Origin: Tritrichomonas foetus
Taxonomy: Eukaryota > Parabasalia > Tritrichomonadida > Tritrichomonadidae
Assembly (NCBI GenBank): GCA_001839685.1
Contig: MLAK01000704.1
Coordinates: forward strand, 190,600 to 254,599
Reading direction: 5' to 3'
Length of the DNA stretch: 64,000 nucleotides
Numbering within the stretch: position 1 is the first letter of the stretch; each line of letters starts with the position of its first letter. The translations under genes and the position numbers were made by a program. The notes under the pieces were generated by a model. The model was not told the DNA's origin. It ran no database searches and saw only the letters and a program-made list of their open reading frames with translations. Shown piece after piece: positions 1 through 64,000 of the stretch.

Positions 1-1132
1 ATTATTTAATTGTAATCCTATTAATAATATATAAATATTATAATTTAAAAATCAAGATACAGAGAAAACCAAATCCAAAAAAAAATTGTGAGAAAAAAAT
101 AAACCCCACAGAAATTTCTGAGAATTATTGAGATAAAAAGTGATTTTATAGCATTAATATCTTGATTATTTCTTATCATAAATCGTGCTTTTTATTATCA
201 TATGACCCTCCATCGAAAATTATAATGTTTTCCAAAATACAAAAATGAAGTATAAAAAAAATATTAATAATTTTGATATAAATAAAAAAAATTTAGGCAT
301 CAATGAGAAGATTACGAATGTTTTGCCATCTAAATGGCGAGTCATCAGAAAATTCACTTGGCATCGAGTCTGGAAAAAAACATATTGGATTCCATTTTTC
401 TTGATTTGGTCTTTCAATCGTTGTATCTGTATCCCTGCTTGAGAATGTGCTGTTGAGGACTGCCAGTCTATTTTCTTCATATACTAAAATTTTATGACAG
501 AAAAGATTTCAATACATTCATATTTGTCAAATGGAAATTGAATTAATTCAACATCACTGAGTTAAAACTATCAAAATTTTCGCGATTTTTAATTAAAAAT
601 CGATAGAAGAAGTGTAAATAGAATTATGGGAAGCAGTATTATAATCTTTGTGATTCTTGGAAAAAAAGCTTCTCACAATTTTTTTTTAGGCTTTCTCCAA
701 AATCGCTCTTTTTTCGGTTTAATTGTTGCAAAATTTCAAAACTATGAATAAATATGGCTCATAACTATAAAAAATAGATTTAACAATTGACTGAAAGCTG
801 TTCACCCGAAAACTGAAACAATAGCTTCTTCAGAATCATTTTCGAAATATTTTTGAATTCGGCCATTTGCGAAGTTTGCGATAAGGGAAATTTTCGTCAT
901 TCTTTTAGCTATTTGGGTTTTGATTTTTGACTGATGGTATTAAGTAATACTGATGATAAGGATCATTTTAGTGATTTCGTACGTTAAGACTATTTGGTTT
1001 GTATACATCTAATATCATCTTCATTCTTTGAAAATTTTTTCAAATTTTGTTTGCATAAAGCCAAACTGCATCAAAGAATAATTGAGAGGTGTAAAATGCT
1101 CTAAATTTGATAATATAAAATCAAATCTACTG
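1..1132. other. AT-rich intergenic region without a supported gene
   Basis: I see no convincing gene here. Short open frames near 220-480 on both strands overlap each other, have low-complexity Phe/Ile/Lys composition and no recognisable domain. The last hundred bases precede the small gene that begins at 1133 and presumably contain its promoter, but I could not identify a clear initiator element. Confidence 0.5.
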
Positions 1133-1684
1133 ATGCACCATATTGGTCATATAGCCCCAAAGCCCCGCCCAAAGAGATTGACAAGAACTTCCTGCAACCA
1201 AATGAGGCAGTCTGCAAATGCAGTTCTTGAATCAAAACCACTTTACCCCGATTTTATATTCGAGCAACCATTAAAAACACCTCGCCCACCAAATTTACCT
1301 ACTCCAAGAATTAATCTTCATGTAAAAAATATCGAATTGCATCTTAATGATAGTTCTTTTCACTGCGAAAGGAGGAGATATTCCGATAGTGAAACATCTC
1401 ACTCCAAGTCTTCAAATATTCACGATAAAGATCACGTTAGTGGAAAAGAAAATGTTTCTAACGGATTCGCCCCTTATAAAAAGGTTCGAAGTGTGGATGT
1501 TAAGAATCAAAAAGATACATCAAAACAATTTCTTCAGAAAGCTAAGAAAACTGTAAAAAATCTTCGTCATTCCCAATTTAATCCACTTTTCCATCTTCCT
1601 GAACGACCAAAATCTGTCAATTTGACAATTCCAAAAAGTTATGTTTTAACACTCGAAAACAGAGAGCTATTGTTTGATTATTAA
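1133..1684 (+). CDS. Hypothetical basic, disordered protein (183 aa)
   Basis: I do not recognise this protein. The frame is open from 1082 but that codon is TTG; the first ATG is at 1133. The product is rich in Lys, Arg, Ser, Pro and His, with an early basic stretch (KPRPKRLTR), a Pro-rich segment around KTPRPPNLPTPR, and a Ser/His/Asp-rich middle, so it is probably largely disordered. There is no membrane segment or signal peptide. The C-terminus (TLENRELLFDY) is more hydrophobic. It stands alone on the plus strand, converging with the minus-strand coiled-coil gene. The composition and codon use look like real coding sequence, but the function is unknown. Confidence 0.55.
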   Translation: MHHIGHIAPKPRPKRLTRTSCNQMRQSANAVLESKPLYPDFIFEQPLKTPRPPNLPTPRINLHVKNIELHLNDSSFHCERRRYSDSETSHSKSSNIHDKDHVSGKENVSNGFAPYKKVRSVDVKNQKDTSKQFLQKAKKTVKNLRHSQFNPLFHLPERPKSVNLTIPKSYVLTLENRELLFDY

Positions 1685-1890
1685 ATATTTTATCATGTAT
1701 GCCTAATATTTATTTTTTTTTTATATCCTATCGATATATTTTATATATTTCAATTTTTAATTGAACTTTTTGATCACTTTCTTAAGAAATAGTCATGTTT
1801 TTAGGATCTAGCCTCATAAATTCATGGAGTTAATAGTCTAACTATTCCAAAAATTCAAAATTATTTTGATAATTCATTTAAATATAATAA

Positions 1891-1943
<53 letters not shown>

Positions 1944-2197
1944 TTGTTGTTGTTGATTTTTGGATATGTATTGTTTTATTCACGTCATTAGAGGCCTCAA
2001 GGATCATCATATGAAGTATGATGAATACATGGGAAATTCGATTTTAGTTAACTTTCATCAAAAGATTTCCATAAAATAGAAAAAATATGACAAGGAAATG
2101 TATGGATTTAAAAAAAATTAACAAAGGAATGAATATACTTTTTTTTCTTTTTATTTTAATAATTCACAAATATAATATTTAATAAAAACAACAATAA
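1685..2197. other. Intergenic region with a homopolymer tract
   Basis: This 3'-to-3' spacer lies between the small basic protein and the coiled-coil gene. It contains a run of about fifty T followed by a short GTT repeat, listed separately. I see nothing else that can be supported. Confidence 0.5.
1893..1956. repeat. T50 homopolymer followed by (GTT)n
   Basis: About 50 consecutive T residues at 1893-1942 are followed by four to five GTT units. Read on the minus strand this is (CAA)n followed by a 50-base A run. It may be a simple microsatellite, or the remnant of a poly(A) tail from a retroposed sequence. No retroposed body is recognisable next to it. Confidence 0.8.
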
Positions 2198-5100
2198 TTA
2201 TTGCCTTGATTTTCTAGGCGTTTGTTCCACAAGTTGTGGATGCATTGCCAAAATTATTTCAGTTAATGCATCCTCTGTTGATTGTCCTTCTCTGGCATTG
2301 ATTATTTTTCTGATGGAATCCTCTTTTTTCTTCATTTTTGTAATCTCAATTTTTATCTTCTTTACCATGATCATAACTGTATCTTCATTTAGATTCGTTT
2401 TCACATCGTAAAATGCTCTAAATTGCTGTGCTATGAAACCAAAAAGTTCTTTCTTTTTCAGTTCAAAACTTTTTCTAATTTCGTCGCATTTCATTGAATA
2501 ATTTGTTTCGGCTGCCATTAATTTCGCTCTATTTTGAACTTGTATTAATTTATTTTGCCTTTCAAGAGCGTCAATTTGTGACTGTGAATGAGAGGCATCT
2601 TGCTGAATTTGGAAATTCAATTGAGATATCTTTGCTTCAAGTTCTTGAATCTTTAAATCATTTTCTGGATTATAATGAATTGGTTTGTGATTACGAATCT
2701 GCTCCATTAACTCGCTATTTTTAGCAACTAAAGTATCATTTACTTTGGTGTAATGAATTTCCAAATCCTTTATATCAGATTCTCTTTGTTTATTTAGTTC
2801 AATAATTCTTTGTTCATTTTCGTTTTGAGTTTTAGTGAGTCTTGATTTCAACTTTGTAGCTTCTTCACCAATGTTTTTCGCCATTTGTTCCCAATGTGCC
2901 GCTGATTTTGACAGTTCCTCAACTTTCCTTTTGAGTTTGGAGATTTCAACATTTTTCTCATGAAGATCTCGATTAGTTTTATTTTGGAAATCATCAAAAT
3001 TCGATGAATTTTGCATCAAAATGCTTTCAAATTCTTCTTGTGATTGATTATAACCATCAACTTGAGCATTTCGAGCTTCAGTGAGTTCATGTGTCAAATT
3101 TTGGTTTTGGAAATGAAGTTCATCATGTGCAGCTTGAAGTTCATTCAATTCATTTCTTGTTCGTTCGTTTGCTTCTCGTAAAGTTTCAATTTCGTCGGCT
3201 GAACGTTTTTGAACTTCAATGAAAGCAGCTTTACATTCTTTTAATTCGATTCTTAATAAATTATATTTCGAACGAGTGTCTTTCAGTGTCCTTTGAAGTT
3301 TAGAAATCACAGGATTAACACTTTCGGTGCTTGGTTCAATTAAAGAATCAGCTTTAAATGCTTCCAATTCATTTATTTTTTGCTGAAGAATTGCATTTCC
3401 ACTGCTTAAATCAGCAATTCGATCAGCGATGTCTTCGACTGAGATATTTTCATTTCCTGAATGATTTTGTTCACCCAATGAATTCAAAATAGTTGTATGA
3501 TATCGTTCATACTTTTGATTAGATTCATCTAATTTTTCTTGAAGTTCTAAAATTTCATTATTGTGTGAAATTTCTATATTTTTATGCCATTTTGAAAGAA
3601 CGTTGAAAATATGATGGAATTTAGATTCAATTGAAAATCCTTCATTTTCAGTGAACCTTCGAATAATTGATACAATTGATTCTGGTAAAGTTCCATAATC
3701 CCATTCTATATTTTGTTCTTCTTGAATCATTGAAGATAATTTCACAAAATCACTTTCCTTGTCTTCGTTTTCATTCATTTTATGATTAATTATCATATTC
3801 TCCATTACTTTTTCAAAACATTCAAGAGTTTGGTTTTGGAATTGAACGATTGATAAAATATGATCACGTTCTTTTGTCAGTTTTTTAATATCTTCTTTCT
3901 GTGAAATTGTTACATTTTGTAATATTTCGACAGCTTTTCGAGTATTTGATAATTCTACACTTTCAACTTTTTCTTGCCTAGAAATGATATCTTCATCTTT
4001 TGGAAGATATTTTAATTGCTCATTTAAACTTTCGATTTCTTGTTGTGCTTGTTGAAGCGAAGAGGATGATTGTAAGTATTTTCTTTGTGTTGATTTTAAC
4101 TCTTTTTCTAAACGAGTTATTTTAATTTGGAGATTTTTATTTTTTTCGCGTTGATTTTCTTGTTTTTCCTCACCTTTTTTAAGTTGTTCGATTAAGTTTT
4201 CAATTTGTATTTTCATCTGCTCAATAATAATTGTATTCTCCAAAGATTTTTTCTTTTCAGGTTGTGAAAAATCTGCTTCTTTGTTTGGATTTTTCGTTTC
4301 GATGATTAAATCAGCTTGGGTTAATATTGATTTATATTTGATATTAGGTGTGAGAGAAGTTGAAAGGTTCATTAGTTCTTGTTTATGGGAAGTTTCAAGT
4401 TGTTTTATAATATTTTCATGTTTCCTTTTTAGATCCTCAATCTGCACTTTTTGTTCATCAATTGTCAATGAATTCAATTCATAATTTTTTTTGTATTGAA
4501 GAAAAGCGAGTTGAATTTTCTTTCTTTTAATTTTTTCATTGTTTGCTATTTCTTTATAGTGCTCAATTTTTTCTTCATACTGTTTTACTTCTTTTGAAGA
4601 AGTTGAAGAATACTCGACAGAATTATTATTCAATAAAATATTTCCATTATTTGCTGGCTTCATTAAATAATTGCAAAGTGCATCAATATTATTGAATTCT
4701 GTTTTGAAATAATTTTTGGATAGACTTAATATTTTGGATTGCAAATTTCTTAATAAACTCAATTCTCTTTCATTTTGAGAAATAGAAGTCTCATATTTTT
4801 TATTTTTCTCATTCAGTCTTTCGATTTCTTTTTGCGATTCGAGTTTTTCCTGTTTAATTTTTTCGGCCAATTTCGAAATTTGCTGGCTATATGACGAATC
4901 AATGGCATTTTGTGATGCGGTCATTTTTTCAGATAAGTCGTCGTTTGTTTGGAGGCTGATTTCTAAACGTCGTTTTATCTCCCCATATTGGATATTTAAA
5001 TCGGAAACTTGCTTTTTCAGCAAACTGTTTTCTTTATTGATTTCTTCGATTTTTGGGCAGGAATTTATTAATTCGTCAAATTGCACTTGAAGTCGATTAA

Positions 5101-5218
5101 AATCTGTTGTAAGTTGTTCGTTTGATTGTTTTAAGCGAGAGTTTTCGATAATCAGCTGACGCTGCTCTTCAGAAAAAACCTCTTCTGCGAAAAAATCGCC
5201 CGGATTCGAGGAAAGCAT
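2198..5218 (-). CDS. Large coiled-coil protein (1006 aa)
   Basis: Almost the whole protein is predicted coiled coil: long runs of charged heptads rich in Glu, Lys, Gln, Asn and Leu from about residue 15 to 960, with no globular catalytic domain visible. A TTG at 5221 precedes the first ATG at 5218, which I take as the start. The last 100 residues (from about QQFRAFYDVKTNLNED) are less repetitive and end in a short conserved-looking helix with EILAMHPQLVEQ, which could be a targeting or docking tail. Such proteins in trichomonads are usually golgin-like, cytoskeletal or basal-body components, but I cannot choose among these. The gene is divergent from the ankyrin gene, with about 245 bp between the two starts. 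Confidence 0.85.
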   Translation of the reverse strand: MLSSNPGDFFAEEVFSEEQRQLIIENSRLKQSNEQLTTDFNRLQVQFDELINSCPKIEEINKENSLLKKQVSDLNIQYGEIKRRLEISLQTNDDLSEKMTASQNAIDSSYSQQISKLAEKIKQEKLESQKEIERLNEKNKKYETSISQNERELSLLRNLQSKILSLSKNYFKTEFNNIDALCNYLMKPANNGNILLNNNSVEYSSTSSKEVKQYEEKIEHYKEIANNEKIKRKKIQLAFLQYKKNYELNSLTIDEQKVQIEDLKRKHENIIKQLETSHKQELMNLSTSLTPNIKYKSILTQADLIIETKNPNKEADFSQPEKKKSLENTIIIEQMKIQIENLIEQLKKGEEKQENQREKNKNLQIKITRLEKELKSTQRKYLQSSSSLQQAQQEIESLNEQLKYLPKDEDIISRQEKVESVELSNTRKAVEILQNVTISQKEDIKKLTKERDHILSIVQFQNQTLECFEKVMENMIINHKMNENEDKESDFVKLSSMIQEEQNIEWDYGTLPESIVSIIRRFTENEGFSIESKFHHIFNVLSKWHKNIEISHNNEILELQEKLDESNQKYERYHTTILNSLGEQNHSGNENISVEDIADRIADLSSGNAILQQKINELEAFKADSLIEPSTESVNPVISKLQRTLKDTRSKYNLLRIELKECKAAFIEVQKRSADEIETLREANERTRNELNELQAAHDELHFQNQNLTHELTEARNAQVDGYNQSQEEFESILMQNSSNFDDFQNKTNRDLHEKNVEISKLKRKVEELSKSAAHWEQMAKNIGEEATKLKSRLTKTQNENEQRIIELNKQRESDIKDLEIHYTKVNDTLVAKNSELMEQIRNHKPIHYNPENDLKIQELEAKISQLNFQIQQDASHSQSQIDALERQNKLIQVQNRAKLMAAETNYSMKCDEIRKSFELKKKELFGFIAQQFRAFYDVKTNLNEDTVMIMVKKIKIEITKMKKKEDSIRKIINAREGQSTEDALTEIILAMHPQLVEQTPRKSRQ

Positions 5219-5289
5219 CAACTAGACGAAAAGTAAACCGTCTCCTCAGAAAAAAACGGTATATACTAGTGAAAAAGTTTTATGAGGAG

Positions 5290-5297
5290 AACGTTTA
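5290..5297 (-). promoter_or_regulatory. Candidate upstream motif (TTAAACG type)
   Basis: On the minus strand the sequence ATTAAACG lies about 72 bp upstream of the coiled-coil gene start. The same TTAAACG or TTAAAACG core occurs upstream of three other minus-strand genes in the window (near 38526, 49316 and 54669). The role is inferred only from recurrence. Confidence 0.2.
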
Positions 5298-5462
5298 ATT
5301 GTGATGAGGATTTATTATCGAACTATTTATTATAACCATATCCTGTGTTTCTGATTTCACAGTTATTGTCAAAGTTGATGGAAATAATATTTGATACATT
5401 TTTAAAATTTGGTTCCAAAATCACATCATTCTTCACCCAGTATCTTATTATACTTTCGTTTT

Positions 5463-8234
5463 ATGGAAATTAACTTTCAGCCACGATGTCCAATTGAAAC
5501 CAAAGTTCTATTAATCAATCAAGGTAAAGAATATGAAATTAACAAAAGGATTGGTGTACTTTGCTCCAAGGTAATTGCTGACTTCTATAAAGATGAGAAA
5601 AATAATTCTCATCCAATTTTCTTGAATATTGATGATAAAAAACTAATTTTTGAAAACATTGCATCTTATTTATCTGGAAAAACCATTACTATCACACCAT
5701 ATAATATGGAAGAAATTGAATATATTGCATATATTCTAAAAATACAGAATTTGCTTGATGCTGTTGAAAAGCTAAACAATAATATAAAAAAAGTCGCCCA
5801 ATTCAAAGAACAATATGAAATAAAAATGCTTCTAAGCATTGAATTATTATTATTTTCAATTAACTCTGACACAAATATTAATGAAATGACTCATAATTTA
5901 TTAATGATTCTTCATTTTACTGAAGAGAAAGATTTTTCAATTTTTTTTGGATTCATTTTTAACCTTGTCAGAGCCCGTGTCAAATACATGGACAAAATTC
6001 TGGAGATGCTTTCCACATTGAATCACATGTTAATAAATAACTATAAAATAACCACATTAATGCCAAATCTCAGAATTTCAATAATGAAAAAGCTATCACT
6101 CAAAGGTCCAATATATGATTACAAAAAAGAATGGGGTGAATCTATATATACAAATGAATTCTTTTACTTTATGTATAGGCTAATTGAGAAAAAAGTAATA
6201 TTAGTAGATGATATTCTTTTTAATCGAAGTCATTATATTTATTTTGCCCATCTTTATTTGAAAAATGATACATCATCTTTTGATTCAATGATTAAAAACA
6301 TGGACAACAGAATTAAAGATTATCATTCACATTTCAAAATTGTTCAAAATGAGTTACCAAAGCATACTTATCGGAATTTGCATCGACATGCTATGAAAGG
6401 TAAGAATCTGGATATATTTGCTCAATTTATTCAAGAAGACAATGTTAATGCTGTGATAGAGATGTGTAATTCGAACGAAAATAATTCTTTGAAAGATATT
6501 TATTTCACATATTTGTATGATACACTTTCATATAAACAAAATTCAACTCCACTTGAATATGCAGCAGGACACTCGGCAATAAAATGTTTTAGATTTTTTT
6601 TATTAAATAATTTCCCCTATTCAGAGGATTTTTTACCCATTTTTGCAGTGATTGGTGGTAATTGGGAAATTATACAATTATGTAAACAAAAGGGCTGTGA
6701 GTTTAAAGATTGTTTAAAATATTCAATTTATTATCATCGGTATGAAATTACCGATTGGATAGTTTCGAATTATTATGATAGTATATACCCAAGAATGGAT
6801 TCATGTATTGGTTTTTGGAACATTCATTATTTTGTTGATTCTCTTGAATATGATTGTGACTTGAAATATGAATCACTTATTAATGAGTCAATTATTCATG
6901 ATAATATTTTACTGCTTAGTTTTATTTCAAATCAACTACAGTCTAAATCGAATCTCACCATTCAAGAAAGACTATTGAACAATGTTTCCATAGAGACTCT
7001 AAAATTTTCCATCAATCATCATCTGTTTGATAAGACAGTACTTTTGCCGAACGTTGTTCAGAACGGAAATCTAGAATTATTCAAATGTTTAGAACAGCAA
7101 TTTGAAAGAAACGATTTCGAAGAAATTGTTTCATCTTTAGTCTGCTGGAATAATGTAGCGATGATAAAATATTTCATCAAAGAATATCAACATCAATATT
7201 CAGAAGAAAATGTAAAAAAAATACTGATCCATGCGATTCAAAATAGAAATATAGAGATTGTTAAGTATTTCCTTAAATCAGAATATCTTGAAGATGGTGA
7301 ACTATTATATAAAGCTGCATATTGCAATAGTTTAAACATAGTTAAGCTTTTGATGGAATCAATAACAATTCAAAACCAATTTAAATCACCATTTTATGAC
7401 AGCATACCGATAATTGTAACTGCTGCTCATATTGGAAATCGAGAATTAATCAAATATTTCGTTAACCACCCGAATGTAGATATTAATAAAACAACAAAAG
7501 ATGGAATCTCACTTATCACAGAATTAATAATCAAAGGAAGACATGATCTGATAGAATATATCTGGAAGAATAAGAAAATTCATTTCAATAATTATAAATA
7601 TCATACTTCTCCAGAAAATCATCCATTAATTGCTGCTGTGCTAAGAAATGATGTAAAAGTTATACGCCTTTTAGTTTCGCATCCCGATATTGACTTAAAT
7701 ATGGTTTGTTGGAGAGGGACATATTGTGGTTATTCTGCCCTACATATCGCTTGTCTCAAAGGTTTTTATGATATATCAACAATTTTATTAAAGAATAAAA
7801 AAGTGAAAATTACAAACGAGAAGATAAGTGGCAATTCATTATTGCATTTAGCATGCATTTCCAAAAATATACATGTCATTAGCCTTATTTTAAACCTATC
7901 AAAATTTGATTGTACAATGCAAAATAAAAGGGGGGATACTGCACTTCATCTCGCTTTGGATCTGGATATTGCTATTATAAAAATGTTACTTGATAGTAAA
8001 AAAATGAATGTAAATCTACGAAATGAACAAAAATATACACCATTGGATCTAGCAATTCTCAAAGATGATATGGATATTGTAAAGCTATTGATAGACTCGG
8101 GTGAAATTGATCTATCATTAGAGATAGAAAATGTTGGAATGATCGCTAATGGAAAATCGGTATTTCCGATGGTAAATAGATTGTTATCAGAATATTCAAA
8201 TCTTAAAAATGAGGAAATTGACAATAGGATTTAG
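5463..8234 (+). CDS. BTB-like / DUF3447 / ankyrin-repeat protein (923 aa)
   Basis: This is a trichomonad-type ankyrin protein. The frame is open from a TTG at 5409, but the first ATG (5463) begins the recognisable domain. Residues about 5-100 look like a BTB/POZ-like fold (CPIETKVLLINQGKEYEINK..., then IFENIASYLSGKTI). A helical linker follows, then a DUF3447-like stretch at about 355-445 (TPLEYAAGHSAIKCFRFFLLNN, GGNWEIIQLCKQKGCEF). Degenerate ankyrin repeats continue from about residue 570, with clearer ones at about 715-890 (for example YSALHIACLKGFYDISTILLKN and DTALHLALDLDIAIIKMLLDS). Such proteins are scaffolds or adaptors; no enzymatic domain is present. No signal peptide or transmembrane segment is seen. 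It belongs to a large paralogous family in trichomonads, so no specific function can be assigned. Confidence 0.9.
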   Translation: MEINFQPRCPIETKVLLINQGKEYEINKRIGVLCSKVIADFYKDEKNNSHPIFLNIDDKKLIFENIASYLSGKTITITPYNMEEIEYIAYILKIQNLLDAVEKLNNNIKKVAQFKEQYEIKMLLSIELLLFSINSDTNINEMTHNLLMILHFTEEKDFSIFFGFIFNLVRARVKYMDKILEMLSTLNHMLINNYKITTLMPNLRISIMKKLSLKGPIYDYKKEWGESIYTNEFFYFMYRLIEKKVILVDDILFNRSHYIYFAHLYLKNDTSSFDSMIKNMDNRIKDYHSHFKIVQNELPKHTYRNLHRHAMKGKNLDIFAQFIQEDNVNAVIEMCNSNENNSLKDIYFTYLYDTLSYKQNSTPLEYAAGHSAIKCFRFFLLNNFPYSEDFLPIFAVIGGNWEIIQLCKQKGCEFKDCLKYSIYYHRYEITDWIVSNYYDSIYPRMDSCIGFWNIHYFVDSLEYDCDLKYESLINESIIHDNILLLSFISNQLQSKSNLTIQERLLNNVSIETLKFSINHHLFDKTVLLPNVVQNGNLELFKCLEQQFERNDFEEIVSSLVCWNNVAMIKYFIKEYQHQYSEENVKKILIHAIQNRNIEIVKYFLKSEYLEDGELLYKAAYCNSLNIVKLLMESITIQNQFKSPFYDSIPIIVTAAHIGNRELIKYFVNHPNVDINKTTKDGISLITELIIKGRHDLIEYIWKNKKIHFNNYKYHTSPENHPLIAAVLRNDVKVIRLLVSHPDIDLNMVCWRGTYCGYSALHIACLKGFYDISTILLKNKKVKITNEKISGNSLLHLACISKNIHVISLILNLSKFDCTMQNKRGDTALHLALDLDIAIIKMLLDSKKMNVNLRNEQKYTPLDLAILKDDMDIVKLLIDSGEIDLSLEIENVGMIANGKSVFPMVNRLLSEYSNLKNEEIDNRI

Positions 8235-8248
8235 AACACAATCCTCTA

Positions 8249-8392
8249 AATAACACTTCTTGTAAATAATGCTTCTTGTAAATAATACTTCTTATAAAAT
8301 ATGCTTCTTATAAAATATGCTTCTTATCAATAATACTTCTTATCAATAATACTTCTTATCAATAATACTTCTTATCAATAATACTTCTTGTA
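8249..8392. repeat. Nine-unit 16-bp tandem repeat
   Basis: Nine head-to-tail 16-bp units with consensus AATAATACTTCTTATC fill the gap after the ankyrin gene. The first units vary (CACTTCTTGTA, ATGCTTCTTATA), while the sixth to eighth are identical, which indicates recent local expansion. The array lies in the 3' flank of the ankyrin gene and about 180 bp upstream of the next start. Confidence 0.95.
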
Positions 8393-8569
8393 AATAATAT
8401 TTTTGAGAATAAGTATTCGTTCTTATCAAATTGAATGAGATCTGAATTATTTGAATAATATGGCCATATATTTAATGAAAAAATAACGTAAAAAGGTTCA
8501 TTTTCCCAAAATTCAGAAGCGTTTTCAGAAATCCTTTCAAATAACACTATAAAACTCACTTTTTCCTCA

Positions 8570-9928
8570 ATGATACAAAATTCTCCTGACAACAATATTC
8601 ATTTTTTAAAACAGATTGGCAAAGGCGCATTCGCAACTGTCTGGCAAGCAATTCATCCAAAAACAGGAACGATATTAGCTGTAAAAGTGTTCGACAAATC
8701 CAATATTTCGAATAGCCATGTGAGATTAGAAAAAGTGAAAAAAGAAATAGAAATAATGAAGGAAATTGAGCATCCATTAGTTTGCACTTTTTTTGGTGAT
8801 TTTGAAAATTCTGATAAAATATATATTTGTCAAGAATTTATTTCAAATGGTACACTTCTTGACTATATTAATGAAAAAGGAAAACTTGAGGAAATTGAAA
8901 TTCGACGCTTGTTTTGTGAGCTTCTTGTGACAATCGATTATTTGCATTCCAACCTTAATCTCGTCCATCATGATTTAAAGGCAGAAAACATTCTTCTTGA
9001 TGAAAACTTCAATATTCGAGTGATTGATTTTGGATTTTCATGCAAAGACAATATTGAATCATTTTTGGACGAAAATCCAAAATCTCTGATGAAAAATGAT
9101 TCACAAAAGAATCCAGAAAATAATGCGAATCAAACAAAATGTGGAACTATATGTTATGTTCCTCCAGAAATATTTTTATCAGAGAATCTCCAACAATTTG
9201 CAAATTCTCATAAAAAATATGATATTTGGAGTATGGGTGTAATTTTGTATACAATGGCAACAGGATTTTTACCTTTTGATGGACAGAATGATATTGAAAT
9301 TGCCGAAAAAATTGTTTACATAGAACCAGAATATCCCAAATCACTTAACCCAAAATTAGTTGATTTAATTAAAAGTATGTTAAGAAAAAATCAATTAAGA
9401 AGAATTACATTAAACGAAATTAAAAAACATCCTTGGATCAGTCAAACTGAACTAACTTTTATTTCAAGATTAACTCCCACAAACTCGACATTAAAGTATC
9501 ACAATTTTGATAAGGATGTTTTATTGCAAATGTCATCGATGGATTATGATGTAAGTAAACTTGAAGATCAACAAAAACATCAGAAATTCCCCGAAGAAGA
9601 ATTATTTGTTTATCGAATTTTGGATAGTCAGAAAAAATCAACTTTTATTAAGAATGTAATTGAAGGAAAAATTGCCAACTCTCAACTAAATCAGGGAAAT
9701 TATCACCGAAGACATACTACCAATTTCCCACTAGAGGAGGAAATATTAACACCAACACTCAGAAAAAGAGAATTTTCTGCTCCAAATTTCCAAACATCTC
9801 AAAAACATAGAATTGACCAAAGAAAATATCACAGAGTCAGAATCAGCTCAAGGAAAAACTTAAAACTTTGCTCATTGAAAAATAAACTAACTAACTCGAG
9901 CTCAATTCTTCCAAGTGCGTTTGGATGA
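8570..9928 (+). CDS. CAMK-like serine/threonine protein kinase with HHD catalytic loop (452 aa)
   Basis: Eukaryotic protein kinase with its domain at about residues 12-290. Visible motifs are the Gly-rich loop GKGAFATV (17-24), the ATP-binding Lys in AVKVF (K39), the catalytic loop HHDLKAENILL (about 132-142), DFGFS (about 152-156), a P+1 region GTICYVPPE and the helix F motif DIWSMGVILY. The usual HRD arginine is a histidine, so it is a non-RD kinase, although the catalytic Asp, Lys and Asn remain and activity is expected. Between DFG and the PPE motif there is an Asn/Lys-rich insertion of about 30 residues. The C-terminal 150 residues are basic and disordered, with repeated RRHTTN/KREFSAPN-like segments that could be phosphorylated. 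A pyrimidine-rich CACTTTTTCCTC lies directly upstream of the ATG and resembles a trichomonad initiator. The target pathway is unknown. Confidence 0.92.
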   Translation: MIQNSPDNNIHFLKQIGKGAFATVWQAIHPKTGTILAVKVFDKSNISNSHVRLEKVKKEIEIMKEIEHPLVCTFFGDFENSDKIYICQEFISNGTLLDYINEKGKLEEIEIRRLFCELLVTIDYLHSNLNLVHHDLKAENILLDENFNIRVIDFGFSCKDNIESFLDENPKSLMKNDSQKNPENNANQTKCGTICYVPPEIFLSENLQQFANSHKKYDIWSMGVILYTMATGFLPFDGQNDIEIAEKIVYIEPEYPKSLNPKLVDLIKSMLRKNQLRRITLNEIKKHPWISQTELTFISRLTPTNSTLKYHNFDKDVLLQMSSMDYDVSKLEDQQKHQKFPEEELFVYRILDSQKKSTFIKNVIEGKIANSQLNQGNYHRRHTTNFPLEEEILTPTLRKREFSAPNFQTSQKHRIDQRKYHRVRISSRKNLKLCSLKNKLTNSSSILPSAFG

Positions 9929-10368
9929 ATTCTAAAACAAAGATATTTAGAATTTCCTTGGAATTGAAATCAATTTGTTGAAATTTGAATTCAATTTCCT
10001 AGTGAAATATTATAATCAAATAATTGTTGAATTCCTGTGAAGCAATTTTGTATGAATAATTTTTTGTTAACCTAGAAATTATTTATAGTATATTCATAGC
10101 TTTTATATAGTTTTGATATTTTAATTCTTTGTAAATAAAGATGATTTGGAGATTATTTATCGAGATATTTTCTATACTTTATAAAAATTATAACCATCCT
10201 CTTTTTTATTTTCAGAAGAAACGTCGATTCATCGTTCAAGTCATTTACATGAAACTTTTTCAGGTATTTTCAAATCTTCGGTTGACTTTTAATTATCATT
10301 CATTCTATGGTCAATAAATAGGTTATATTTTCACCTTAATTTCGTCAATTATTTCACCATATCTAAGC
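9929..10368. other. Intergenic spacer upstream of the Rab gene
   Basis: A 440-bp AT-rich spacer between two plus-strand genes. It should contain the kinase 3' end and the Rab promoter. I see no open frame, RNA gene or clear repeat in it. Confidence 0.5.
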
Positions 10369-10980
10369 ATGCTTGGGAAAAAATATGATCAATCAGTAAA
10401 AACAGTTGTTGTTGGAGATTCGGGAGTTGGAAAGACATGCATCCTATTCCGCTTCGTACGAGATGATTTTGAAGAAGGAACTCCAGCCACACTCGGTGTC
10501 GAATTCATGTCTCGAATTATTGAAACAAAAACACGAAGAATCGAGTTGCAACTCTGGGATACAGCAGGACAGGAGCTCTTCAGGGCCGTCACCAGGGGCT
10601 ACTACAGAGGATCGATTGGCGCTTTCATCGTATACGATATTACCAAACGTGACAGCTTTGAAAACATCTCAAGGTGGCTCAACGATGTGAAATCAACAGC
10701 TCGAGCCGACGTCGTTTGCGTTTTGATCGGAAATAAAAGCGATCTATCAGATAATCGCGAAGTGACAAAAGAAGAAGCGCAGGAGTTCGCCGAGAAAAAC
10801 CATATGGCATTTTTCGAAACGTCCGCAAAAACAGGTGAAAATATTGAAGAAGCCATGCGCTCTTGTCTGATTTCTGTCGAGAAAATGATCGACGAAGGGA
10901 AATACGATGGAAAAATTGGAATTGAATCAGTGGTTAATGATGACAACCAGGACGCTGGCAGCCACTCAAGTTGTTGTTAA
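10369..10980 (+). CDS. Rab family small GTPase, Rab2/4/14-like (203 aa)
   Basis: A complete Rab GTPase that would act in vesicle trafficking on endomembranes. All G motifs are intact: P-loop GDSGVGKT (16-23), the switch I threonine in GTPATLGVEF, WDTAGQE (about 63-69) with the catalytic Gln, NKSD (about 122-125) and ETSAK (about 150). The switch II context (ELFRAVTRGYYRGSIGAFIVYDIT) most resembles the Rab2/Rab4/Rab14 group. The C-terminus ends SHSSCC, a double-cysteine geranylgeranylation signal. The gene is clearly more GC-rich than its neighbours and uses more C-ending codons, as expected for a highly expressed gene. The exact Rab number cannot be fixed by eye. Confidence 0.95.
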   Translation: MLGKKYDQSVKTVVVGDSGVGKTCILFRFVRDDFEEGTPATLGVEFMSRIIETKTRRIELQLWDTAGQELFRAVTRGYYRGSIGAFIVYDITKRDSFENISRWLNDVKSTARADVVCVLIGNKSDLSDNREVTKEEAQEFAEKNHMAFFETSAKTGENIEEAMRSCLISVEKMIDEGKYDGKIGIESVVNDDNQDAGSHSSCC

Positions 10981-10984
10981 ATTT

Positions 10985-11162
10985 TTTTATCAGACTTTTT
11001 TGTTTTTCTTTCTCTTGTTGTTCTTGTTTTTGCTATTCTTGTTATTCTTGTTTTTCTTGTTGTTTTTGTTGTTTTTGTTGTTTTTGTTGTTGTTTTTCTT
11101 GTTTTTGTTGTTTTTGTTGTTTTTCTTGTTGTTTTCTTGTTCTGTTGTTGTTGTTGTTTTTG
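10985..11162. repeat. Low-complexity TTGTTTTTC/TTGTTTTTG tract
   Basis: Directly after the Rab stop codon there is a T-rich array of imperfect TTGTT, TTCTT and TTTTTG units. Read as protein in any frame it gives only Phe/Leu/Cys or Gln/Lys strings, so the open frames across it are not genes. It lies in the Rab 3' flank. Confidence 0.85.
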
Positions 11163-11853
11163 ATGTAATTATTATTTCTGAATGATGAATGTTTATAGTT
11201 ACTTATAGTGGACCTTTTTATGGACACAATTTTTGTGCAAAACTCATATATCCATGGGTCAGGTATGCACATGGACACGAAAAAGAAAAAATTCTAGAAT
11301 TAATTTTCATATTTCTGTTTTACATTTATATTTTTATACTTTTTGATTGTTTTAAATACGAATGTTATTTGTGAAAATTGAGCAAGGTTGATTCTTTTTA
11401 ATTCTTTTAACACTTTATTCGAAACTCATTTTAATATAAATATTATCATTCTGATATCGAAAAGATATATTGTAAATTAATGATGGTTCACTGCCTCTAT
11501 ATTTCTCATTTCGCCATTTTTGTCCATAATGAGCTCCTTTAACTTTTTTGTCAATAAAAATGCTTATAAACAGCATTATTACGATTGATGCATTACCACA
11601 AACACCTTTAGTTACAGTTAAATCGTTGAAATTACATATGGTTGATTAAATAAAATATACCTATTTACAATTAATTTATATCAAAATTATGATCAAATTT
11701 ATATCACTTTGATACTTCATACTGCAGTAGTTTATGGACAAGCAAAATTACAGCGAAAAGTTAATTATTTCATAAACTCAAAAAATAAAAAATGTAAAAA
11801 AAAATATGCAGAAATTCACGCAATACAAACAGTTTTATTGAGGAATATTTTTC
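11163..11853. other. Intergenic spacer between converging genes
   Basis: About 690 bp of AT-rich sequence separates the Rab gene and its T-rich tail from the stop codon of the giant minus-strand gene. Short open frames are present (for example near 11189-11374), but they have no coding character. I see no tRNA or other RNA gene. Confidence 0.45.
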
Positions 11854-14800
11854 TTATATTGAATAGATGCGATCTTGTAAAAGATCAAAATGTTGTGAGG
11901 ATGATTCATTATGAATGTGAGTTTCTAATTCATGTGTTAAGATTTTATCAAATAGATGATCAACAAGAGTGGGAAGTGCTCTTTCAATAAGATGATATTG
12001 TTGAAGTTGATAATGAAATTCATTTCGATTTTCGAAAACAAATAAATGATTTAAAACAATTTCTTGATTTCTTGATANATTTTCAACAAATGCTTTCTCA
12101 TTCAAATCAAGAAAATTCATATAATTAAACTCAATCAATTCTATATATTTCGCTTTGTTATGATCCATGTCTTGATGATATTCTCTCAATTGTTGAATAA
12201 CTTGATGTAAATCAAGAGAAAATTCATTTTGATTAAAAGCAGGATTCAGAAGAACTTCGAGAATCAATGAATTAGAACACTCTTGGATGATTAAACAGTT
12301 TTGTAATTGAAACAAAAACATATTTTGAAAAAGATGATTCAAAGAAGATTGGGAAATTAAAGAACCAAATTCCAAATGCGGAACAAATGCAAAAGTTGGA
12401 GAAAGAAAATGAATAGGTGAAATATGAAGATCAAATTTGCTTTCCAAAATTGGGGAAATGGTATCAGAAAGCGATGAATCCAAAGAATAATTCATTTTGT
12501 CGACAAAAAGATTATGTATCTGACATAAATTAACCAATTTTTGTTTTTCAAGATGTTCATTTTCATTTTTTTCTTCTTCTCCAATGTAATGAAGTTGTAA
12601 TAAATCAATTAACGAGTGTGGTGAATGCAATGCTTTCAATTCATTCATTAATATGGTGTCAAGTTGGTTATCAAAAAGAATGGGAAGTGCTCTTTCAATA
12701 AGATGATATTGTTGAAGTTGATAATGAAATTCATTTCGATCTTCAAAAATAAAAAGTTGTGTTAAAATGATTTCTTGATTTCTTGATATATTTTCAACAA
12801 ATGTTTTCTCATTCAAATTGAGAAGATTGATCACTTCTAAAATATTGTTAAATTCAGGAGATGAAAAATTCAATACCTCAGTATGATATTCATTTAAAGA
12901 ATTAAATCTTTGTTGAATATCGCAAAAATCGAAGAGTTCTTTCGTAATAAATGATAAATAATAATCAGAATCAAAAATTGAAAGCTCAAAAATATCTTGT
13001 TGAATAGAGGTGTCGAATTTTACCTGTATATCAGATATATCAGTGATATTTGATGAAATACTTTTATAAAGTACATGATCAAAAATTTCATTCATTTGAT
13101 TCCAAAAATTAGATGTAATTTGATTTGAGAAAAGAATATGTTTTAACATTATTTCATCAATTGGATGAGATTCCAATCTTTCTTTGTTGTTTTGATTTTT
13201 ATTCGTTTGGTCAGTAGATGAATTTGATAGAATATCAGGATTCGCTTTTTTAATTGTGAATTCCAATGTTTTGAGAAGAATATTGTCAAATTGTTGGCTA
13301 ATGAGAGTTGGAATTGTGCTGTTCAAAAAATTGTGAAGTTGCATATGATATTTCATTTGATTATTATTTTGAAAGTTATAGAGTATGTTCAAATTGTTCA
13401 CAATATAATGGTGATATTCTAATAAAATAAAATTCAACGTGTGCGAAATATTCAACAACATTGAAAAATCAAGATTTATATTCAAATTGCATACTTGGTC
13501 AAGATGAGATGAAAGTATAATAGATAGTGAGAAATTAAAAATTTCTGTTAGTTCATTTGAAAATATTGGTATGATTTGATTTGAAAAATGAATGAGCTGT
13601 TGTTGTTCTTTTTCTGCTTCAGTTTCCAAAATATGATGTTGTTGAATAATGAATAAATCAGGGGTTTGATATGAAGTTTTCAATTCATTCATTAATATGG
13701 TGTCAAGTTGGTTATCAAAAAGAATGGGAAGTGCTCTTTCAATAAGATGATATTGTTGAAGTTGATAATGAAATTCATTTCGATNTTCNAAAANAAANAN
13801 NTGNNTTAAAANNATTTCTTGATTTCTTGATANATTTTCAACAAATGTTTTCTCATTCAAATTGAGAATATGTGAAATATCAATGGTGAAGTTCTCCAAG
13901 GAACTTGACTTGTAAAAAGATTTATTTTGATAATATTCTATTAATCTTAAATAATCAAGAAATTGAGTAAAACTCTCTAATTCCATCTTCATAAGATCAA
14001 TTGTTTCTTCCAGAATCACATGATGTGTTTTTTGAAGAATGTTTAACAATGGAATTAATATAAAATTATTATTTTCAAGATAACTTAGGGAAAAATGAAA
14101 AGTTGATGAATCAAATTTAACAAGAAAATCTGAAAGATTTATAATATCATGATATATATTCATATCAATGAATTGATTCGTTTGGAGTGATGTAACATTT
14201 AAAAGAGAAGTATTGAAAAGTATACTCATCTGACTGACAAATATTTCTTTTATTTGATTCAAAAAATGTTGAGATTGTTCTTCTTTTTCAATTTCATGCC
14301 AAGGTGATTGTAAAAGCAGTGGTAATGATTGATTTTTAATTTGTGAATGTAATTCGTTAAATAGAGAAATATCAAAATGTTTTTCAAGAAGTTTTGGAAT
14401 CATTTTTTCAAAAAGAAGGTGTAGTTGAAGTGTTATATAATATTCATTTCTACTTGTAAAAATAGAGAGTTTATTTAAAATTATTTCTTGATTTCTTGTA
14501 TAACTTTCAACAAATAATCGTTCATTTAAATTAACAATTGTCAATGCCTCGGCAAATAATGTGTCGAGAGATCTCAATTTTCGATATATTTTATGATGAC
14601 GATATTGGGTTAATAGAATTACAGGAAATTGTGAGATTATAGAATCACATTCTAAAAATGGAGCATATGAAATATCAAAGAGTGATTGAGGAAGAGTTAA
14701 GGTAATATTTTTTTCGGATAAATCAATTCTAGCAAAAATAATATTAGAAAGTGAGCTATTTAAAATATCGTTCATCTTATCTTGAAAGATTCCAATCAAT

Positions 14801-17800
14801 TTAGGGGAAATATAATCATCATTATATGGTTGTTCGCTACTATCTTCTTTCATTTCAGATAAGGGTGATTGTAAAAGATCAAAAAGTTCGACATTTCCGA
14901 TTGCTTCATTCAGAACTGCAAATAAAGTATTGTCAAATATATTAGTTAAAAGAATTGGAGTACGTTTTGTGAAAATCTTCAAAAGATGATTATGGCGGAT
15001 TTGAGAACTGAATTCCTTTAGATTTTTAATCTTACAAATTTGATTCAAAACTATTTCAGAGTTAATGGTGAAATTTTCAATAAATAATTTCTTATGTAAA
15101 TTGATGATAGATGATATTTCTGAAATGAATTTATCCAAATAATTGAATCTCTGCATTTCTACATTATGATATTGTTTCAAGTATTTTATTTGTTGATTCG
15201 GCACAATAGGCATTTTAATATTGATAAATTGGTTAATATTTTCATCAGCTGAAATAAACCGTTGAAAATAGTTTTCTATCGATAGTGGATTAGACTTGAA
15301 ATAATAAAGATTTTGAAAGTGATGATGGAATGATGATTGTGAAACCAAGAAGTGAAATTCGTAAATTGAAACAAATAAACTATCATCAAAAGTTGAAGCA
15401 ATTGAATAATCTATATTTATATTCATGGTAAAGATTTCAGCCTGTTTGGATGAAATTATATTCATTAATGAAAAATCAATAATTGTATTCATTTGACTCC
15501 AAAAGATTATTCCAAATTGGTTCAAAATACCGAGTTCTTCCGGTTCTTGTAATGTTGTTCTATAAAATAAATTTGATTGTAAAAGATCAACTTGTTCTGT
15601 TACGAATTTTGATCCAATTTGTGATTTTAATCTGGAAAATAAAATAGCATCAAAATGTTTCACAAAATAATTGGGTATAATTTTTTCATACAGCTTAAAG
15701 CGCTGTATTTGATAAAGTGATTCATTTAGATTTTCAAAAATAAAAAGTGCATGAAGTTTCTCTTCTATGGCTCTTGATGAAATGTTAAGAAAGTGTTTGT
15801 CGCCAAATTTAAGAGGACTTGAAATATCATAAAAGAATTTGTCTACGGAGTGTAATTTGGAGTTTTTAATTTGCTGAGGAAACTTGGGGAAGTTCTTTAG
15901 AAGGAATAAATTAAATTCAATATATGGTGAAACATCATTGAAAAGTGAGAAATCTAAAAACTCATTTATTTGTTCATGAAATTCTTCGAAGATTTTATGA
16001 GAAGTATCTATATAGGTTCCTTTTTCTGTTGCTCCTTCTATCTGATTATTGATTGAAGTGAACTGCAAAAGATCAAAAAGTTCAAGTGATGATTTCTGCT
16101 CAATAGATGATTTTAGTTTGTTTGTCAAGAGTGTTTCAAATTGTGTCCATAAAATAAGTGGAATGATAGATTTAAAAAGATATTTTTGGAGTTGGTAATG
16201 GTATTCATTTCTATGATCAAAAATCAAAAGTTTATTCAAGTTCGTGTCAGGATTTGTTAAAAATTTTCCGACAAATGTTTTCTTATTCATATTTAGGTAT
16301 TCAAACAATAAATTAGTGAAGTTCGAAACTGTATTATCTAATCGAACATGCTGTTTTGGTAGGCATTGATATTCATTCAAATATTGAATCATTTGATCAA
16401 ATTCATGATAAATGGCACTTTCATCATAAATTAAAATAATAAATCCCTCTATAAATGAATGAAATAATTGAATATCAAATCTGGGATTCGATGTTATATG
16501 AAACAGATTACTGATAATGTTGTACATGTATGGTGAAACTAATAAATTAAATTCAAAAAATGTGTCAAATGAAATAGAGGAAAGAGTTGAATAAAGAGAA
16601 GAGTCATGATTCATGGTAATATCAAAGATTGCATAAATATTGGAAGAAATAGCATTATAAAGATAATTATCGATTTTATCATTCATTTTATCATGGAATT
16701 CTTCTTCAATTAAATATGAAACACTGATGTTAGTTTTCTGTTGATCTTTTTCTTGAGGTTTAATTCCCTGGATATTTGATTTCAAAAGATCAATATGTTC
16801 TGGTAAATTTTTAAGTCGGGACTTCAATTCATTCAATAAGATAGAATTAAATCGTTGATTAATAATGTTTGGAATTATATGTTCAAGAAGATGATGAAAA
16901 CGAATTTGGTAATATAATTTACCTATATATGAAAAATGATATATTTGATGGAAAATCATTTGGTGATCTTGTGAATACTTTCTAATCAAAGATTTCATAT
17001 TTATTTCTAAAATATTCATTACATTCATAATTGCTTCGCCGAGATATGGTAATTCTTTATCCATATCATTTTGGGTATATCGGACCAATGGCTCAATACT
17101 ATGATAAAATACATCGTTAATTGTCTCCTCATTGTTGAGAAGGTGAATCTTAGTTTCGATTGTAGTTATTTGTGTTGTTTGATGTAAGATAGGTAATTTC
17201 ATCATATTAATTAAAAGATTCATATGATACATGATAGGTATTAAGTTTTCAAAAGAGTTATCAATTAATGAATAATTCAAGGGAAATGTGTTACTAGTAT
17301 CAATAAAATGACTATGGTAGAAACTCAGCACATTAATATACATTGGACATTTCACCAAATCTGTAAAGCTATTGTCAATTTCCAAAATGAAATCTAAATC
17401 GCAAGTTTGGAAAGTATCTATATAATATTCAAGATTTAGTATATCAAAAACAATATTTGGGTTTAAGAGGGTCCTTTCAAGGCAACCAGTAATGCAGATG
17501 TTAATTCTATCTGTAATTGATTTAAAAATATTGACATGTGGAATGGCAAGTAATGATGAGTAATAATTATCTAAATATTGACAAATAAATTGAATATTTG
17601 GTTCATAAGTATGAAGATTATCTATCTGTTGTTCAAAACTAATATCAAAAACATTGTAACTAAATGTAGGAATTTTGTGATAACTCAATAAAGAGTCTTT
17701 GATTCGTGGAACTATACTTGGAAAATTCAGAATATTTGCAAAAGTAAATAAAGAACAAGTATTTTGAGAAGCAATAATAAAAATAGATGGTAGACTATCA

Positions 17801-20800
17801 TTTCTGTTTTGTAAATTATAAATGATCATATTATCATCTCTTTCTTTACTAAAATGATAAAGAGCGTCGATTTTCATGTTTAAATTAATGAACATGAAAT
17901 TGAGTTTCGAAAAGGTTTCTTCACATTCACGATTTATAACTAACTCTATCATTTCATTGTCTGACTGTGAAAAAGTTCTCAAATATGAATTGTATATGTC
18001 AATAGCTTTGGACTGTAAAATAAAAGCGAAGCTTATTGTCAAAAATTGGTCAATAGAACATTTGACCTGATGATTGGCAAACAGTATCACCAAATTATTA
18101 GTCTCACTAAAATTCATTAAATATTTTATTTGTATAAACGGCATGATATCTTCATATCTAAGGTCAATTTGATAATTATCATATGTTCGGAATTTCGATA
18201 AGATGTTTAATTTTTCTATAATATGTGCACTATGAGAATTCATCTTTTCTAAGCTTAATTTAATGGTATATGGATTAAATTGTTGAGATTTGTTCTGAGA
18301 AACATAATGAAATAGTGAGTTATTTTGGTGATAATATGAATAATGATTGTGGAATAAATAGGAAAAGGTGGTTTCAACACTTTGTTGCTTATCATATGCA
18401 AAATATGGAAATTGGATTCTTTGATATTTCATCAGAGGTTGGAGAGAACTACTTAATTCATTAATTAAATCATATGGAAGAATTTCACTAGATAACGATG
18501 GTTCCATTAAGTGAATGAAAATATTCGAGGTTTGTTGTAATTGTGATAATTCATTAAAATGAATAATTGGTTTGAGTTGACTATTTATATCAATAAAAAC
18601 ACCATCGATCGATTGATGTACAGTATAATCGATATTACTTAATTTGATATTGCTTTGAATATAAGAAAATGATGAAATATGATCAATATTTTGAATGTTA
18701 TTGAACATGTACGATAATGGGAAAGAAAATAAGTTCATTATGTCCAATGCATCAGAAATAAAAACAAATTTGTTTTTCTTCTTTAAGTCAAGAATATGAG
18801 AGATGCTGAAATCAGGCTCAACTTCAGTCTTTCGATATTTAAACTCGTGAATATTATTATTAGCATTGTATTTATTTCTCATAAAGTCATTGAGAAAAGT
18901 GAAATTGATTTGAACAAGATATGTATTATTAAAGCAAAATCTAGATAAAAAAAGAGAACATACTAATGAATTCATGAACATAGAAAACTGATTATCCGGG
19001 ATATCTTTATATGTACAATTATAAATAATCAACAAATTCATGTGAATCGGTTTCAGTAGAATTTCACGATTTAAATCATGATTTAAGTCAATGATTTCAT
19101 CATCAGAGATAAAATCATCAATGATGAGATTCTCGAGGCTATTTTGAAGTGAATATGAGCATATTGACATGACTTCTTTGGCTGTTAAATTTGAGGCTTC
19201 ATTTAACATGAAGTGTAAGCTTTCAGTGGAATCTAATAGAAAATAAGTCGACAATAAATTATTTAACGATGAATTATATGATTTTCTTAGTGTGGAATTT
19301 AAAATAGTCTGGAAAATAGAATTAAAAATATCTGTTGTCAAATGAATTATGTTGGATGCATTTTTTGTGACATAGCCAAAAATTTCGAAATTAAGCTTCG
19401 ATATACAATCATAAATATTGACAATATCAATAAATGAAAAAGTCTGATGAAATATTGTTTTGCAATCGAACTCAACAGCATGTTTTTCCTTGGTAAAATA
19501 GATCAAACTGGATTTTTCTTGAATAAATGGTAAAAGTATTAGTGGTGAAGTATCATACAAGGTGTCGTTAAATAAGTGTATTGAAGGCTTTTGATAAAAT
19601 CGTATTTCGTCAAGACAACAAATTTTTATGTATATGGTATTAGGTATAAGAATATTTGGAAATTCAATAGATAAACCTGCATATTGAATTCTATGGGGGG
19701 CCTCAATTTTAGATAACATTGTGATTGGTTGGAAATAATAAGGTATAAATGACAATAATGGAGTAAAATCTGTTAAATGTGGAGAAAAGAGTGGTGTCAA
19801 GACAAAGTGGTTGGGAATAATTTGATGAGAATATGTATACAATAGTGTTTTAGTGAAAAACTTTTCAAAAGAGAAGGAAAGAGATCCAACAGAAAATAAA
19901 TCATCTGGAATAAATGAAATAAGCAATTTTTCTTTCTTTGTTAATGAGTTCAAACAATTACAAACTTTTTTCATGTTAATACAGTGCGAATAATTCAAAT
20001 ATAAATTAAAGGTACTATTTGTATGACACAGATAACATTTTTGTTGATAATAATTGAACCATTGGATCTGTGAATAAAAATCTGGAATAAAACTATCAAT
20101 TGATAATTCATCTTGAAATTCTATCATTGTTTCAATGCTAAGCATATAGGTCAATGATTCCGATAAATCATTCGATATTTCTAACAGTGATTTATCAATG
20201 GCAATGTTAATTTCATATGAAGTTGGAATTTGAATAGAAGAAATAAATTCGTCAGCAGAATGATTTTGTAAATCATAATCATTCAAAATCCGAATAGATT
20301 TGGAAAGGATAATATTTGCAAGTTTAGAACTTAGTCTGTTAAAATTAAAAAGTTTGTTTAGTAATATTGTGTGATGGTTAATGTTTAGGTCAAGCTCATA
20401 AATTAAGGCAAATTCATAATTGATTGTAATTTCTGGAAGATGGAAATTTTTTAATAAATCCATATTGAAAGACAATAATGATTTACAATTTAATTCAATA
20501 TCAAGTAATGAAAAGGCAGTATGATTTGGAGGAATAAGTCGAGAAATAGATTTGAAACGGTTTGTGACTTCCCAAAAATATTTTGCAATAAAATTATCAG
20601 TTCTAAATTCAATACAGTAACTTATTGATGTAACTTGTGGTTCATTAGTTTTATGGAACTTTAATTTCAGAATAGAATTAACGGAGTTTAATGAAATAAT
20701 TGAGTGAATATTGGAATTTATCAAATTTATGTTAAAATCACAAATTTTAGGTATATATAATTGTTCATATTTAACATTTTCTCTATTATATTCTTTATAA

Positions 20801-23800
20801 TTACATCTATCAGTGAATGAAATTAATGGAATCAAAAAAGAAGATGAAAATAATGAATCAAAGATTTTTTCACTGATGCCATGAAGATCTTCGAAATTTT
20901 GAAAATCGTTTTTGTTTGTGTATCTAAAATTAAGAAGTGCTTCTTTGTTTTTAGTTATATCGCACCAGGAACATTTGAAAAGAGAAGTTATATCAACCTT
21001 AACATCTTCGAAAATTATATTCTGTGAAGAACATTTGAATGTTTTAAAATGATTCAAATTGTTGAGTTTGTCGAAAATATGGAAAAAATCAAGATCAATA
21101 TTTATAAATGAAATTGTAAAATCAGTATTTTGTTCTATTTGGTAACTAAAAGATACGATTGGTTGAGATAAAATATTGGTGGAATTTGAAACAAATGAAG
21201 CAAAATCAGGAAGTGATAAATGAAGATCGAATGAATTAAAAATAAGTGATGTAAAAAGAGTTTCATTCAACAGCGATGTAAATTCAGAATCAAAAAATGT
21301 TCTTAATTCTAAGGCAAAATTATGAGTATACTCGATTTCAGACATTGCAGTTTCTTGAGTCATTAACATGGAAACATCAATTAATGATTGAAGTTGAAGT
21401 TGAAGAGCATTATGAAGACATAAAGAAAGAGTTGTTTCAAAAGAAGAGTTAAAATGTTCATTCAAATTCAAAATTGTTTTTGGAATTAATGTAAAACATC
21501 TTTCTTGATAATATGATTTCATTTCAATGAGATTTTTTAATCTTAAATCAAATGATTGAGGAGTAAAATTGAGAATTCGTTCAATATTAATTTCAAAATA
21601 ATTCCTTTCAAAAATACTCTCTAATGTATTGGATTTTGCTTTCATTTGAACATAAAAGAGTTTAGAGAATAAATGAGTGATTGAGATAAGATGATCAAAA
21701 TTTAAATTGACAAAGTATATAATATGTGTTGATACCATTTGCGTTGACAAAACCTTTGGCTTTATATTTTCATAGTAATACAAAGATTTTAATTGATCAG
21801 AATTATCATGAATTATTTCGGTGAAGTAATTCTGAATAAAATCATAATGAACAGCATAGTAAGTGTCATCAAGAAAATGTGGTTGAGTGATAAACAAAAA
21901 TGTATCAAGGAACTTATATGCCGAAATGGAACACAAATCATTAATTTCGAATTTGCTTTCAATTTTTGGAGTTTGAAGAGAAGGGACAAAATGAATGTGA
22001 TTGTTGAAATGATTTAAATGGTAAATAATATTAAATAAGAAAATTTCTTTATTATTAGAGGAATTTGTTTCTTGAGAAATCTCGGGGAAATTGGTATGAC
22101 CAGACAATATTAAAGATATATTTGAAATCAAAATATCAAGATTAGGAATGTAAAGGGGATAGTCAATGGAGTCAGTAAAAGTGGTAAAATAAAGAACACT
22201 TTCCAAAAGTGATGTAAGTTTAGAATTAAAATCTGTTTTGAATTCATCAATGATGGTTTTAATTTCATTGAAATCATTTGATTCTTTTACAACTGGTAAA
22301 ACTAGTATATCAACCTTATATTGATCCAAATGAAAGATGTGATAAAGATTTTTGGAAAGTGATGATTCAAAAAGATCATTAAAATGGTTTCTTAAATTCA
22401 AAACCTCTTGATGAATTGATGAAAATCTTTTGCTATTGTGGAACACAAAGAGATTCAAAATAGAAATGTGAGTGAATGAGAAAACATTCATCAAATCCAA
22501 ATCAACCAAAAAAAGTGGAGATGCTGATATAGTTCGATTTGCTAAAATCCTTTGATTCGAACATTGATAATTATATAATGAATCTACGTGATTTGAATAG
22601 ATAGAGCTAATTTTATCCAATGTACTGGAAAGAAAATTATGTTGAAGATCAAAAAGAAGTATTTTGGGAATATTTTGAGAGATTTCAAAAAATGATAATG
22701 GTAATATGTTTGAAGAAGAAGAAAACAGATAATGTATATCGAATTTAAAGCGAATATCTAAAAATGATTGAGTTTTTTGTTGAGCTATTGTGTTCATAGA
22801 ACTATTTAAGAAAGTCAAATGAAAATCGTTCATTTCAAATTCATTTATTTTGGTAACTAAATTTGATATGTTTAAATCAGAAAAACTGTGAAAATCAAAT
22901 TCATATTGAAGAGGTTTTTTCCCAAGATTTTGAAGATATATAGAAAACTTATGAAGAATTATTGTTTCGAGAAATGAACGATCATAATTTGAAAGTTCAA
23001 TGATATAATTAGAAAGAAGAGGAATCCATGAGGTGAAGTCTACAAGAGACAAATGATAATCAATCGAATGAATAAAAATTGATGAATAAAGAATTTCATA
23101 TAAAGTTGATGTTAATTCCGAATTGAATTCTGAAATTAAATTTAAAATTATGGATTCAAAATCGGATTTTACTAGGATTTCATCGGCATCATTTGGATTA
23201 ATAGATAGATCAACTAATGATTGAAGTTGAAGTTGAAGAGCATTATGAAGACATAAAGAAAGAGTTGTTTCAAAAGAAGAGTTAAAATGTTCATTCAAAT
23301 TCAAAATTGTTTTTGGAATTAATGTAAAACATCTTTCTTGATAATATGATTTCATTTCAATGAGATTTTTTAATCTTAAATCAAATGATTGAGGAGTAAA
23401 ATTGAGAATTCGTTCAATATTAATTTCAAAATAATTCTTTTCAAAATCAGAGAATTTCATGGATTTGAAGGATTTATTCAAATGTTGCTTCTGATAAAGA
23501 TAAAATATAGTAGGATAAGTGTAATGATAACGATTTTGCATTCCGAAATCAATTGTAAAGAGCGGTAAATGAAAGGCTCTGAGATAAGAATGATGATCAA
23601 AGTTGTAGTAATGATATAATGGATGGAGTAATGGAGAAATAAAATGAATTTTGAAATAATCAAAATCAAAATAGGAGAATTGGTGTTGGAATAATGAAGG
23701 AAATTGAGAGGAAATAATAGAACATATTGTCTTTTGATATGAAATTGAAAATAAATGGGAAGTAGGAATGAAGTGAAATTCATGTTGGAGCGAAACAATT

Positions 23801-25495
23801 AATTTAGCAAAATCTTGGAAGATTGAAGTGAAAGTAAAAGTTGGATCAATATTCAATAATTCTGGTTGATGTCGCGTTTCATAAGTTTCAAATGAAAATA
23901 ATGGGAATGCATAATATGATGAAATCAAATGATCATACTCTAAATGAAATTGAATATTGAAATACGAAGAAATAACAAGATTAGGTAAATTTGAGAATCT
24001 AAAATAATTTAAACGATTTAATAGAGAAGAAGAGTTAATATATAAATTTTGAAGATAATTTTGAATGAAATCATGAAGTGGGAAAATAAACGAATGAATG
24101 ATATCATTCAAATCAAAATCTATATTGAAATTTAAATAAAAATTGAATAATGAAAGAAACTGAGTTAATGAGAAAGATGAAAATATCATTAAGGAATCAA
24201 TTTCATGTATATTAGATTCAAGAATGATTTGAGTCAAAGATTTAATGTTTTGTTCTGTAAATGGATAATGTTCAGGGTGAAATTCGGAATTAAATGATAA
24301 ATGAGATATGAAATGAGAATATGTATTAATATGTGTTAATTCTTCTGTTTTCTTCAATCGTGATGTGGAAATAAAAGAAATAATAGATTCAACATCAATT
24401 GATGATTTTGGTAATTCTTCTTCAAAATGATTTTCTGTAAATTCATGATTCAAAAATTCTGAAGGTTTGAAATAATTTAATGATTGTGTTCGATTCTTTG
24501 ATGGAAGTTCAATATCAATTGATGAAATTGGTAATTCTTCTTCATTCTCATTTTGATCATTATTATAATTATACTTATGATTATTATACTTATTAGAATT
24601 ATCATAATGAATTTCTAATGACTGAAGATGATTTAAATGTTGTGTTCGATTATTATTTGGAATTTGAATAATTGGTTCATTTAAATATATTGAATCAAGA
24701 AAAGAGTTTTCATTTTCTTCATCTACGACAATTATATCTCTTAAGTTATCTTCTGATTTAAAATTGGATAAATTATCAAGATGTGTTTTCAAAAATTGGA
24801 GTTTGAAATGATTGTCAAGAAATGGAATATTAAATAATAATAATATTTGTGGATGGAAATTAAAATTAGTATTTGAATCAAAATAATGATTAATAAAATG
24901 GGAAATAATTTGTTTCTTCGCTTCATATTCATATTTAAAANNNNNNNNNNNNNNNNNNNNNNNNNNNNNNNNNNNNNNNNNNNNNNNNNNNNNNNNNNNN
25001 NNNNNNNNNNNNNNNNNNNNNNNNNNNNNNNNNNNNNNNNNNNNNNNNNNNNNNNNNNNNNNNNNNNNNNNNNNNNNNNNNNNNNNNNNNNNNNNNNNNN
25101 NNNNNNNNNNNNNNNNNNNNNNNNNNNNNNNNNNNNNNNNNNNNNNNNNNNNNNNNNNNNNNNNNNNNNNNNNNNNNNNNNNNNNNNNNNNNNNNNNNNN
25201 NNNNNNNNNNNNNNNNNNNNNNNNNNNNNNNNNNNNNNNNNNNNNNNNNNNNNNNNNNNNNNNNNNNNNNNNNNNNNNNNNNNNNNNNNNNNNNNNNNNN
25301 NNNNNNNNNNNNNNNNNNNNNNNNNNNNNNNNNNNNNNNNNNNNNNNNNNNNNNNNNNNNNNNNNNNNNNNNNNNNNNNNNNNNNNNNNNNNNNNNNNNN
25401 NNNNNNNNNNNNNNNNNNNNNNNNNNNNNNNNNNNNNNNNNNNNNNNNNNNNNNNNNNNNNNNNNNNNNNNNNNNNNNNNNNNNNNNNNNNNNNG

Positions 25496-25547
<52 letters not shown>

Positions 25548-28500
25548 CAAAATTATGATTAAGATTAAGATTTAAATTTGGATGAAAATCAAAAGAAAAT
25601 GTTTCAAAATATGGTTCAATCATTGTTCTATATGATTTGGAAATTATTGAATATTCTTTCAATTCTTGGAAATTAATAAAAATTGGGAAATATTGAATGG
25701 TGAATTTAAAATCATCAAAAACAGAAAGAAATGAAATATCAGAAATAAAATCAAAATGATGTTCAAAATGATCAGATTTCTTTTGATATCTTTCAATATA
25801 TTGTGGAAAATATTTAATTCGTTTCAAAAATATATTTTGTGAAATAGTGAAGAGATTGGTATAGAAAGATTGTCGTTCTTGTTCTTGTTGATCAATAAAT
25901 CTTGGTTGAGATAAAATGTTTTTGATTTCTTGTAATTGATGATTGTTATTGTTGTTATCACTATTATTATCATGATAACTATTAAGTCTAGAAGATGAGA
26001 AATTATTGATTTGATAAGAAATTGGAGAAATAATTTTTTCAATATTCTTTTGAATATGCCTTTGTGCTGATGAATAAAATAATAATAAATATATTTCTGG
26101 AACTATATTGTTGATTTCAAAATAAATATTCTTAATATTTGAACGACTATAATAATCGAATCTTTTAATTATAGGTAATACTTCGTTGAGGATAATTTTT
26201 TTCGAAATTGAATCATTCATTATTAAATTAAAATTAAGATGAGATATGTCATAATAAGTAGACAATGGGAATTTAAAATCGATGTGAATGAGGTTATTGA
26301 GTGGTAAAAGATTAGGAAATATCAAAATCTGATTATAAACTACTATTTGGTTTTTTATATAGTTTCCTGATATGTCAATTTTAGGATAAAAAGGTGAGAC
26401 AATTTGGAATTGTTGGATATTATTCAATAAATAAGCTACACTATTATTCAGAAAATCATGTTGATAAAGATGATTCATGGGAAATATAGTAGAAATCATA
26501 TTGAAAGAATAATCAGGTAAAGTATCTTCGATTGATCTTGAATGAACATTTGCATAATCAATTAAAAAATTGTGGAAAAGTAAATGTAAATTTGAATGGA
26601 ATTTAACAACTGGTATCGAAAAATAATTTTTGGGCTCAGAGAGAAAAACATCTCGGCTAGCTTTTTCACATTTGGAAAAGAAAATTAATTTACTCAAAGA
26701 AAATAATGGAGATAATGCATCTAATTTCAAATTATAATCCAAAAATTGGGTATCATTAAATCCTACTTCCATAAATAAATCTAATGAGCAATAATTCTCG
26801 AAAAATTGAGTACAATTATTTTGCAACAAACTGATAAAACTGAAATAAAAATCATTGATTTGGTTGTTATCAATAACTATTCTCTCATTCATTTTCAGTC
26901 GATATTGACAAGTTGGAGAGTAAAATTTTAATTGTGAAAATGTACAGTATTGACAATTTTGCCAATAATTAAAAGAATCATTAAAAATCTCAGATAAATC
27001 GAACTCTATTAGATTATTTGAATATAAATTCTGGAATAATTGAAAAATTAATAATTTTGAGATAGAGCATGCACTATTACAAATAAATGACAAATCAAAA
27101 TTTATTGAATCTATTGTAAAATCAGAATAATAAAAAATCGTAGTTTTAGCCTGATTAGAAATTTCTATGGTATATAATGATTGATATGGAAATGTATTAA
27201 TAAATTCAATTGGAAGAGGTATATTAAATTTAAATGTTAATGGAGTGGCAGGGACATGTGATCTGAAGAGTGTAAATAGTTTTGACATATCAACAAAATT
27301 AATAAGCTGTTGATAAAGTAGGGAAGGAACTATGGCAGTTAAGTAAATATCATGCTTAATTTTTTGGGAATAATTTATCAAGAAGTAATTAAGATTAGGC
27401 TCTATTAAATTGTGGAAATTCTTGTATAGATAATCTAATATAAAAGTGAAGTCAATTTTTTCAGAGAACAGTAAATCAGGTATTTCAGAAAAATGACTTA
27501 ATTTTTGAATGGAAATCTGGGAAATTATACTTGAAAAATTATTTAAAAGTAAATATTGATTGAATATATTAATAAATAAATGTAGAGTACTTTCAAAGAT
27601 AGTGAATGAATCATTCTTACTAAATAAGTAAAAATGCTCGAGGGGAGTTGAACTAATATTCGATTTGAAGATCGAAAAGATATCTTTTTGATGTAATTCA
27701 CTCAAAAACTCTAATCCATCAAAATCAGCGAGATTTTCTTCCTCTTCATCTATTGACATAATGGAATTAATCAATGATTCATTAAAAATTGAACTATCAA
27801 ATAAAGATATATTTTCAATTAATAATTGTGTTGAAGTAATATTTTTTGTAAATAAAGAAAGTGGTATTAGGAAATCATAAAACAATTCAAAGTCTAATTC
27901 GATTGTTTCAAAATTAATAATCATATTTTTGTGAATCATTAATTGAGACACTAAATAAAAATTCATTAATGAGTCAATGCGAAAAACAGGAATATATTGA
28001 TATTCCATTGATTGTTCATAGACAATATCATCCATGTGAATGCTTTGTATCGAAAATTGGAGATAATTTTTGATGGGCTCTAGAATAGTTCTTGGATAAT
28101 TCATTAAGATTTGAGAATCATGGCTATCTAGTAATCCTTTAAAGTTATCTTGAAGTGATAAACATGGTATTGTAATTGAATTGTAGAAATATAATGAATT
28201 GACCTTTATTGTTTGAATGTTATTATCGAAAATATTCCTTAATTCAAAAATATATTGATCATGAATAAATGTACAACTTGTTGTAATACAATTTTGTTGT
28301 ATATTTGATTTGGTAATTATGCAAAGCTCTAAAATATGTTTCAAGTGTGTTAAGGAGAAGTTCAAATTACCATAAATTAAACATTTGGAAAAATTCACGC
28401 AATTGACAATATACCCAACATCGGTGATATCCAATGAACACTGTCTTGATAATAAATTTCTGATAGAAGAAACATTTTCAATTGTCTGTGATCGTTTATG

Positions 28501-31500
28501 AAATCCAACCAACAACTCAGAAGCCTTCTCTAGAAAAAAACCATCAAATAGTAAATCATTTTCAGTAAATCCAATATCATCTAATTGTGGAAGTATGTAT
28601 ACATATTTGGTTTTACTATTTGGGCATAAATTAAAATGTCTCAATATCTTATTATTAAAAATCGGATAGTGAAACATCTCAAAATATTGGCCCATTTCCA
28701 CTATTTCTACATGAATATTTTCATAAATATTAGCTGGTATAGCACTGATAAAGAAATTAAATAAACTATTGATTTGTATCTGAAAAGTTGCATTCGATTT
28801 AAGTAGATTGGTAGTGATTTCAAAATCTTCATTAGTGTAGAAATCTAATGAGCAAAACTGTTCAATATCAATTTCGGAGTAGCTTGAGTAGCTCTCTTCA
28901 TATAAATCTGAAAACAGAGCATCTTCATCAAATAAGCTAATTCCGTGAAAAAGGAGGCAGTCATTATCATCACGTTTGATCAAAGCACGCTCTATTGAAG
29001 AAAGTAGTGGAGAAATATCCAAAAGCTGTGGAAGCTCGATAGGAATTTCTGGAAAAGATGATATTTCTTTGAATGTGGGAATAAGGGGAGAAATGGATTG
29101 AAATAAGAGAAGAAATTCACAAGAGAAAGGGGAAATAAGATGATTGATTTCAAATTCAGGATATTCACTGATTATTGCTGCAGAATTATCAAAATGAGAG
29201 GGTGTTACTTGATTGTACTTGAAATGATTAAATGAATCTAGTCTATAAAGAGGGGAAAAATTGAATAGGCATATGTGAATTGGCAATTGAAGAGAAAGGT
29301 TATTAATGGCTGAATGTAGATAGGGAGCTTTAAGATAATCACACTCCGATAACATATAACGATTAAAATCAGTCAAAAAGAGAAATACTTGGTTAAAAGA
29401 AGATATAAATATATGGTTAGTCCTTAGGTATTCTTTGATATTGATTGATTTGAAGACTTTTTCATTTGGATAATGAGAAAAAACTAATTTGGATGGAAAA
29501 TAAAAATTGAATAATGAAAGAAACTGAGTTAATGAGAAAGATGAAAATATCATTAAGGAATCAATTTCATGTATATTAGATTCAAGAATGATTTGAGTCA
29601 AAGATTTAATGTTTTGTTCTGTAAATGGATAATGTTCAGGGTGAAATTCGGAATTAAATGATAAATGAGATATGAAATGAGAATATGTATTAATATGTGT
29701 TAATTCTTCTGTTTTCTTCAATCGTGATGTGGAAATAAAAGAAATAATAGATTCAACATCAATTGATGATTTTGGTAATTCTTCTTCAAAATGATTTTCT
29801 GTAAATTCATGATTCAAAAATTCTGAAGGTTTGAAATAATTTAATGATTGTGTTCGATTCTTTGATGGAAGTTCAATATCAATTGATGAAATTGGTAATT
29901 CTTCTTCATTCTCATTTTGATCATTATTATAATTATACTTATGATTATTATACTTATTAGAATTATCATAATGAATTTCTAATGACTGAAGATGATTTAA
30001 ATGTTGTGTTCGATTATTATTTGGAATTTGAATAATTGGTTCATTTAAATATATTGAATCAAGAAAAGAGTTTTCATTTTCTTCATCTACGACAATTATA
30101 TCTCTTAAGTTATCTTCTGATTTAAAATTGGATAAATTATCAAGATGTGTTTTCAAAAATTGGAGTTTGAAATGATTGTCAAGAAATGGAATATTAAATA
30201 ATAATAATATTTGTGGATGGAAATTAAAATTAGTATTTGAATCAAAATAATGATTAATAAAATGGGAAATAATTTGTTTCTTCGCTTCATATTCATATTT
30301 AAAATTAAAAAGCTGATATATTGAAAATTCTAATGTTTTAATATTATTAAATTGAGTTTCAAAAATATATGTAAACAAAAAGTTATGATGTTGAATTTGT
30401 TTTTGATTTATGAAATTATAAAGTTCAAAAGAATTAGGGAAATTATTTAATAATGTTATAATAAAATGATTTTGAGAAGAATTAAAGTGAAATAGATTAA
30501 ATCGTTCTTCTAAAAGATCGAAATAAATATCATTTGATAATTGAGATTTATCTTTTTGGAAATAACTAAAAGATTCAAGATTTTTACAAATAAAATTAAG
30601 TTGATCAGTTAAATCAAAAATAAAAGGAATTTCAAAGATTTGAATTTGATCTTCAATAATAGAATGAAAATTAAAAAATTGATAAATTTCAAGTTTGGAT
30701 AAAATTAGTTGTTGATTAAATTGGGAAGAAATTTGGAAATGAGGATCATATTGAAATGTTTTCATTAAGAAAGATATATTAGGGATTCTCTTTGGAATAC
30801 GCTGATTTCTAAATATATGTGATAATGGATGATCAATAAATGGTAATTCATTGAGTGAAAGATCATTTGACGGAATATCAATCATAGCGAATGATTTGTG
30901 ATCTTTGGAAATAGCAGGAACTCTAGTGATTGGAATATCATCGATCTGAAATTTGAAACGTAAAATATCAGGAAATGACCAATGTTTGATATATTTATTT
31001 AACAAAAAAAGAAAAGTTGAATCAGACAAGGTGAACTGGTTCAAAAGTGATATTAGATATCTGTTATTGATATTATTGATCTGAATTACTAGGTTAGAAT
31101 ATAATTCAATTTGAGAAATAAAACTAGTAATAGGCATATCGTCAATTTTGATGTTTTCTTTATGATCAGAACTGTTAATTAAGCTTTGATATAAATGAAG
31201 AAGACTTAATTTATGATATGTTAATTTAGTCTTAAAAGGATAAATTAATGTAGGAATGAATTTTATTAATTGTGGATTACAATATTCGCTTGGGAATCTT
31301 TGGAAATTACAAATGGCAATAAGGCTTGGAATATGGTGGAATAAAGGGAGAGAATAGAAAATTTGAGAAAATTGATTAATGATTGTCAATTCAATAGAAT
31401 CATTATATTGGGGAAGTTGGTGAACAATGTTTAATAATGGAAATTCAATAAATACTAAATTAGAAATGATGATGGAGTTTCTAAGAGAGCTATGTTCAAG

Positions 31501-31809
31501 AAGAGGAAGAAATGAAATATATTCATTCGATTTAGGTAATATATCTGAGATCTGTTGAATTTTATGATAATGGTAATTATTCAATCGGGTAAATGAATCA
31601 GGAATAAATATAGAAAAGAATTGATCATTAAATGATAATGGTGTAATATTAAAATCATTTGAAATTGGTTGATCAAAAGAAAATTGAAAATATTCTTCAA
31701 GATGTTCTTCATATGATTTAAAAATTGTTTGAGAATAATCATGATAAAAATGTGATGGTGAAAATTGAAGTAATCGATTAATCTTCTGATATATATTACT
31801 ATTATTATT

Positions 31810-31841
<32 letters not shown>

Positions 31842-34800
31842 CAAAATTATGATTAAGATTAAGATTTAAATTTGGATGAAAATCAAAAGAAAATGTTTCA
31901 AAATATGGTTCAATCATTGTTCTATATGATTTGGAAATTATTGAATATTCTTTCAATTCTTGGAAATTAATAAAAATTGGGAAATATTGAATGGTGAATT
32001 TAAAATCATCAAAAACAGAAAGAAATGAAATATCAGAAATAAAATCAAAATGATGTTCAAAATGATCAGATTTCTTTTGATATCTTTCAATATATTGTGG
32101 AAAATATTTAATTCGTTTCAAAAATATATTTTGTGAAATAGTGAAGAGATTGGTATAGAAAGATTGTCGTTCTTGTTCTTGTTGATCAATAAATCTTGGT
32201 TGAGATAAAATGTTTTTGATTTCTTGTAATTGATGATTGTTATTGTTGTTATCACTATTATTATCATGATAACTATTAAGTCTAGAAGATGAGAAATTAT
32301 TGATTTGATAAGAAATTGGAGAAATAATTTTTTCAATATTCTTTTGAATATGCTTTTGTGCTGATGAATAAAATAATAAATAATATATTTCTTTAATAAA
32401 TTCTTCGTCTAATTGTATGTTCTTTTTTCTTATCCAATAATAATTAATACTTTTAAGGATTGGTTGAAGTATCTTGTTTAAAAATATGTTGGATATCGAA
32501 AAATCATTATTTAAGGTAAATCTGTGATCGAAATTAATGATTTCTTTCTTCAAAGAATCATTCTCAAGATTTTGATTGTTCAGATGACTGTAATTATTTA
32601 AAAATTTAAGATGATCATTAAGTTTAACATAATCCTCAGAAAATTGAATTCGATAAGAATATTCACTTTCCTGTGCTATAACTTTACTTATTGGTGTAAA
32701 AACTATTAGTTTGCTCAAATAATCAATTAATGATAATTCAAAATTTAGATGAATGTTGTTTGCATGAAATTTATTGGAAATCGAGTTAAATAGTCGATCT
32801 TTATCCTTAAATTGGTAAAACATAAAACATCGAAATGAAAAACTATTCCACAGCATCAAAAAGTTGCTATAATTAGTTTGGAATAAATCTACTTTAGTTT
32901 CGACATTCATATTTTCTCTGACTTTCTTATTATCATAATTTCTGATATGATTCATAATATTAAGGTATGGAATAATGTTTTGGAAAGAAAAATCAAAAAC
33001 TTCAGCAATGAAACATAAGTCTGCCCATACAGTCACTAATGGAATATTCTCAACAAATTGATAATGTCTAAAAGAAGACAAACTTCTTGTTGGACAATCT
33101 GATAAGATCCAATTGAAATTAATCCGATGATCTTCTGCATCCTTCATGGTCAGAAAATGAACACTAAAAAGTATATGTTTTGTAGAAAAGGATTTAAATG
33201 AATATAAAGACTTCAAGCTTAATGAAAAAGAATGAGCTATTTTCTGGAGTGATAATTTACCTAGAATCAAATCATCGAAAGAAATGGATTCGTGAATCAG
33301 AAGATTACGATCTTTTTTACTGAATTCAAAAGAAGAAAATATGTTTTTGTGTTTCTGGAAAATAATTTTTGTGTTTATTGATAAATTTAATCGATCATAA
33401 TTGAGAAAATGAATATTTGTGAAATTACTAACGGGAAATTGTTGTAAATTTGTATTATAGAAGAATAATTTAGTAAAATTAGCTGATAAAGTGGAGTGTA
33501 AATTTATTGGATCTAAAGTAATAAAAAAATTAGGTATATCATTAGGATTTAATAATAGCTTACGGCTCTGGAAAAATAAAATTGGGGATAAGTCGGTATT
33601 AATATGGTGTGGATCCATTTTGATGAAATTACCATCGAAACAATCCAAATTATTATACGATAACTTGGTTTTATGGGAATAGTTTAGGAAATTCATGGTT
33701 GGAAAATCGTTAAAATCAGTCTTTAAGTTTAACTGATAATAATCTTGATTTAAAGTAAGATTGATATTTTTGTGAAAAGATACCAAATAATTGATGACTT
33801 GCCTGGGATATCTAATATCTTTTTGGAAATATGTAATATTTATGCTCATTGTAAGATCAATATCATTTGTGGGTAGTTTATTTTTCGTGTAATTTGATAA
33901 TGTTGCTAGAGAAATTATAACTTTAAAATTTGAATCAACAAAAAGAGAATAAGAAAGTAGTTCTGTGATGCTATTATCAAGATTTATATTATTTACATTT
34001 TTCAATAATAAATTGAACGAGTTATTTGGAGAAACTGGTAAGATGTTTATTAAAGATGAAGACAAATTAAATAAATCTGGAATTGAAAGCAAAATTTCTG
34101 TTTGAGGATGGCGCCAAAAACATTCTGGAAATGGTTGGAGAGTGAATTCTGGGAAACTGAAATCGATGGCATTATCAAATACATCATTATTAGTAAGATA
34201 GTGTTGAATACGCGGTGTTTTTAGTATATTGAGCAAAAATATTAAGCTGTTTATATTTGTTAAATTAACTGGAGATAAATCAACTTTATAATTCAATAAA
34301 TTAAAACCAGTATCATGATTGGTAACATCAAAAGAAAGTGAAATCCATGCTTTAATGACTTTTTCTTTAATTTTTTTCTGATAATAAGATTCTAAAGGTA
34401 TATTAAATGATCGGCTAAACGTATTCTTTAAGATTTTCTTTGTAATAAGATTGCATTCAAAAGTCTTTCTCCACTTTTCAAAATATTTATTTTTCATACT
34501 AAAACAGTTTTTTTCAGAAAATTGATTTCGCATTAAAAGGAATTTTTCCTTTGATTCAATCATAGTAAGATAAAGTGCAAATTTTCTCCATTTTCTATAA
34601 ATTTGTATCACTTTATAGGAATTTAATATTTCCACATTACGAGCATGAAGGAAAAGTTTAATCCAATAATAATAAACTTTGTATCGTCGAATATTTGATA
34701 AAAAGACGAAAATATAATATTTTTTCCAAGTATTAACAATTTTTCTATAATCATTAGCTTTCTTTCTAATTTGATAATTCTGTAACTTCTTACATAATAT

Positions 34801-35274
34801 TATCCATTTATTCTGGATCAATTTACGATTAATTTTATCTTGTGTTTTTTGACTCCACAAAGTAAAATAAAGCATTTTAAGACGATGCTCTCGATGATAA
34901 TTGGATAAATTCAACATATTTTCATGATGAATAATTTGATTAGAAAAATCTCTCCATTTATATATTGCTTTCTGATTTAAATTATTTTTATATTTTGTAT
35001 ACCAAATTTTGAATTTAATTCGAACGCCTATCAAAATGATTTGATGGAATGAATTCGTATAAAAATTCATCCTGTTAAAAATTTGCATCTTTCGCTGATG
35101 CAAAACTTTTTTGCAGAGAAAAATCCATTTTTGTTTGAACTCAATTCGATTCGCCAGTGAATATAATCGGTTCACTCTTTTTGAGATATTAAAATACATT
35201 ATATTTTGATTGCTTTCGATCTGCATAGAGCTGCTGTCCCCCGATTCACAGAAGAATGGGGAACTCGATATCAT
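11854..35274 (-). CDS. Giant repetitive protein with N-terminal Sfi1-like repeats (about 7,800 aa)
   Basis: One frame stays open for 23.4 kb from an ATG at 35274 to a TAA at 11854. Residues about 30-330 contain some ten Trp-centred helical units (such as KQKWIFLCKKVLHQRK, AIYKWRDF, VNTWKKYY, YRKWRKF, FEKWRK and IKAWISL) that resemble Sfi1-type centrin-binding repeats. This suggests a basal-body, centrosome or fibre protein. The rest has no domain I recognise. It is Asn/Ile/Leu/Phe/Ser-rich with poly-Asn stretches and is made of diverged internal repeats: a long duplicated block (about residues 965-1925 and 3063-3713), a 77-residue pair, and a C-terminal array from about residue 6080 to the end. 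A 554-bp assembly gap lies inside, so the true length is uncertain and probably greater. No signal peptide or obvious membrane segment is seen. Being open across so many copies argues strongly that the frame is real and under selection. Confidence 0.85.
11971..12112 (-). repeat. Last C-terminal repeat unit of the giant gene
   Basis: This segment encodes the final copy of the NEKxFVEN-SRNQE-RNEFHYQLQQYHLIERALP motif. It is highly similar at the DNA level to the copies at 12634-12824 and 13678-13868. It contains an ambiguous base at 12078 inside the Asn/Ser motif. Confidence 0.85.
12634..12824 (-). repeat. 191-bp near-identical repeat, copy i
   Basis: This copy matches 13678-13868 almost base for base at a spacing of 1044 bp (348 codons, in frame). 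It encodes the block that runs from NEKTFVENISRNQE through RNEFHYQLQQYHLIERALPILF to DTILMNELK. Confidence 0.9.
13678..13868 (-). repeat. 191-bp near-identical repeat, copy ii, with ambiguous bases
   Basis: Partner of 12634-12824. A cluster of N calls at 13785-13833 falls exactly inside the repeat, which indicates that reads from near-identical copies were merged during assembly. Confidence 0.9.
21382..21613 (-). repeat. 232-bp internal repeat, copy 1
   Basis: This copy is nearly identical to 23215-23446 (I see one clear mismatch near the end). The offset of 1833 bp is divisible by three, so the duplication is in frame. It encodes the block from NYFEINIERILNFTPQSFDLRL to HNALQLQLQSL. Confidence 0.9.
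23215..23446 (-). repeat. 232-bp internal repeat, copy 2
   Basis: Partner of 21382-21613 with the same reading frame. The flanks on both sides differ, so this is a discrete shared module rather than the edge of the larger duplication. Confidence 0.9.
24941..25494. other. Assembly gap (554 N)
   Basis: A run of 554 N inside copy B of the large internal duplication, ending in a (GTT)n stretch that encodes poly-Asn. The gap starts and stops within sequence that is duplicated elsewhere in the gene, the expected place for a short-read assembly to break. Confidence 0.99.
25495..25547. repeat. (GTT)n microsatellite, poly-Asn coding
   Basis: About 18 consecutive GTT units adjoin the assembly gap and encode poly-Asn in the giant gene. 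The matching place in copy A (about 31811-31840) has about ten units, so the tract differs in length between the copies. Confidence 0.95.
29498..32378 (-). repeat. Large internal duplication, copy A (complete, 2.9 kb)
   Basis: This is the full-length partner of 24134-26084. It encodes the block from YSSAQKHIQKNIEKIISPISY (right end) to the end of the SLTQFLSLFNFY segment (left end), including a poly-Asn tract. Near-perfect identity of the aligned parts, including silent sites, points to a recent duplication or to gene conversion. Confidence 0.92.
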
Positions 35275-35632
35275 GATATTATAATTTTTTGGAAATCGGC
35301 CAAATTATTTCAGAAAAATCATTTCCATGGAATCCCGTTTACTTCTGTGAATGACGTTAATAAATCATGTAATGTGATATGATATGTTATCTGGTCCAAA
35401 AAGAGACCTTTTCAATTTGAAAAAGAATCATCTCAAACTCTCATATCTTATTATTAAAGATATAATTACGGGTTTAATATTATTTTTACTTTACAGTAAA
35501 TTGTATTTATTATAAATATTTAAAAACTATAAATTAAATCTTTAAATAAATGTGTTATTTTCATTTATATGTTAAATCAAAAATTGTGAATGTATAGAAT
35601 TTTCAGTAATTGAGATTTTCAAACTTTTTGAA
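35275..35632. other. Divergent intergenic region
   Basis: This 358-bp AT-rich spacer separates the start of the giant gene (minus) from the start of the KA1-domain kinase (plus) and must hold both promoters. I could not recognise a defined motif beyond T-rich and A-rich runs. Confidence 0.5.
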
Positions 35633-37030
35633 ATGTTGATTGGGAAATATAGAATCTCCCGAGTGATCGGTGATGGATCATTTTCAACAGTTAAATTAGG
35701 TTTTCATATTTTTACAAATGAACCTGTCGCAGTGAAAATTATCTCTAAATCTACATTAACTGAACAATCACAAATCGATCAGCTTCATGAAAGAATAGCT
35801 ATAATTCAACGATTCGATCATCCTGGTATCATTAAGTTGATAGAAGTGATTGAAGATGAAACTACATTTTATGTAGTATTAGAATATTGTGGTGGTGGCG
35901 AGTTGTTTGATTTCATCATTGCTAGAAAACGTGTTGAAGAGCCATTAGCAAAACGATTTTTTAAACAAATAGTTCTTGCTGTTGGATATTGTCATTCACA
36001 AAATGTTATTCATCGAGATTTAAAACCAGAGAATTTACTTTTAACAGAAAATAATACTGTAAAATTAATAGATTTTGGTCTGTGTAATACCCAAGCAGAT
36101 CAGCCACTTCATGATCGTTGTGGATCAGCATGTTATATTGCTCCAGAAGCATTGACAACAACCCAATATTATGGAATACCTGCTGATATTTGGTCACTTG
36201 GTGTTATTTTATATGCACTTGTAGATGGATCACTTCCATGGAACTATCAAGATCCAAATCAAATGTTTCAACAAATCACAACCGGATCGTTTCCAATGCC
36301 AACTGGAATAACTCCACAATGTCAAGATATTCTTCGTGGAATGTTAAACCCAGACGCTTCTCAAAGATTCAATATTGATGCAATTTTGATGCATCCTTGG
36401 CTTTTTGGCGTTGGTAATGTTTTTCCTTTGCCAAAACCTAAAGTTCAACAAACTAAAGAACCACATTTAAATCTAAGTCTTGGTGGATTCTCTGCTTCGA
36501 ATATTCATACCGATTTTCTTCAAAACTCATCACAGCAGCAACCGCAACAACCACAAATGAATGTCACCTGTTCACTTGAAACAATTTTTGAAGATAATTC
36601 AATTCAACAACTCCTCCATCATCCAATACAGAAACCTACACATGATAAAGTAGAAGTTCGAACATCCCGGTCGAAGCCAATTCAACCACGTTCAATTTCA
36701 CTTGATGCTGCAACAATGACAGAAGAAAACGATGGAGAACCGACAAATACTCATCATGGGCCAATTATGTCGCAAACAATCAGTCATCGAGATCCAACTA
36801 TAGTTGCCCAGCGTCTGGAAAATGTTTTAATAGAAATGGGACTAAATTATAGAAAGAGCAGTCCTTTAATGTTTCATATATCTGGACCAGAAATCCAAAT
36901 ATCAGCAGAAGTTTGTAGATTATATGGATTTAGAAATGTTTATGTTGTTGCTTTCAAAAGAATTCAAGGAGAAAGTTGGGGATATACGCAATTTGTCTCT
37001 TCAATTCTTAATGTTTTTAAAGATCAATAA
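35633..37030 (+). CDS. CAMKL (SNF1/MARK-like) protein kinase with KA1 domain (465 aa)
   Basis: Serine/threonine kinase of the AMPK/SNF1/MARK superfamily. The kinase domain spans about residues 5-256, with a Gly loop GDGSFSTV (13-20), ATP-binding Lys in VAVKII (K35), catalytic loop HRDLKPENLLL (from about 127), DFGLCN, a T-loop GSACYIAPE and DIWSLGVILYALVDGSLPW. All catalytic residues are present. A Gln/Pro-rich linker follows. The last 70 residues (from about RLENVLIEMGLNYRKSS to SILNVFK) match a KA1 domain, which binds acidic phospholipids or autoinhibits MARK/KIN1-type kinases. Such kinases control polarity, microtubules or energy status. The neighbouring gene is divergent and apparently unrelated. 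Confidence 0.95.
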   Translation: MLIGKYRISRVIGDGSFSTVKLGFHIFTNEPVAVKIISKSTLTEQSQIDQLHERIAIIQRFDHPGIIKLIEVIEDETTFYVVLEYCGGGELFDFIIARKRVEEPLAKRFFKQIVLAVGYCHSQNVIHRDLKPENLLLTENNTVKLIDFGLCNTQADQPLHDRCGSACYIAPEALTTTQYYGIPADIWSLGVILYALVDGSLPWNYQDPNQMFQQITTGSFPMPTGITPQCQDILRGMLNPDASQRFNIDAILMHPWLFGVGNVFPLPKPKVQQTKEPHLNLSLGGFSASNIHTDFLQNSSQQQPQQPQMNVTCSLETIFEDNSIQQLLHHPIQKPTHDKVEVRTSRSKPIQPRSISLDAATMTEENDGEPTNTHHGPIMSQTISHRDPTIVAQRLENVLIEMGLNYRKSSPLMFHISGPEIQISAEVCRLYGFRNVYVVAFKRIQGESWGYTQFVSSILNVFKDQ

Positions 37031-37226
37031 ATGATTTGTTTGAAGTTCTAATTATCAAATCGATATTTTTTATTCTTTTTATTCTTAAATTCATTTTTAC
37101 CGAATCTGTTTTTGGGGAAGAGGCAAAAAAAATTATCAATTCAAGGAAGAAAACATAAACTCATGAATGAGAAAAAGATAGAAAAATAAAAGACTATAGT
37201 AAAGTGTTTATTCAGATCATAACCAT

Positions 37227-38489
37227 TTAATATTGCTTTGGCCTGTAGTCGTCATAATTCATATAAATATTTTTAATAAGTTCCGTAATAGATTCAACAT
37301 CCTTCCAGTTGATTAACTCTCTAATGGAGTGCATGGACGTCATTGGGCAGCCAAAGTCAACTGTTCTTATTCCTGTCTTAAATTGTACTACTGGTCCCAT
37401 TGTTAATCCACTGCTTTGATTATTAGGTGCAATTTGAACCTGCAAATTTTGTCCCACTTTTTCAGATGCGAGCTTCAGAATAGAAATTCCAATTGAGTCT
37501 GTTGCAAGACTTGATCTAGTTGTTGCTTTCACAACTGGACCTTTTCCAAGCTCGCATGGATTCTTTTGGTCAGATGGTGAACCATAAATTGGATGGGTTC
37601 CATGTCCGTTATCACAAGATAACAAAAGTGAATTATTTTTAATTGATAAATATTTTGTTCCTTTGAAAAGGGATTCAAGAACAACTGTTAAAAAGTCACT
37701 TTTGGCTCCGTACCGGCAAGAATTTCCAATCTCCTCGTTATCGAAAGCAGCAAAAATTTGAGTTGATTTACTATTTTCTCTTGGCTCAATTATTGCTTTC
37801 AAGCCAGCATAGCAGTTACTCAAATTGTCAAGTCTGTCGCTGAAAATTATATCATTCATTGAAGTCGCAGGCTGAGCAGCAACAAAGCGAAGATCCCAAT
37901 CAATAATTTGATTTTCCTCAATTCCTAGAAGTGATGCTACATATTGTTTCAATTGAATATTGCCTGCTAGAGCATTGAAGTTTTCTGGCTCAAATGTTGG
38001 ATTTGTTGATTGTTTATAAACTTGGTGAATTGCTGGATTCGGAATTATAGCGATTGGCTGTTTTGAATCGATTAATTTTTGAATTAATTTGCCATCTTTT
38101 TCTCTGATTAAGACAATTCCTGCAACTTTGAGGTCATGGTCGCAAAATGTATGCCAGAGCCCACTGCCGTACATTGCAAGACGAATAACCGGGACGTTGT
38201 TGACCATCTGTTGGTAATTTGGCTTTAATTTGAAGCACGGACTGTCGCAGTGGACGCAAAGGCCAATAACTGACTGCCTTCCGCCTTGTGTAAATGCTAT
38301 GATCGAGCGCTCGTCACGGACGAGAAAAGCTTTTTCGGGTAAAGGATCTGGAAAACTCTCTTTTTCTTTTAATTCAACAAAACCATTTTCTCCTAAAACT
38401 CTTCTTGAGTACGCGATAAAATGATATGGGGTTGGACATTCTTCAAGAAATTGCAAAAAATCTTCCATTTTCGAAAAAATCCTATACAT
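37227..38489 (-). CDS. DNPEP: M18 family aspartyl aminopeptidase (420 aa)
   Basis: Metallo-aminopeptidase of clan MH, family M18, which removes N-terminal acidic residues from peptides in the cytosol. The metal and catalytic residues expected for the family are visible: His in VHCDSP (H80), Asp in SDRLDN (about 220), Glu-Glu in FDNEEIGN (about 250), Asp in SCDNGHGTHP (about 290-300) and His near the C-terminus in SMHSIRE (about 385). The size fits the family. There is no signal peptide. The first ATG is at 38489, but Met-8 (38468) begins the typical M18 N-terminus (FLQFLEECPTPYHFIAYSRRVL), so the shorter start is possible. The gene is divergent from the next one. Confidence 0.95.
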   Translation of the reverse strand: MYRIFSKMEDFLQFLEECPTPYHFIAYSRRVLGENGFVELKEKESFPDPLPEKAFLVRDERSIIAFTQGGRQSVIGLCVHCDSPCFKLKPNYQQMVNNVPVIRLAMYGSGLWHTFCDHDLKVAGIVLIREKDGKLIQKLIDSKQPIAIIPNPAIHQVYKQSTNPTFEPENFNALAGNIQLKQYVASLLGIEENQIIDWDLRFVAAQPATSMNDIIFSDRLDNLSNCYAGLKAIIEPRENSKSTQIFAAFDNEEIGNSCRYGAKSDFLTVVLESLFKGTKYLSIKNNSLLLSCDNGHGTHPIYGSPSDQKNPCELGKGPVVKATTRSSLATDSIGISILKLASEKVGQNLQVQIAPNNQSSGLTMGPVVQFKTGIRTVDFGCPMTSMHSIRELINWKDVESITELIKNIYMNYDDYRPKQY

Positions 38490-38657
38490 TATTTTATATC
38501 ACATGTCATATTCGTCAAGAAGAACGTTTAAAAAGAAAAATAAATTATAGAACAATTTTGTATAAAATTATTTATGTCATAAACTTTTTAACTTATAATA
38601 GAATATGTCTCCTTAGCTTTTTCTATTACATCCTCATTCCATCCGACAACTTCAACA

Positions 38658-39299
38658 ATGGGGAATGAAGAAAGTACCACAGGAGAAAATCCTAATGTTC
38701 AAGATCCAAATGAAAATGTAAATAATGCAGATTCTACACCTTCTACTATGTCAATTCCGATCGATGATAATTCTCCGAATATTAATACTTTCAATCAACA
38801 AGCTAATCAGCCCACGCCAATTGATACATCCCCACCATCTGAAGTTGACGATATTAGACAGATTAAAATCGACGAAACTGCCCCAGAATTTCAACAGATA
38901 TTAAATTATCAGAAATCGAGAACTGCCAAAATTCGAGAATCTTATCAAACTGTTGCCCTTGTAGATCCTGCTCAAATAGAAATGATTAAAACGCTCAAAG
39001 ATAAGACATTGAATAATGAGCAATTAATTTCTCAGAAAAAGTTGACTGATGATGAAATGAGAAATTTCCAAGATAGAATCGCTGAACCACAGAAATTGTA
39101 TAAGGAAGCAAAAGAATGTTTCACAAATGATCGTCGATCGTGTAATAACGAGATTTTCCAAACACTTGAAGAGAAAAAAGAAGAACTTGATGAAAAAATG
39201 AAGGAACTTGCTAAAGAACAAGCAGAATATCAGAAGCTGTTAAGACAATATCAAGATCTAAAAAGGGAAGAGCAGGATCTAAATAGACTCAATGAGTAA
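38658..39299 (+). CDS. Coiled-coil protein with N-myristoylation signal (213 aa)
   Basis: The N-terminus MGNEESTT has Gly-2 and Ser-6, matching the N-myristoyltransferase consensus, so the protein may be anchored to a membrane. Residues about 5-75 are acidic, Asn/Pro/Thr-rich and probably disordered. Residues about 110-213 form a strongly charged coiled coil ending LKREEQDLNRLNE. Two cysteines (KECFTNDRRSCNNE) lie within the coil. I do not recognise a family. The start is clear because the ATG gives the myristoylation signal at once. It is divergent from the aminopeptidase gene, with about 170 bp between them. Confidence 0.8.
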   Translation: MGNEESTTGENPNVQDPNENVNNADSTPSTMSIPIDDNSPNINTFNQQANQPTPIDTSPPSEVDDIRQIKIDETAPEFQQILNYQKSRTAKIRESYQTVALVDPAQIEMIKTLKDKTLNNEQLISQKKLTDDEMRNFQDRIAEPQKLYKEAKECFTNDRRSCNNEIFQTLEEKKEELDEKMKELAKEQAEYQKLLRQYQDLKREEQDLNRLNE

Positions 39300-39344
39300 T
39301 CTTTGTTTTTTTATAAATGTAATTAAATTTCCATTTTGTTGCTT

Positions 39345-39532
39345 TTGTTGCTGAATTAAATAATTATTTGTTGCTGAATGAAATAATTATTTGTTGTTGA
39401 ATGGAATAATTATTTGTTGTTGAATGGAATCATTATTTGTTGTTGAATGGAATCATTATTTGTTGTTGAATGGAATCATTATTTGTTGTTGAATGGAATC
39501 ATTATTGCTGCTGAATGAAATGATTATTTTGA
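39345..39532. repeat. About eight-unit 23-bp tandem repeat
   Basis: Imperfect 23-bp units of the type AATAATTATTTGTTGTTGAA(TGG) are arranged head to tail between two converging genes. The central units, with GGAATCATT, are nearly identical. No coding potential is seen. Confidence 0.93.
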
Positions 39533-39658
39533 ACAACTGTAGATATACATAGAAGTGGTATTTTCAGAAGAAAAGTTAAAAGCAAAAATGATTCACCAAA
39601 ATTTTTTATTTAATAGCTGGATATAATATATAATATACAATCAAATATAAGTGGAAAA

Positions 39659-41041
39659 TTACTCATTATTTTCTTCATTTTCAAAGAAGCTATGAACAAA
39701 CTCTTCACCAACATGTTCAACATCTTCATCATTCACATTAATGAAATCCCAAATCGAACTCTCTGGGAATTCATGGAAAAATAATTCAGTACAACGTTGA
39801 TATAATTTTGGTCTTCTTTCACCAAGTCGAAATACAGCAGACATTGCACTAAATAATTCAATACTTAGATCTTTTTTAGACAATTCGAACAGCTCTCTTG
39901 CAACCATGAATAAATTTGTGCTGCCTTCAAGAATAAAAGCAACTTTTTGTATTGTCACATTTTTAGAATAAATACAAATAATGAAGCCTAAAATACATTT
40001 TATCTGAGATGAACAATTTGGAAAAGAAGATAGAATTAAATCAATATCAATAGACTGGCATTGAAGTGGATCTCTTTCAATTATTCGGCGAAGTGCAATT
40101 AAAGACCACTTTTTTGTCATTTCTGAAAAATTGTCGTTTTGGAGACCAATAAATAAAAGGCGATTGAGGTCAAATAAAATTTCAAGACTAGTCCTTCTAG
40201 AAAGTTGTGCAATAAATTTACAGCAGCCAATAATTACATCTTCATCATTAAAATTTAAAAGATGTTGAACATGAATTAAATCAAATCCTGTTAAAATATT
40301 CTGAATTTTTATGAAATTGGTGAAAATCAAAACACAATATAAAGGAACCATTTCAAAGTAAAGATGAGAAATTTTCATGATATACTGAATGTCATTTTCT
40401 TGAAGTGGATACATAGTAGCACCAACAAAGAAAAAAATTGAGCTTCTAATTAATTGCTGACCTGAGTTTTGAGATGAAATATTTTCGAGATTAAATTCGG
40501 AAAATTTGGAAATTGGAAAAACAGAATAAATGAAATGATGGATTTCAATTGGAGATTCAAGCATTATATTAGCTAGAGTCCATAAAAACTCACTTCGCAT
40601 TTGACTTGAATCTTGAATAATGTGTGAGCAAATTAATTTCAACAAATCATCAGTACAAAAAATCGGTGTGATATTTTTGCAAGCATATATTAATGATCCC
40701 AATAGTGCAATAGCATTATAGCATACATTAAAAGATTTATTTGGCTGAATACAATCCAAAATAATCGTTGGAATTCCATATTTAAGAATTGGTGAAAAAT
40801 CCTCAAAGAAGTCCTGGGGTAGAACATTGAGGAAAGATTCAAATTTTGTGAGATCCAACGTCAATTGGAGAGTGTTTTTACTCTCAAAATTAGTTTTTAA
40901 TGATTCACAAAATGAACAAAACATAGAATTTTGCTGATTCTGATCAATTTCATCAACTAATTTTCTGTCAATATCATGTTGGAAGGCATGATTTCTATCT
41001 AAGTCTTCAGGAAAACACGACTTATAAGTTGATAAATTCAC
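39659..41041 (-). CDS. Armadillo/importin-alpha-like repeat protein (about 420-460 aa)
   Basis: The product is all-helical with repeated hydrophobic helix pairs that resemble armadillo or HEAT repeats of the importin-alpha type, for example CYNAIALLGSLIYACKNI, RSEFLWTLANIMLESP and DEDVIIGCCKFIAQLSRR. The end is acidic (ENEENNE). A nuclear import or scaffold role is likely, but the typical basic IBB domain is not visible. The frame is open from 41041, where the first codon is GTG with an in-frame stop not far upstream. The first ATG is Met-40 at 40924. The residues before Met-40 look coding (DLDRNHAFQHDIDRKLVDEI), so the real start is unresolved. The gene is divergent from the acidic Tyr-rich gene, less than 100 bp away. 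Confidence 0.75.
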   Translation of the reverse strand: MNLSTYKSCFPEDLDRNHAFQHDIDRKLVDEIDQNQQNSMFCSFCESLKTNFESKNTLQLTLDLTKFESFLNVLPQDFFEDFSPILKYGIPTIILDCIQPNKSFNVCYNAIALLGSLIYACKNITPIFCTDDLLKLICSHIIQDSSQMRSEFLWTLANIMLESPIEIHHFIYSVFPISKFSEFNLENISSQNSGQQLIRSSIFFFVGATMYPLQENDIQYIMKISHLYFEMVPLYCVLIFTNFIKIQNILTGFDLIHVQHLLNFNDEDVIIGCCKFIAQLSRRTSLEILFDLNRLLFIGLQNDNFSEMTKKWSLIALRRIIERDPLQCQSIDIDLILSSFPNCSSQIKCILGFIICIYSKNVTIQKVAFILEGSTNLFMVARELFELSKKDLSIELFSAMSAVFRLGERRPKLYQRCTELFFHEFPESSIWDFINVNDEDVEHVGEEFVHSFFENEENNE

Positions 41042-41129
41042 TTTTGTGTGATGATTTTTTATTTTTTCTCAAAAATCTCAAATGCCACTATTTGATGAGG
41101 ATTTTTTTATCTGACATCTTTTTTGATCG

Positions 41130-41933
41130 ATGAATTCTCCCAATTTCCCTTATCCTTTGGAGAAATCATCTCGCCGCCAACAATCTACATCAGAAAAAAC
41201 TCAAGTTCCCGAAAAAAAAGTTCAGAAAAGTACAAATTTACAATCACACCAAAATTTACAAAGACGCCAAACTCAAAGAATCGAAGCTGATCAAGAATCA
41301 AACAATCCTGCGCAAACATATCCGCAAGTTCCTTATCCAAATTTCCAGCCAAATTTCGGTTTTCCATATCAATATCCATATTATTATTCTGCTCCGTACT
41401 CCACGCATGCAAATTCAGGCCTTTCTCTGAATTATACACGAGAAAAAATGTCGAATACCACTCAAAATTACGGAAATAAAGAACAAAACGATGATATTGA
41501 ATATCATGAATTTGATGAGGAAGAAGAAGAAGAAGAAGACTTAAATGAAATTTTATCAGAAATTGATAACGAAATATCAATGGTTAATTCTCATTTGTCT
41601 GTTCTTTATCAGCGTAGATTGAATATTTTATCAAGAATTGATCCAAACTTGACTCAAAAGTATGGCTACCCGTATGATTATGAATTTGATCCTTATTACT
41701 ACTATTATGGTGGATATGGAAATGGAGAAGCAGAAAATGATTCTGATGATTATGATTATGAAGAAGATGAAGAAATTGCTCAGAGTAGTGAAAATGTGAC
41801 ATCAAAGAGTCCACAAGGTGGATTTTCACCTGGAAAAGCGCCGGCAAAGCCAGCAGCAAAGAAACAGCAAGGAAAACAGACAACTTGTTATCGAGGCTCG
41901 CCCAAGAATTATTGGAATCAGTATCTTTATTAG
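41130..41933 (+). CDS. Hypothetical acidic, Tyr-rich low-complexity protein (267 aa)
   Basis: I do not recognise a family. The N-terminal half is Gln/Pro/Ser-rich, followed by an aromatic stretch (NFGFPYQYPYYYSAPYST), an acidic block (FDEEEEEEEDLNEIL), a short helical segment (EIDNEISMVNSHLSVLYQRRLNILSRID), a Tyr/Asp-rich block, and a basic C-terminus (GKAPAKPAAKKQQGKQTT). The middle helix is the only part that looks structured and could be a short coiled coil. The start is the first ATG. The composition suggests a disordered protein, perhaps RNA-associated, but that is conjecture. Confidence 0.7.
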   Translation: MNSPNFPYPLEKSSRRQQSTSEKTQVPEKKVQKSTNLQSHQNLQRRQTQRIEADQESNNPAQTYPQVPYPNFQPNFGFPYQYPYYYSAPYSTHANSGLSLNYTREKMSNTTQNYGNKEQNDDIEYHEFDEEEEEEEDLNEILSEIDNEISMVNSHLSVLYQRRLNILSRIDPNLTQKYGYPYDYEFDPYYYYYGGYGNGEAENDSDDYDYEEDEEIAQSSENVTSKSPQGGFSPGKAPAKPAAKKQQGKQTTCYRGSPKNYWNQYLY

Positions 41934-42155
41934 GTAGGAAGCTAATGCGTATTAACGTGCATTAAACCCTGTATTTTATACAAAAAAGGAAAGAAAAAAT
42001 GAATTTGTAAAAATTAATTTTGTTTTGTTCCTTTATCAATCTATTCATTTTCTATTTACAGACAAATTGGAAATTATCTTCAGAATAAACCAAAGTATAA
42101 GATGAATTTGAAGACAAAAGGAACCAAAGATATAGATGACAAAATGTGAAAAAAG

Positions 42156-42179
42156 AAAAATTTCTCCGACGCGGGGAGT
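42156..42179. repeat. Target-site duplication, left copy (24 bp)
   Basis: This 24-bp sequence is repeated exactly at 48599-48622. It corresponds to the terminal part of the tRNA-Glu gene (from inside the B box to the discriminator) plus the AAATTTTT that follows it. Here it is followed on the plus strand by the element's 3' end and not by the rest of the tRNA, so it is the truncated copy. Confidence 0.95.
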
Positions 42180-42294
42180 TTACTAATATCATAAGAGTAG
42201 GAGAAGGTAGAGGGCGTCATCATCATAAATCCACCTACCCGGAGACGACTAAAAGTCAAAAAGAATAAAGTATTGTTATTTGATGTGTTTCACA
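42180..42294 (-). other. 3' UTR of the retrotransposon
   Basis: About 115 nt between the ORF2 stop and the 3' junction. In R2-type elements the 3' UTR RNA is folded and recognised by the RT. Here a GGTAG/CTACC pair bracketing about 25 nt can form a stem, preceded by a GACTTTTAGTC inverted repeat. There is no A-rich tail; the end reads GATATTAGTAA directly into the duplicated target. Confidence 0.6.
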
Positions 42295-45200
42295 TCACAT
42301 GTCGTTTAGACCATCATATTCAGAAGCAGATNTCGAGAAATGAATAAGTCCCTCCCCCAAGGGACTGACATCACCAACGACATCATGATTGGTCTGGTCT
42401 GTCGCAAACTGCGAGTCGGTAAAGAGAGTGTCATCCGGGTCAATCACCTGGTCATCACTGGAGTTNACTTCATTATCACCCAAGTTTGCTGAGCCATTGG
42501 CATCAATTTCACCTGCATTCATCCGAATATTCCAATATATTAAAGCACTTCCTCGGATTGCAGCAAGTGAAATCTTCCTTGCAGTGGCCTCAGCAAGTCT
42601 TTTATTATTAAACAGCAATTTTCTGAGCGAAACGAGAGTTGAGGAAGGGACTGCGCCAAGTGAACTGACAACAATGACATAGAGATTGACTTTGATGTTA
42701 ATAGCATCTTCAACAGCTTTTACTAAAGGTAAGTATTTTTGCAGCTTTTCCTCCATACGCAGCTTTAAAGTCGATTGGGGATCACAATCTGTTCTGTCAT
42801 CCATCTGTCCATAAGGAACAGTGACCTCCACAATGTTCAACACGCCATTAGCAGGATTAACAAACCAAAGGTCTGGTCTGAGGTTTCGAACGCTAGGAGG
42901 AAGCTGTGGAGCACCCCTGAGTGAGATCGTAGTATTTTCATGAAATACAAACTGAATTCGAGAAGCCTTCTTTAGAGATGCCATAACTTCTTGCACTACC
43001 TTGTTGTGTCGAATTGTATACTTCGATTTCTTTGGGTCACAATTATTAAGTCTGTGAGCAAGAGTATCTTTAAGTTGTTTGTTGCATAGTCTGCACTCGG
43101 GAGTTTCATTATTATGTGAGATTACCTCACCAGTGGGGAGATTGTTACATCTGGCAGCAATAGTAAAAGATAACAAGTTGTCATTAACATTCGGAGGGCT
43201 CGGAGAGAAGTAAAAATTGCTAATCTTGTTGTTGTAGAGTGTAGTGAATGTATGGCCTTTCATCTTCATTGACACCAGCTTGGAGTGCCAGCGTTTGTAA
43301 AGGATCTGCACAATTTTTCGCATCACACATTTTGAATGTACAGTAAATTTCTCTTTGTTATCCGCGTTGGAAATAATTATATCTCCATCTTCACTAATAT
43401 GCAGCTCTAAGCGAAGTTTTCGTGTTGCCTTAAAAGCTCTGATGAAAATACAATCTGTTCCGTTATGGGATTGATCCAGCGAGCCATCCGATTTAACCTT
43501 CCAGTCAAGGAACGTGGAAACATCGTCATCATCTGCCTTGGCAATGTTGCGAAGCCTCTCCTCCTCTTCCAACCATATTGAGAAAAGTTGTTTTGTATGG
43601 TTATCAGTGGACGTTAAGACTTCACCGCACTGCTTAAGCCGAAATGCGTAGAGACGTTCATGTAGAGATTGAATGCCAAGTCCCCCATCCCTCCAAGAAG
43701 TGTGAAAGAAGGGTATAGGAGTGGATAACTGTTTGATATGTTTGTTTACCAGAGAACGAATGAGTTTATCGAGTTTGATCATGTCATTCGCTCTAAATGA
43801 ATTTGTCAGCATCTCGAAGTCCATAGAAGGAATGACAAATCTTTTCAGAGCGTCAACCTTTTGATTTATTCGAAGAGGCGACTTAAAAATTAAGTTGATC
43901 TTGTTGGTCAACTCCTCGACCAACCTGTCAGTATGTAAGAGGTTAACGACATGTGATCTCGCAATCGGAGCGCCAAGGTATTCCTTGAACTCATTTATGT
44001 CAATGTGAGGAATCTCCTCATCATGAATTGAGAAAGGGAAAGCAGAACGTACTCTGCTCCGATTCTGTCGAATATAAGAAGTAATAGCGCATTTACTTGG
44101 ATTAACACCAATACAAGAGAAGCCTGAGAACTCTGAAACAACATCCAGCAAGCGTTGTAATCCCTCTTCCGAATTACTGAGCAATACAATATCGTCTGCG
44201 TAAGCTTGGATGGCGGAATGGATTGTAGTAGTCGAGTTTGAGGTAATAATTCCATATCTAATTGATTTCTTCTTAACATATCTGACCAATGGCTCAATTG
44301 CGATATCAAACAAGATCGGCGACAACGGACAACCTTGCTTGACACCTCGCCGTATCCTGATAGGTTTTGTACGACCACGATGTGTAGAAATCACCGAATC
44401 CGTGCCCTTATAGAAATCCTTAATGATTGTAACAATCGCATTGTCGAATCCCATCTGTTGCATCGTCGAAAAGATTAGACGATGGTTGATTGAGCCGAAA
44501 GCATTTGAAAGATCAAGTGTAGCTGCAAGGAAATCTTGCCCTGAACGATAACAATGCCTCATTAGTTCATTAACTGCAGCAGTGTGATTAAAGCATCCAT
44601 TGACAAGATGCCTGAACCCTTTTTGCTCAGGTGAAATATATGTACAGCGATCATTGAGCTTCTGGAAACATTGTGCGATATGGGACATGACAGTCCTGTA
44701 AATCACCGATGTGACAGTAATCGGTCTCCAATTATTAATCTTTGAAGAATCATTCTTCTTGAACAAGAGAATGGTCTTATTGTGCTTCCAGTTATCTGGT
44801 GTTCTCTTTGTACATTTAATTGCTTTCAACAAGATAAGTATGAATTTCACAGCGTGTTTTGGTTCCAGAGAAAGAACAGCATTTGAAAGAGCATCCGATC
44901 CATGTGACGAGGCTGGATTTCTATCTTGAACAATCTTCATGATCTCCTTCTCATCAATAAAGTCGATCCAGAATTGTTTCATATCCTCCTCATCGATGAT
45001 GCGATCCAGATGCCATACTGAGTCATGATCAGCTTCTTGAAATTGTGGAGAAAATGACCAATCGTTAGTGAAATGTTCTTCAACATTGCGAATGTCAATA
45101 TCGCAAAATGGATATGCATCTGGCCAAACGTATCTTTGCATAGCTTTACGGGGACTATCATCGTAAAGCTCTTGACATCTTTTAATTTCATGCTTTGTGA

Positions 45201-45435
45201 TCTTCTCACTTTTGAGGTTCATGAGGTGGTTAGCATAATCTGTGAGCCATTCAAGGGCCTTGGACCTCCACTCCTCCGATTGACTGACGAAACCTCTTAG
45301 TGTGTCAGGTGAATCACCGACTCCAAAGTGCCTCAAGATTTCATCATTGCAACTGCCAGCAACATGAATGATAATGTCCTCAAGTCGACCGAGTGAATTT
45401 CGAGTAGTCTCATTATCGGTGTTAGCCTTCAACAA
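42295..45435 (-). CDS. Retrotransposon ORF2: reverse transcriptase plus R2-type endonuclease (about 1046 aa)
   Basis: Reverse transcriptase of the R2 clade. Visible blocks are WRPITVTSVIYR, QKGF, motif A LDLSNAFGSI, motif B GVKQGCPLSPILFDIAIEPL, and catalytic YADDIVLL at about residues 405-412. A thumb region and a long linker follow. A CCHC knuckle (C-x2-C-x9-H-x4-C; ECRLCNKQ...HRLNNC) precedes the nuclease block RPDLWF...NIVEVTVPYG...EEKLQKYLPL, which matches the restriction-like endonuclease of R2/CRE/NeSL elements. An acidic tail ends the protein. The first codon is TTG and the first ATG lies about 70 codons in, so independent initiation is doubtful. The frame overlaps ORF1 by 7 nt and fusion with ORF1 is likely. 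Ambiguous bases at 42332 and 42466 affect single codons in the acidic tail. Confidence 0.95.
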   Translation of the reverse strand: MLKANTDNETTRNSLGRLEDIIIHVAGSCNDEILRHFGVGDSPDTLRGFVSQSEEWRSKALEWLTDYANHLMNLKSEKITKHEIKRCQELYDDSPRKAMQRYVWPDAYPFCDIDIRNVEEHFTNDWSFSPQFQEADHDSVWHLDRIIDEEDMKQFWIDFIDEKEIMKIVQDRNPASSHGSDALSNAVLSLEPKHAVKFILILLKAIKCTKRTPDNWKHNKTILLFKKNDSSKINNWRPITVTSVIYRTVMSHIAQCFQKLNDRCTYISPEQKGFRHLVNGCFNHTAAVNELMRHCYRSGQDFLAATLDLSNAFGSINHRLIFSTMQQMGFDNAIVTIIKDFYKGTDSVISTHRGRTKPIRIRRGVKQGCPLSPILFDIAIEPLVRYVKKKSIRYGIITSNSTTTIHSAIQAYADDIVLLSNSEEGLQRLLDVVSEFSGFSCIGVNPSKCAITSYIRQNRSRVRSAFPFSIHDEEIPHIDINEFKEYLGAPIARSHVVNLLHTDRLVEELTNKINLIFKSPLRINQKVDALKRFVIPSMDFEMLTNSFRANDMIKLDKLIRSLVNKHIKQLSTPIPFFHTSWRDGGLGIQSLHERLYAFRLKQCGEVLTSTDNHTKQLFSIWLEEEERLRNIAKADDDDVSTFLDWKVKSDGSLDQSHNGTDCIFIRAFKATRKLRLELHISEDGDIIISNADNKEKFTVHSKCVMRKIVQILYKRWHSKLVSMKMKGHTFTTLYNNKISNFYFSPSPPNVNDNLLSFTIAARCNNLPTGEVISHNNETPECRLCNKQLKDTLAHRLNNCDPKKSKYTIRHNKVVQEVMASLKKASRIQFVFHENTTISLRGAPQLPPSVRNLRPDLWFVNPANGVLNIVEVTVPYGQMDDRTDCDPQSTLKLRMEEKLQKYLPLVKAVEDAINIKVNLYVIVVSSLGAVPSSTLVSLRKLLFNNKRLAEATARKISLAAIRGSALIYWNIRMNAGEIDANGSANLGDNEXNSSDDQVIDPDDTLFTDSQFATDQTNHDVVGDVSPLGEGLIHFSXSASEYDGLNDM

Positions 45436-48400
45436 GGAATNGGTTTGCCAATTGAATGTAAGGTATGTTTCGCTAAAATGTGTGTGGCTTTGAAGAGAGC
45501 ACCTTCAAATTGGAACCAGCAATCTTCCGTTTCATTGGAAGGAAAGTAACTTTCCAACAGCGGAATAATCTTGTTCTTGTACAAATCGCTTAACCCTTTC
45601 TTCACACGTGATCTAAACGCTTTGTTGAGATATGGAGTACTGATACCACTCTCTTCTAATATTTTATATTTCATCCTCCAACGAAGTGCCTTATTCCTTC
45701 TCTGTACCGCATCCCCAAGACGCGATGAAGCATCCGGACCAGCGTCATTAGTCCTAAGCACATCGGATTCATCTTCATCAAAAGATGGAGCGATCCCAGT
45801 TACATTTGATGATCTAGCTGAATCCGAGCGAAGGGAGACGTTATGAGTTCCTTCATTGTGATCTTCTTCACTACATATAGCTTCGTCATGTAACCTTTCA
45901 CCATCATCCGATACATCAGTACCCGGAGCGGAACGATGTTCTATCTCGCTTGCTTCTTGAGTTGCATCAATATCTTCATTGGTCACAATAAGATTCGATT
46001 GTATGACATAGGAGCCGAAGCCAGCCACCCTAGCATTGGAGTGGTCTGGGCGCGTGGACTGAGCGATATGAGAGGAAATTGCAGCCCTCGATGTCCGAAA
46101 GCAGTCGTTCTGTTTGCAACAGTATAATAATCTTTCTGCAGTAAAATTATGAATTCCAGGTGCATAATTATTGCTCCTGGCAATACCGATCAACTGCCCC
46201 CAAAACCATCCAAATTTGGTAGTCAGGGATGAGTTGCTGCGATGGACGTTGGTAATGTGGTTGCGTAAGCTCTCTCCGTCTTCGAACAATGCACCACAAT
46301 CTCTCTCCATGCAAAAGAATGGGATGAGTTTGATGTTATTACATTTAAACACTAATTTCGTCTCAAGAATAGCGTTTAGAATGCTGATTTGTGGGTTGAT
46401 GTTCCTATTGTCATGCTTCTCCAAAATATGTGTCTTCCTTTTAGCGGCAGTATTGACAGAGCAAAAGCAGTTTGCATGCGGACATGCAAATTTACCTCCA
46501 AAAACATAGTTTCTTGTTTTATACATCCCCATAAGAAGGTCATCATCTTCATTGAGAGATGTGTCAATTATATCTTCTTCGATCCAAGTGTGAATTAGGC
46601 TGTTAAGCTCTTCAACAGAATTCACAGAGCTGAGCTGTGAATAAATCTTCTGTTTGAGTTGGGTCTGGTTATCCTCTTGGGAGGGCTCACTATCATCAGG
46701 GGGTAAAGGATTAGGAGGAGATCCATCCTCGCTTGACCCTGACGGGGAGTTGGGATTGGAACGAAATGAATTGTCATCTGAACCATGCACATTGTGGGAG
46801 ACGATGATACCATCAGAAGTTTGTGTGGAATGCTGTTCATTATGTGAACAAATAGGAACTTGCGGATTAGACACATTAGTGACACAGGAACAGAGCATGT
46901 TCTCCTGGGGGGCATAGCTCAGCATGCAGTTGCTGTCACAGTTCACTTTGTTATTAAGATGTGGAGTAGATATTGGATGTTGAGATTGATTTAGAAGAGT
47001 CTGGACTGTTTGTGAAAGAGTAAAGAAACAGTTCTCAATAACACGATTTTGAAAGTTTAATTGGTTGAGGATGATGTCGTTAAACTCTGATCGTAGTCGA
47101 GTGCTTACATCATCCATAGCTTTATTACATGTTAGCCGATGATCTAGAACACTGTTGCACCCGACATGAGCAATATGGTTCTGCTGAGTAACCAAATGAT
47201 TAAGATTGTGTTCCATCACCTGGGAAAACATATAATGCATTGATTGGATTTGTGCGTTTTGGTTGTCAATTATTGACAACATATGATTTATCTGTTGATT
47301 AAGTTCACATTTATTGCTTTCATTCATTTGCTGATTTTGGTAAAGAAGTAAAAGCATTAACATGTTCTGTTGATCATAACATTGTAGTTTCTGTTGAAAT
47401 TCATCATGAATCTTTTGAAGAGCACTGTTTGCAGAAGTATTTCGATTATGTGGAAAAGGATTGAGTGAATCATCCTCATCAAGAGGAAACTCGACTATAG
47501 GTAATGTTCCAGAAGTTGGGTGAATATCCTCATTCTTAATCTCCGGAGAATCGTCAACTGGAGTATTTGAACTAGTCACTGAACTGATATTGTTCGAAGT
47601 AGTATTGACTGGAACGATATCATCATTCGAATTATCATTAGTCTCTTCAATGATTTTAGATGTAACAGTTTGTGATGAATTAGTAAAATCTATTGATAAA
47701 ATTTGTTTATCTTTACAAAATGAATTTGAATTATTAATATTATTATTGATTTCAGAATTTTCAATATCATTTGTATTAAAATCTGTAACATAAATAGACC
47801 TACTTGGATTACAGTTCTCTATGGGGGGAAGAGAAGTAGAATTTGTAGGTGGTAAAAAAACATTAAATGAAATATCTTTCTGGTTGTCACTATTCTCTAA
47901 GTCATCATGTGTAGCATCATTTGAGATATTAAGGAGTCGAGAAGTAATGTCTAGTGAGCATAGACCAGAGGAACAGGAATCATCATTCGTGAATATCATA
48001 TCATTAGGGAGATCTGAGTCAAATTGAGAGACAAAACTATCCGTAATATTGAATGCAATTATGGCCGCACCGCTATCTGATTCAGCTTCATCAGTACTAT
48101 CTAAACCCATATCTTTTTCGTCCAAAAATAAGAGACCATCGTAATTAATATCATCGATATCGCAGTCTCTTAAGAAAAGCCCAGTATCTCTGTTAATTTT
48201 AAAGTTCCCGGCCCAATGTTGAATCTCGAGATATATATCAGTGGGTGAAAGTCGCGGATTTTCGATGATATTGTACTCCATGTTGTTGAAAATTCGGTCT
48301 TGGAAGTAATTTGGCGGACTTAGAAGGCTGTCGGACGATTGCGAATCTGCATCAACTGAAAAACTGGGAAGCGAATGTAGTTTAGTTTGAACGCTCGGTG

Positions 48401-48572
48401 TAATAGATAGATTAGGTGACAGCGAGTCTGAGAATAGTTGTATTTGTTCTGAAGTGTGAGATGTCTCGTATGATATTGGAGATTCGATTGAAAAAATATC
48501 ACGAAATTCGGTGAGAATAGCATCATTAGAAAGCTTGTCTGGAGTAGATTCAGAATATGTAGGTATATCCAT
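45429..48572 (-). CDS. Retrotransposon ORF1: zinc-finger DNA-binding protein (about 1047 aa)
   Basis: First reading frame of the element. The frame is open from a TTG at 48590, but the first ATG (48572) gives MDIPTYSES. About 690 residues of acidic, Ser/Asn-rich, probably disordered sequence come first, with a Gln/Asn/His-rich helical stretch in the middle. Three C2H2 zinc fingers follow: FACPHANCFCS...HILEKH (near 46490-46415), FFCMERDCGAL...HITNVH (near 46315-46240) and LLYCCKQNDCFRTS...SSHIAQS (near 46135-46055). After another acidic linker, a basic helical block (RRNKALRWRMKYKILEESG) could be the Myb-like or RT-proximal domain. In R2 elements the fingers and Myb domain bind the target DNA, so these are the likely determinants of tRNA targeting. 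Confidence 0.88.
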   Translation of the reverse strand: MDIPTYSESTPDKLSNDAILTEFRDIFSIESPISYETSHTSEQIQLFSDSLSPNLSITPSVQTKLHSLPSFSVDADSQSSDSLLSPPNYFQDRIFNNMEYNIIENPRLSPTDIYLEIQHWAGNFKINRDTGLFLRDCDIDDINYDGLLFLDEKDMGLDSTDEAESDSGAAIIAFNITDSFVSQFDSDLPNDMIFTNDDSCSSGLCSLDITSRLLNISNDATHDDLENSDNQKDISFNVFLPPTNSTSLPPIENCNPSRSIYVTDFNTNDIENSEINNNINNSNSFCKDKQILSIDFTNSSQTVTSKIIEETNDNSNDDIVPVNTTSNNISSVTSSNTPVDDSPEIKNEDIHPTSGTLPIVEFPLDEDDSLNPFPHNRNTSANSALQKIHDEFQQKLQCYDQQNMLMLLLLYQNQQMNESNKCELNQQINHMLSIIDNQNAQIQSMHYMFSQVMEHNLNHLVTQQNHIAHVGCNSVLDHRLTCNKAMDDVSTRLRSEFNDIILNQLNFQNRVIENCFFTLSQTVQTLLNQSQHPISTPHLNNKVNCDSNCMLSYAPQENMLCSCVTNVSNPQVPICSHNEQHSTQTSDGIIVSHNVHGSDDNSFRSNPNSPSGSSEDGSPPNPLPPDDSEPSQEDNQTQLKQKIYSQLSSVNSVEELNSLIHTWIEEDIIDTSLNEDDDLLMGMYKTRNYVFGGKFACPHANCFCSVNTAAKRKTHILEKHDNRNINPQISILNAILETKLVFKCNNIKLIPFFCMERDCGALFEDGESLRNHITNVHRSNSSLTTKFGWFWGQLIGIARSNNYAPGIHNFTAERLLYCCKQNDCFRTSRAAISSHIAQSTRPDHSNARVAGFGSYVIQSNLIVTNEDIDATQEASEIEHRSAPGTDVSDDGERLHDEAICSEEDHNEGTHNVSLRSDSARSSNVTGIAPSFDEDESDVLRTNDAGPDASSRLGDAVQRRNKALRWRMKYKILEESGISTPYLNKAFRSRVKKGLSDLYKNKIIPLLESYFPSNETEDCWFQFEGALFKATHILAKHTLHSIGKXIPC

Positions 48573-48595
48573 GTAAAAAGGCTCCTGCAAAAAAA

Positions 48596-48604
48596 CGAAA
48601 AAAT
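48596..48604 (-). terminator. Pol III T-run terminator of tRNA-Glu
   Basis: On the minus strand, three A's after the discriminator base lead into six T's. A second run of seven T's occurs a few bases into the retrotransposon leader (around 48588-48595). In the truncated left copy, the corresponding terminator continues as TTTTTCTTTTTT, which is presumably the original downstream sequence. Confidence 0.75.
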
Positions 48605-48622
48605 TTCTCCGACGCGGGGAGT
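48599..48622. repeat. Target-site duplication, right copy (24 bp)
   Basis: An exact match to 42156-42179. Here it continues into the rest of the intact tRNA-Glu gene. Its boundary lies in the T-run downstream of the tRNA, so the element's 5' end abuts the Pol III terminator. Confidence 0.95.
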
Positions 48623-48678
48623 CGAACCCCGCTCCCGTGGATGAAAACCACGTATCCTAACCGATGAACGACGTCGGA
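48607..48678 (-). tRNA. tRNA-Glu (anticodon UUC)
   Basis: A complete 72-nt tRNA. The acceptor stem TCCGACG pairs perfectly with CGTCGGA and the discriminator is G. The anticodon stem CGTGG/CCACG carries the loop TTTTCAT with anticodon TTC (plus positions 48643-48645). The T arm CGGGG/CCCCG is closed around TTCGACT. The A box is GTTCATCGGTTAGG and the B box GGTTCGACTCC (48618-48628). No intron is present. The minus-strand sequence after the gene is AAATTTTTT, a Pol III terminator, after which the retrotransposon begins. The gene should be functional despite the insertion. Confidence 0.97.
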
Positions 48679-48893
48679 ACTTGAAAGAGAATTCTGTATG
48701 TTTTATTTATTAAAAAAAGTTTGTTTTTCCCACTCATTTTTGTGGCCAGTTATCATATGAAAAAGTTAACATGTCGAAAATGTTTTTCTTTTTTATCATG
48801 ATGACATCAAATCCTGATGTGTTTTTTTGATAGTTATCTAAAAGTTAAATATTACTACAAATTTTTAAAAAAAACTATGATTTTCGATTTTTT

Positions 48894-49304
48894 TTAATAT
48901 CTGATCAATTTTCCTCTTTCATCATATGACTCCCGGCCACCAATTCTAGGGCCTTTATATGCATTGAATGATCGATTGACTACAGTTTTCATTCCACGGA
49001 AACTGCAATTACCTTTTGTCATGATTGCGTTTGCTCGATCGGCTTCGAAATAGAATCTAATAAAGCAAAATGTTGTTCTTCCTTTATGAACGATGTTGCA
49101 ACTCTTTGGATTAAATTCTTTAAAGAATTTCAAGACTTGGTGTTTTTTCGTATTAAAAGGGATCAGTCCCATCCATGCTGTTAACCGTCGGCTCATTTCA
49201 AGTTCACTATTTGGAACGCCCGGATAGTTTCCTGTTTTGAGTCGACGAGGTCTTCTCCGATTTTTCTTCCGTTCATTCGATCCTGGCGTGTTTCTGTCAG
49301 ACAT
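48894..49304 (-). CDS. Small RRM-like RNA-binding protein (136 aa)
   Basis: A short protein with a basic N-terminus (NERKKNRRRPRRLKTG) followed by one RRM-like fold at about residues 42-115. An RNP2-like strand (AWMGLIPFN) and an RNP1-like strand (TTFCFIRFYF) are visible, but the canonical aromatic pattern (KGFGFVxF) is only partly kept. The C-terminus FNAYKGPRIGGRESYDERGKL resembles the tail after RRMs of small nuclear or cap-binding proteins such as CBP20, so a nuclear RNA-binding role is plausible; the exact family is unsure. The start is an ATG. Upstream on the minus strand, TTAAAACG occurs about 10-17 bp before it. The tRNA-Glu gene lies downstream. Confidence 0.8.
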   Translation of the reverse strand: MSDRNTPGSNERKKNRRRPRRLKTGNYPGVPNSELEMSRRLTAWMGLIPFNTKKHQVLKFFKEFNPKSCNIVHKGRTTFCFIRFYFEADRANAIMTKGNCSFRGMKTVVNRSFNAYKGPRIGGRESYDERGKLIRY

Positions 49305-49681
49305 AAAAAAATCACGTTTTAACTATCGAACTGATTTTGCCAATAATTTTTGATGAAAATAATTTTTTCTGTCAATACTATTCTTCAAGGTTTGGACACT
49401 GGGATTTTGTGAATGTTCTATATATGAAATAAGAACTAAAGATTAAAATTTAAGAAATTTTGGAGAGTATATCGATTCAAAAATATTTTTTCTCATGAAT
49501 TACGAAATCATCAACATTTTCCATGTATAAGCTGGCAGTAATTTAAAACTGCAATGAATTTATGGTATGTAGAAGTATTAGTATGAAAGTGAGTTGAGAT
49601 GGGAAATATTTTAAGTTTGAAGTTGTTTTCCTTGCCAAATTTCATCGTCTGCCTTACCATACAGTGATTTACAATTATTAT
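49305..49681. other. Intergenic region
   Basis: This 377-bp AT-rich spacer lies upstream of the RRM gene on the minus strand. I see no RNA gene or repeat beyond the promoter-like motif near 49316. Confidence 0.45.
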
Positions 49682-49963
49682 ATGTATCCACAGAATTATT
49701 CTCCTACAAGTTTATCAATTCAAGCCACTATTATGGATTTTGCAATTCACCAATATGTTCTTTTCAGTAATGATCATATTACACCTGCTGTTATGAGTTC
49801 TTCTACATTATTGAATCCAATTAGAAATGGGAACAATATCGCAGACCATTTCCACATTTTTCTATTAAAAAGCATATTTCATAGGAAAAGTCACGTCATT
49901 TGGCTTCTTCATTTTGATATCAATAGCAAAGATAGCGCAAGAAGAGAAATAATTCTTCATTGA
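49682..49963 (+). CDS. Doubtful short ORF (93 aa)
   Basis: A frame open from a GTG at 49664 with its first ATG at 49682. The product (MYPQNYSPTSLSIQATIMDF...) has no domain I recognise. It lies alone between two minus-strand genes and its composition is only weakly coding-like. It could be a small gene, a decayed gene fragment or chance. Confidence 0.25.
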   Translation: MYPQNYSPTSLSIQATIMDFAIHQYVLFSNDHITPAVMSSSTLLNPIRNGNNIADHFHIFLLKSIFHRKSHVIWLLHFDINSKDSARREIILH

Positions 49964-50091
49964 TTCGCACAAATAGATAAAGATGGAACCTTCATGGAAA
50001 AAAAAACGAGAAATCGAAATGTAATAGAAATTTTAACATGATACATAATAAATATAATATAAATCCGCATTTATTTTACATTCACCTAATA

Positions 50092-53000
50092 TTATTTGTC
50101 TTGATCTTCAAGAACTTGGAGTAAAAGTTCGGGTGGCATTATATATGGTGTGACATAAATAAAGAAATCGATATCTTCATCAGTAATATTAATTCGATCA
50201 TTATTGATTGACCATTTCAAATCGGATGGTGATTTTGGATATAATTTGTGTTCTTCCTTTTTGGGTATGACATTTTCTTCTTGTTCTTTTTCTTGTCTTT
50301 GTTTTGGTTTTGGTTTTTGTTTTAGTCCTTGTCCTTGGTCAATTTCAGGATGTGAATTCAGAATTTCATCTTTTGCTACAAAAAAGTTTGGTGATGGTTT
50401 TGAATGTGTCGGTGTCATTTTGGTGAATTGTGGTTTTCTTTTCATTGAAATCGGTCTTTTTACAGTTTTAACTCGACTCTTTTCTGGTCTTAAGCAGCCA
50501 TCTAGTAATTGAGTTCTTGCGCGAGTTTTAAATTCTAGTGTTTCACCCTTTATTTCATTTAAAGTTTCAATATTTTGTTCTTTGATTCTGTTTGATGATT
50601 GCTTACTTTCATTCATTTTATTTTTACTGGGTGAAGTTGGTCTAATTTTCTCAGGTGATGCTCTTTTGGTGACACCACCAATTGTTAGTGTAGCACCTTC
50701 ATCATACTCGCCACATACTTCATTTGTTACAAAATTAGGATGAACTGAGAGCTTTTCTTTAATTATTTTCTTGAGCCGTTTTAAACCTTCAAATGGCTTG
50801 ATGTCATTCATATTTTTGTAGTATTTCATTCGAAACTGTGAAGTAAATTTAGCTCCTTCTCGTATTGCTGCTACAAGATCTCTTGTAAAGGTAAGTTTTC
50901 TTTCCATAATTTCAGGTGGATCAACTAATCTAGATTGTGTATCAAAAGCAGAGAATTTACGATTGTCACTATAATATTTGTGTTTGCGAGTTTTCTTTGG
51001 TATTTGAAAAGTAACAATCTTTTCTCCATTTTCAGATGTTGTAGCAGTATTTCTTTCGTCAACTTCAACGAGATTTGAGAGATCATTTGTGTTGCCTTGT
51101 GAATCCAATTGTTTTAGAAGCATTTTATGAACAAGGGCATCAATCAGCCTCATTAGTGCAAGTTTATCAGAACCAGTAGCATTTTTAGCAGTATTTCTAA
51201 GATTTTCAATCAATTGTTCTTGATCTTCAACAGTATTGCAGGAATCTTGTAAATATTTGTTAACATCATCAAATAATTGTGATGACACCGGAAGATCATC
51301 GAATCCTGCAACTTTAATTGTTGCTGATTGAAGTGCGCTTGATTGGGATAAATTTTTCTTTAGTTTCTTTGATTGATTTGAACTTTGTTGCCATGGTGTT
51401 GAAGTGAGAACTTCTTTTCCTTGAAAAGCAACATTACTAAATTCGGGACAAGCAGATTTTAAATATTCAACACCATTTGCAGCAACAATTGTGCCAAATT
51501 GTTTATCTGGATCTTCAAACAAACTTCCTCTTCGTTTTGAACTATATAAGTTTGGACTTCTTTTCGCACTGGTCGGAGTTTTAGGCTTAACTGATGTTAC
51601 CCTGGAATTTTTTGTTGATGTTGCTTTTGTTGATGTACCTTTCGAAGGTTTTGCATCTTGACTGTCTTTTTCAAGCTCAGATTTCTTCGATGCAAATGCT
51701 TTCCTAATTACTGTGTATATATTTGATCTTAATTCTTCATTTTCGGCCTTAATACCAATATTGGATTGAGAGCTTTGAAGAAAATTTGGTGTTTTGGGGC
51801 GTTTATTTGGTGCACCAACTAAAACACTTAAAACATTCAAGTATTTATTAGTTAACATTGCTGATCGTTGATCTGAATCATAATCAAAATACCCAGCATC
51901 ATTAATAAAATTGCGACCAACATCTTCTAAAGTGATTGAACCTGATAACTCTTCTTCAATAGCATCAACTTTACTATCAGTATCAGTTTTTATTTCTGGT
52001 GTTTTTACTTCTGGACTCTTAATTGGAAAAACTTCTTGACTTTCAGTTTCGAATTGACTTTTTGGTATGACAAACATTGGTACAGATGGTTCTCTAATGG
52101 ATGGAAGTTGAGATATTGGTGGTGGAATATAAGGAGCAGGTTCAAATTCATCTTCAATCACACCATCATTTTCTGCAATTATTTCTAATTCCTGGTTTGC
52201 TTCATTGTGCAATTCACTCAGTTCTTTCAACATAAATTCCCTGCTGCTCATCATCCTTGAAGCTTTCAAGTTTTGTGACAGAGGCTTAAAAGAATCATAT
52301 AAAATATCAGTTTGTGGGGTATTAGAAAGTGCTTCAAGGCTTGGCCTTTGATGATTTGGTCTGCTCATTATTGAAACTTCTTGAGAAAAAATGTCAGCTG
52401 GTTTCCTTCTGTATTTCCGATTGTTATCATCAAGATTCTTTCTGAGATTTTCGATTGGCTGAAGAAATGGATGTCCAATATGAATACCTGCATGATATTG
52501 TTTTTTTGTTAGTTTATTACCACGAATTTCAAAGTCATCCTCTGAACTAACTTTATTAATTGAAGCATGCAAAGAGTCTTCAATTTTTATTGATTTTTGG
52601 TTTACTGTAAATGTTTTAGTGAGTTTACTTAAATTAAGTGCTGTTTCATGTGTATCATATGCAATTAAAAAAGCAAAATTTCTTTGTAAAAGTTGTGACA
52701 ATGCAGTGTGTAACTTTTCATCATGTCTATTTTGATGTAGCCGATATCCATTTACATCACCAACACTATACAAAAAATGATCAGAGCGAAACTTCTTAAG
52801 AATTGAGACTTTTTCTTCAGGTGATTTAAAATTTTTAATAGAACTACTTTTATAAGCCATGATTAAAATAAGCCTGAAAAATAAAGTTCGAATTTGACTT
52901 GAGGATGCTGCATTTATCCAATTATGATCAGCTAATTCGAAATTATCTAAGTTATCATAAGCAGTTAAAGTTTCTTTTACAGTTGTACCAATTGCTGACA

Positions 53001-54651
53001 AAATATATGGTGTTTTATATAGATGCTTTTTAGCTTTAATTAGCTTTCGGCGATTTGATGCTTTAAGTGCAGCATTATTTTGACTTGATGAGTGTCGTAG
53101 AAGAAATGATGCTTCACCATCAATATGAAAAGGAAGGTAATTTAAACGATTTGTATGTATCATTGCATTTTCTTTAAAAATATCAAAGAGATAACGAATA
53201 ATAACAGGCCTCTGTGATTGATGAATTGACCAATAAATAAATTTCTGTTTATTTTTCTTTTTTGCAACTAATTTACGCCACGAAGTAAATGCAGAAATAT
53301 ATGAAAAGTGAATGAAATCTCCTTTAAGTAGGAAAAAAGTACGAAGCATTAAATTTTGATTTGCAACAATTAGATTATGCATATAGGCATGCCTTATTCC
53401 ATCTTCAATAATAATTGAATGCCATTTTCTAAAAGAATTTTTTAATGATGTTAAAAAACTTCGATTTTTCAAAACGGTTCCCTTCATTCTAGAAATAATC
53501 TGAAAATCAATTACTTGATACCAGGCACGAATAATCCTTCTTTTAATATTTGTGTAAAGCCTTTTCGTTGCAACTAGTGCTGTTAGCGCACGATAGCATG
53601 TTTTCATCAATAAAAAATCACTCTTTTTACGTGTTTTTTCGCTTGCATTATTATAAAAAGCATGTGATACCATATTTGCACGCAATTCTGTAAGAACATT
53701 AATTTTCACGTATCTAATATGTAATTTTAAAGCTACATTATATAGCTTATGTCTTGATCTTTTATGTGCAGCAAAAAAATTCCATTCAGGAATATAAAGT
53801 TCATTCTTATCTTTTAATAATTTCTTAGTTTTCTTATACTTTGCCCATCTTTTCCAGAAATAGTATGTCCAAAGCATTGGACCAAAAATGCTTCTCTTTT
53901 TGGCAGCTTCTTGCATTGAAAATGAAGTTCTTTCCATAATTAATTTTTCTGATGTGTAATTGTTCCAAGCTTGAAAAAATTTTTCTATTAGAGATTTATT
54001 CAATGCTCGCTGATATTTTTGAATAACACCTATATTATATTGTGGTTTCACCATGAGAAAATTGGTTTGCATTGTCTGTTCGAAATTGTTTACTAGAAAA
54101 TCATTATCTTTGGTAACCCATTTATCGATTTGACCTTTTGGCAAAATGAAACCATTTATGCTTAAATACAGAATGACTTCTTTGTAACTTTTTAAGGAAA
54201 CATTAGCTGGCTTTTGTAGTGAAAGAATCCATAAATGTAATGCATACTTTAATTTTTTTCTTCTGTAAGATAAAACGAAATCGATTAATTTTCTCATTTT
54301 TTTCCTCGATAAAAAATATCGCCAATTCCGTTGAATAATTGTTGCATTATAATGATGATGTTCTTCAATTCCGTTGAGCATAACGAATGTTTGGATGCTT
54401 CTTGGTGTTGAATATTCTTTTTGCTCTGTCAGAAACTTTACGTGAGTTGATTTATGGCCACTTTTTTCTTCGAAATCGTTGAAGTCTTTGATTGGAATTG
54501 CTAACGGCGGAATGAAACGAGCTTTTTTTGCGGAATTTGGACCAGATAAAAAACCACCTTTCTTTTCGACAACAAGAGGACGTTTTGGTGTCCTTGGAGT
54601 GGCATGTCTGCTTTTACTTTTGGCTTTTAAAGAAAGCAGTCCAATTTCCAT
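50092..54651 (-). CDS. Sfi1-like Trp-repeat protein with long disordered tail (1519 aa)
   Basis: Residues about 100-480 carry helical units centred on Trp, spaced irregularly, resembling Sfi1 centrin-binding repeats: IIQRNWRYFLSRKKMRKL (also an IQ-like motif), ALHLWILSL, FFQAWNNYT, FWKRWAKYKKTKK, IRAWYQVIDF, FRKWHSIII and FTSWRKLVAKKKNK. The N-terminus is basic and Pro/Arg-rich (RHATPRTPKRPL). The remainder is largely disordered and Ser/Lys/Pro/Thr-rich, with a more ordered stretch at about 1280-1370 (IMERKLTFTRDLVAAIREGAK) and a short ordered C-terminus (DFFIYVTPYIMPPELLLQVLEDQDK). The likely role is in basal bodies or microtubule-organising structures through centrin binding, which is an inference. 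The start is an ATG at 54651, with a TTAAACG motif about 18 bp upstream. Confidence 0.8.
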   Translation of the reverse strand: MEIGLLSLKAKSKSRHATPRTPKRPLVVEKKGGFLSGPNSAKKARFIPPLAIPIKDFNDFEEKSGHKSTHVKFLTEQKEYSTPRSIQTFVMLNGIEEHHHYNATIIQRNWRYFLSRKKMRKLIDFVLSYRRKKLKYALHLWILSLQKPANVSLKSYKEVILYLSINGFILPKGQIDKWVTKDNDFLVNNFEQTMQTNFLMVKPQYNIGVIQKYQRALNKSLIEKFFQAWNNYTSEKLIMERTSFSMQEAAKKRSIFGPMLWTYYFWKRWAKYKKTKKLLKDKNELYIPEWNFFAAHKRSRHKLYNVALKLHIRYVKINVLTELRANMVSHAFYNNASEKTRKKSDFLLMKTCYRALTALVATKRLYTNIKRRIIRAWYQVIDFQIISRMKGTVLKNRSFLTSLKNSFRKWHSIIIEDGIRHAYMHNLIVANQNLMLRTFFLLKGDFIHFSYISAFTSWRKLVAKKKNKQKFIYWSIHQSQRPVIIRYLFDIFKENAMIHTNRLNYLPFHIDGEASFLLRHSSSQNNAALKASNRRKLIKAKKHLYKTPYILSAIGTTVKETLTAYDNLDNFELADHNWINAASSSQIRTLFFRLILIMAYKSSSIKNFKSPEEKVSILKKFRSDHFLYSVGDVNGYRLHQNRHDEKLHTALSQLLQRNFAFLIAYDTHETALNLSKLTKTFTVNQKSIKIEDSLHASINKVSSEDDFEIRGNKLTKKQYHAGIHIGHPFLQPIENLRKNLDDNNRKYRRKPADIFSQEVSIMSRPNHQRPSLEALSNTPQTDILYDSFKPLSQNLKASRMMSSREFMLKELSELHNEANQELEIIAENDGVIEDEFEPAPYIPPPISQLPSIREPSVPMFVIPKSQFETESQEVFPIKSPEVKTPEIKTDTDSKVDAIEEELSGSITLEDVGRNFINDAGYFDYDSDQRSAMLTNKYLNVLSVLVGAPNKRPKTPNFLQSSQSNIGIKAENEELRSNIYTVIRKAFASKKSELEKDSQDAKPSKGTSTKATSTKNSRVTSVKPKTPTSAKRSPNLYSSKRRGSLFEDPDKQFGTIVAANGVEYLKSACPEFSNVAFQGKEVLTSTPWQQSSNQSKKLKKNLSQSSALQSATIKVAGFDDLPVSSQLFDDVNKYLQDSCNTVEDQEQLIENLRNTAKNATGSDKLALMRLIDALVHKMLLKQLDSQGNTNDLSNLVEVDERNTATTSENGEKIVTFQIPKKTRKHKYYSDNRKFSAFDTQSRLVDPPEIMERKLTFTRDLVAAIREGAKFTSQFRMKYYKNMNDIKPFEGLKRLKKIIKEKLSVHPNFVTNEVCGEYDEGATLTIGGVTKRASPEKIRPTSPSKNKMNESKQSSNRIKEQNIETLNEIKGETLEFKTRARTQLLDGCLRPEKSRVKTVKRPISMKRKPQFTKMTPTHSKPSPNFFVAKDEILNSHPEIDQGQGLKQKPKPKQRQEKEQEENVIPKKEEHKLYPKSPSDLKWSINNDRINITDEDIDFFIYVTPYIMPPELLLQVLEDQDK

Positions 54652-55382
54652 ATGTAAAAATTTCCGAGGCCGTTTAAAAAATTATTGAATTGAATCTTTG
54701 AGAGATTTTACCATCAGTATCTTGTCGTCATTGTATCGAAAAGACTTTATAATAGAAAAAATGACTTTCTAAATGAAGTTTTACTTGTGGTAACAATTTG
54801 AATGTATTTCAACTCATTAATTATATTCATTTTTTTATGCTTCAAATGATATCATTCATATAATAGTGAAAAATAATTGTTCTATGAAAATAACTATTAT
54901 TCCATGATTGTAGTTATGAAATAAAATAGCAAATCTTTCTGAACAAATAACTTTAATAGAATCACGAAATAACTTGGCTCAATTTACTTTAGTAAAAATA
55001 CACTTGATAGTTTTTCAATGTCAATTTAAAGTATATCAAATGATTATCATTTAATTGTAATTTGATTGCTTTTTTATTCAATGTTATGAAAGAAAAAAGA
55101 TGGATTTGTTTAATTCAGTGAATTCTTTGAATTCGAAAAAATTTGGAACTAACACTTTATAACTAAAAGATCTTTACAAAGTCACATGAATATTAGCACA
55201 TAAATGTTTCCAGGATATTCATTGTTTCTTCTTGATTCATATTTCTTGTTTATAGATAAATTATATTATCTCAATATCATTTGAAATCGAATAGTTTTGA
55301 CATGGTTACATGGTTAGAGGTTTTGTAGAAAGGTCAGAGAAAAAGATCAAAAACAAAGAATTTGTTTCATAATTAAATACAT
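54652..55382. other. Intergenic region
   Basis: About 730 bp of AT-rich sequence upstream of the Sfi1-like gene and downstream of the next minus-strand gene. I find no open frame of interest, no tRNA and no clear repeat. Confidence 0.5.
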
Positions 55383-57329
55383 TTAATATAACATATGCTC
55401 AACCTGATTATTCCATACAGTTAACATTGTTGTTGTTCCTTTTGGAGCATGTTTCCATATTTCCTTTTCAAATAAGATTGTTCGATATAATGATTCATAA
55501 GAAATTTTTCTAGAGCATTGTTTATTCAATTTTATGGTGCAATTGCATAATCGAACTTCATAAGTTGGTGATGGAAAATTTGGATCAGAATAAAAATCAC
55601 ATACATTTTTGATTCTTTTTTCATATTCTATTAGATGAATCCTTTTTTGTTGTATAGAATTCTTATGATATTCAATTAATTCTTTGAGTTTTTGAATTTG
55701 ATTTTTAAGTTCTATTTTGGGAATGACTTTTTCGTTTTGTTTATTTTCATTTATCAAATTTGAATAATATTCAGTGAAAATATCGTGATTTCCAAAGCTA
55801 AAGTTTTTATTTATTTTTGTTGCATGAGAAAATAAAGGGCATTTAATATAATTTTCTGTTTTTCTGTTAAAAATCTTTAATGTTTGAATTTGTTTTTTAA
55901 TTTTTTGAGTTTCCGCAAAAGTTTTTTGAATTTCATTTTCCAATTCTATTTCTGTTACTGAAAAATTGTTTCGATTGGTAACACTGTCGCAATTATAAAA
56001 AACGTGATTCATTAAATCTTGTTCTATTTTTTGTGATAAAGCAATATGATTATTTAATAATTCTAAAGTTTCCATTGCCTTTTCAAAACAAATTTCTTCA
56101 TTTTGATTCTGTGCTCTATGCTTTTCTTCTCTTTGACGAAGTTTTTTTTGTGCTGTTTTTATAAGATTGTCCACTTTTTTAATATTTTCTAATTTTTGAT
56201 CATATTTTTGAATTCGGAATAAAACCAAAGGAATTTTCTTTTTATTTTCTTTCTTTTGAACTCCAATTTGACCAATTTTCTTGAGAACTTTATTTTTTTC
56301 ATCGATTGTATTTTTTATATTTTTTAAAATTTCAAATTCTTTCATTGTTTTACACTGTTTTAATAAAATATTTATATTGTTAAGATCACTCGCTTCCTTA
56401 ATCATATCTTTTGTCTGTTGCTGATATAATTTGAATAAATTTTGTTTTTGTTCTGCTTTTCTGAGATTTAAAGCTGTTGCTTCTTTATCGTTTGTGATAT
56501 TTTCCTTCATTTTTTGAATGTTGTTATTCATATTTACAATAATATTATTATTTTCTCGATTTTTATTATCATATTGAGAGAATTTTTCTGTTTGTACATA
56601 TAATTCCCTTTTCAATAAATACAGGTCATTCGAATTTTTATTGTTGGTTAATTTTTCAGTTGCTTTATTCAATTCATTCTGAACTTCTTTTTGATCTTTT
56701 GAGATTTCTTTTTGGTAATTTTCAATAAAATGTATAGATTTTTTCACTTCTTCTGTTATAACTTGTGTTTTTGTAATATTTTCACGAGTTTCCGAAATTT
56801 CTGAATTGATTTTTGATTTATTTAATGATTCAAGTTCACTTTGCATAAAAGTTATTCTTGTTGCGATTTCTTTTTCTTCTTTAATTAAATCATCATCAAA
56901 TTCGTGAAGATCATCAATTTTTTGGCTGTATTGAATTTTTTCAGAATCATTTAAAACGATTTGTTTTTTGACTTCGACAGATTTTGTGTTGATTTGTGCA
57001 ATTTGCTTAGAAATATCACTACTTATTTTAATTATTTCATTTTGTTGCTCTTTAACTGTGTTTTCCCATTCTTTTTTATCTGCTTCATATTGCTTTTTTA
57101 TATTTAAAAGCTGCTGCGCGTATTTTGTGAGGCGCAATTCTCTGTCTTTTGCTTCTTGCATGAATGACGCGCTGGTTCGATATTTGTTGTCAATTAGATC
57201 TGATCGATTCAATAAACTGCTTAAATGGCTCTCAAGTTTTTCTGGCGTATTGTTTAATTGCTCTTGTAAAGATATGTCATCATCATTTACTTTGTTAACA
57301 CTTTGACTAAATGATACATGTCTACTCAT
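55383..57329 (-). CDS. Coiled-coil protein (648 aa)
   Basis: Coiled-coil heptads extend over about residues 20-400 and 430-600, rich in Lys, Glu, Asn, Gln and Ile. The N-terminus (MSRHVSFSQSVNKVNDDD) is short and Ser-rich. The last 60 residues are different: SDPNFPSPTYEVRLCNCTIKLNKQCSRK and LFEKEIWKHAPKGTTTMLTVWNNQVEHMLY look like a small folded tail. The overall plan resembles axonemal or basal-body coiled-coil proteins, but I cannot assign a family. The start is an ATG with an early Asp-rich segment. The gene resembles in style, but not visibly in sequence, the coiled-coil gene at the right end of the window. Confidence 0.82.
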   Translation of the reverse strand: MSRHVSFSQSVNKVNDDDISLQEQLNNTPEKLESHLSSLLNRSDLIDNKYRTSASFMQEAKDRELRLTKYAQQLLNIKKQYEADKKEWENTVKEQQNEIIKISSDISKQIAQINTKSVEVKKQIVLNDSEKIQYSQKIDDLHEFDDDLIKEEKEIATRITFMQSELESLNKSKINSEISETRENITKTQVITEEVKKSIHFIENYQKEISKDQKEVQNELNKATEKLTNNKNSNDLYLLKRELYVQTEKFSQYDNKNRENNNIIVNMNNNIQKMKENITNDKEATALNLRKAEQKQNLFKLYQQQTKDMIKEASDLNNINILLKQCKTMKEFEILKNIKNTIDEKNKVLKKIGQIGVQKKENKKKIPLVLFRIQKYDQKLENIKKVDNLIKTAQKKLRQREEKHRAQNQNEEICFEKAMETLELLNNHIALSQKIEQDLMNHVFYNCDSVTNRNNFSVTEIELENEIQKTFAETQKIKKQIQTLKIFNRKTENYIKCPLFSHATKINKNFSFGNHDIFTEYYSNLINENKQNEKVIPKIELKNQIQKLKELIEYHKNSIQQKRIHLIEYEKRIKNVCDFYSDPNFPSPTYEVRLCNCTIKLNKQCSRKISYESLYRTILFEKEIWKHAPKGTTTMLTVWNNQVEHMLY

Positions 57330-58019
57330 TAATCATTTAGGAGTTGAGAAGAAATTCATTTGAAAAAGTTAACATTCTGAATAGACCGTTTACAAAATTA
57401 TTTGATATGAATTAGTAAATCATCTATTGAATGAGATGAATCCTTGATAAAATTTGCTTATATGTAAATCATGGTTGAAGTATTTCAGTGAATTCATGAA
57501 TAAATATATTTAAATAATTTTGATTGGATATCTGCGGAGAAATGTTTATTTTATATATTTAATCCCAAATTCAAAGTTATTTTGTGAGACATTATGACTT
57601 CATTTAATTTTACCAAATATTTGTATCAGTTTCTACATGCTTTATAATTCATTCCATTTGAGAAAGCCTATATAGAAACTATTTTAATGTGATGAACAAA
57701 CCTTTCTCCATCATTGAGCCACACCTTGAGTCAAGTCTATGATTTAACTTGTCAAACAAGCATCAATTCCATGATGTCTCAATTTAGTGATGGATAAAAA
57801 TTGAATATCATTTATCAGTTTCAGAATTGGTATTCCATTGATTACAATATCTATTTTTGATAAATAATCGGAGTAAAATGTCATTGGAACATCAAGAAAG
57901 ATGAATAGTAAGAATAATATTTAGTATAAAAATAAAAACATAATCAAATCACTAATATATTAGCAGCATACAAAGAAGTTATTCGGTAAAACTAATCAAG
58001 CTAAATGAAAGAGTAAAGA
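57330..58019. other. Intergenic region
   Basis: 690 bp of AT-rich DNA between two minus-strand genes. No coding frame, structured RNA or repeat array stands out. Confidence 0.5.
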
Positions 58020-58688
58020 CTAATTTTCATAATTGCTGTAACTTTCATATTCGTCTGAAAATTCTTCCTTTTCAGATGAAGAATTTATTTCCATTTCCTG
58101 GCTTTGTTTTCGATAGTTGATGAGCTCTTCTTTGGCATTTTCCTGTTCTTGTCGTATTTTAATGAGTAAATTGAGAATTTCGACAGGAAAGGGCTGAACA
58201 ATCATCGGATGGCTTCCAATATGTATAAAAAATGGGTCAGCCGGGGCGACGGTTATCATCAAAAAGTCAAGAGAATCAATAAAACCGAGCTGAAAGAGAG
58301 TTTCGAGGCTGTATTTTGGTAATAATGGCAAAGCCAAATAATCTGCTCGATTCATGGCAAAAATTATTGATTTTGGAGGAACTGATATGAGAGACGACAA
58401 GCGCTTCAGATTGATGCAAATGCATTCGTTAAAAACAACTAATCCGCAACGAAGAAGTTGATATACTGGGTCAACTGACAAGATTTCTGCGAAGTAGGCA
58501 AGGAGGGAAAGTTCATCGCCGATTGGAATTGTTATAAGATTCTGAAACTTTGAGTGAAAATGCGAAAAATATTGAAAAATAACTCGATCAAGATCTTCAT
58601 TCGATTGTTTCATAAATGCTCGTTGTTTTAATTGGGCTGCGAGTTTGACAGGCGGCATTGATTCCCAATGCTTAATCTCATCGAGCAT
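58020..58688 (-). CDS. Hypothetical conserved-looking protein (222 aa)
   Basis: A compact helical protein with a normal hydrophobic core at residues about 1-180, followed by a charged tail (EQENAKEELINYRKQSQEMEI...) that ends in an acidic Glu/Ser/Tyr-rich segment. A segment at about 90-125 (LRCGLVVFNECICINLKRLSSLISVPPKSIIFAMNRADYLALP) could be a winged-helix-like unit, faintly like the initiator-binding domain of trichomonad transcription factors. This resemblance is by eye and weak. There is no signal peptide or membrane span. The ATG at 58688 begins MLDEIKHWESMPP, a good N-terminus. I do not claim a function. Confidence 0.7.
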   Translation of the reverse strand: MLDEIKHWESMPPVKLAAQLKQRAFMKQSNEDLDRVIFQYFSHFHSKFQNLITIPIGDELSLLAYFAEILSVDPVYQLLRCGLVVFNECICINLKRLSSLISVPPKSIIFAMNRADYLALPLLPKYSLETLFQLGFIDSLDFLMITVAPADPFFIHIGSHPMIVQPFPVEILNLLIKIRQEQENAKEELINYRKQSQEMEINSSSEKEEFSDEYESYSNYEN

Positions 58689-58940
58689 TGGTCGTAAACA
58701 TCAATTTGTATTATTTTTCTCAAAAAGTTTATATGTCAATTCGATAAATCATTCAATTTGCTTAATATATCACCTGGTGCAATCATCCATCGAAATGTGA
58801 ATTAGAATAAATCTATTTATCAGTTGTCATTATATGATGGAAAACAACATTAAAATGAACTGAGTGTGTTTTTTAATAAAAATTAGACAAAAAGAAAATA
58901 TCTGAAAATTGATAGTTTTTTTATTCACCGCAATACAGTT

Positions 58941-60380
58941 TCACGATTCGGGGACAAAATCCTTCAGGAAAGTTTTTTCTGCAATCAATGTAAACACAGA
59001 AGAAAACAAAACCGCAATAAGAACAGAGAACGAAGTGAAGTTTGCACCAAGTTCTTTTTCTTTTGGATCAAGTTTGTCATCATTCAAAAGCATATGGTAA
59101 GTATTGACATAACTAAGCCCACCGACAGAACCGACGAAGAAAATACAGACAAATTCTGCCCAGAGAGGCATCCAGTGAAGCATTGCCTGAGATAGCCAAA
59201 TTCCAAAGTTTGCACATTGTAGGAAAGACATGAATTCTAAATAAGGGAATTTGAAAAAGTGCAAAGATGAACAAAATATTAAAACACCAATATGTTGAAC
59301 TAATGAAAGTAGAGGAAATAGGTATTTATACTTTTCTTGGATTTCTTCAGTTTGTGCACAATCAATAAAAGCTGAAGCAATAACGTATTGGCAAAAATAT
59401 ACAGTATCACATGTCCAAATATAACGAAAGATTTTCTTAATGAGATGAAAATTACAACAATGTATTTTTCTTTCGGTTGATTTTATCAAATTCTCATTTT
59501 CAGGAGTTGTTGCATTTTCTGTAAGATGAACAGAATTTGTAGATTGGAGTAATGGTGTTGTTGAAGTATCATGAAAAGACTCATTAAGTGATTCATTAAT
59601 TGGTTCTTGAATAGAATCTGCAGTAAAAATTGATGAATTAGAATTTTTCGATTGTCTGATTCTCAAAATACAAAAATAAGAGCAAGCATATATAACAATC
59701 AAAGGTGTAAGACAATAGAAAGAAAGTCGATAATCAAAATCCAATTTGATACAAAGTGCAGAATACCCTCCACCGAGAACACCAGCTGTTGCTGTTCCAA
59801 TTGACCAAAATTTCACCAACGATTGTTTTTTGATGTGTGCAAAATAACCTAAAGAAACAGATTCACCAAAATCGCATGGAAAGCCAACAAACACAATCGA
59901 TATGCATGCAACCCAAAAGTTGGGTGCAATGGCGCATCCAAGAAGGCCAATGGCCATAAAAAAGGTATTTGATGCATATCGCCAGTCATACGATATATTT
60001 CGTGATGACAAAAATGCATTGATCGATGATGCGAATAATGAACAAATTGTACTCGACCAATTTACTGCAGCTATGTAGCCTGACGCTTCAAAGTGAAGAA
60101 CAATTCTCTGCGCACTGGATGAAACGATTAAAAAAAATAAATTATTGATAAGACCAATTAAAACTGCTGCAATTTTGTCAATGATTCTAGTAGGTGTTTC
60201 TTCATCATTAACCTGCTCCTCAATTTTTACGGGTACATCTTTATGAAGATCTTCCATCCATATAACAATTCTATATTTATTTGGTCGGTTGTAACGATCC
60301 AAGGATTCGCGAGTTTTGAATTCATGAAAATGATGAGATCTAACGAAACATATAGTTGTCAATGAGAACTTGTCATTCAT
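58941..60380 (-). CDS. CLN3: CLN3/battenin-family membrane transporter (438-479 aa)
   Basis: A polytopic MFS-fold membrane protein of the CLN3 (battenin/Btn1) family, a lysosomal or vacuolar transporter-like protein linked in other organisms to lysosome homeostasis. About eleven hydrophobic segments are visible. Diagnostic stretches are FVGFPCDFGESVSLGYF, FWSIGTATAGVLGGGYSAL, DTVYFCQYVIASAF and especially FVGSVGGLSYVNTYHMLL, which matches the family signature G-G-x-x-YVNT(F/Y)H. A long hydrophilic loop (about residues 245-310) separates the two halves. The first ATG (60380) adds 41 residues with no family likeness. Met-42 (60257, MEDLHKDVP) would give 438 residues, the length of human CLN3, and is the more likely start. 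Confidence 0.92.
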   Translation of the reverse strand: MNDKFSLTTICFVRSHHFHEFKTRESLDRYNRPNKYRIVIWMEDLHKDVPVKIEEQVNDEETPTRIIDKIAAVLIGLINNLFFLIVSSSAQRIVLHFEASGYIAAVNWSSTICSLFASSINAFLSSRNISYDWRYASNTFFMAIGLLGCAIAPNFWVACISIVFVGFPCDFGESVSLGYFAHIKKQSLVKFWSIGTATAGVLGGGYSALCIKLDFDYRLSFYCLTPLIVIYACSYFCILRIRQSKNSNSSIFTADSIQEPINESLNESFHDTSTTPLLQSTNSVHLTENATTPENENLIKSTERKIHCCNFHLIKKIFRYIWTCDTVYFCQYVIASAFIDCAQTEEIQEKYKYLFPLLSLVQHIGVLIFCSSLHFFKFPYLEFMSFLQCANFGIWLSQAMLHWMPLWAEFVCIFFVGSVGGLSYVNTYHMLLNDDKLDPKEKELGANFTSFSVLIAVLFSSVFTLIAEKTFLKDFVPES

Positions 60381-61008
60381 TTCAACGATTTCAAAAAATA
60401 ACGCATCAGTAAAATGGCTGTTGAGAAATCCATTTGAGAAATTTACTCCAAAAAGCGAAAAGTATAGGCTTCTTTATAAATTTTGTATCAAAATTATCTC
60501 AGTATATCAATACATTTCCTCCAAGTCATCATTTATCATCACCACAGATGAACGATTAGAGTTTATTGATGTAGATTAATTTTTCATTATATTCAGTTGA
60601 GCAAACTATGAAATTCTCGAGCAAATAAATATTAGCAAGGAGATCTGAAAAAATGAAATGATTATTATTCATGAAAAGGCAAAATAAAAAGTGAGTTCAA
60701 TAAATGATTTGTGTATGCAAATATCTAAACTTTTTCTTCCATACTTTGGGTGAATGGCAGAGCTTCGATCAATTTTCCAAAAAACTATAGAAAGGAGGAA
60801 AATTGAGTTGATATTTGGCCAACTAGTGAAGTGAACGATGGTAGAATTATCATTGAATTATTCAGAAAGTTGAATCATTTATCTTTCCAATTCATATAGG
60901 AAATTTGTATATCTTTGAAAAGGATATTCTTAAAAAATTTTAATGTTTATTTGATGATTTTCATTCAAATAATAGCGGTTATGGCCGCTTTGACTGACCT
61001 TTTGTTCG
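60381..61008. other. Divergent intergenic region with uS5 leader
   Basis: 628 bp between the CLN3-like gene and ribosomal protein uS5. The open frames near 60370-60579 have no coding character. The part next to uS5 holds a GC-rich patch unlike the rest, described separately. Confidence 0.55.
60974..60989 (+). promoter_or_regulatory. GC-rich inverted repeat upstream of uS5
   Basis: AGCGG-TTATGG-CCGCT forms a perfect 5-bp inverted repeat with a 6-nt loop, about 20 bp upstream of the uS5 start, in otherwise AT-rich DNA. It may be a factor-binding site for a highly expressed ribosomal gene. It also contains an ATG out of frame with uS5, so transcription probably starts downstream of it. Confidence 0.4.
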
Positions 61009-61836
61009 ATGTCTGAAGCAGCTCAAACGCAGCCTACGGGCGAACAGCGTCGCGGAATGCGCGGACGCCGTGATGGCGCCCGTGGTGGACGTGGTGCTCC
61101 ACGTAACGGTCCAGCCGGTCCAAAGGGAAAGAATGAATGGCAACCAAGAACCAAACTTGGACGTCTCGTCAAGAACGGCCGTATCACCTCAATTGAAGAA
61201 ATTTATCTTCACGCAATCCCAATCAAAGAAGCCGAAATTGTCGATCACCTCCTTGGTGATGCCCTCAAGGATGAAGTCATGAAGATCATGCCAGTCCAGA
61301 AGCAAACACGTGCCGGTCAACGTACCCGCTTTAAGGCATGCATTGCCGTCGGTGACGGAAATGGTCATATCGGTCTCGGTATCAAGACAGCCGCAGAAGT
61401 TGCAAACGCCATCAAAGGTGCTATGATCTACGCCAAACTCTCCATCCTTCCAGTGCGTCTTGGTTACTGGGGTAACAAGATCGGTAAGCCACATACAGTT
61501 CCAAACACAGTCACAGGAAAGTGTGGTTCAATCCGCATGAGACTCATCCCAGCTCCACGTGGATCAGGAATCGTCGCAGGTTCAGTCGCCAAGAAACTCC
61601 TCGGTATGGCCGGTTTCGAAGATGTCTTCACTTCATCAATCGGTCACACAAAGACCACCTTCAACTTCCTCGTCGCCACATACCAAGCCATCGAGAACAC
61701 ATACAAGTTCCTCACACCAGACCAATGGGAGCAGAAAGTCCCAGAAACCCATCCATTTGTCGAACACAGTGAATACCTCGCAGGTTTCAATGAGAACAAA
61801 GTCACAAGAATCAGCATTGACTTGCAGACACAGTAA
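61009..61836 (+). CDS. RPS2: Small-subunit ribosomal protein uS5 (S2)
   Basis: Eukaryotic 40S protein S2 (uS5 family), which lies near the mRNA entry channel. The N-terminus is an Arg/Gly-rich tail ([19 protein letters not shown]) typical of eukaryotic S2 and a likely methylation target. The S5 N-terminal domain follows at about residues 90-160 ([36 protein letters not shown]), then the S5 C-terminal domain ([54 protein letters not shown]). The length of 275 aa fits the family. The gene is far more GC-rich than its surroundings and uses mostly C-ending codons, as expected for a very highly expressed gene. There is no intron. Confidence 0.98.
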
Positions 61837-61967
61837 ATAATGACTGGTAAATGATATTTCTAAGATCTCTCTTTTTTTATCCTTATTCTATTTCATCTGT
61901 TTTATTTTTTCTCTTTCGTTTCTTCTGATTTTTTGGAATGGCCATTTAAGTCCTGAAAAATTATTTG

Positions 61968-62170
61968 ATGAATAAAATTAAACGTACGTCAAAATCATTC
62001 AAAACGCAAAGTCCAAAATTAATATTGATTTAGTAAGCGCTTCAGTTTTATTCAAAGAGAAAGATCTCAAAATAGAGAGACTCCAAAATGAGTTAAAGCA
62101 GTTTACAGAAGCTTTCGAAACAAATTGGACAATCATTCAAACAAAAGATGAGAAAATTAAAGAGTTGAAA
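61968..62170 (+). other. Probable 5' coding part of the coiled-coil gene (frame break or intron)
   Basis: The frame of the downstream coiled-coil gene stays open back to 61982 and reads as coding protein (for example SASVLFKEKDLKIERLQNEL), but this part has no ATG. An ATG at 61968 lies in another frame (MNKIKRTSKSFKTQ...). One missing A in the AAAA run at 62015-62018 would join the two frames. Alternatively, removing 61984-62033, which begins with GTACGT and ends TTTAG, also joins them in frame. The first ATG in the downstream frame is at 62171. Confidence 0.6.
61984..62033 (+). other. Candidate 50-nt intron
   Basis: The donor GTACGT matches the trichomonad consensus GTAYGT, the segment ends in AG, and its removal joins the ATG at 61968 in frame with the coiled-coil frame. 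The acceptor side lacks the extended ACTAACACACAG-type motif known from Trichomonas introns, so the case is weak. Confidence 0.25.
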
Positions 62171-63694
62171 ATGCAAGAAGCCGAAATATATGAAGAACTT
62201 ACAAAAATATCTCGTTCTACACAAGATTTAGTCGCACAAATCAATTCCCATATTTTGAATGAAGACCATAAAGATATACAAATTGAATCAAAAGTTCACT
62301 CCATAAAACTGCAAGCAAATGATTTTATTGCCCAAACGAACAAACTTAAAAAGCTGATGGCCAAAAATAATGAAGTTCTCAAACCAAAAGAAGTTTGTAA
62401 ACTGGAAGACGATTATTCGAATGTCCTTAAGAAAAGGCAAACGACTTTGGAATTAATTACAGAAATGCACGATGAAGGCGTGCATCAAATTGATTCTGTT
62501 GAAAAAAAATATTCATTTGAGAAAGAAAATAAAGTTGCTAAATTTCATGAACTTACAGAAGAAAAAGTGAATTTGTTGGATATGATCAAAAAAGTCAAAG
62601 ATGAATTTAATGCATTATTAGTGCATTTGGAAAACGAGACAAAAGATTATCAAAAAGCTTCTTTTACACCTGATCAGGAAGTTAGAATAGGTTTAAAAAC
62701 CGAGCTAGAGATTTTAAATGAAAAAATTGACTCATTAGAAAAAGACCAAAAGGAAAAAGAGAAAAAGTTAAATGAGATAGAAAGCATGTCTATCAAAATG
62801 AGAAAATATTTACAAAATCAACAAACTACATCTAAAACAGAAATCACGAATGTATCTAATTTGATCCAAAAATATCAAAAGAAAAAACAAAGTTTGCTTG
62901 ATTTATTTAAAAATCAAATTAAAATTAACAACGAATTGGAAAAAGAACTTTCGAATCACTCTAATGAATATCAAAATGTTGATTATGTTGCATTGTTTAA
63001 GACAGAAAAGGCGAAATTAAATCAAGAGTTCGAAAAAGGAATTCGTCTTTCTGGAAAAAAGAATATCAAAGCTGATAAAAAGCTACAAAAATTGAATGAT
63101 GCTATTGATTATAAAAAGAATATCTGCGCTGATTATGAAAGGTCTCTTGAGACAATAAAATCGGCTGAAATGAAACTCAATTTGCACATCGACAAATTGA
63201 ATCAAAAGGACACTAAATTAACACAAGCAATAACAATTGCACGAAAAGAGTTGGATCAATTAAAACTTACTGAAGAAGCTGATAAATTAAATGACAAAAA
63301 AAGCGCTATAAAAGTGTTACCCATTCATGTTCAAACATATACACATTTGCCACCGTCATCTCTCGCCATGGAACACGCTATTCGTAATAAATACAAAGAG
63401 TTATTTACACAAGTCACAAATGTAAAGCATGAATATAATCAAATATGCGAAAAAGAAGAGAATATAAAGAAAAATATGAAAAATTTAAAGCATGAAAATG
63501 AATGTCTTAAAAAATATCTAGCTCCTTATCCAAAAATCAAAAGTTTCTTCAAAAAATATAATGCGAAGATCAGAAAAAATATCAACAATCCATATAAAGC
63601 CAATTCTCATCAGCAACCATTCCAACCATCCCATCCAACAACTATGCCCAAATTAACATTAGAGTGTAACACCTTGGCAATTCAGGCTACATAA
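62171..63694 (+). CDS. Coiled-coil protein (at least 508 aa, N-terminus incomplete)
   Basis: Charged heptads fill nearly the whole product, with Lys, Glu, Leu, Asn and Gln dominant. There is a break near SFTPDQEVRIGLKTE and another near IKVLPIHVQTYTHLPPSSLAMEHAIRNKYKEL, which may be a short conserved hinge. The C-terminal 70 residues are basic and then Pro/His/Gln-rich (ANSHQQPFQPSHPTTMPKL). A TTG at 62165 precedes the first ATG at 62171, but the true N-terminus probably lies upstream (see the 61968-62170 entry). The type is like the coiled-coil proteins elsewhere in the window. The function is unknown; a cytoskeletal role is possible. Confidence 0.8.
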   Translation: MQEAEIYEELTKISRSTQDLVAQINSHILNEDHKDIQIESKVHSIKLQANDFIAQTNKLKKLMAKNNEVLKPKEVCKLEDDYSNVLKKRQTTLELITEMHDEGVHQIDSVEKKYSFEKENKVAKFHELTEEKVNLLDMIKKVKDEFNALLVHLENETKDYQKASFTPDQEVRIGLKTELEILNEKIDSLEKDQKEKEKKLNEIESMSIKMRKYLQNQQTTSKTEITNVSNLIQKYQKKKQSLLDLFKNQIKINNELEKELSNHSNEYQNVDYVALFKTEKAKLNQEFEKGIRLSGKKNIKADKKLQKLNDAIDYKKNICADYERSLETIKSAEMKLNLHIDKLNQKDTKLTQAITIARKELDQLKLTEEADKLNDKKSAIKVLPIHVQTYTHLPPSSLAMEHAIRNKYKELFTQVTNVKHEYNQICEKEENIKKNMKNLKHENECLKKYLAPYPKIKSFFKKYNAKIRKNINNPYKANSHQQPFQPSHPTTMPKLTLECNTLAIQAT

Positions 63695-64000
63695 CTCCAC
63701 TCTCTCGTATATTTTCTCTATAAAATGTTTGTATATTTCCATTTTCTTTTGCTTTTTTATCTTTTTGTATTACTATTTTTTCTGATTAGTTTTGGTTTTG
63801 TTCTTTCGAGCTAACACGTGAAATGCATGTAAAGATTTACTAAATCTTGAATTTGATCAACCATGAAAAAGTCATGATTGTCATCAAATGATAGATTAGG
63901 ATTGGTATCTTTCATTCGACAGAATATTTTAGGGTATGGCCTTATTTATAAATAGAAAAAAAGGTAGAAATTTAGTGTAGAGTAACCGGATAGTTTAATC
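63695..64000. other. Terminal intergenic stretch
   Basis: About 300 bp of T-rich 3' flank of the coiled-coil gene, running to the end of the window. I see no gene beginning here. Confidence 0.5.

Follow-up and report, generated by a model that had tools for sequence, protein, structure and literature searches.

Loose preferences for Pol III genes are known from the yeast Ty elements and from the Dictyostelium TREs, which encode an APE endonuclease and insert near, not in, tRNA genes. Confinement to a single tRNA gene is reported for non-LTR retrotransposons that encode a restriction-like endonuclease (RLE). Kojima and Jurka (2015, PMC4640811) describe NeSL-1_TV as specific for tRNA-Pro, with its clade placement left unresolved, and LIN25_SM and LIN15_SM of planaria, both of the R5/LIN lineage of flatworms, as specific for tRNA-Glu and tRNA-Arg, respectively. 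R2 combines zinc fingers, reverse transcriptase (RT), CCHC knuckle and RLE in one ORF, targets 28S rRNA and has an HDV-like ribozyme at its 5' end. NeSL and Utopia, both of the NeSL clade, pair an RLE with N-terminal zinc fingers and target spliced-leader or U2 snRNA genes, the nematode NeSL members also carrying a Ulp1 protease.

Here we analyse a 64,000-nucleotide stretch of the Tritrichomonas foetus genome (the window), which holds an RLE-encoding element, termed family A, at a tRNA-Glu gene. Family A shares confinement to one tRNA gene with NeSL-1_TV, LIN15_SM and LIN25_SM, and by published description it resembles NeSL-1_TV as a tRNA gene-specific RLE non-LTR element. An earlier, sequence-only reading of the window took this combination as one not known to be described, which the reports of NeSL-1_TV (tRNA-Pro) and LIN25_SM (tRNA-Glu) contradict. 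What is new relative to the published tRNA-specific RLE elements is that the window element belongs to a radiation of related elements: NeSL-1_TV is reported in PMC4640811 as one family with one isotype, whereas the T. foetus clade occupies eleven. A parallel in this respect is provided by the Dada DNA transposons: according to PMC8869645, families within one superfamily likewise target orthologous positions across numerous tRNA isotypes, although at sites around the A box and anticodon, unlike the T-loop site described below. We consider it very probable that the window element is the tRNA-Glu family within a clade of parabasalid non-LTR elements with an RLE, which insert in tRNA T-loops by target-primed reverse transcription.

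Layout and class of the window element

The element lies on the minus strand (Table 1), as does its tRNA-Glu(TTC) target gene, which ARAGORN and Rfam found separately. Its coding capacity had been read as two separate ORFs. However, the C170, C308 and C681 copies have a single open frame of 2161 codons, and because the window copy has an N in place of 125 bases, its two ORFs correspond to one in those copies. The C170 copy is 6551 nt long.

Table 1. Features of the family A copy and its target gene, in window positions
Feature	Position	Strand	Basis or remark
Intact tRNA-Glu(TTC) gene, the target, on the 5' side of the element	48607..48678	-	ARAGORN; Rfam RF00005, 49.5 bits
Target duplication, 5'-side copy, (A)CTCCCCGCGTCGGAG; tRNA 3' part from T-loop to discriminator base	48607..48622	-	Repeat and copy comparison
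Family A non-LTR retrotransposon, element proper	42180..48606	-	6427 nt here
Element 5' end AAATTTTTTCGTTTTTTT, including T-run	48589..48606	-	Identical in 7/7 copies
N-terminal part of the coding sequence, starting at ATG; three C2H2-like motifs	45429..48572	-	ORF and regular expression
Single N	45442..45442	-	125 further bases there in C170, C308, C681 and C315
C-terminal coding part: RT, CCHC knuckle, RLE	42295..45435	-	Pfam RVT_1; R2 structures by phmmer; invariant residues
Target duplication, 3'-side copy; then the T-rich trailer of the target gene itself (from 42163 downwards)	42164..42179	-	

The domains first noticed from the sequence alone, namely C2H2 fingers, RT, CCHC knuckle and RLE, are all upheld. 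The upstream ORF contains three C2H2-like motifs as regular-expression matches, and a Pfam scan of it at E 0.1 returned no family. The RT domain is Pfam RVT_1 (1e-31), and in a 25-protein alignment the CCHC knuckle (C781, C784, H794, C799) and the RLE residues (R809 H810, D855, E870, K897, K900) are invariant. The best PDB matches of the family A protein by phmmer are R2 proteins. With a non-LTR type RT followed by a C-terminal CCHC and a PD-(D/E)xK-like nuclease, family A is an RLE-encoding non-LTR retrotransposon of the broad R2/NeSL/CRE group. No Ulp1 protease appeared in Pfam scans of the family A protein or of six proteins scanned further. When 41800-49000 was scanned with Rfam at E 1, a search that divergent ribozymes could escape, the tRNA alone matched.

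In a quick tree rooted on one long L1 row, with three R2 proteins and no named NeSL or CRE reference, family A falls within a 45-row set (SH-aLRT 99) together with a T. vaginalis protein (P0044) and metagenome proteins. Under this single L1 root the set groups with animal NeSL-like proteins, two of them with Ulp1, and not with the R2 proteins; the three R2 rows hold together at 91 and the remaining rows at 88. Copies from the same tRNA cluster, with support of 100 each for Ile (3), Tyr (2) and Met (2). LIN25_SM and LIN15_SM are absent from this tree. The TV of NeSL-1_TV is, from its name, presumably Trichomonas vaginalis. Family A shares with R2 the zinc fingers, RT, CCHC knuckle and RLE in one ORF, but it lies outside the R2 rows (support 88), targets tRNA-Glu in 8/8 copies and not 28S rRNA, and gives no Rfam ribozyme match at its 5' end. 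The label 'R2-type' proposed for it is not supported in the narrow sense: its nearest rows are the animal NeSL-like ones (88), and it is by domains that it belongs to the RLE group. Nor is it NeSL sensu stricto, as it shares the RLE and N-terminal zinc fingers of NeSL and Utopia but has no Ulp1 by Pfam and a target other than the spliced leader.

Searching genome contigs with an alignment recovered 12 loci, of which L105-L107, on three contigs of one metagenome-assembled genome (MAG), are close relatives and the other nine have 23-28% identity; a single-protein search of the same contigs found no relative, and neither kind of query found one among viral contigs. L105, a stray contig in this bacterial MAG, ends in ...AATAAACGAATTTA|CCACACGGGAGGAG, the 3' end of a tRNA-Asn joined at the same T-loop site. 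Rfam matches on L105-L107 were weak, below gathering scores, and are taken as chance.

Junctions of family A and of the wider clade

The exact 24-bp repeat noticed at the ends of the element is present as described (42156-42179 and 48599-48622). The 24-mer occurs 11 times in 63.7 Mb and the tRNA-Glu 22-mer 13 times, with 0 for either reversed control, so both counts are beyond chance. Its interpretation as a 24-bp target duplication requires correction. The sequence following the 5' tRNA, AAATTTTTTCGTTTTTTTGCAGG, is identical in the 7/7 family A copies with a 5' end present, while the 3' flanks of the eight copies differ (AAATTTTTC, AATCTTTT, AATTTTTTC, GATTTTTT and others); therefore only (A)CTCCCCGCGTCGGAG is certain as target duplication. 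The true duplication is 15-16 bp, from T-loop to discriminator base, and the remaining 8 bp of the repeat are element sequence.

All eight family A 3' ends (8/8) lie at one tRNA-Glu site, joined directly to it without a poly(A) tail, which shows site specificity for tRNA-Glu. The proposal of a tRNA-Glu specific RLE-type element in a parabasalid is thereby supported. At the 5' side an intact tRNA-Glu gene is followed by the constant element end in the 7/7 copies where this end is present; two of the seven upstream genes carry substitutions, which affect the acceptor stem in C170 and a single base of the 5' half in C756, so the genes left behind may not all be functional.

Across the T. foetus genome, 47 RT/RLE matches were merged by hand into 34 elements or fragments. 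At the end of 29 of these stands a same-strand tRNA 3' fragment whose first base lies in the T-loop; 24 such fragments match exactly over 12-20 nt and five have 1-2 mismatches. An opposite-strand control gave no matches with 0 or 1 mismatch and two with 2 mismatches. Eleven isotypes are represented: Glu, Ile, Tyr, Pro, Asp, Phe, Thr, Cys, Lys, Arg and Met. The Met fragments fit Met genes exactly over 12 nt only, with 2 mismatches over 16, and the fragments at C244 (Phe) and C481 (Arg) each differ from their tRNA at 2 bases. Four extra tRNA junctions (C508:18309, C930, C381 and C204:56703) have no match in the RT/RLE search; the interior of C381 is mostly N. The sequence-only reading had missed the other families of the clade, which occupy this position in ten isotypes besides Glu.

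Each family lies on its tRNA's own strand and meets it at the 3' end in the T-loop, at about positions 58-60; on the 5' side an intact tRNA gene runs directly into the 5' end of the element itself, which carries a T-run. Where both sides are visible, the duplication up to the discriminator base is 14-16 bp. Such 5' junctions were read in six families (Glu 7, Ile 4, Tyr 2, Pro 2, Cys 1, Arg 1), and in every one the T-run begins at most 7 nt from the tRNA and could terminate Pol III transcription of the tRNA gene. Tandem arrays on C508 (three 3' junctions), C581, C582, C481 and C204 show repeated use of a single site; on C581 a near-identical copy lies between the tRNA and a decayed copy.

In C876, of the Met family, a recognisable element 3' end is followed by non-tRNA DNA, so that either specificity is not absolute or the locus has been rearranged. 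No element 3' end was recognised in C713, C355 or C235:13618, and C74 stops within the element. The tRNA-Lys(TTT) gene of C725 was rejected as an occupied site, as tblastn gave no ORF match in 3.5 kb. A shared 3' hairpin is unsupported, with folds significant in only 2/6 families and two of the six stretches overrunning into tRNA. Separately, C248, C494 and C668 have tRNA-Met genes at their ends, where the assembly seems to have broken at a repeat.

Rival readings and a model of insertion

The close identity of family A copies (99.2-100% in aligned pieces) would favour a rival reading in which a block of tRNA gene and element was copied by segmental duplication or gene conversion rather than by retrotransposition. 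However, 300-bp flanks upstream of eight tRNA-Glu loci and downstream of eight 3' junctions have no similarity at E 1e-3, therefore the insertions are independent, and trailers differ copy by copy. For family A we regard duplication as refuted, and accord it scarcely any credence. It is similarly very improbable that a tRNA-derived RNA fragment, acting as primer in place of a chromosomal nick, supplied the 3'-terminal 14-16 bp. Cleavage in the T-loop is known for 3' fragments of tRNA, and this is the very boundary seen at the junctions, but the junction fragment has no CCA after it, on which ground this origin is rejected, and the T-rich trailer that follows resembles that of unoccupied tRNA-Glu genes.

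Family A might alternatively be a single tRNA-Glu specific element of known kind, like LIN25_SM and NeSL-1_TV, with unrelated neighbours whose tRNA junctions reflect a loose preference for Pol III genes. This is unlikely. That tRNA-targeting RLE elements are already published (PMC4640811) and that one copy, C876, is off target would agree with it; against this, junctions are base-exact inside the gene and vary by family, not by copy (8/8 Glu in family A; 4/4 Ile among the near-identical family B copies with a readable 3' end), which largely refutes a generic preference. Pfam also detected no APE-type endonuclease in six proteins, and with its junctions inside the tRNA gene family A differs in both respects from the Dictyostelium TREs.

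In the favoured model of target-primed reverse transcription, the RLE would nick the template strand within the T-loop, and cDNA synthesis on the 3' end of the element RNA would start from the 3'-OH exposed there. The other strand would be cleaved where the tRNA ends, 14-16 nt further downstream. A second cut placed there would thereby keep the tRNA gene complete and give it a new terminator. The same gene would stay open to further insertion, producing tandem arrays with the newer element adjoining the tRNA. The cut position appears constant while tRNA identity shifts between families, and the best reading is that the choice of tRNA changed repeatedly within the clade. The N-terminal zinc-finger part would be the likeliest reader of tRNA identity. 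We hold it possible rather than probable that the clade as a whole has a fixed cut geometry (T-loop nick, second cut at the discriminator base) in which the isotype alone is re-specified, and that a site cannot be exhausted, since every insertion would leave a whole tRNA gene that has gained a terminator. Because the start of the element coincides with the tRNase Z cleavage site, this host enzyme acting on a read-through tRNA-element transcript would, on this tentative proposal, set the 5' end of the element RNA, replacing the ribozyme of R2.

Target choice and coexistence on tRNA genes

Site-specific RLE elements such as R2 serve as gene-insertion tools (PMC11331408). Related proteins directed to one homologous position in at least 11 sequence-divergent tRNA genes offer a natural comparison for the protein parts that choose the target. 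How many target-specific elements coexist on low-copy genes is a question raised for Utopia in PMC4640811. The T. foetus clade bears on it, as its insertions each leave a complete target gene, and in this way many elements may be able to use the same few essential genes while doing little damage.

Site specificity and structure of the tRNA-Glu element

In a genome search covering 63.7 Mb in 1064 contigs, the last 241 bases of the window element match eight places, and the tRNA-Glu 3' end comes next in all of them. This bears out the tRNA-Glu specificity proposed in the sequence-only reading, which had suggested collecting the flanks of other copies: all eight lie at the same tRNA-Glu position. 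Upstream and downstream flanks of these copies (family A) share no similarity, and the near-identity of the pieces (99.2–100%) suggests a recent spread. The genome has 13 exact copies of the tRNA-Glu 3' end: seven belong to genes carrying the element, two stand at contig ends that stop just past them (C156, C504) and four have no element behind (C39, C71, C292, C928). Two of the seven upstream tRNA-Glu genes carry substitutions.

The exact 24-bp repeat first described as a target duplication is present, but only part of it is true duplication. Identical sequence follows the 5' tRNA in all seven family A copies with a 5' end, and at the 3' side the eight flanks differ; the certain duplication is therefore (A)CTCCCCGCGTCGGAG, 15–16 bp. 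The other 8 bp are the element's own T-rich 5' end, which resembles a trailer.

The previously described C2H2 fingers, reverse transcriptase (RT), CCHC knuckle and restriction-like endonuclease (RLE) were recovered. Three C2H2-like motifs lie in the upstream coding part, the RT gives a Pfam RVT_1 match (1e-31) with R2 proteins as its best solved-structure relatives, and the CCHC knuckle and RLE-like motif are invariant across a 25-protein alignment. A single open frame of 2161 codons joins both coding parts in the copies on C170, C308 and C681. The window copy has a single N in place of 125 bases present in the other copies, reflecting perhaps a gap in the assembly, perhaps a deletion. The 7806-codon frame nearby has low G+C and strong GC skew, and scanned as two pieces gave no Pfam match at E 0.001.

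Features of the window element and its neighbourhood
Feature	Position in window	Strand	Remark
Non-LTR retrotransposon, family A	42180-48606	minus	directly behind tRNA-Glu(TTC)
Intact tRNA-Glu(TTC) gene	48607-48678	minus	ARAGORN; Rfam
Downstream coding part	42295-45435	minus	RT, then CCHC knuckle and RLE-like motif
Ankyrin-repeat protein gene	5463-8234		host neighbour
7806-codon ORF	11854-35274	minus	
Protein kinase with KA1 domain	35633-37030		host neighbour
CLN3 family protein	58941-60380		host neighbour

Related elements across tRNA isotypes

A search of the genome with the RT/RLE protein, in which 44 of 52 candidates were scored, gave at least 47 matches, merged by hand into 34 elements or fragments, and 29 of these end in a same-strand tRNA 3' fragment. 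The fragment is exact over 12–20 nt in 24 cases and has one or two mismatches in five (C751, C481, C235, C508:20368, C244). Control scans of the opposite strand found nothing at up to one mismatch and two matches at two mismatches; same-strand scans gave a few unrelated matches with 2 mismatches (loci L019, L039, L040), so two-mismatch cases are weak on their own. The isotypes are Glu (8), Ile (6), Tyr (4), Met (3), Phe (2) and, once each, Pro, Asp, Thr, Cys, Lys and Arg. Additional junctions beyond the 29 are Tyr at C508:18309 and C930, and Pro at C381 and C204:56703. Among the remaining five, the contig stops inside the element on C74, no 3' end was recognised in C713, C355 and C235:13618, and on C876 non-tRNA DNA follows a Met-family 3' end, pointing to either an off-target insertion or a rearrangement.

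The tRNA fragments begin at about positions 58–60 across families. The Glu junction reads TTCG|A|CTCC, the Ile one TTCGAG|TCCC and the Lys one TTCGA|GTCC; Tyr, Asp, Pro and Cys have TTCG|A|TTCC. In many, the shared A makes the junction ambiguous by 1 nt. The Phe element itself ends TTCAA, such that the start may lie anywhere in 54–58, and in Met the exact match is limited to the last 12 nt. The 5' side was examined in six families (seven junctions for Glu, four for Ile, two each for Tyr and Pro, one each for Cys and Arg); there the tRNA runs as far as the discriminator base, and the element's own T-run begins no more than 7 nt past it. The 3' ends of only two of six families fold clearly better than shuffles.

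Three contigs (C248, C494, C668) start with a tRNA-Met gene at bases 16-88 that faces outward over the contig edge, which would fit an assembly break at a repeated element lying behind the gene. ARAGORN, run with the bacterial code, reads the tRNA-Ile anticodon as GAT at L031 883-956, L069, L070 and other loci; the eukaryotic anticodon is usually AAT.

Phylogeny and relatives

A quick tree of 68 rows, using 48 of 120 listed relatives and rooted on one long L1 row, included 14 T. foetus rows, with Phe excluded as too short. All 14 fall in a 45-row set (support 99) that also includes T. vaginalis P0044 and further proteins, most of them metagenomic. Copies group by target (three Ile, two Tyr and two Met, support 100 in each case), and the T. 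foetus protein P0005 (TRFO_08113) is almost identical to family B, the tRNA-Ile family of near-identical copies. Thr pairs with P0003 (support 99) and Asp with P0034 (support 100), so these lineages may predate the species. At support 88, with the single L1 row as root, the 45-row set groups with animal NeSL-like rows (two of them carrying Ulp1) and not with R2; the element therefore falls outside R2 in the narrow sense, contrary to its initial labelling as R2-type, and NeSL is a possible placement. Weak PF15518 (L protein N-terminus) matches, below the curated cut-off, cover the nuclease region in L011 and L015 (families B and Tyr) and may mirror the common PD-(D/E)xK fold.

Three contigs of an uncultured Lachnospiraceae MAG (L105-L107) encode relatives 46–51% identical to the Tyr families and about 32–34% identical to families A, B and Met; most likely they are stray parabasalid DNA binned into a bacterial MAG. 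L105 terminates in CCACACGGGAGGAG followed by a T-run, and L106 and L107 stop short of any junction. In the T. foetus genome the 13-mer CCACACGGGAGGA matches 10 places exactly, or 13 with one mismatch allowed (8 for the reversed control at that setting), and all four places examined are tRNA-Asn(GTT). A lineage near the Tyr families thus uses tRNA-Asn at the same site.

Tandem arrays and a model for integration

Element-to-element junctions with only a tRNA fragment between them occur on C581, C582, C481 and C204, and C508 has three 3' junctions in succession. On C581 a near-identical family B copy lies upstream of a decayed copy, on the side where a tRNA would be expected; no tRNA shows there, the bases ahead of the match being N. 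Such an order would be expected if every insertion restored the tRNA gene and the following one entered beside it.

Target-primed reverse transcription by R2-type elements is established. The sites, strand, duplication, complete 5'-side tRNA gene and tandem arrays are observed here; on the R2 model, a first nick in the T-loop would prime cDNA synthesis, and a second cut would fall at the 3' end of the tRNA. More speculatively, tRNase Z might set the 5' end of the element RNA and the zinc fingers might choose the isotype.

The combination of features had initially been thought undescribed, but tRNA-specific elements are in print: specificity for tRNA-Pro is reported for NeSL-1_TV, for tRNA-Arg in LIN15_SM and for tRNA-Glu in LIN25_SM (PMC4640811). 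Dada DNA transposons are described as occupying orthologous positions in many tRNA genes (PMC8869645), and the paper on the genome of T. foetus KV-1 counts 101 LINEs and 377 tRNAs (PMC11415386). A search by title and abstract start, with subscription journals mostly outside its coverage, found no paper on a radiation over tRNA isotypes. The off-target C876 end, the substitutions in two of seven upstream tRNA-Glu genes and the limited folding of the 3' ends caution against over-reading this picture. The single element is a new member of an already known kind; what is new beyond that is the T-loop radiation with restored targets.
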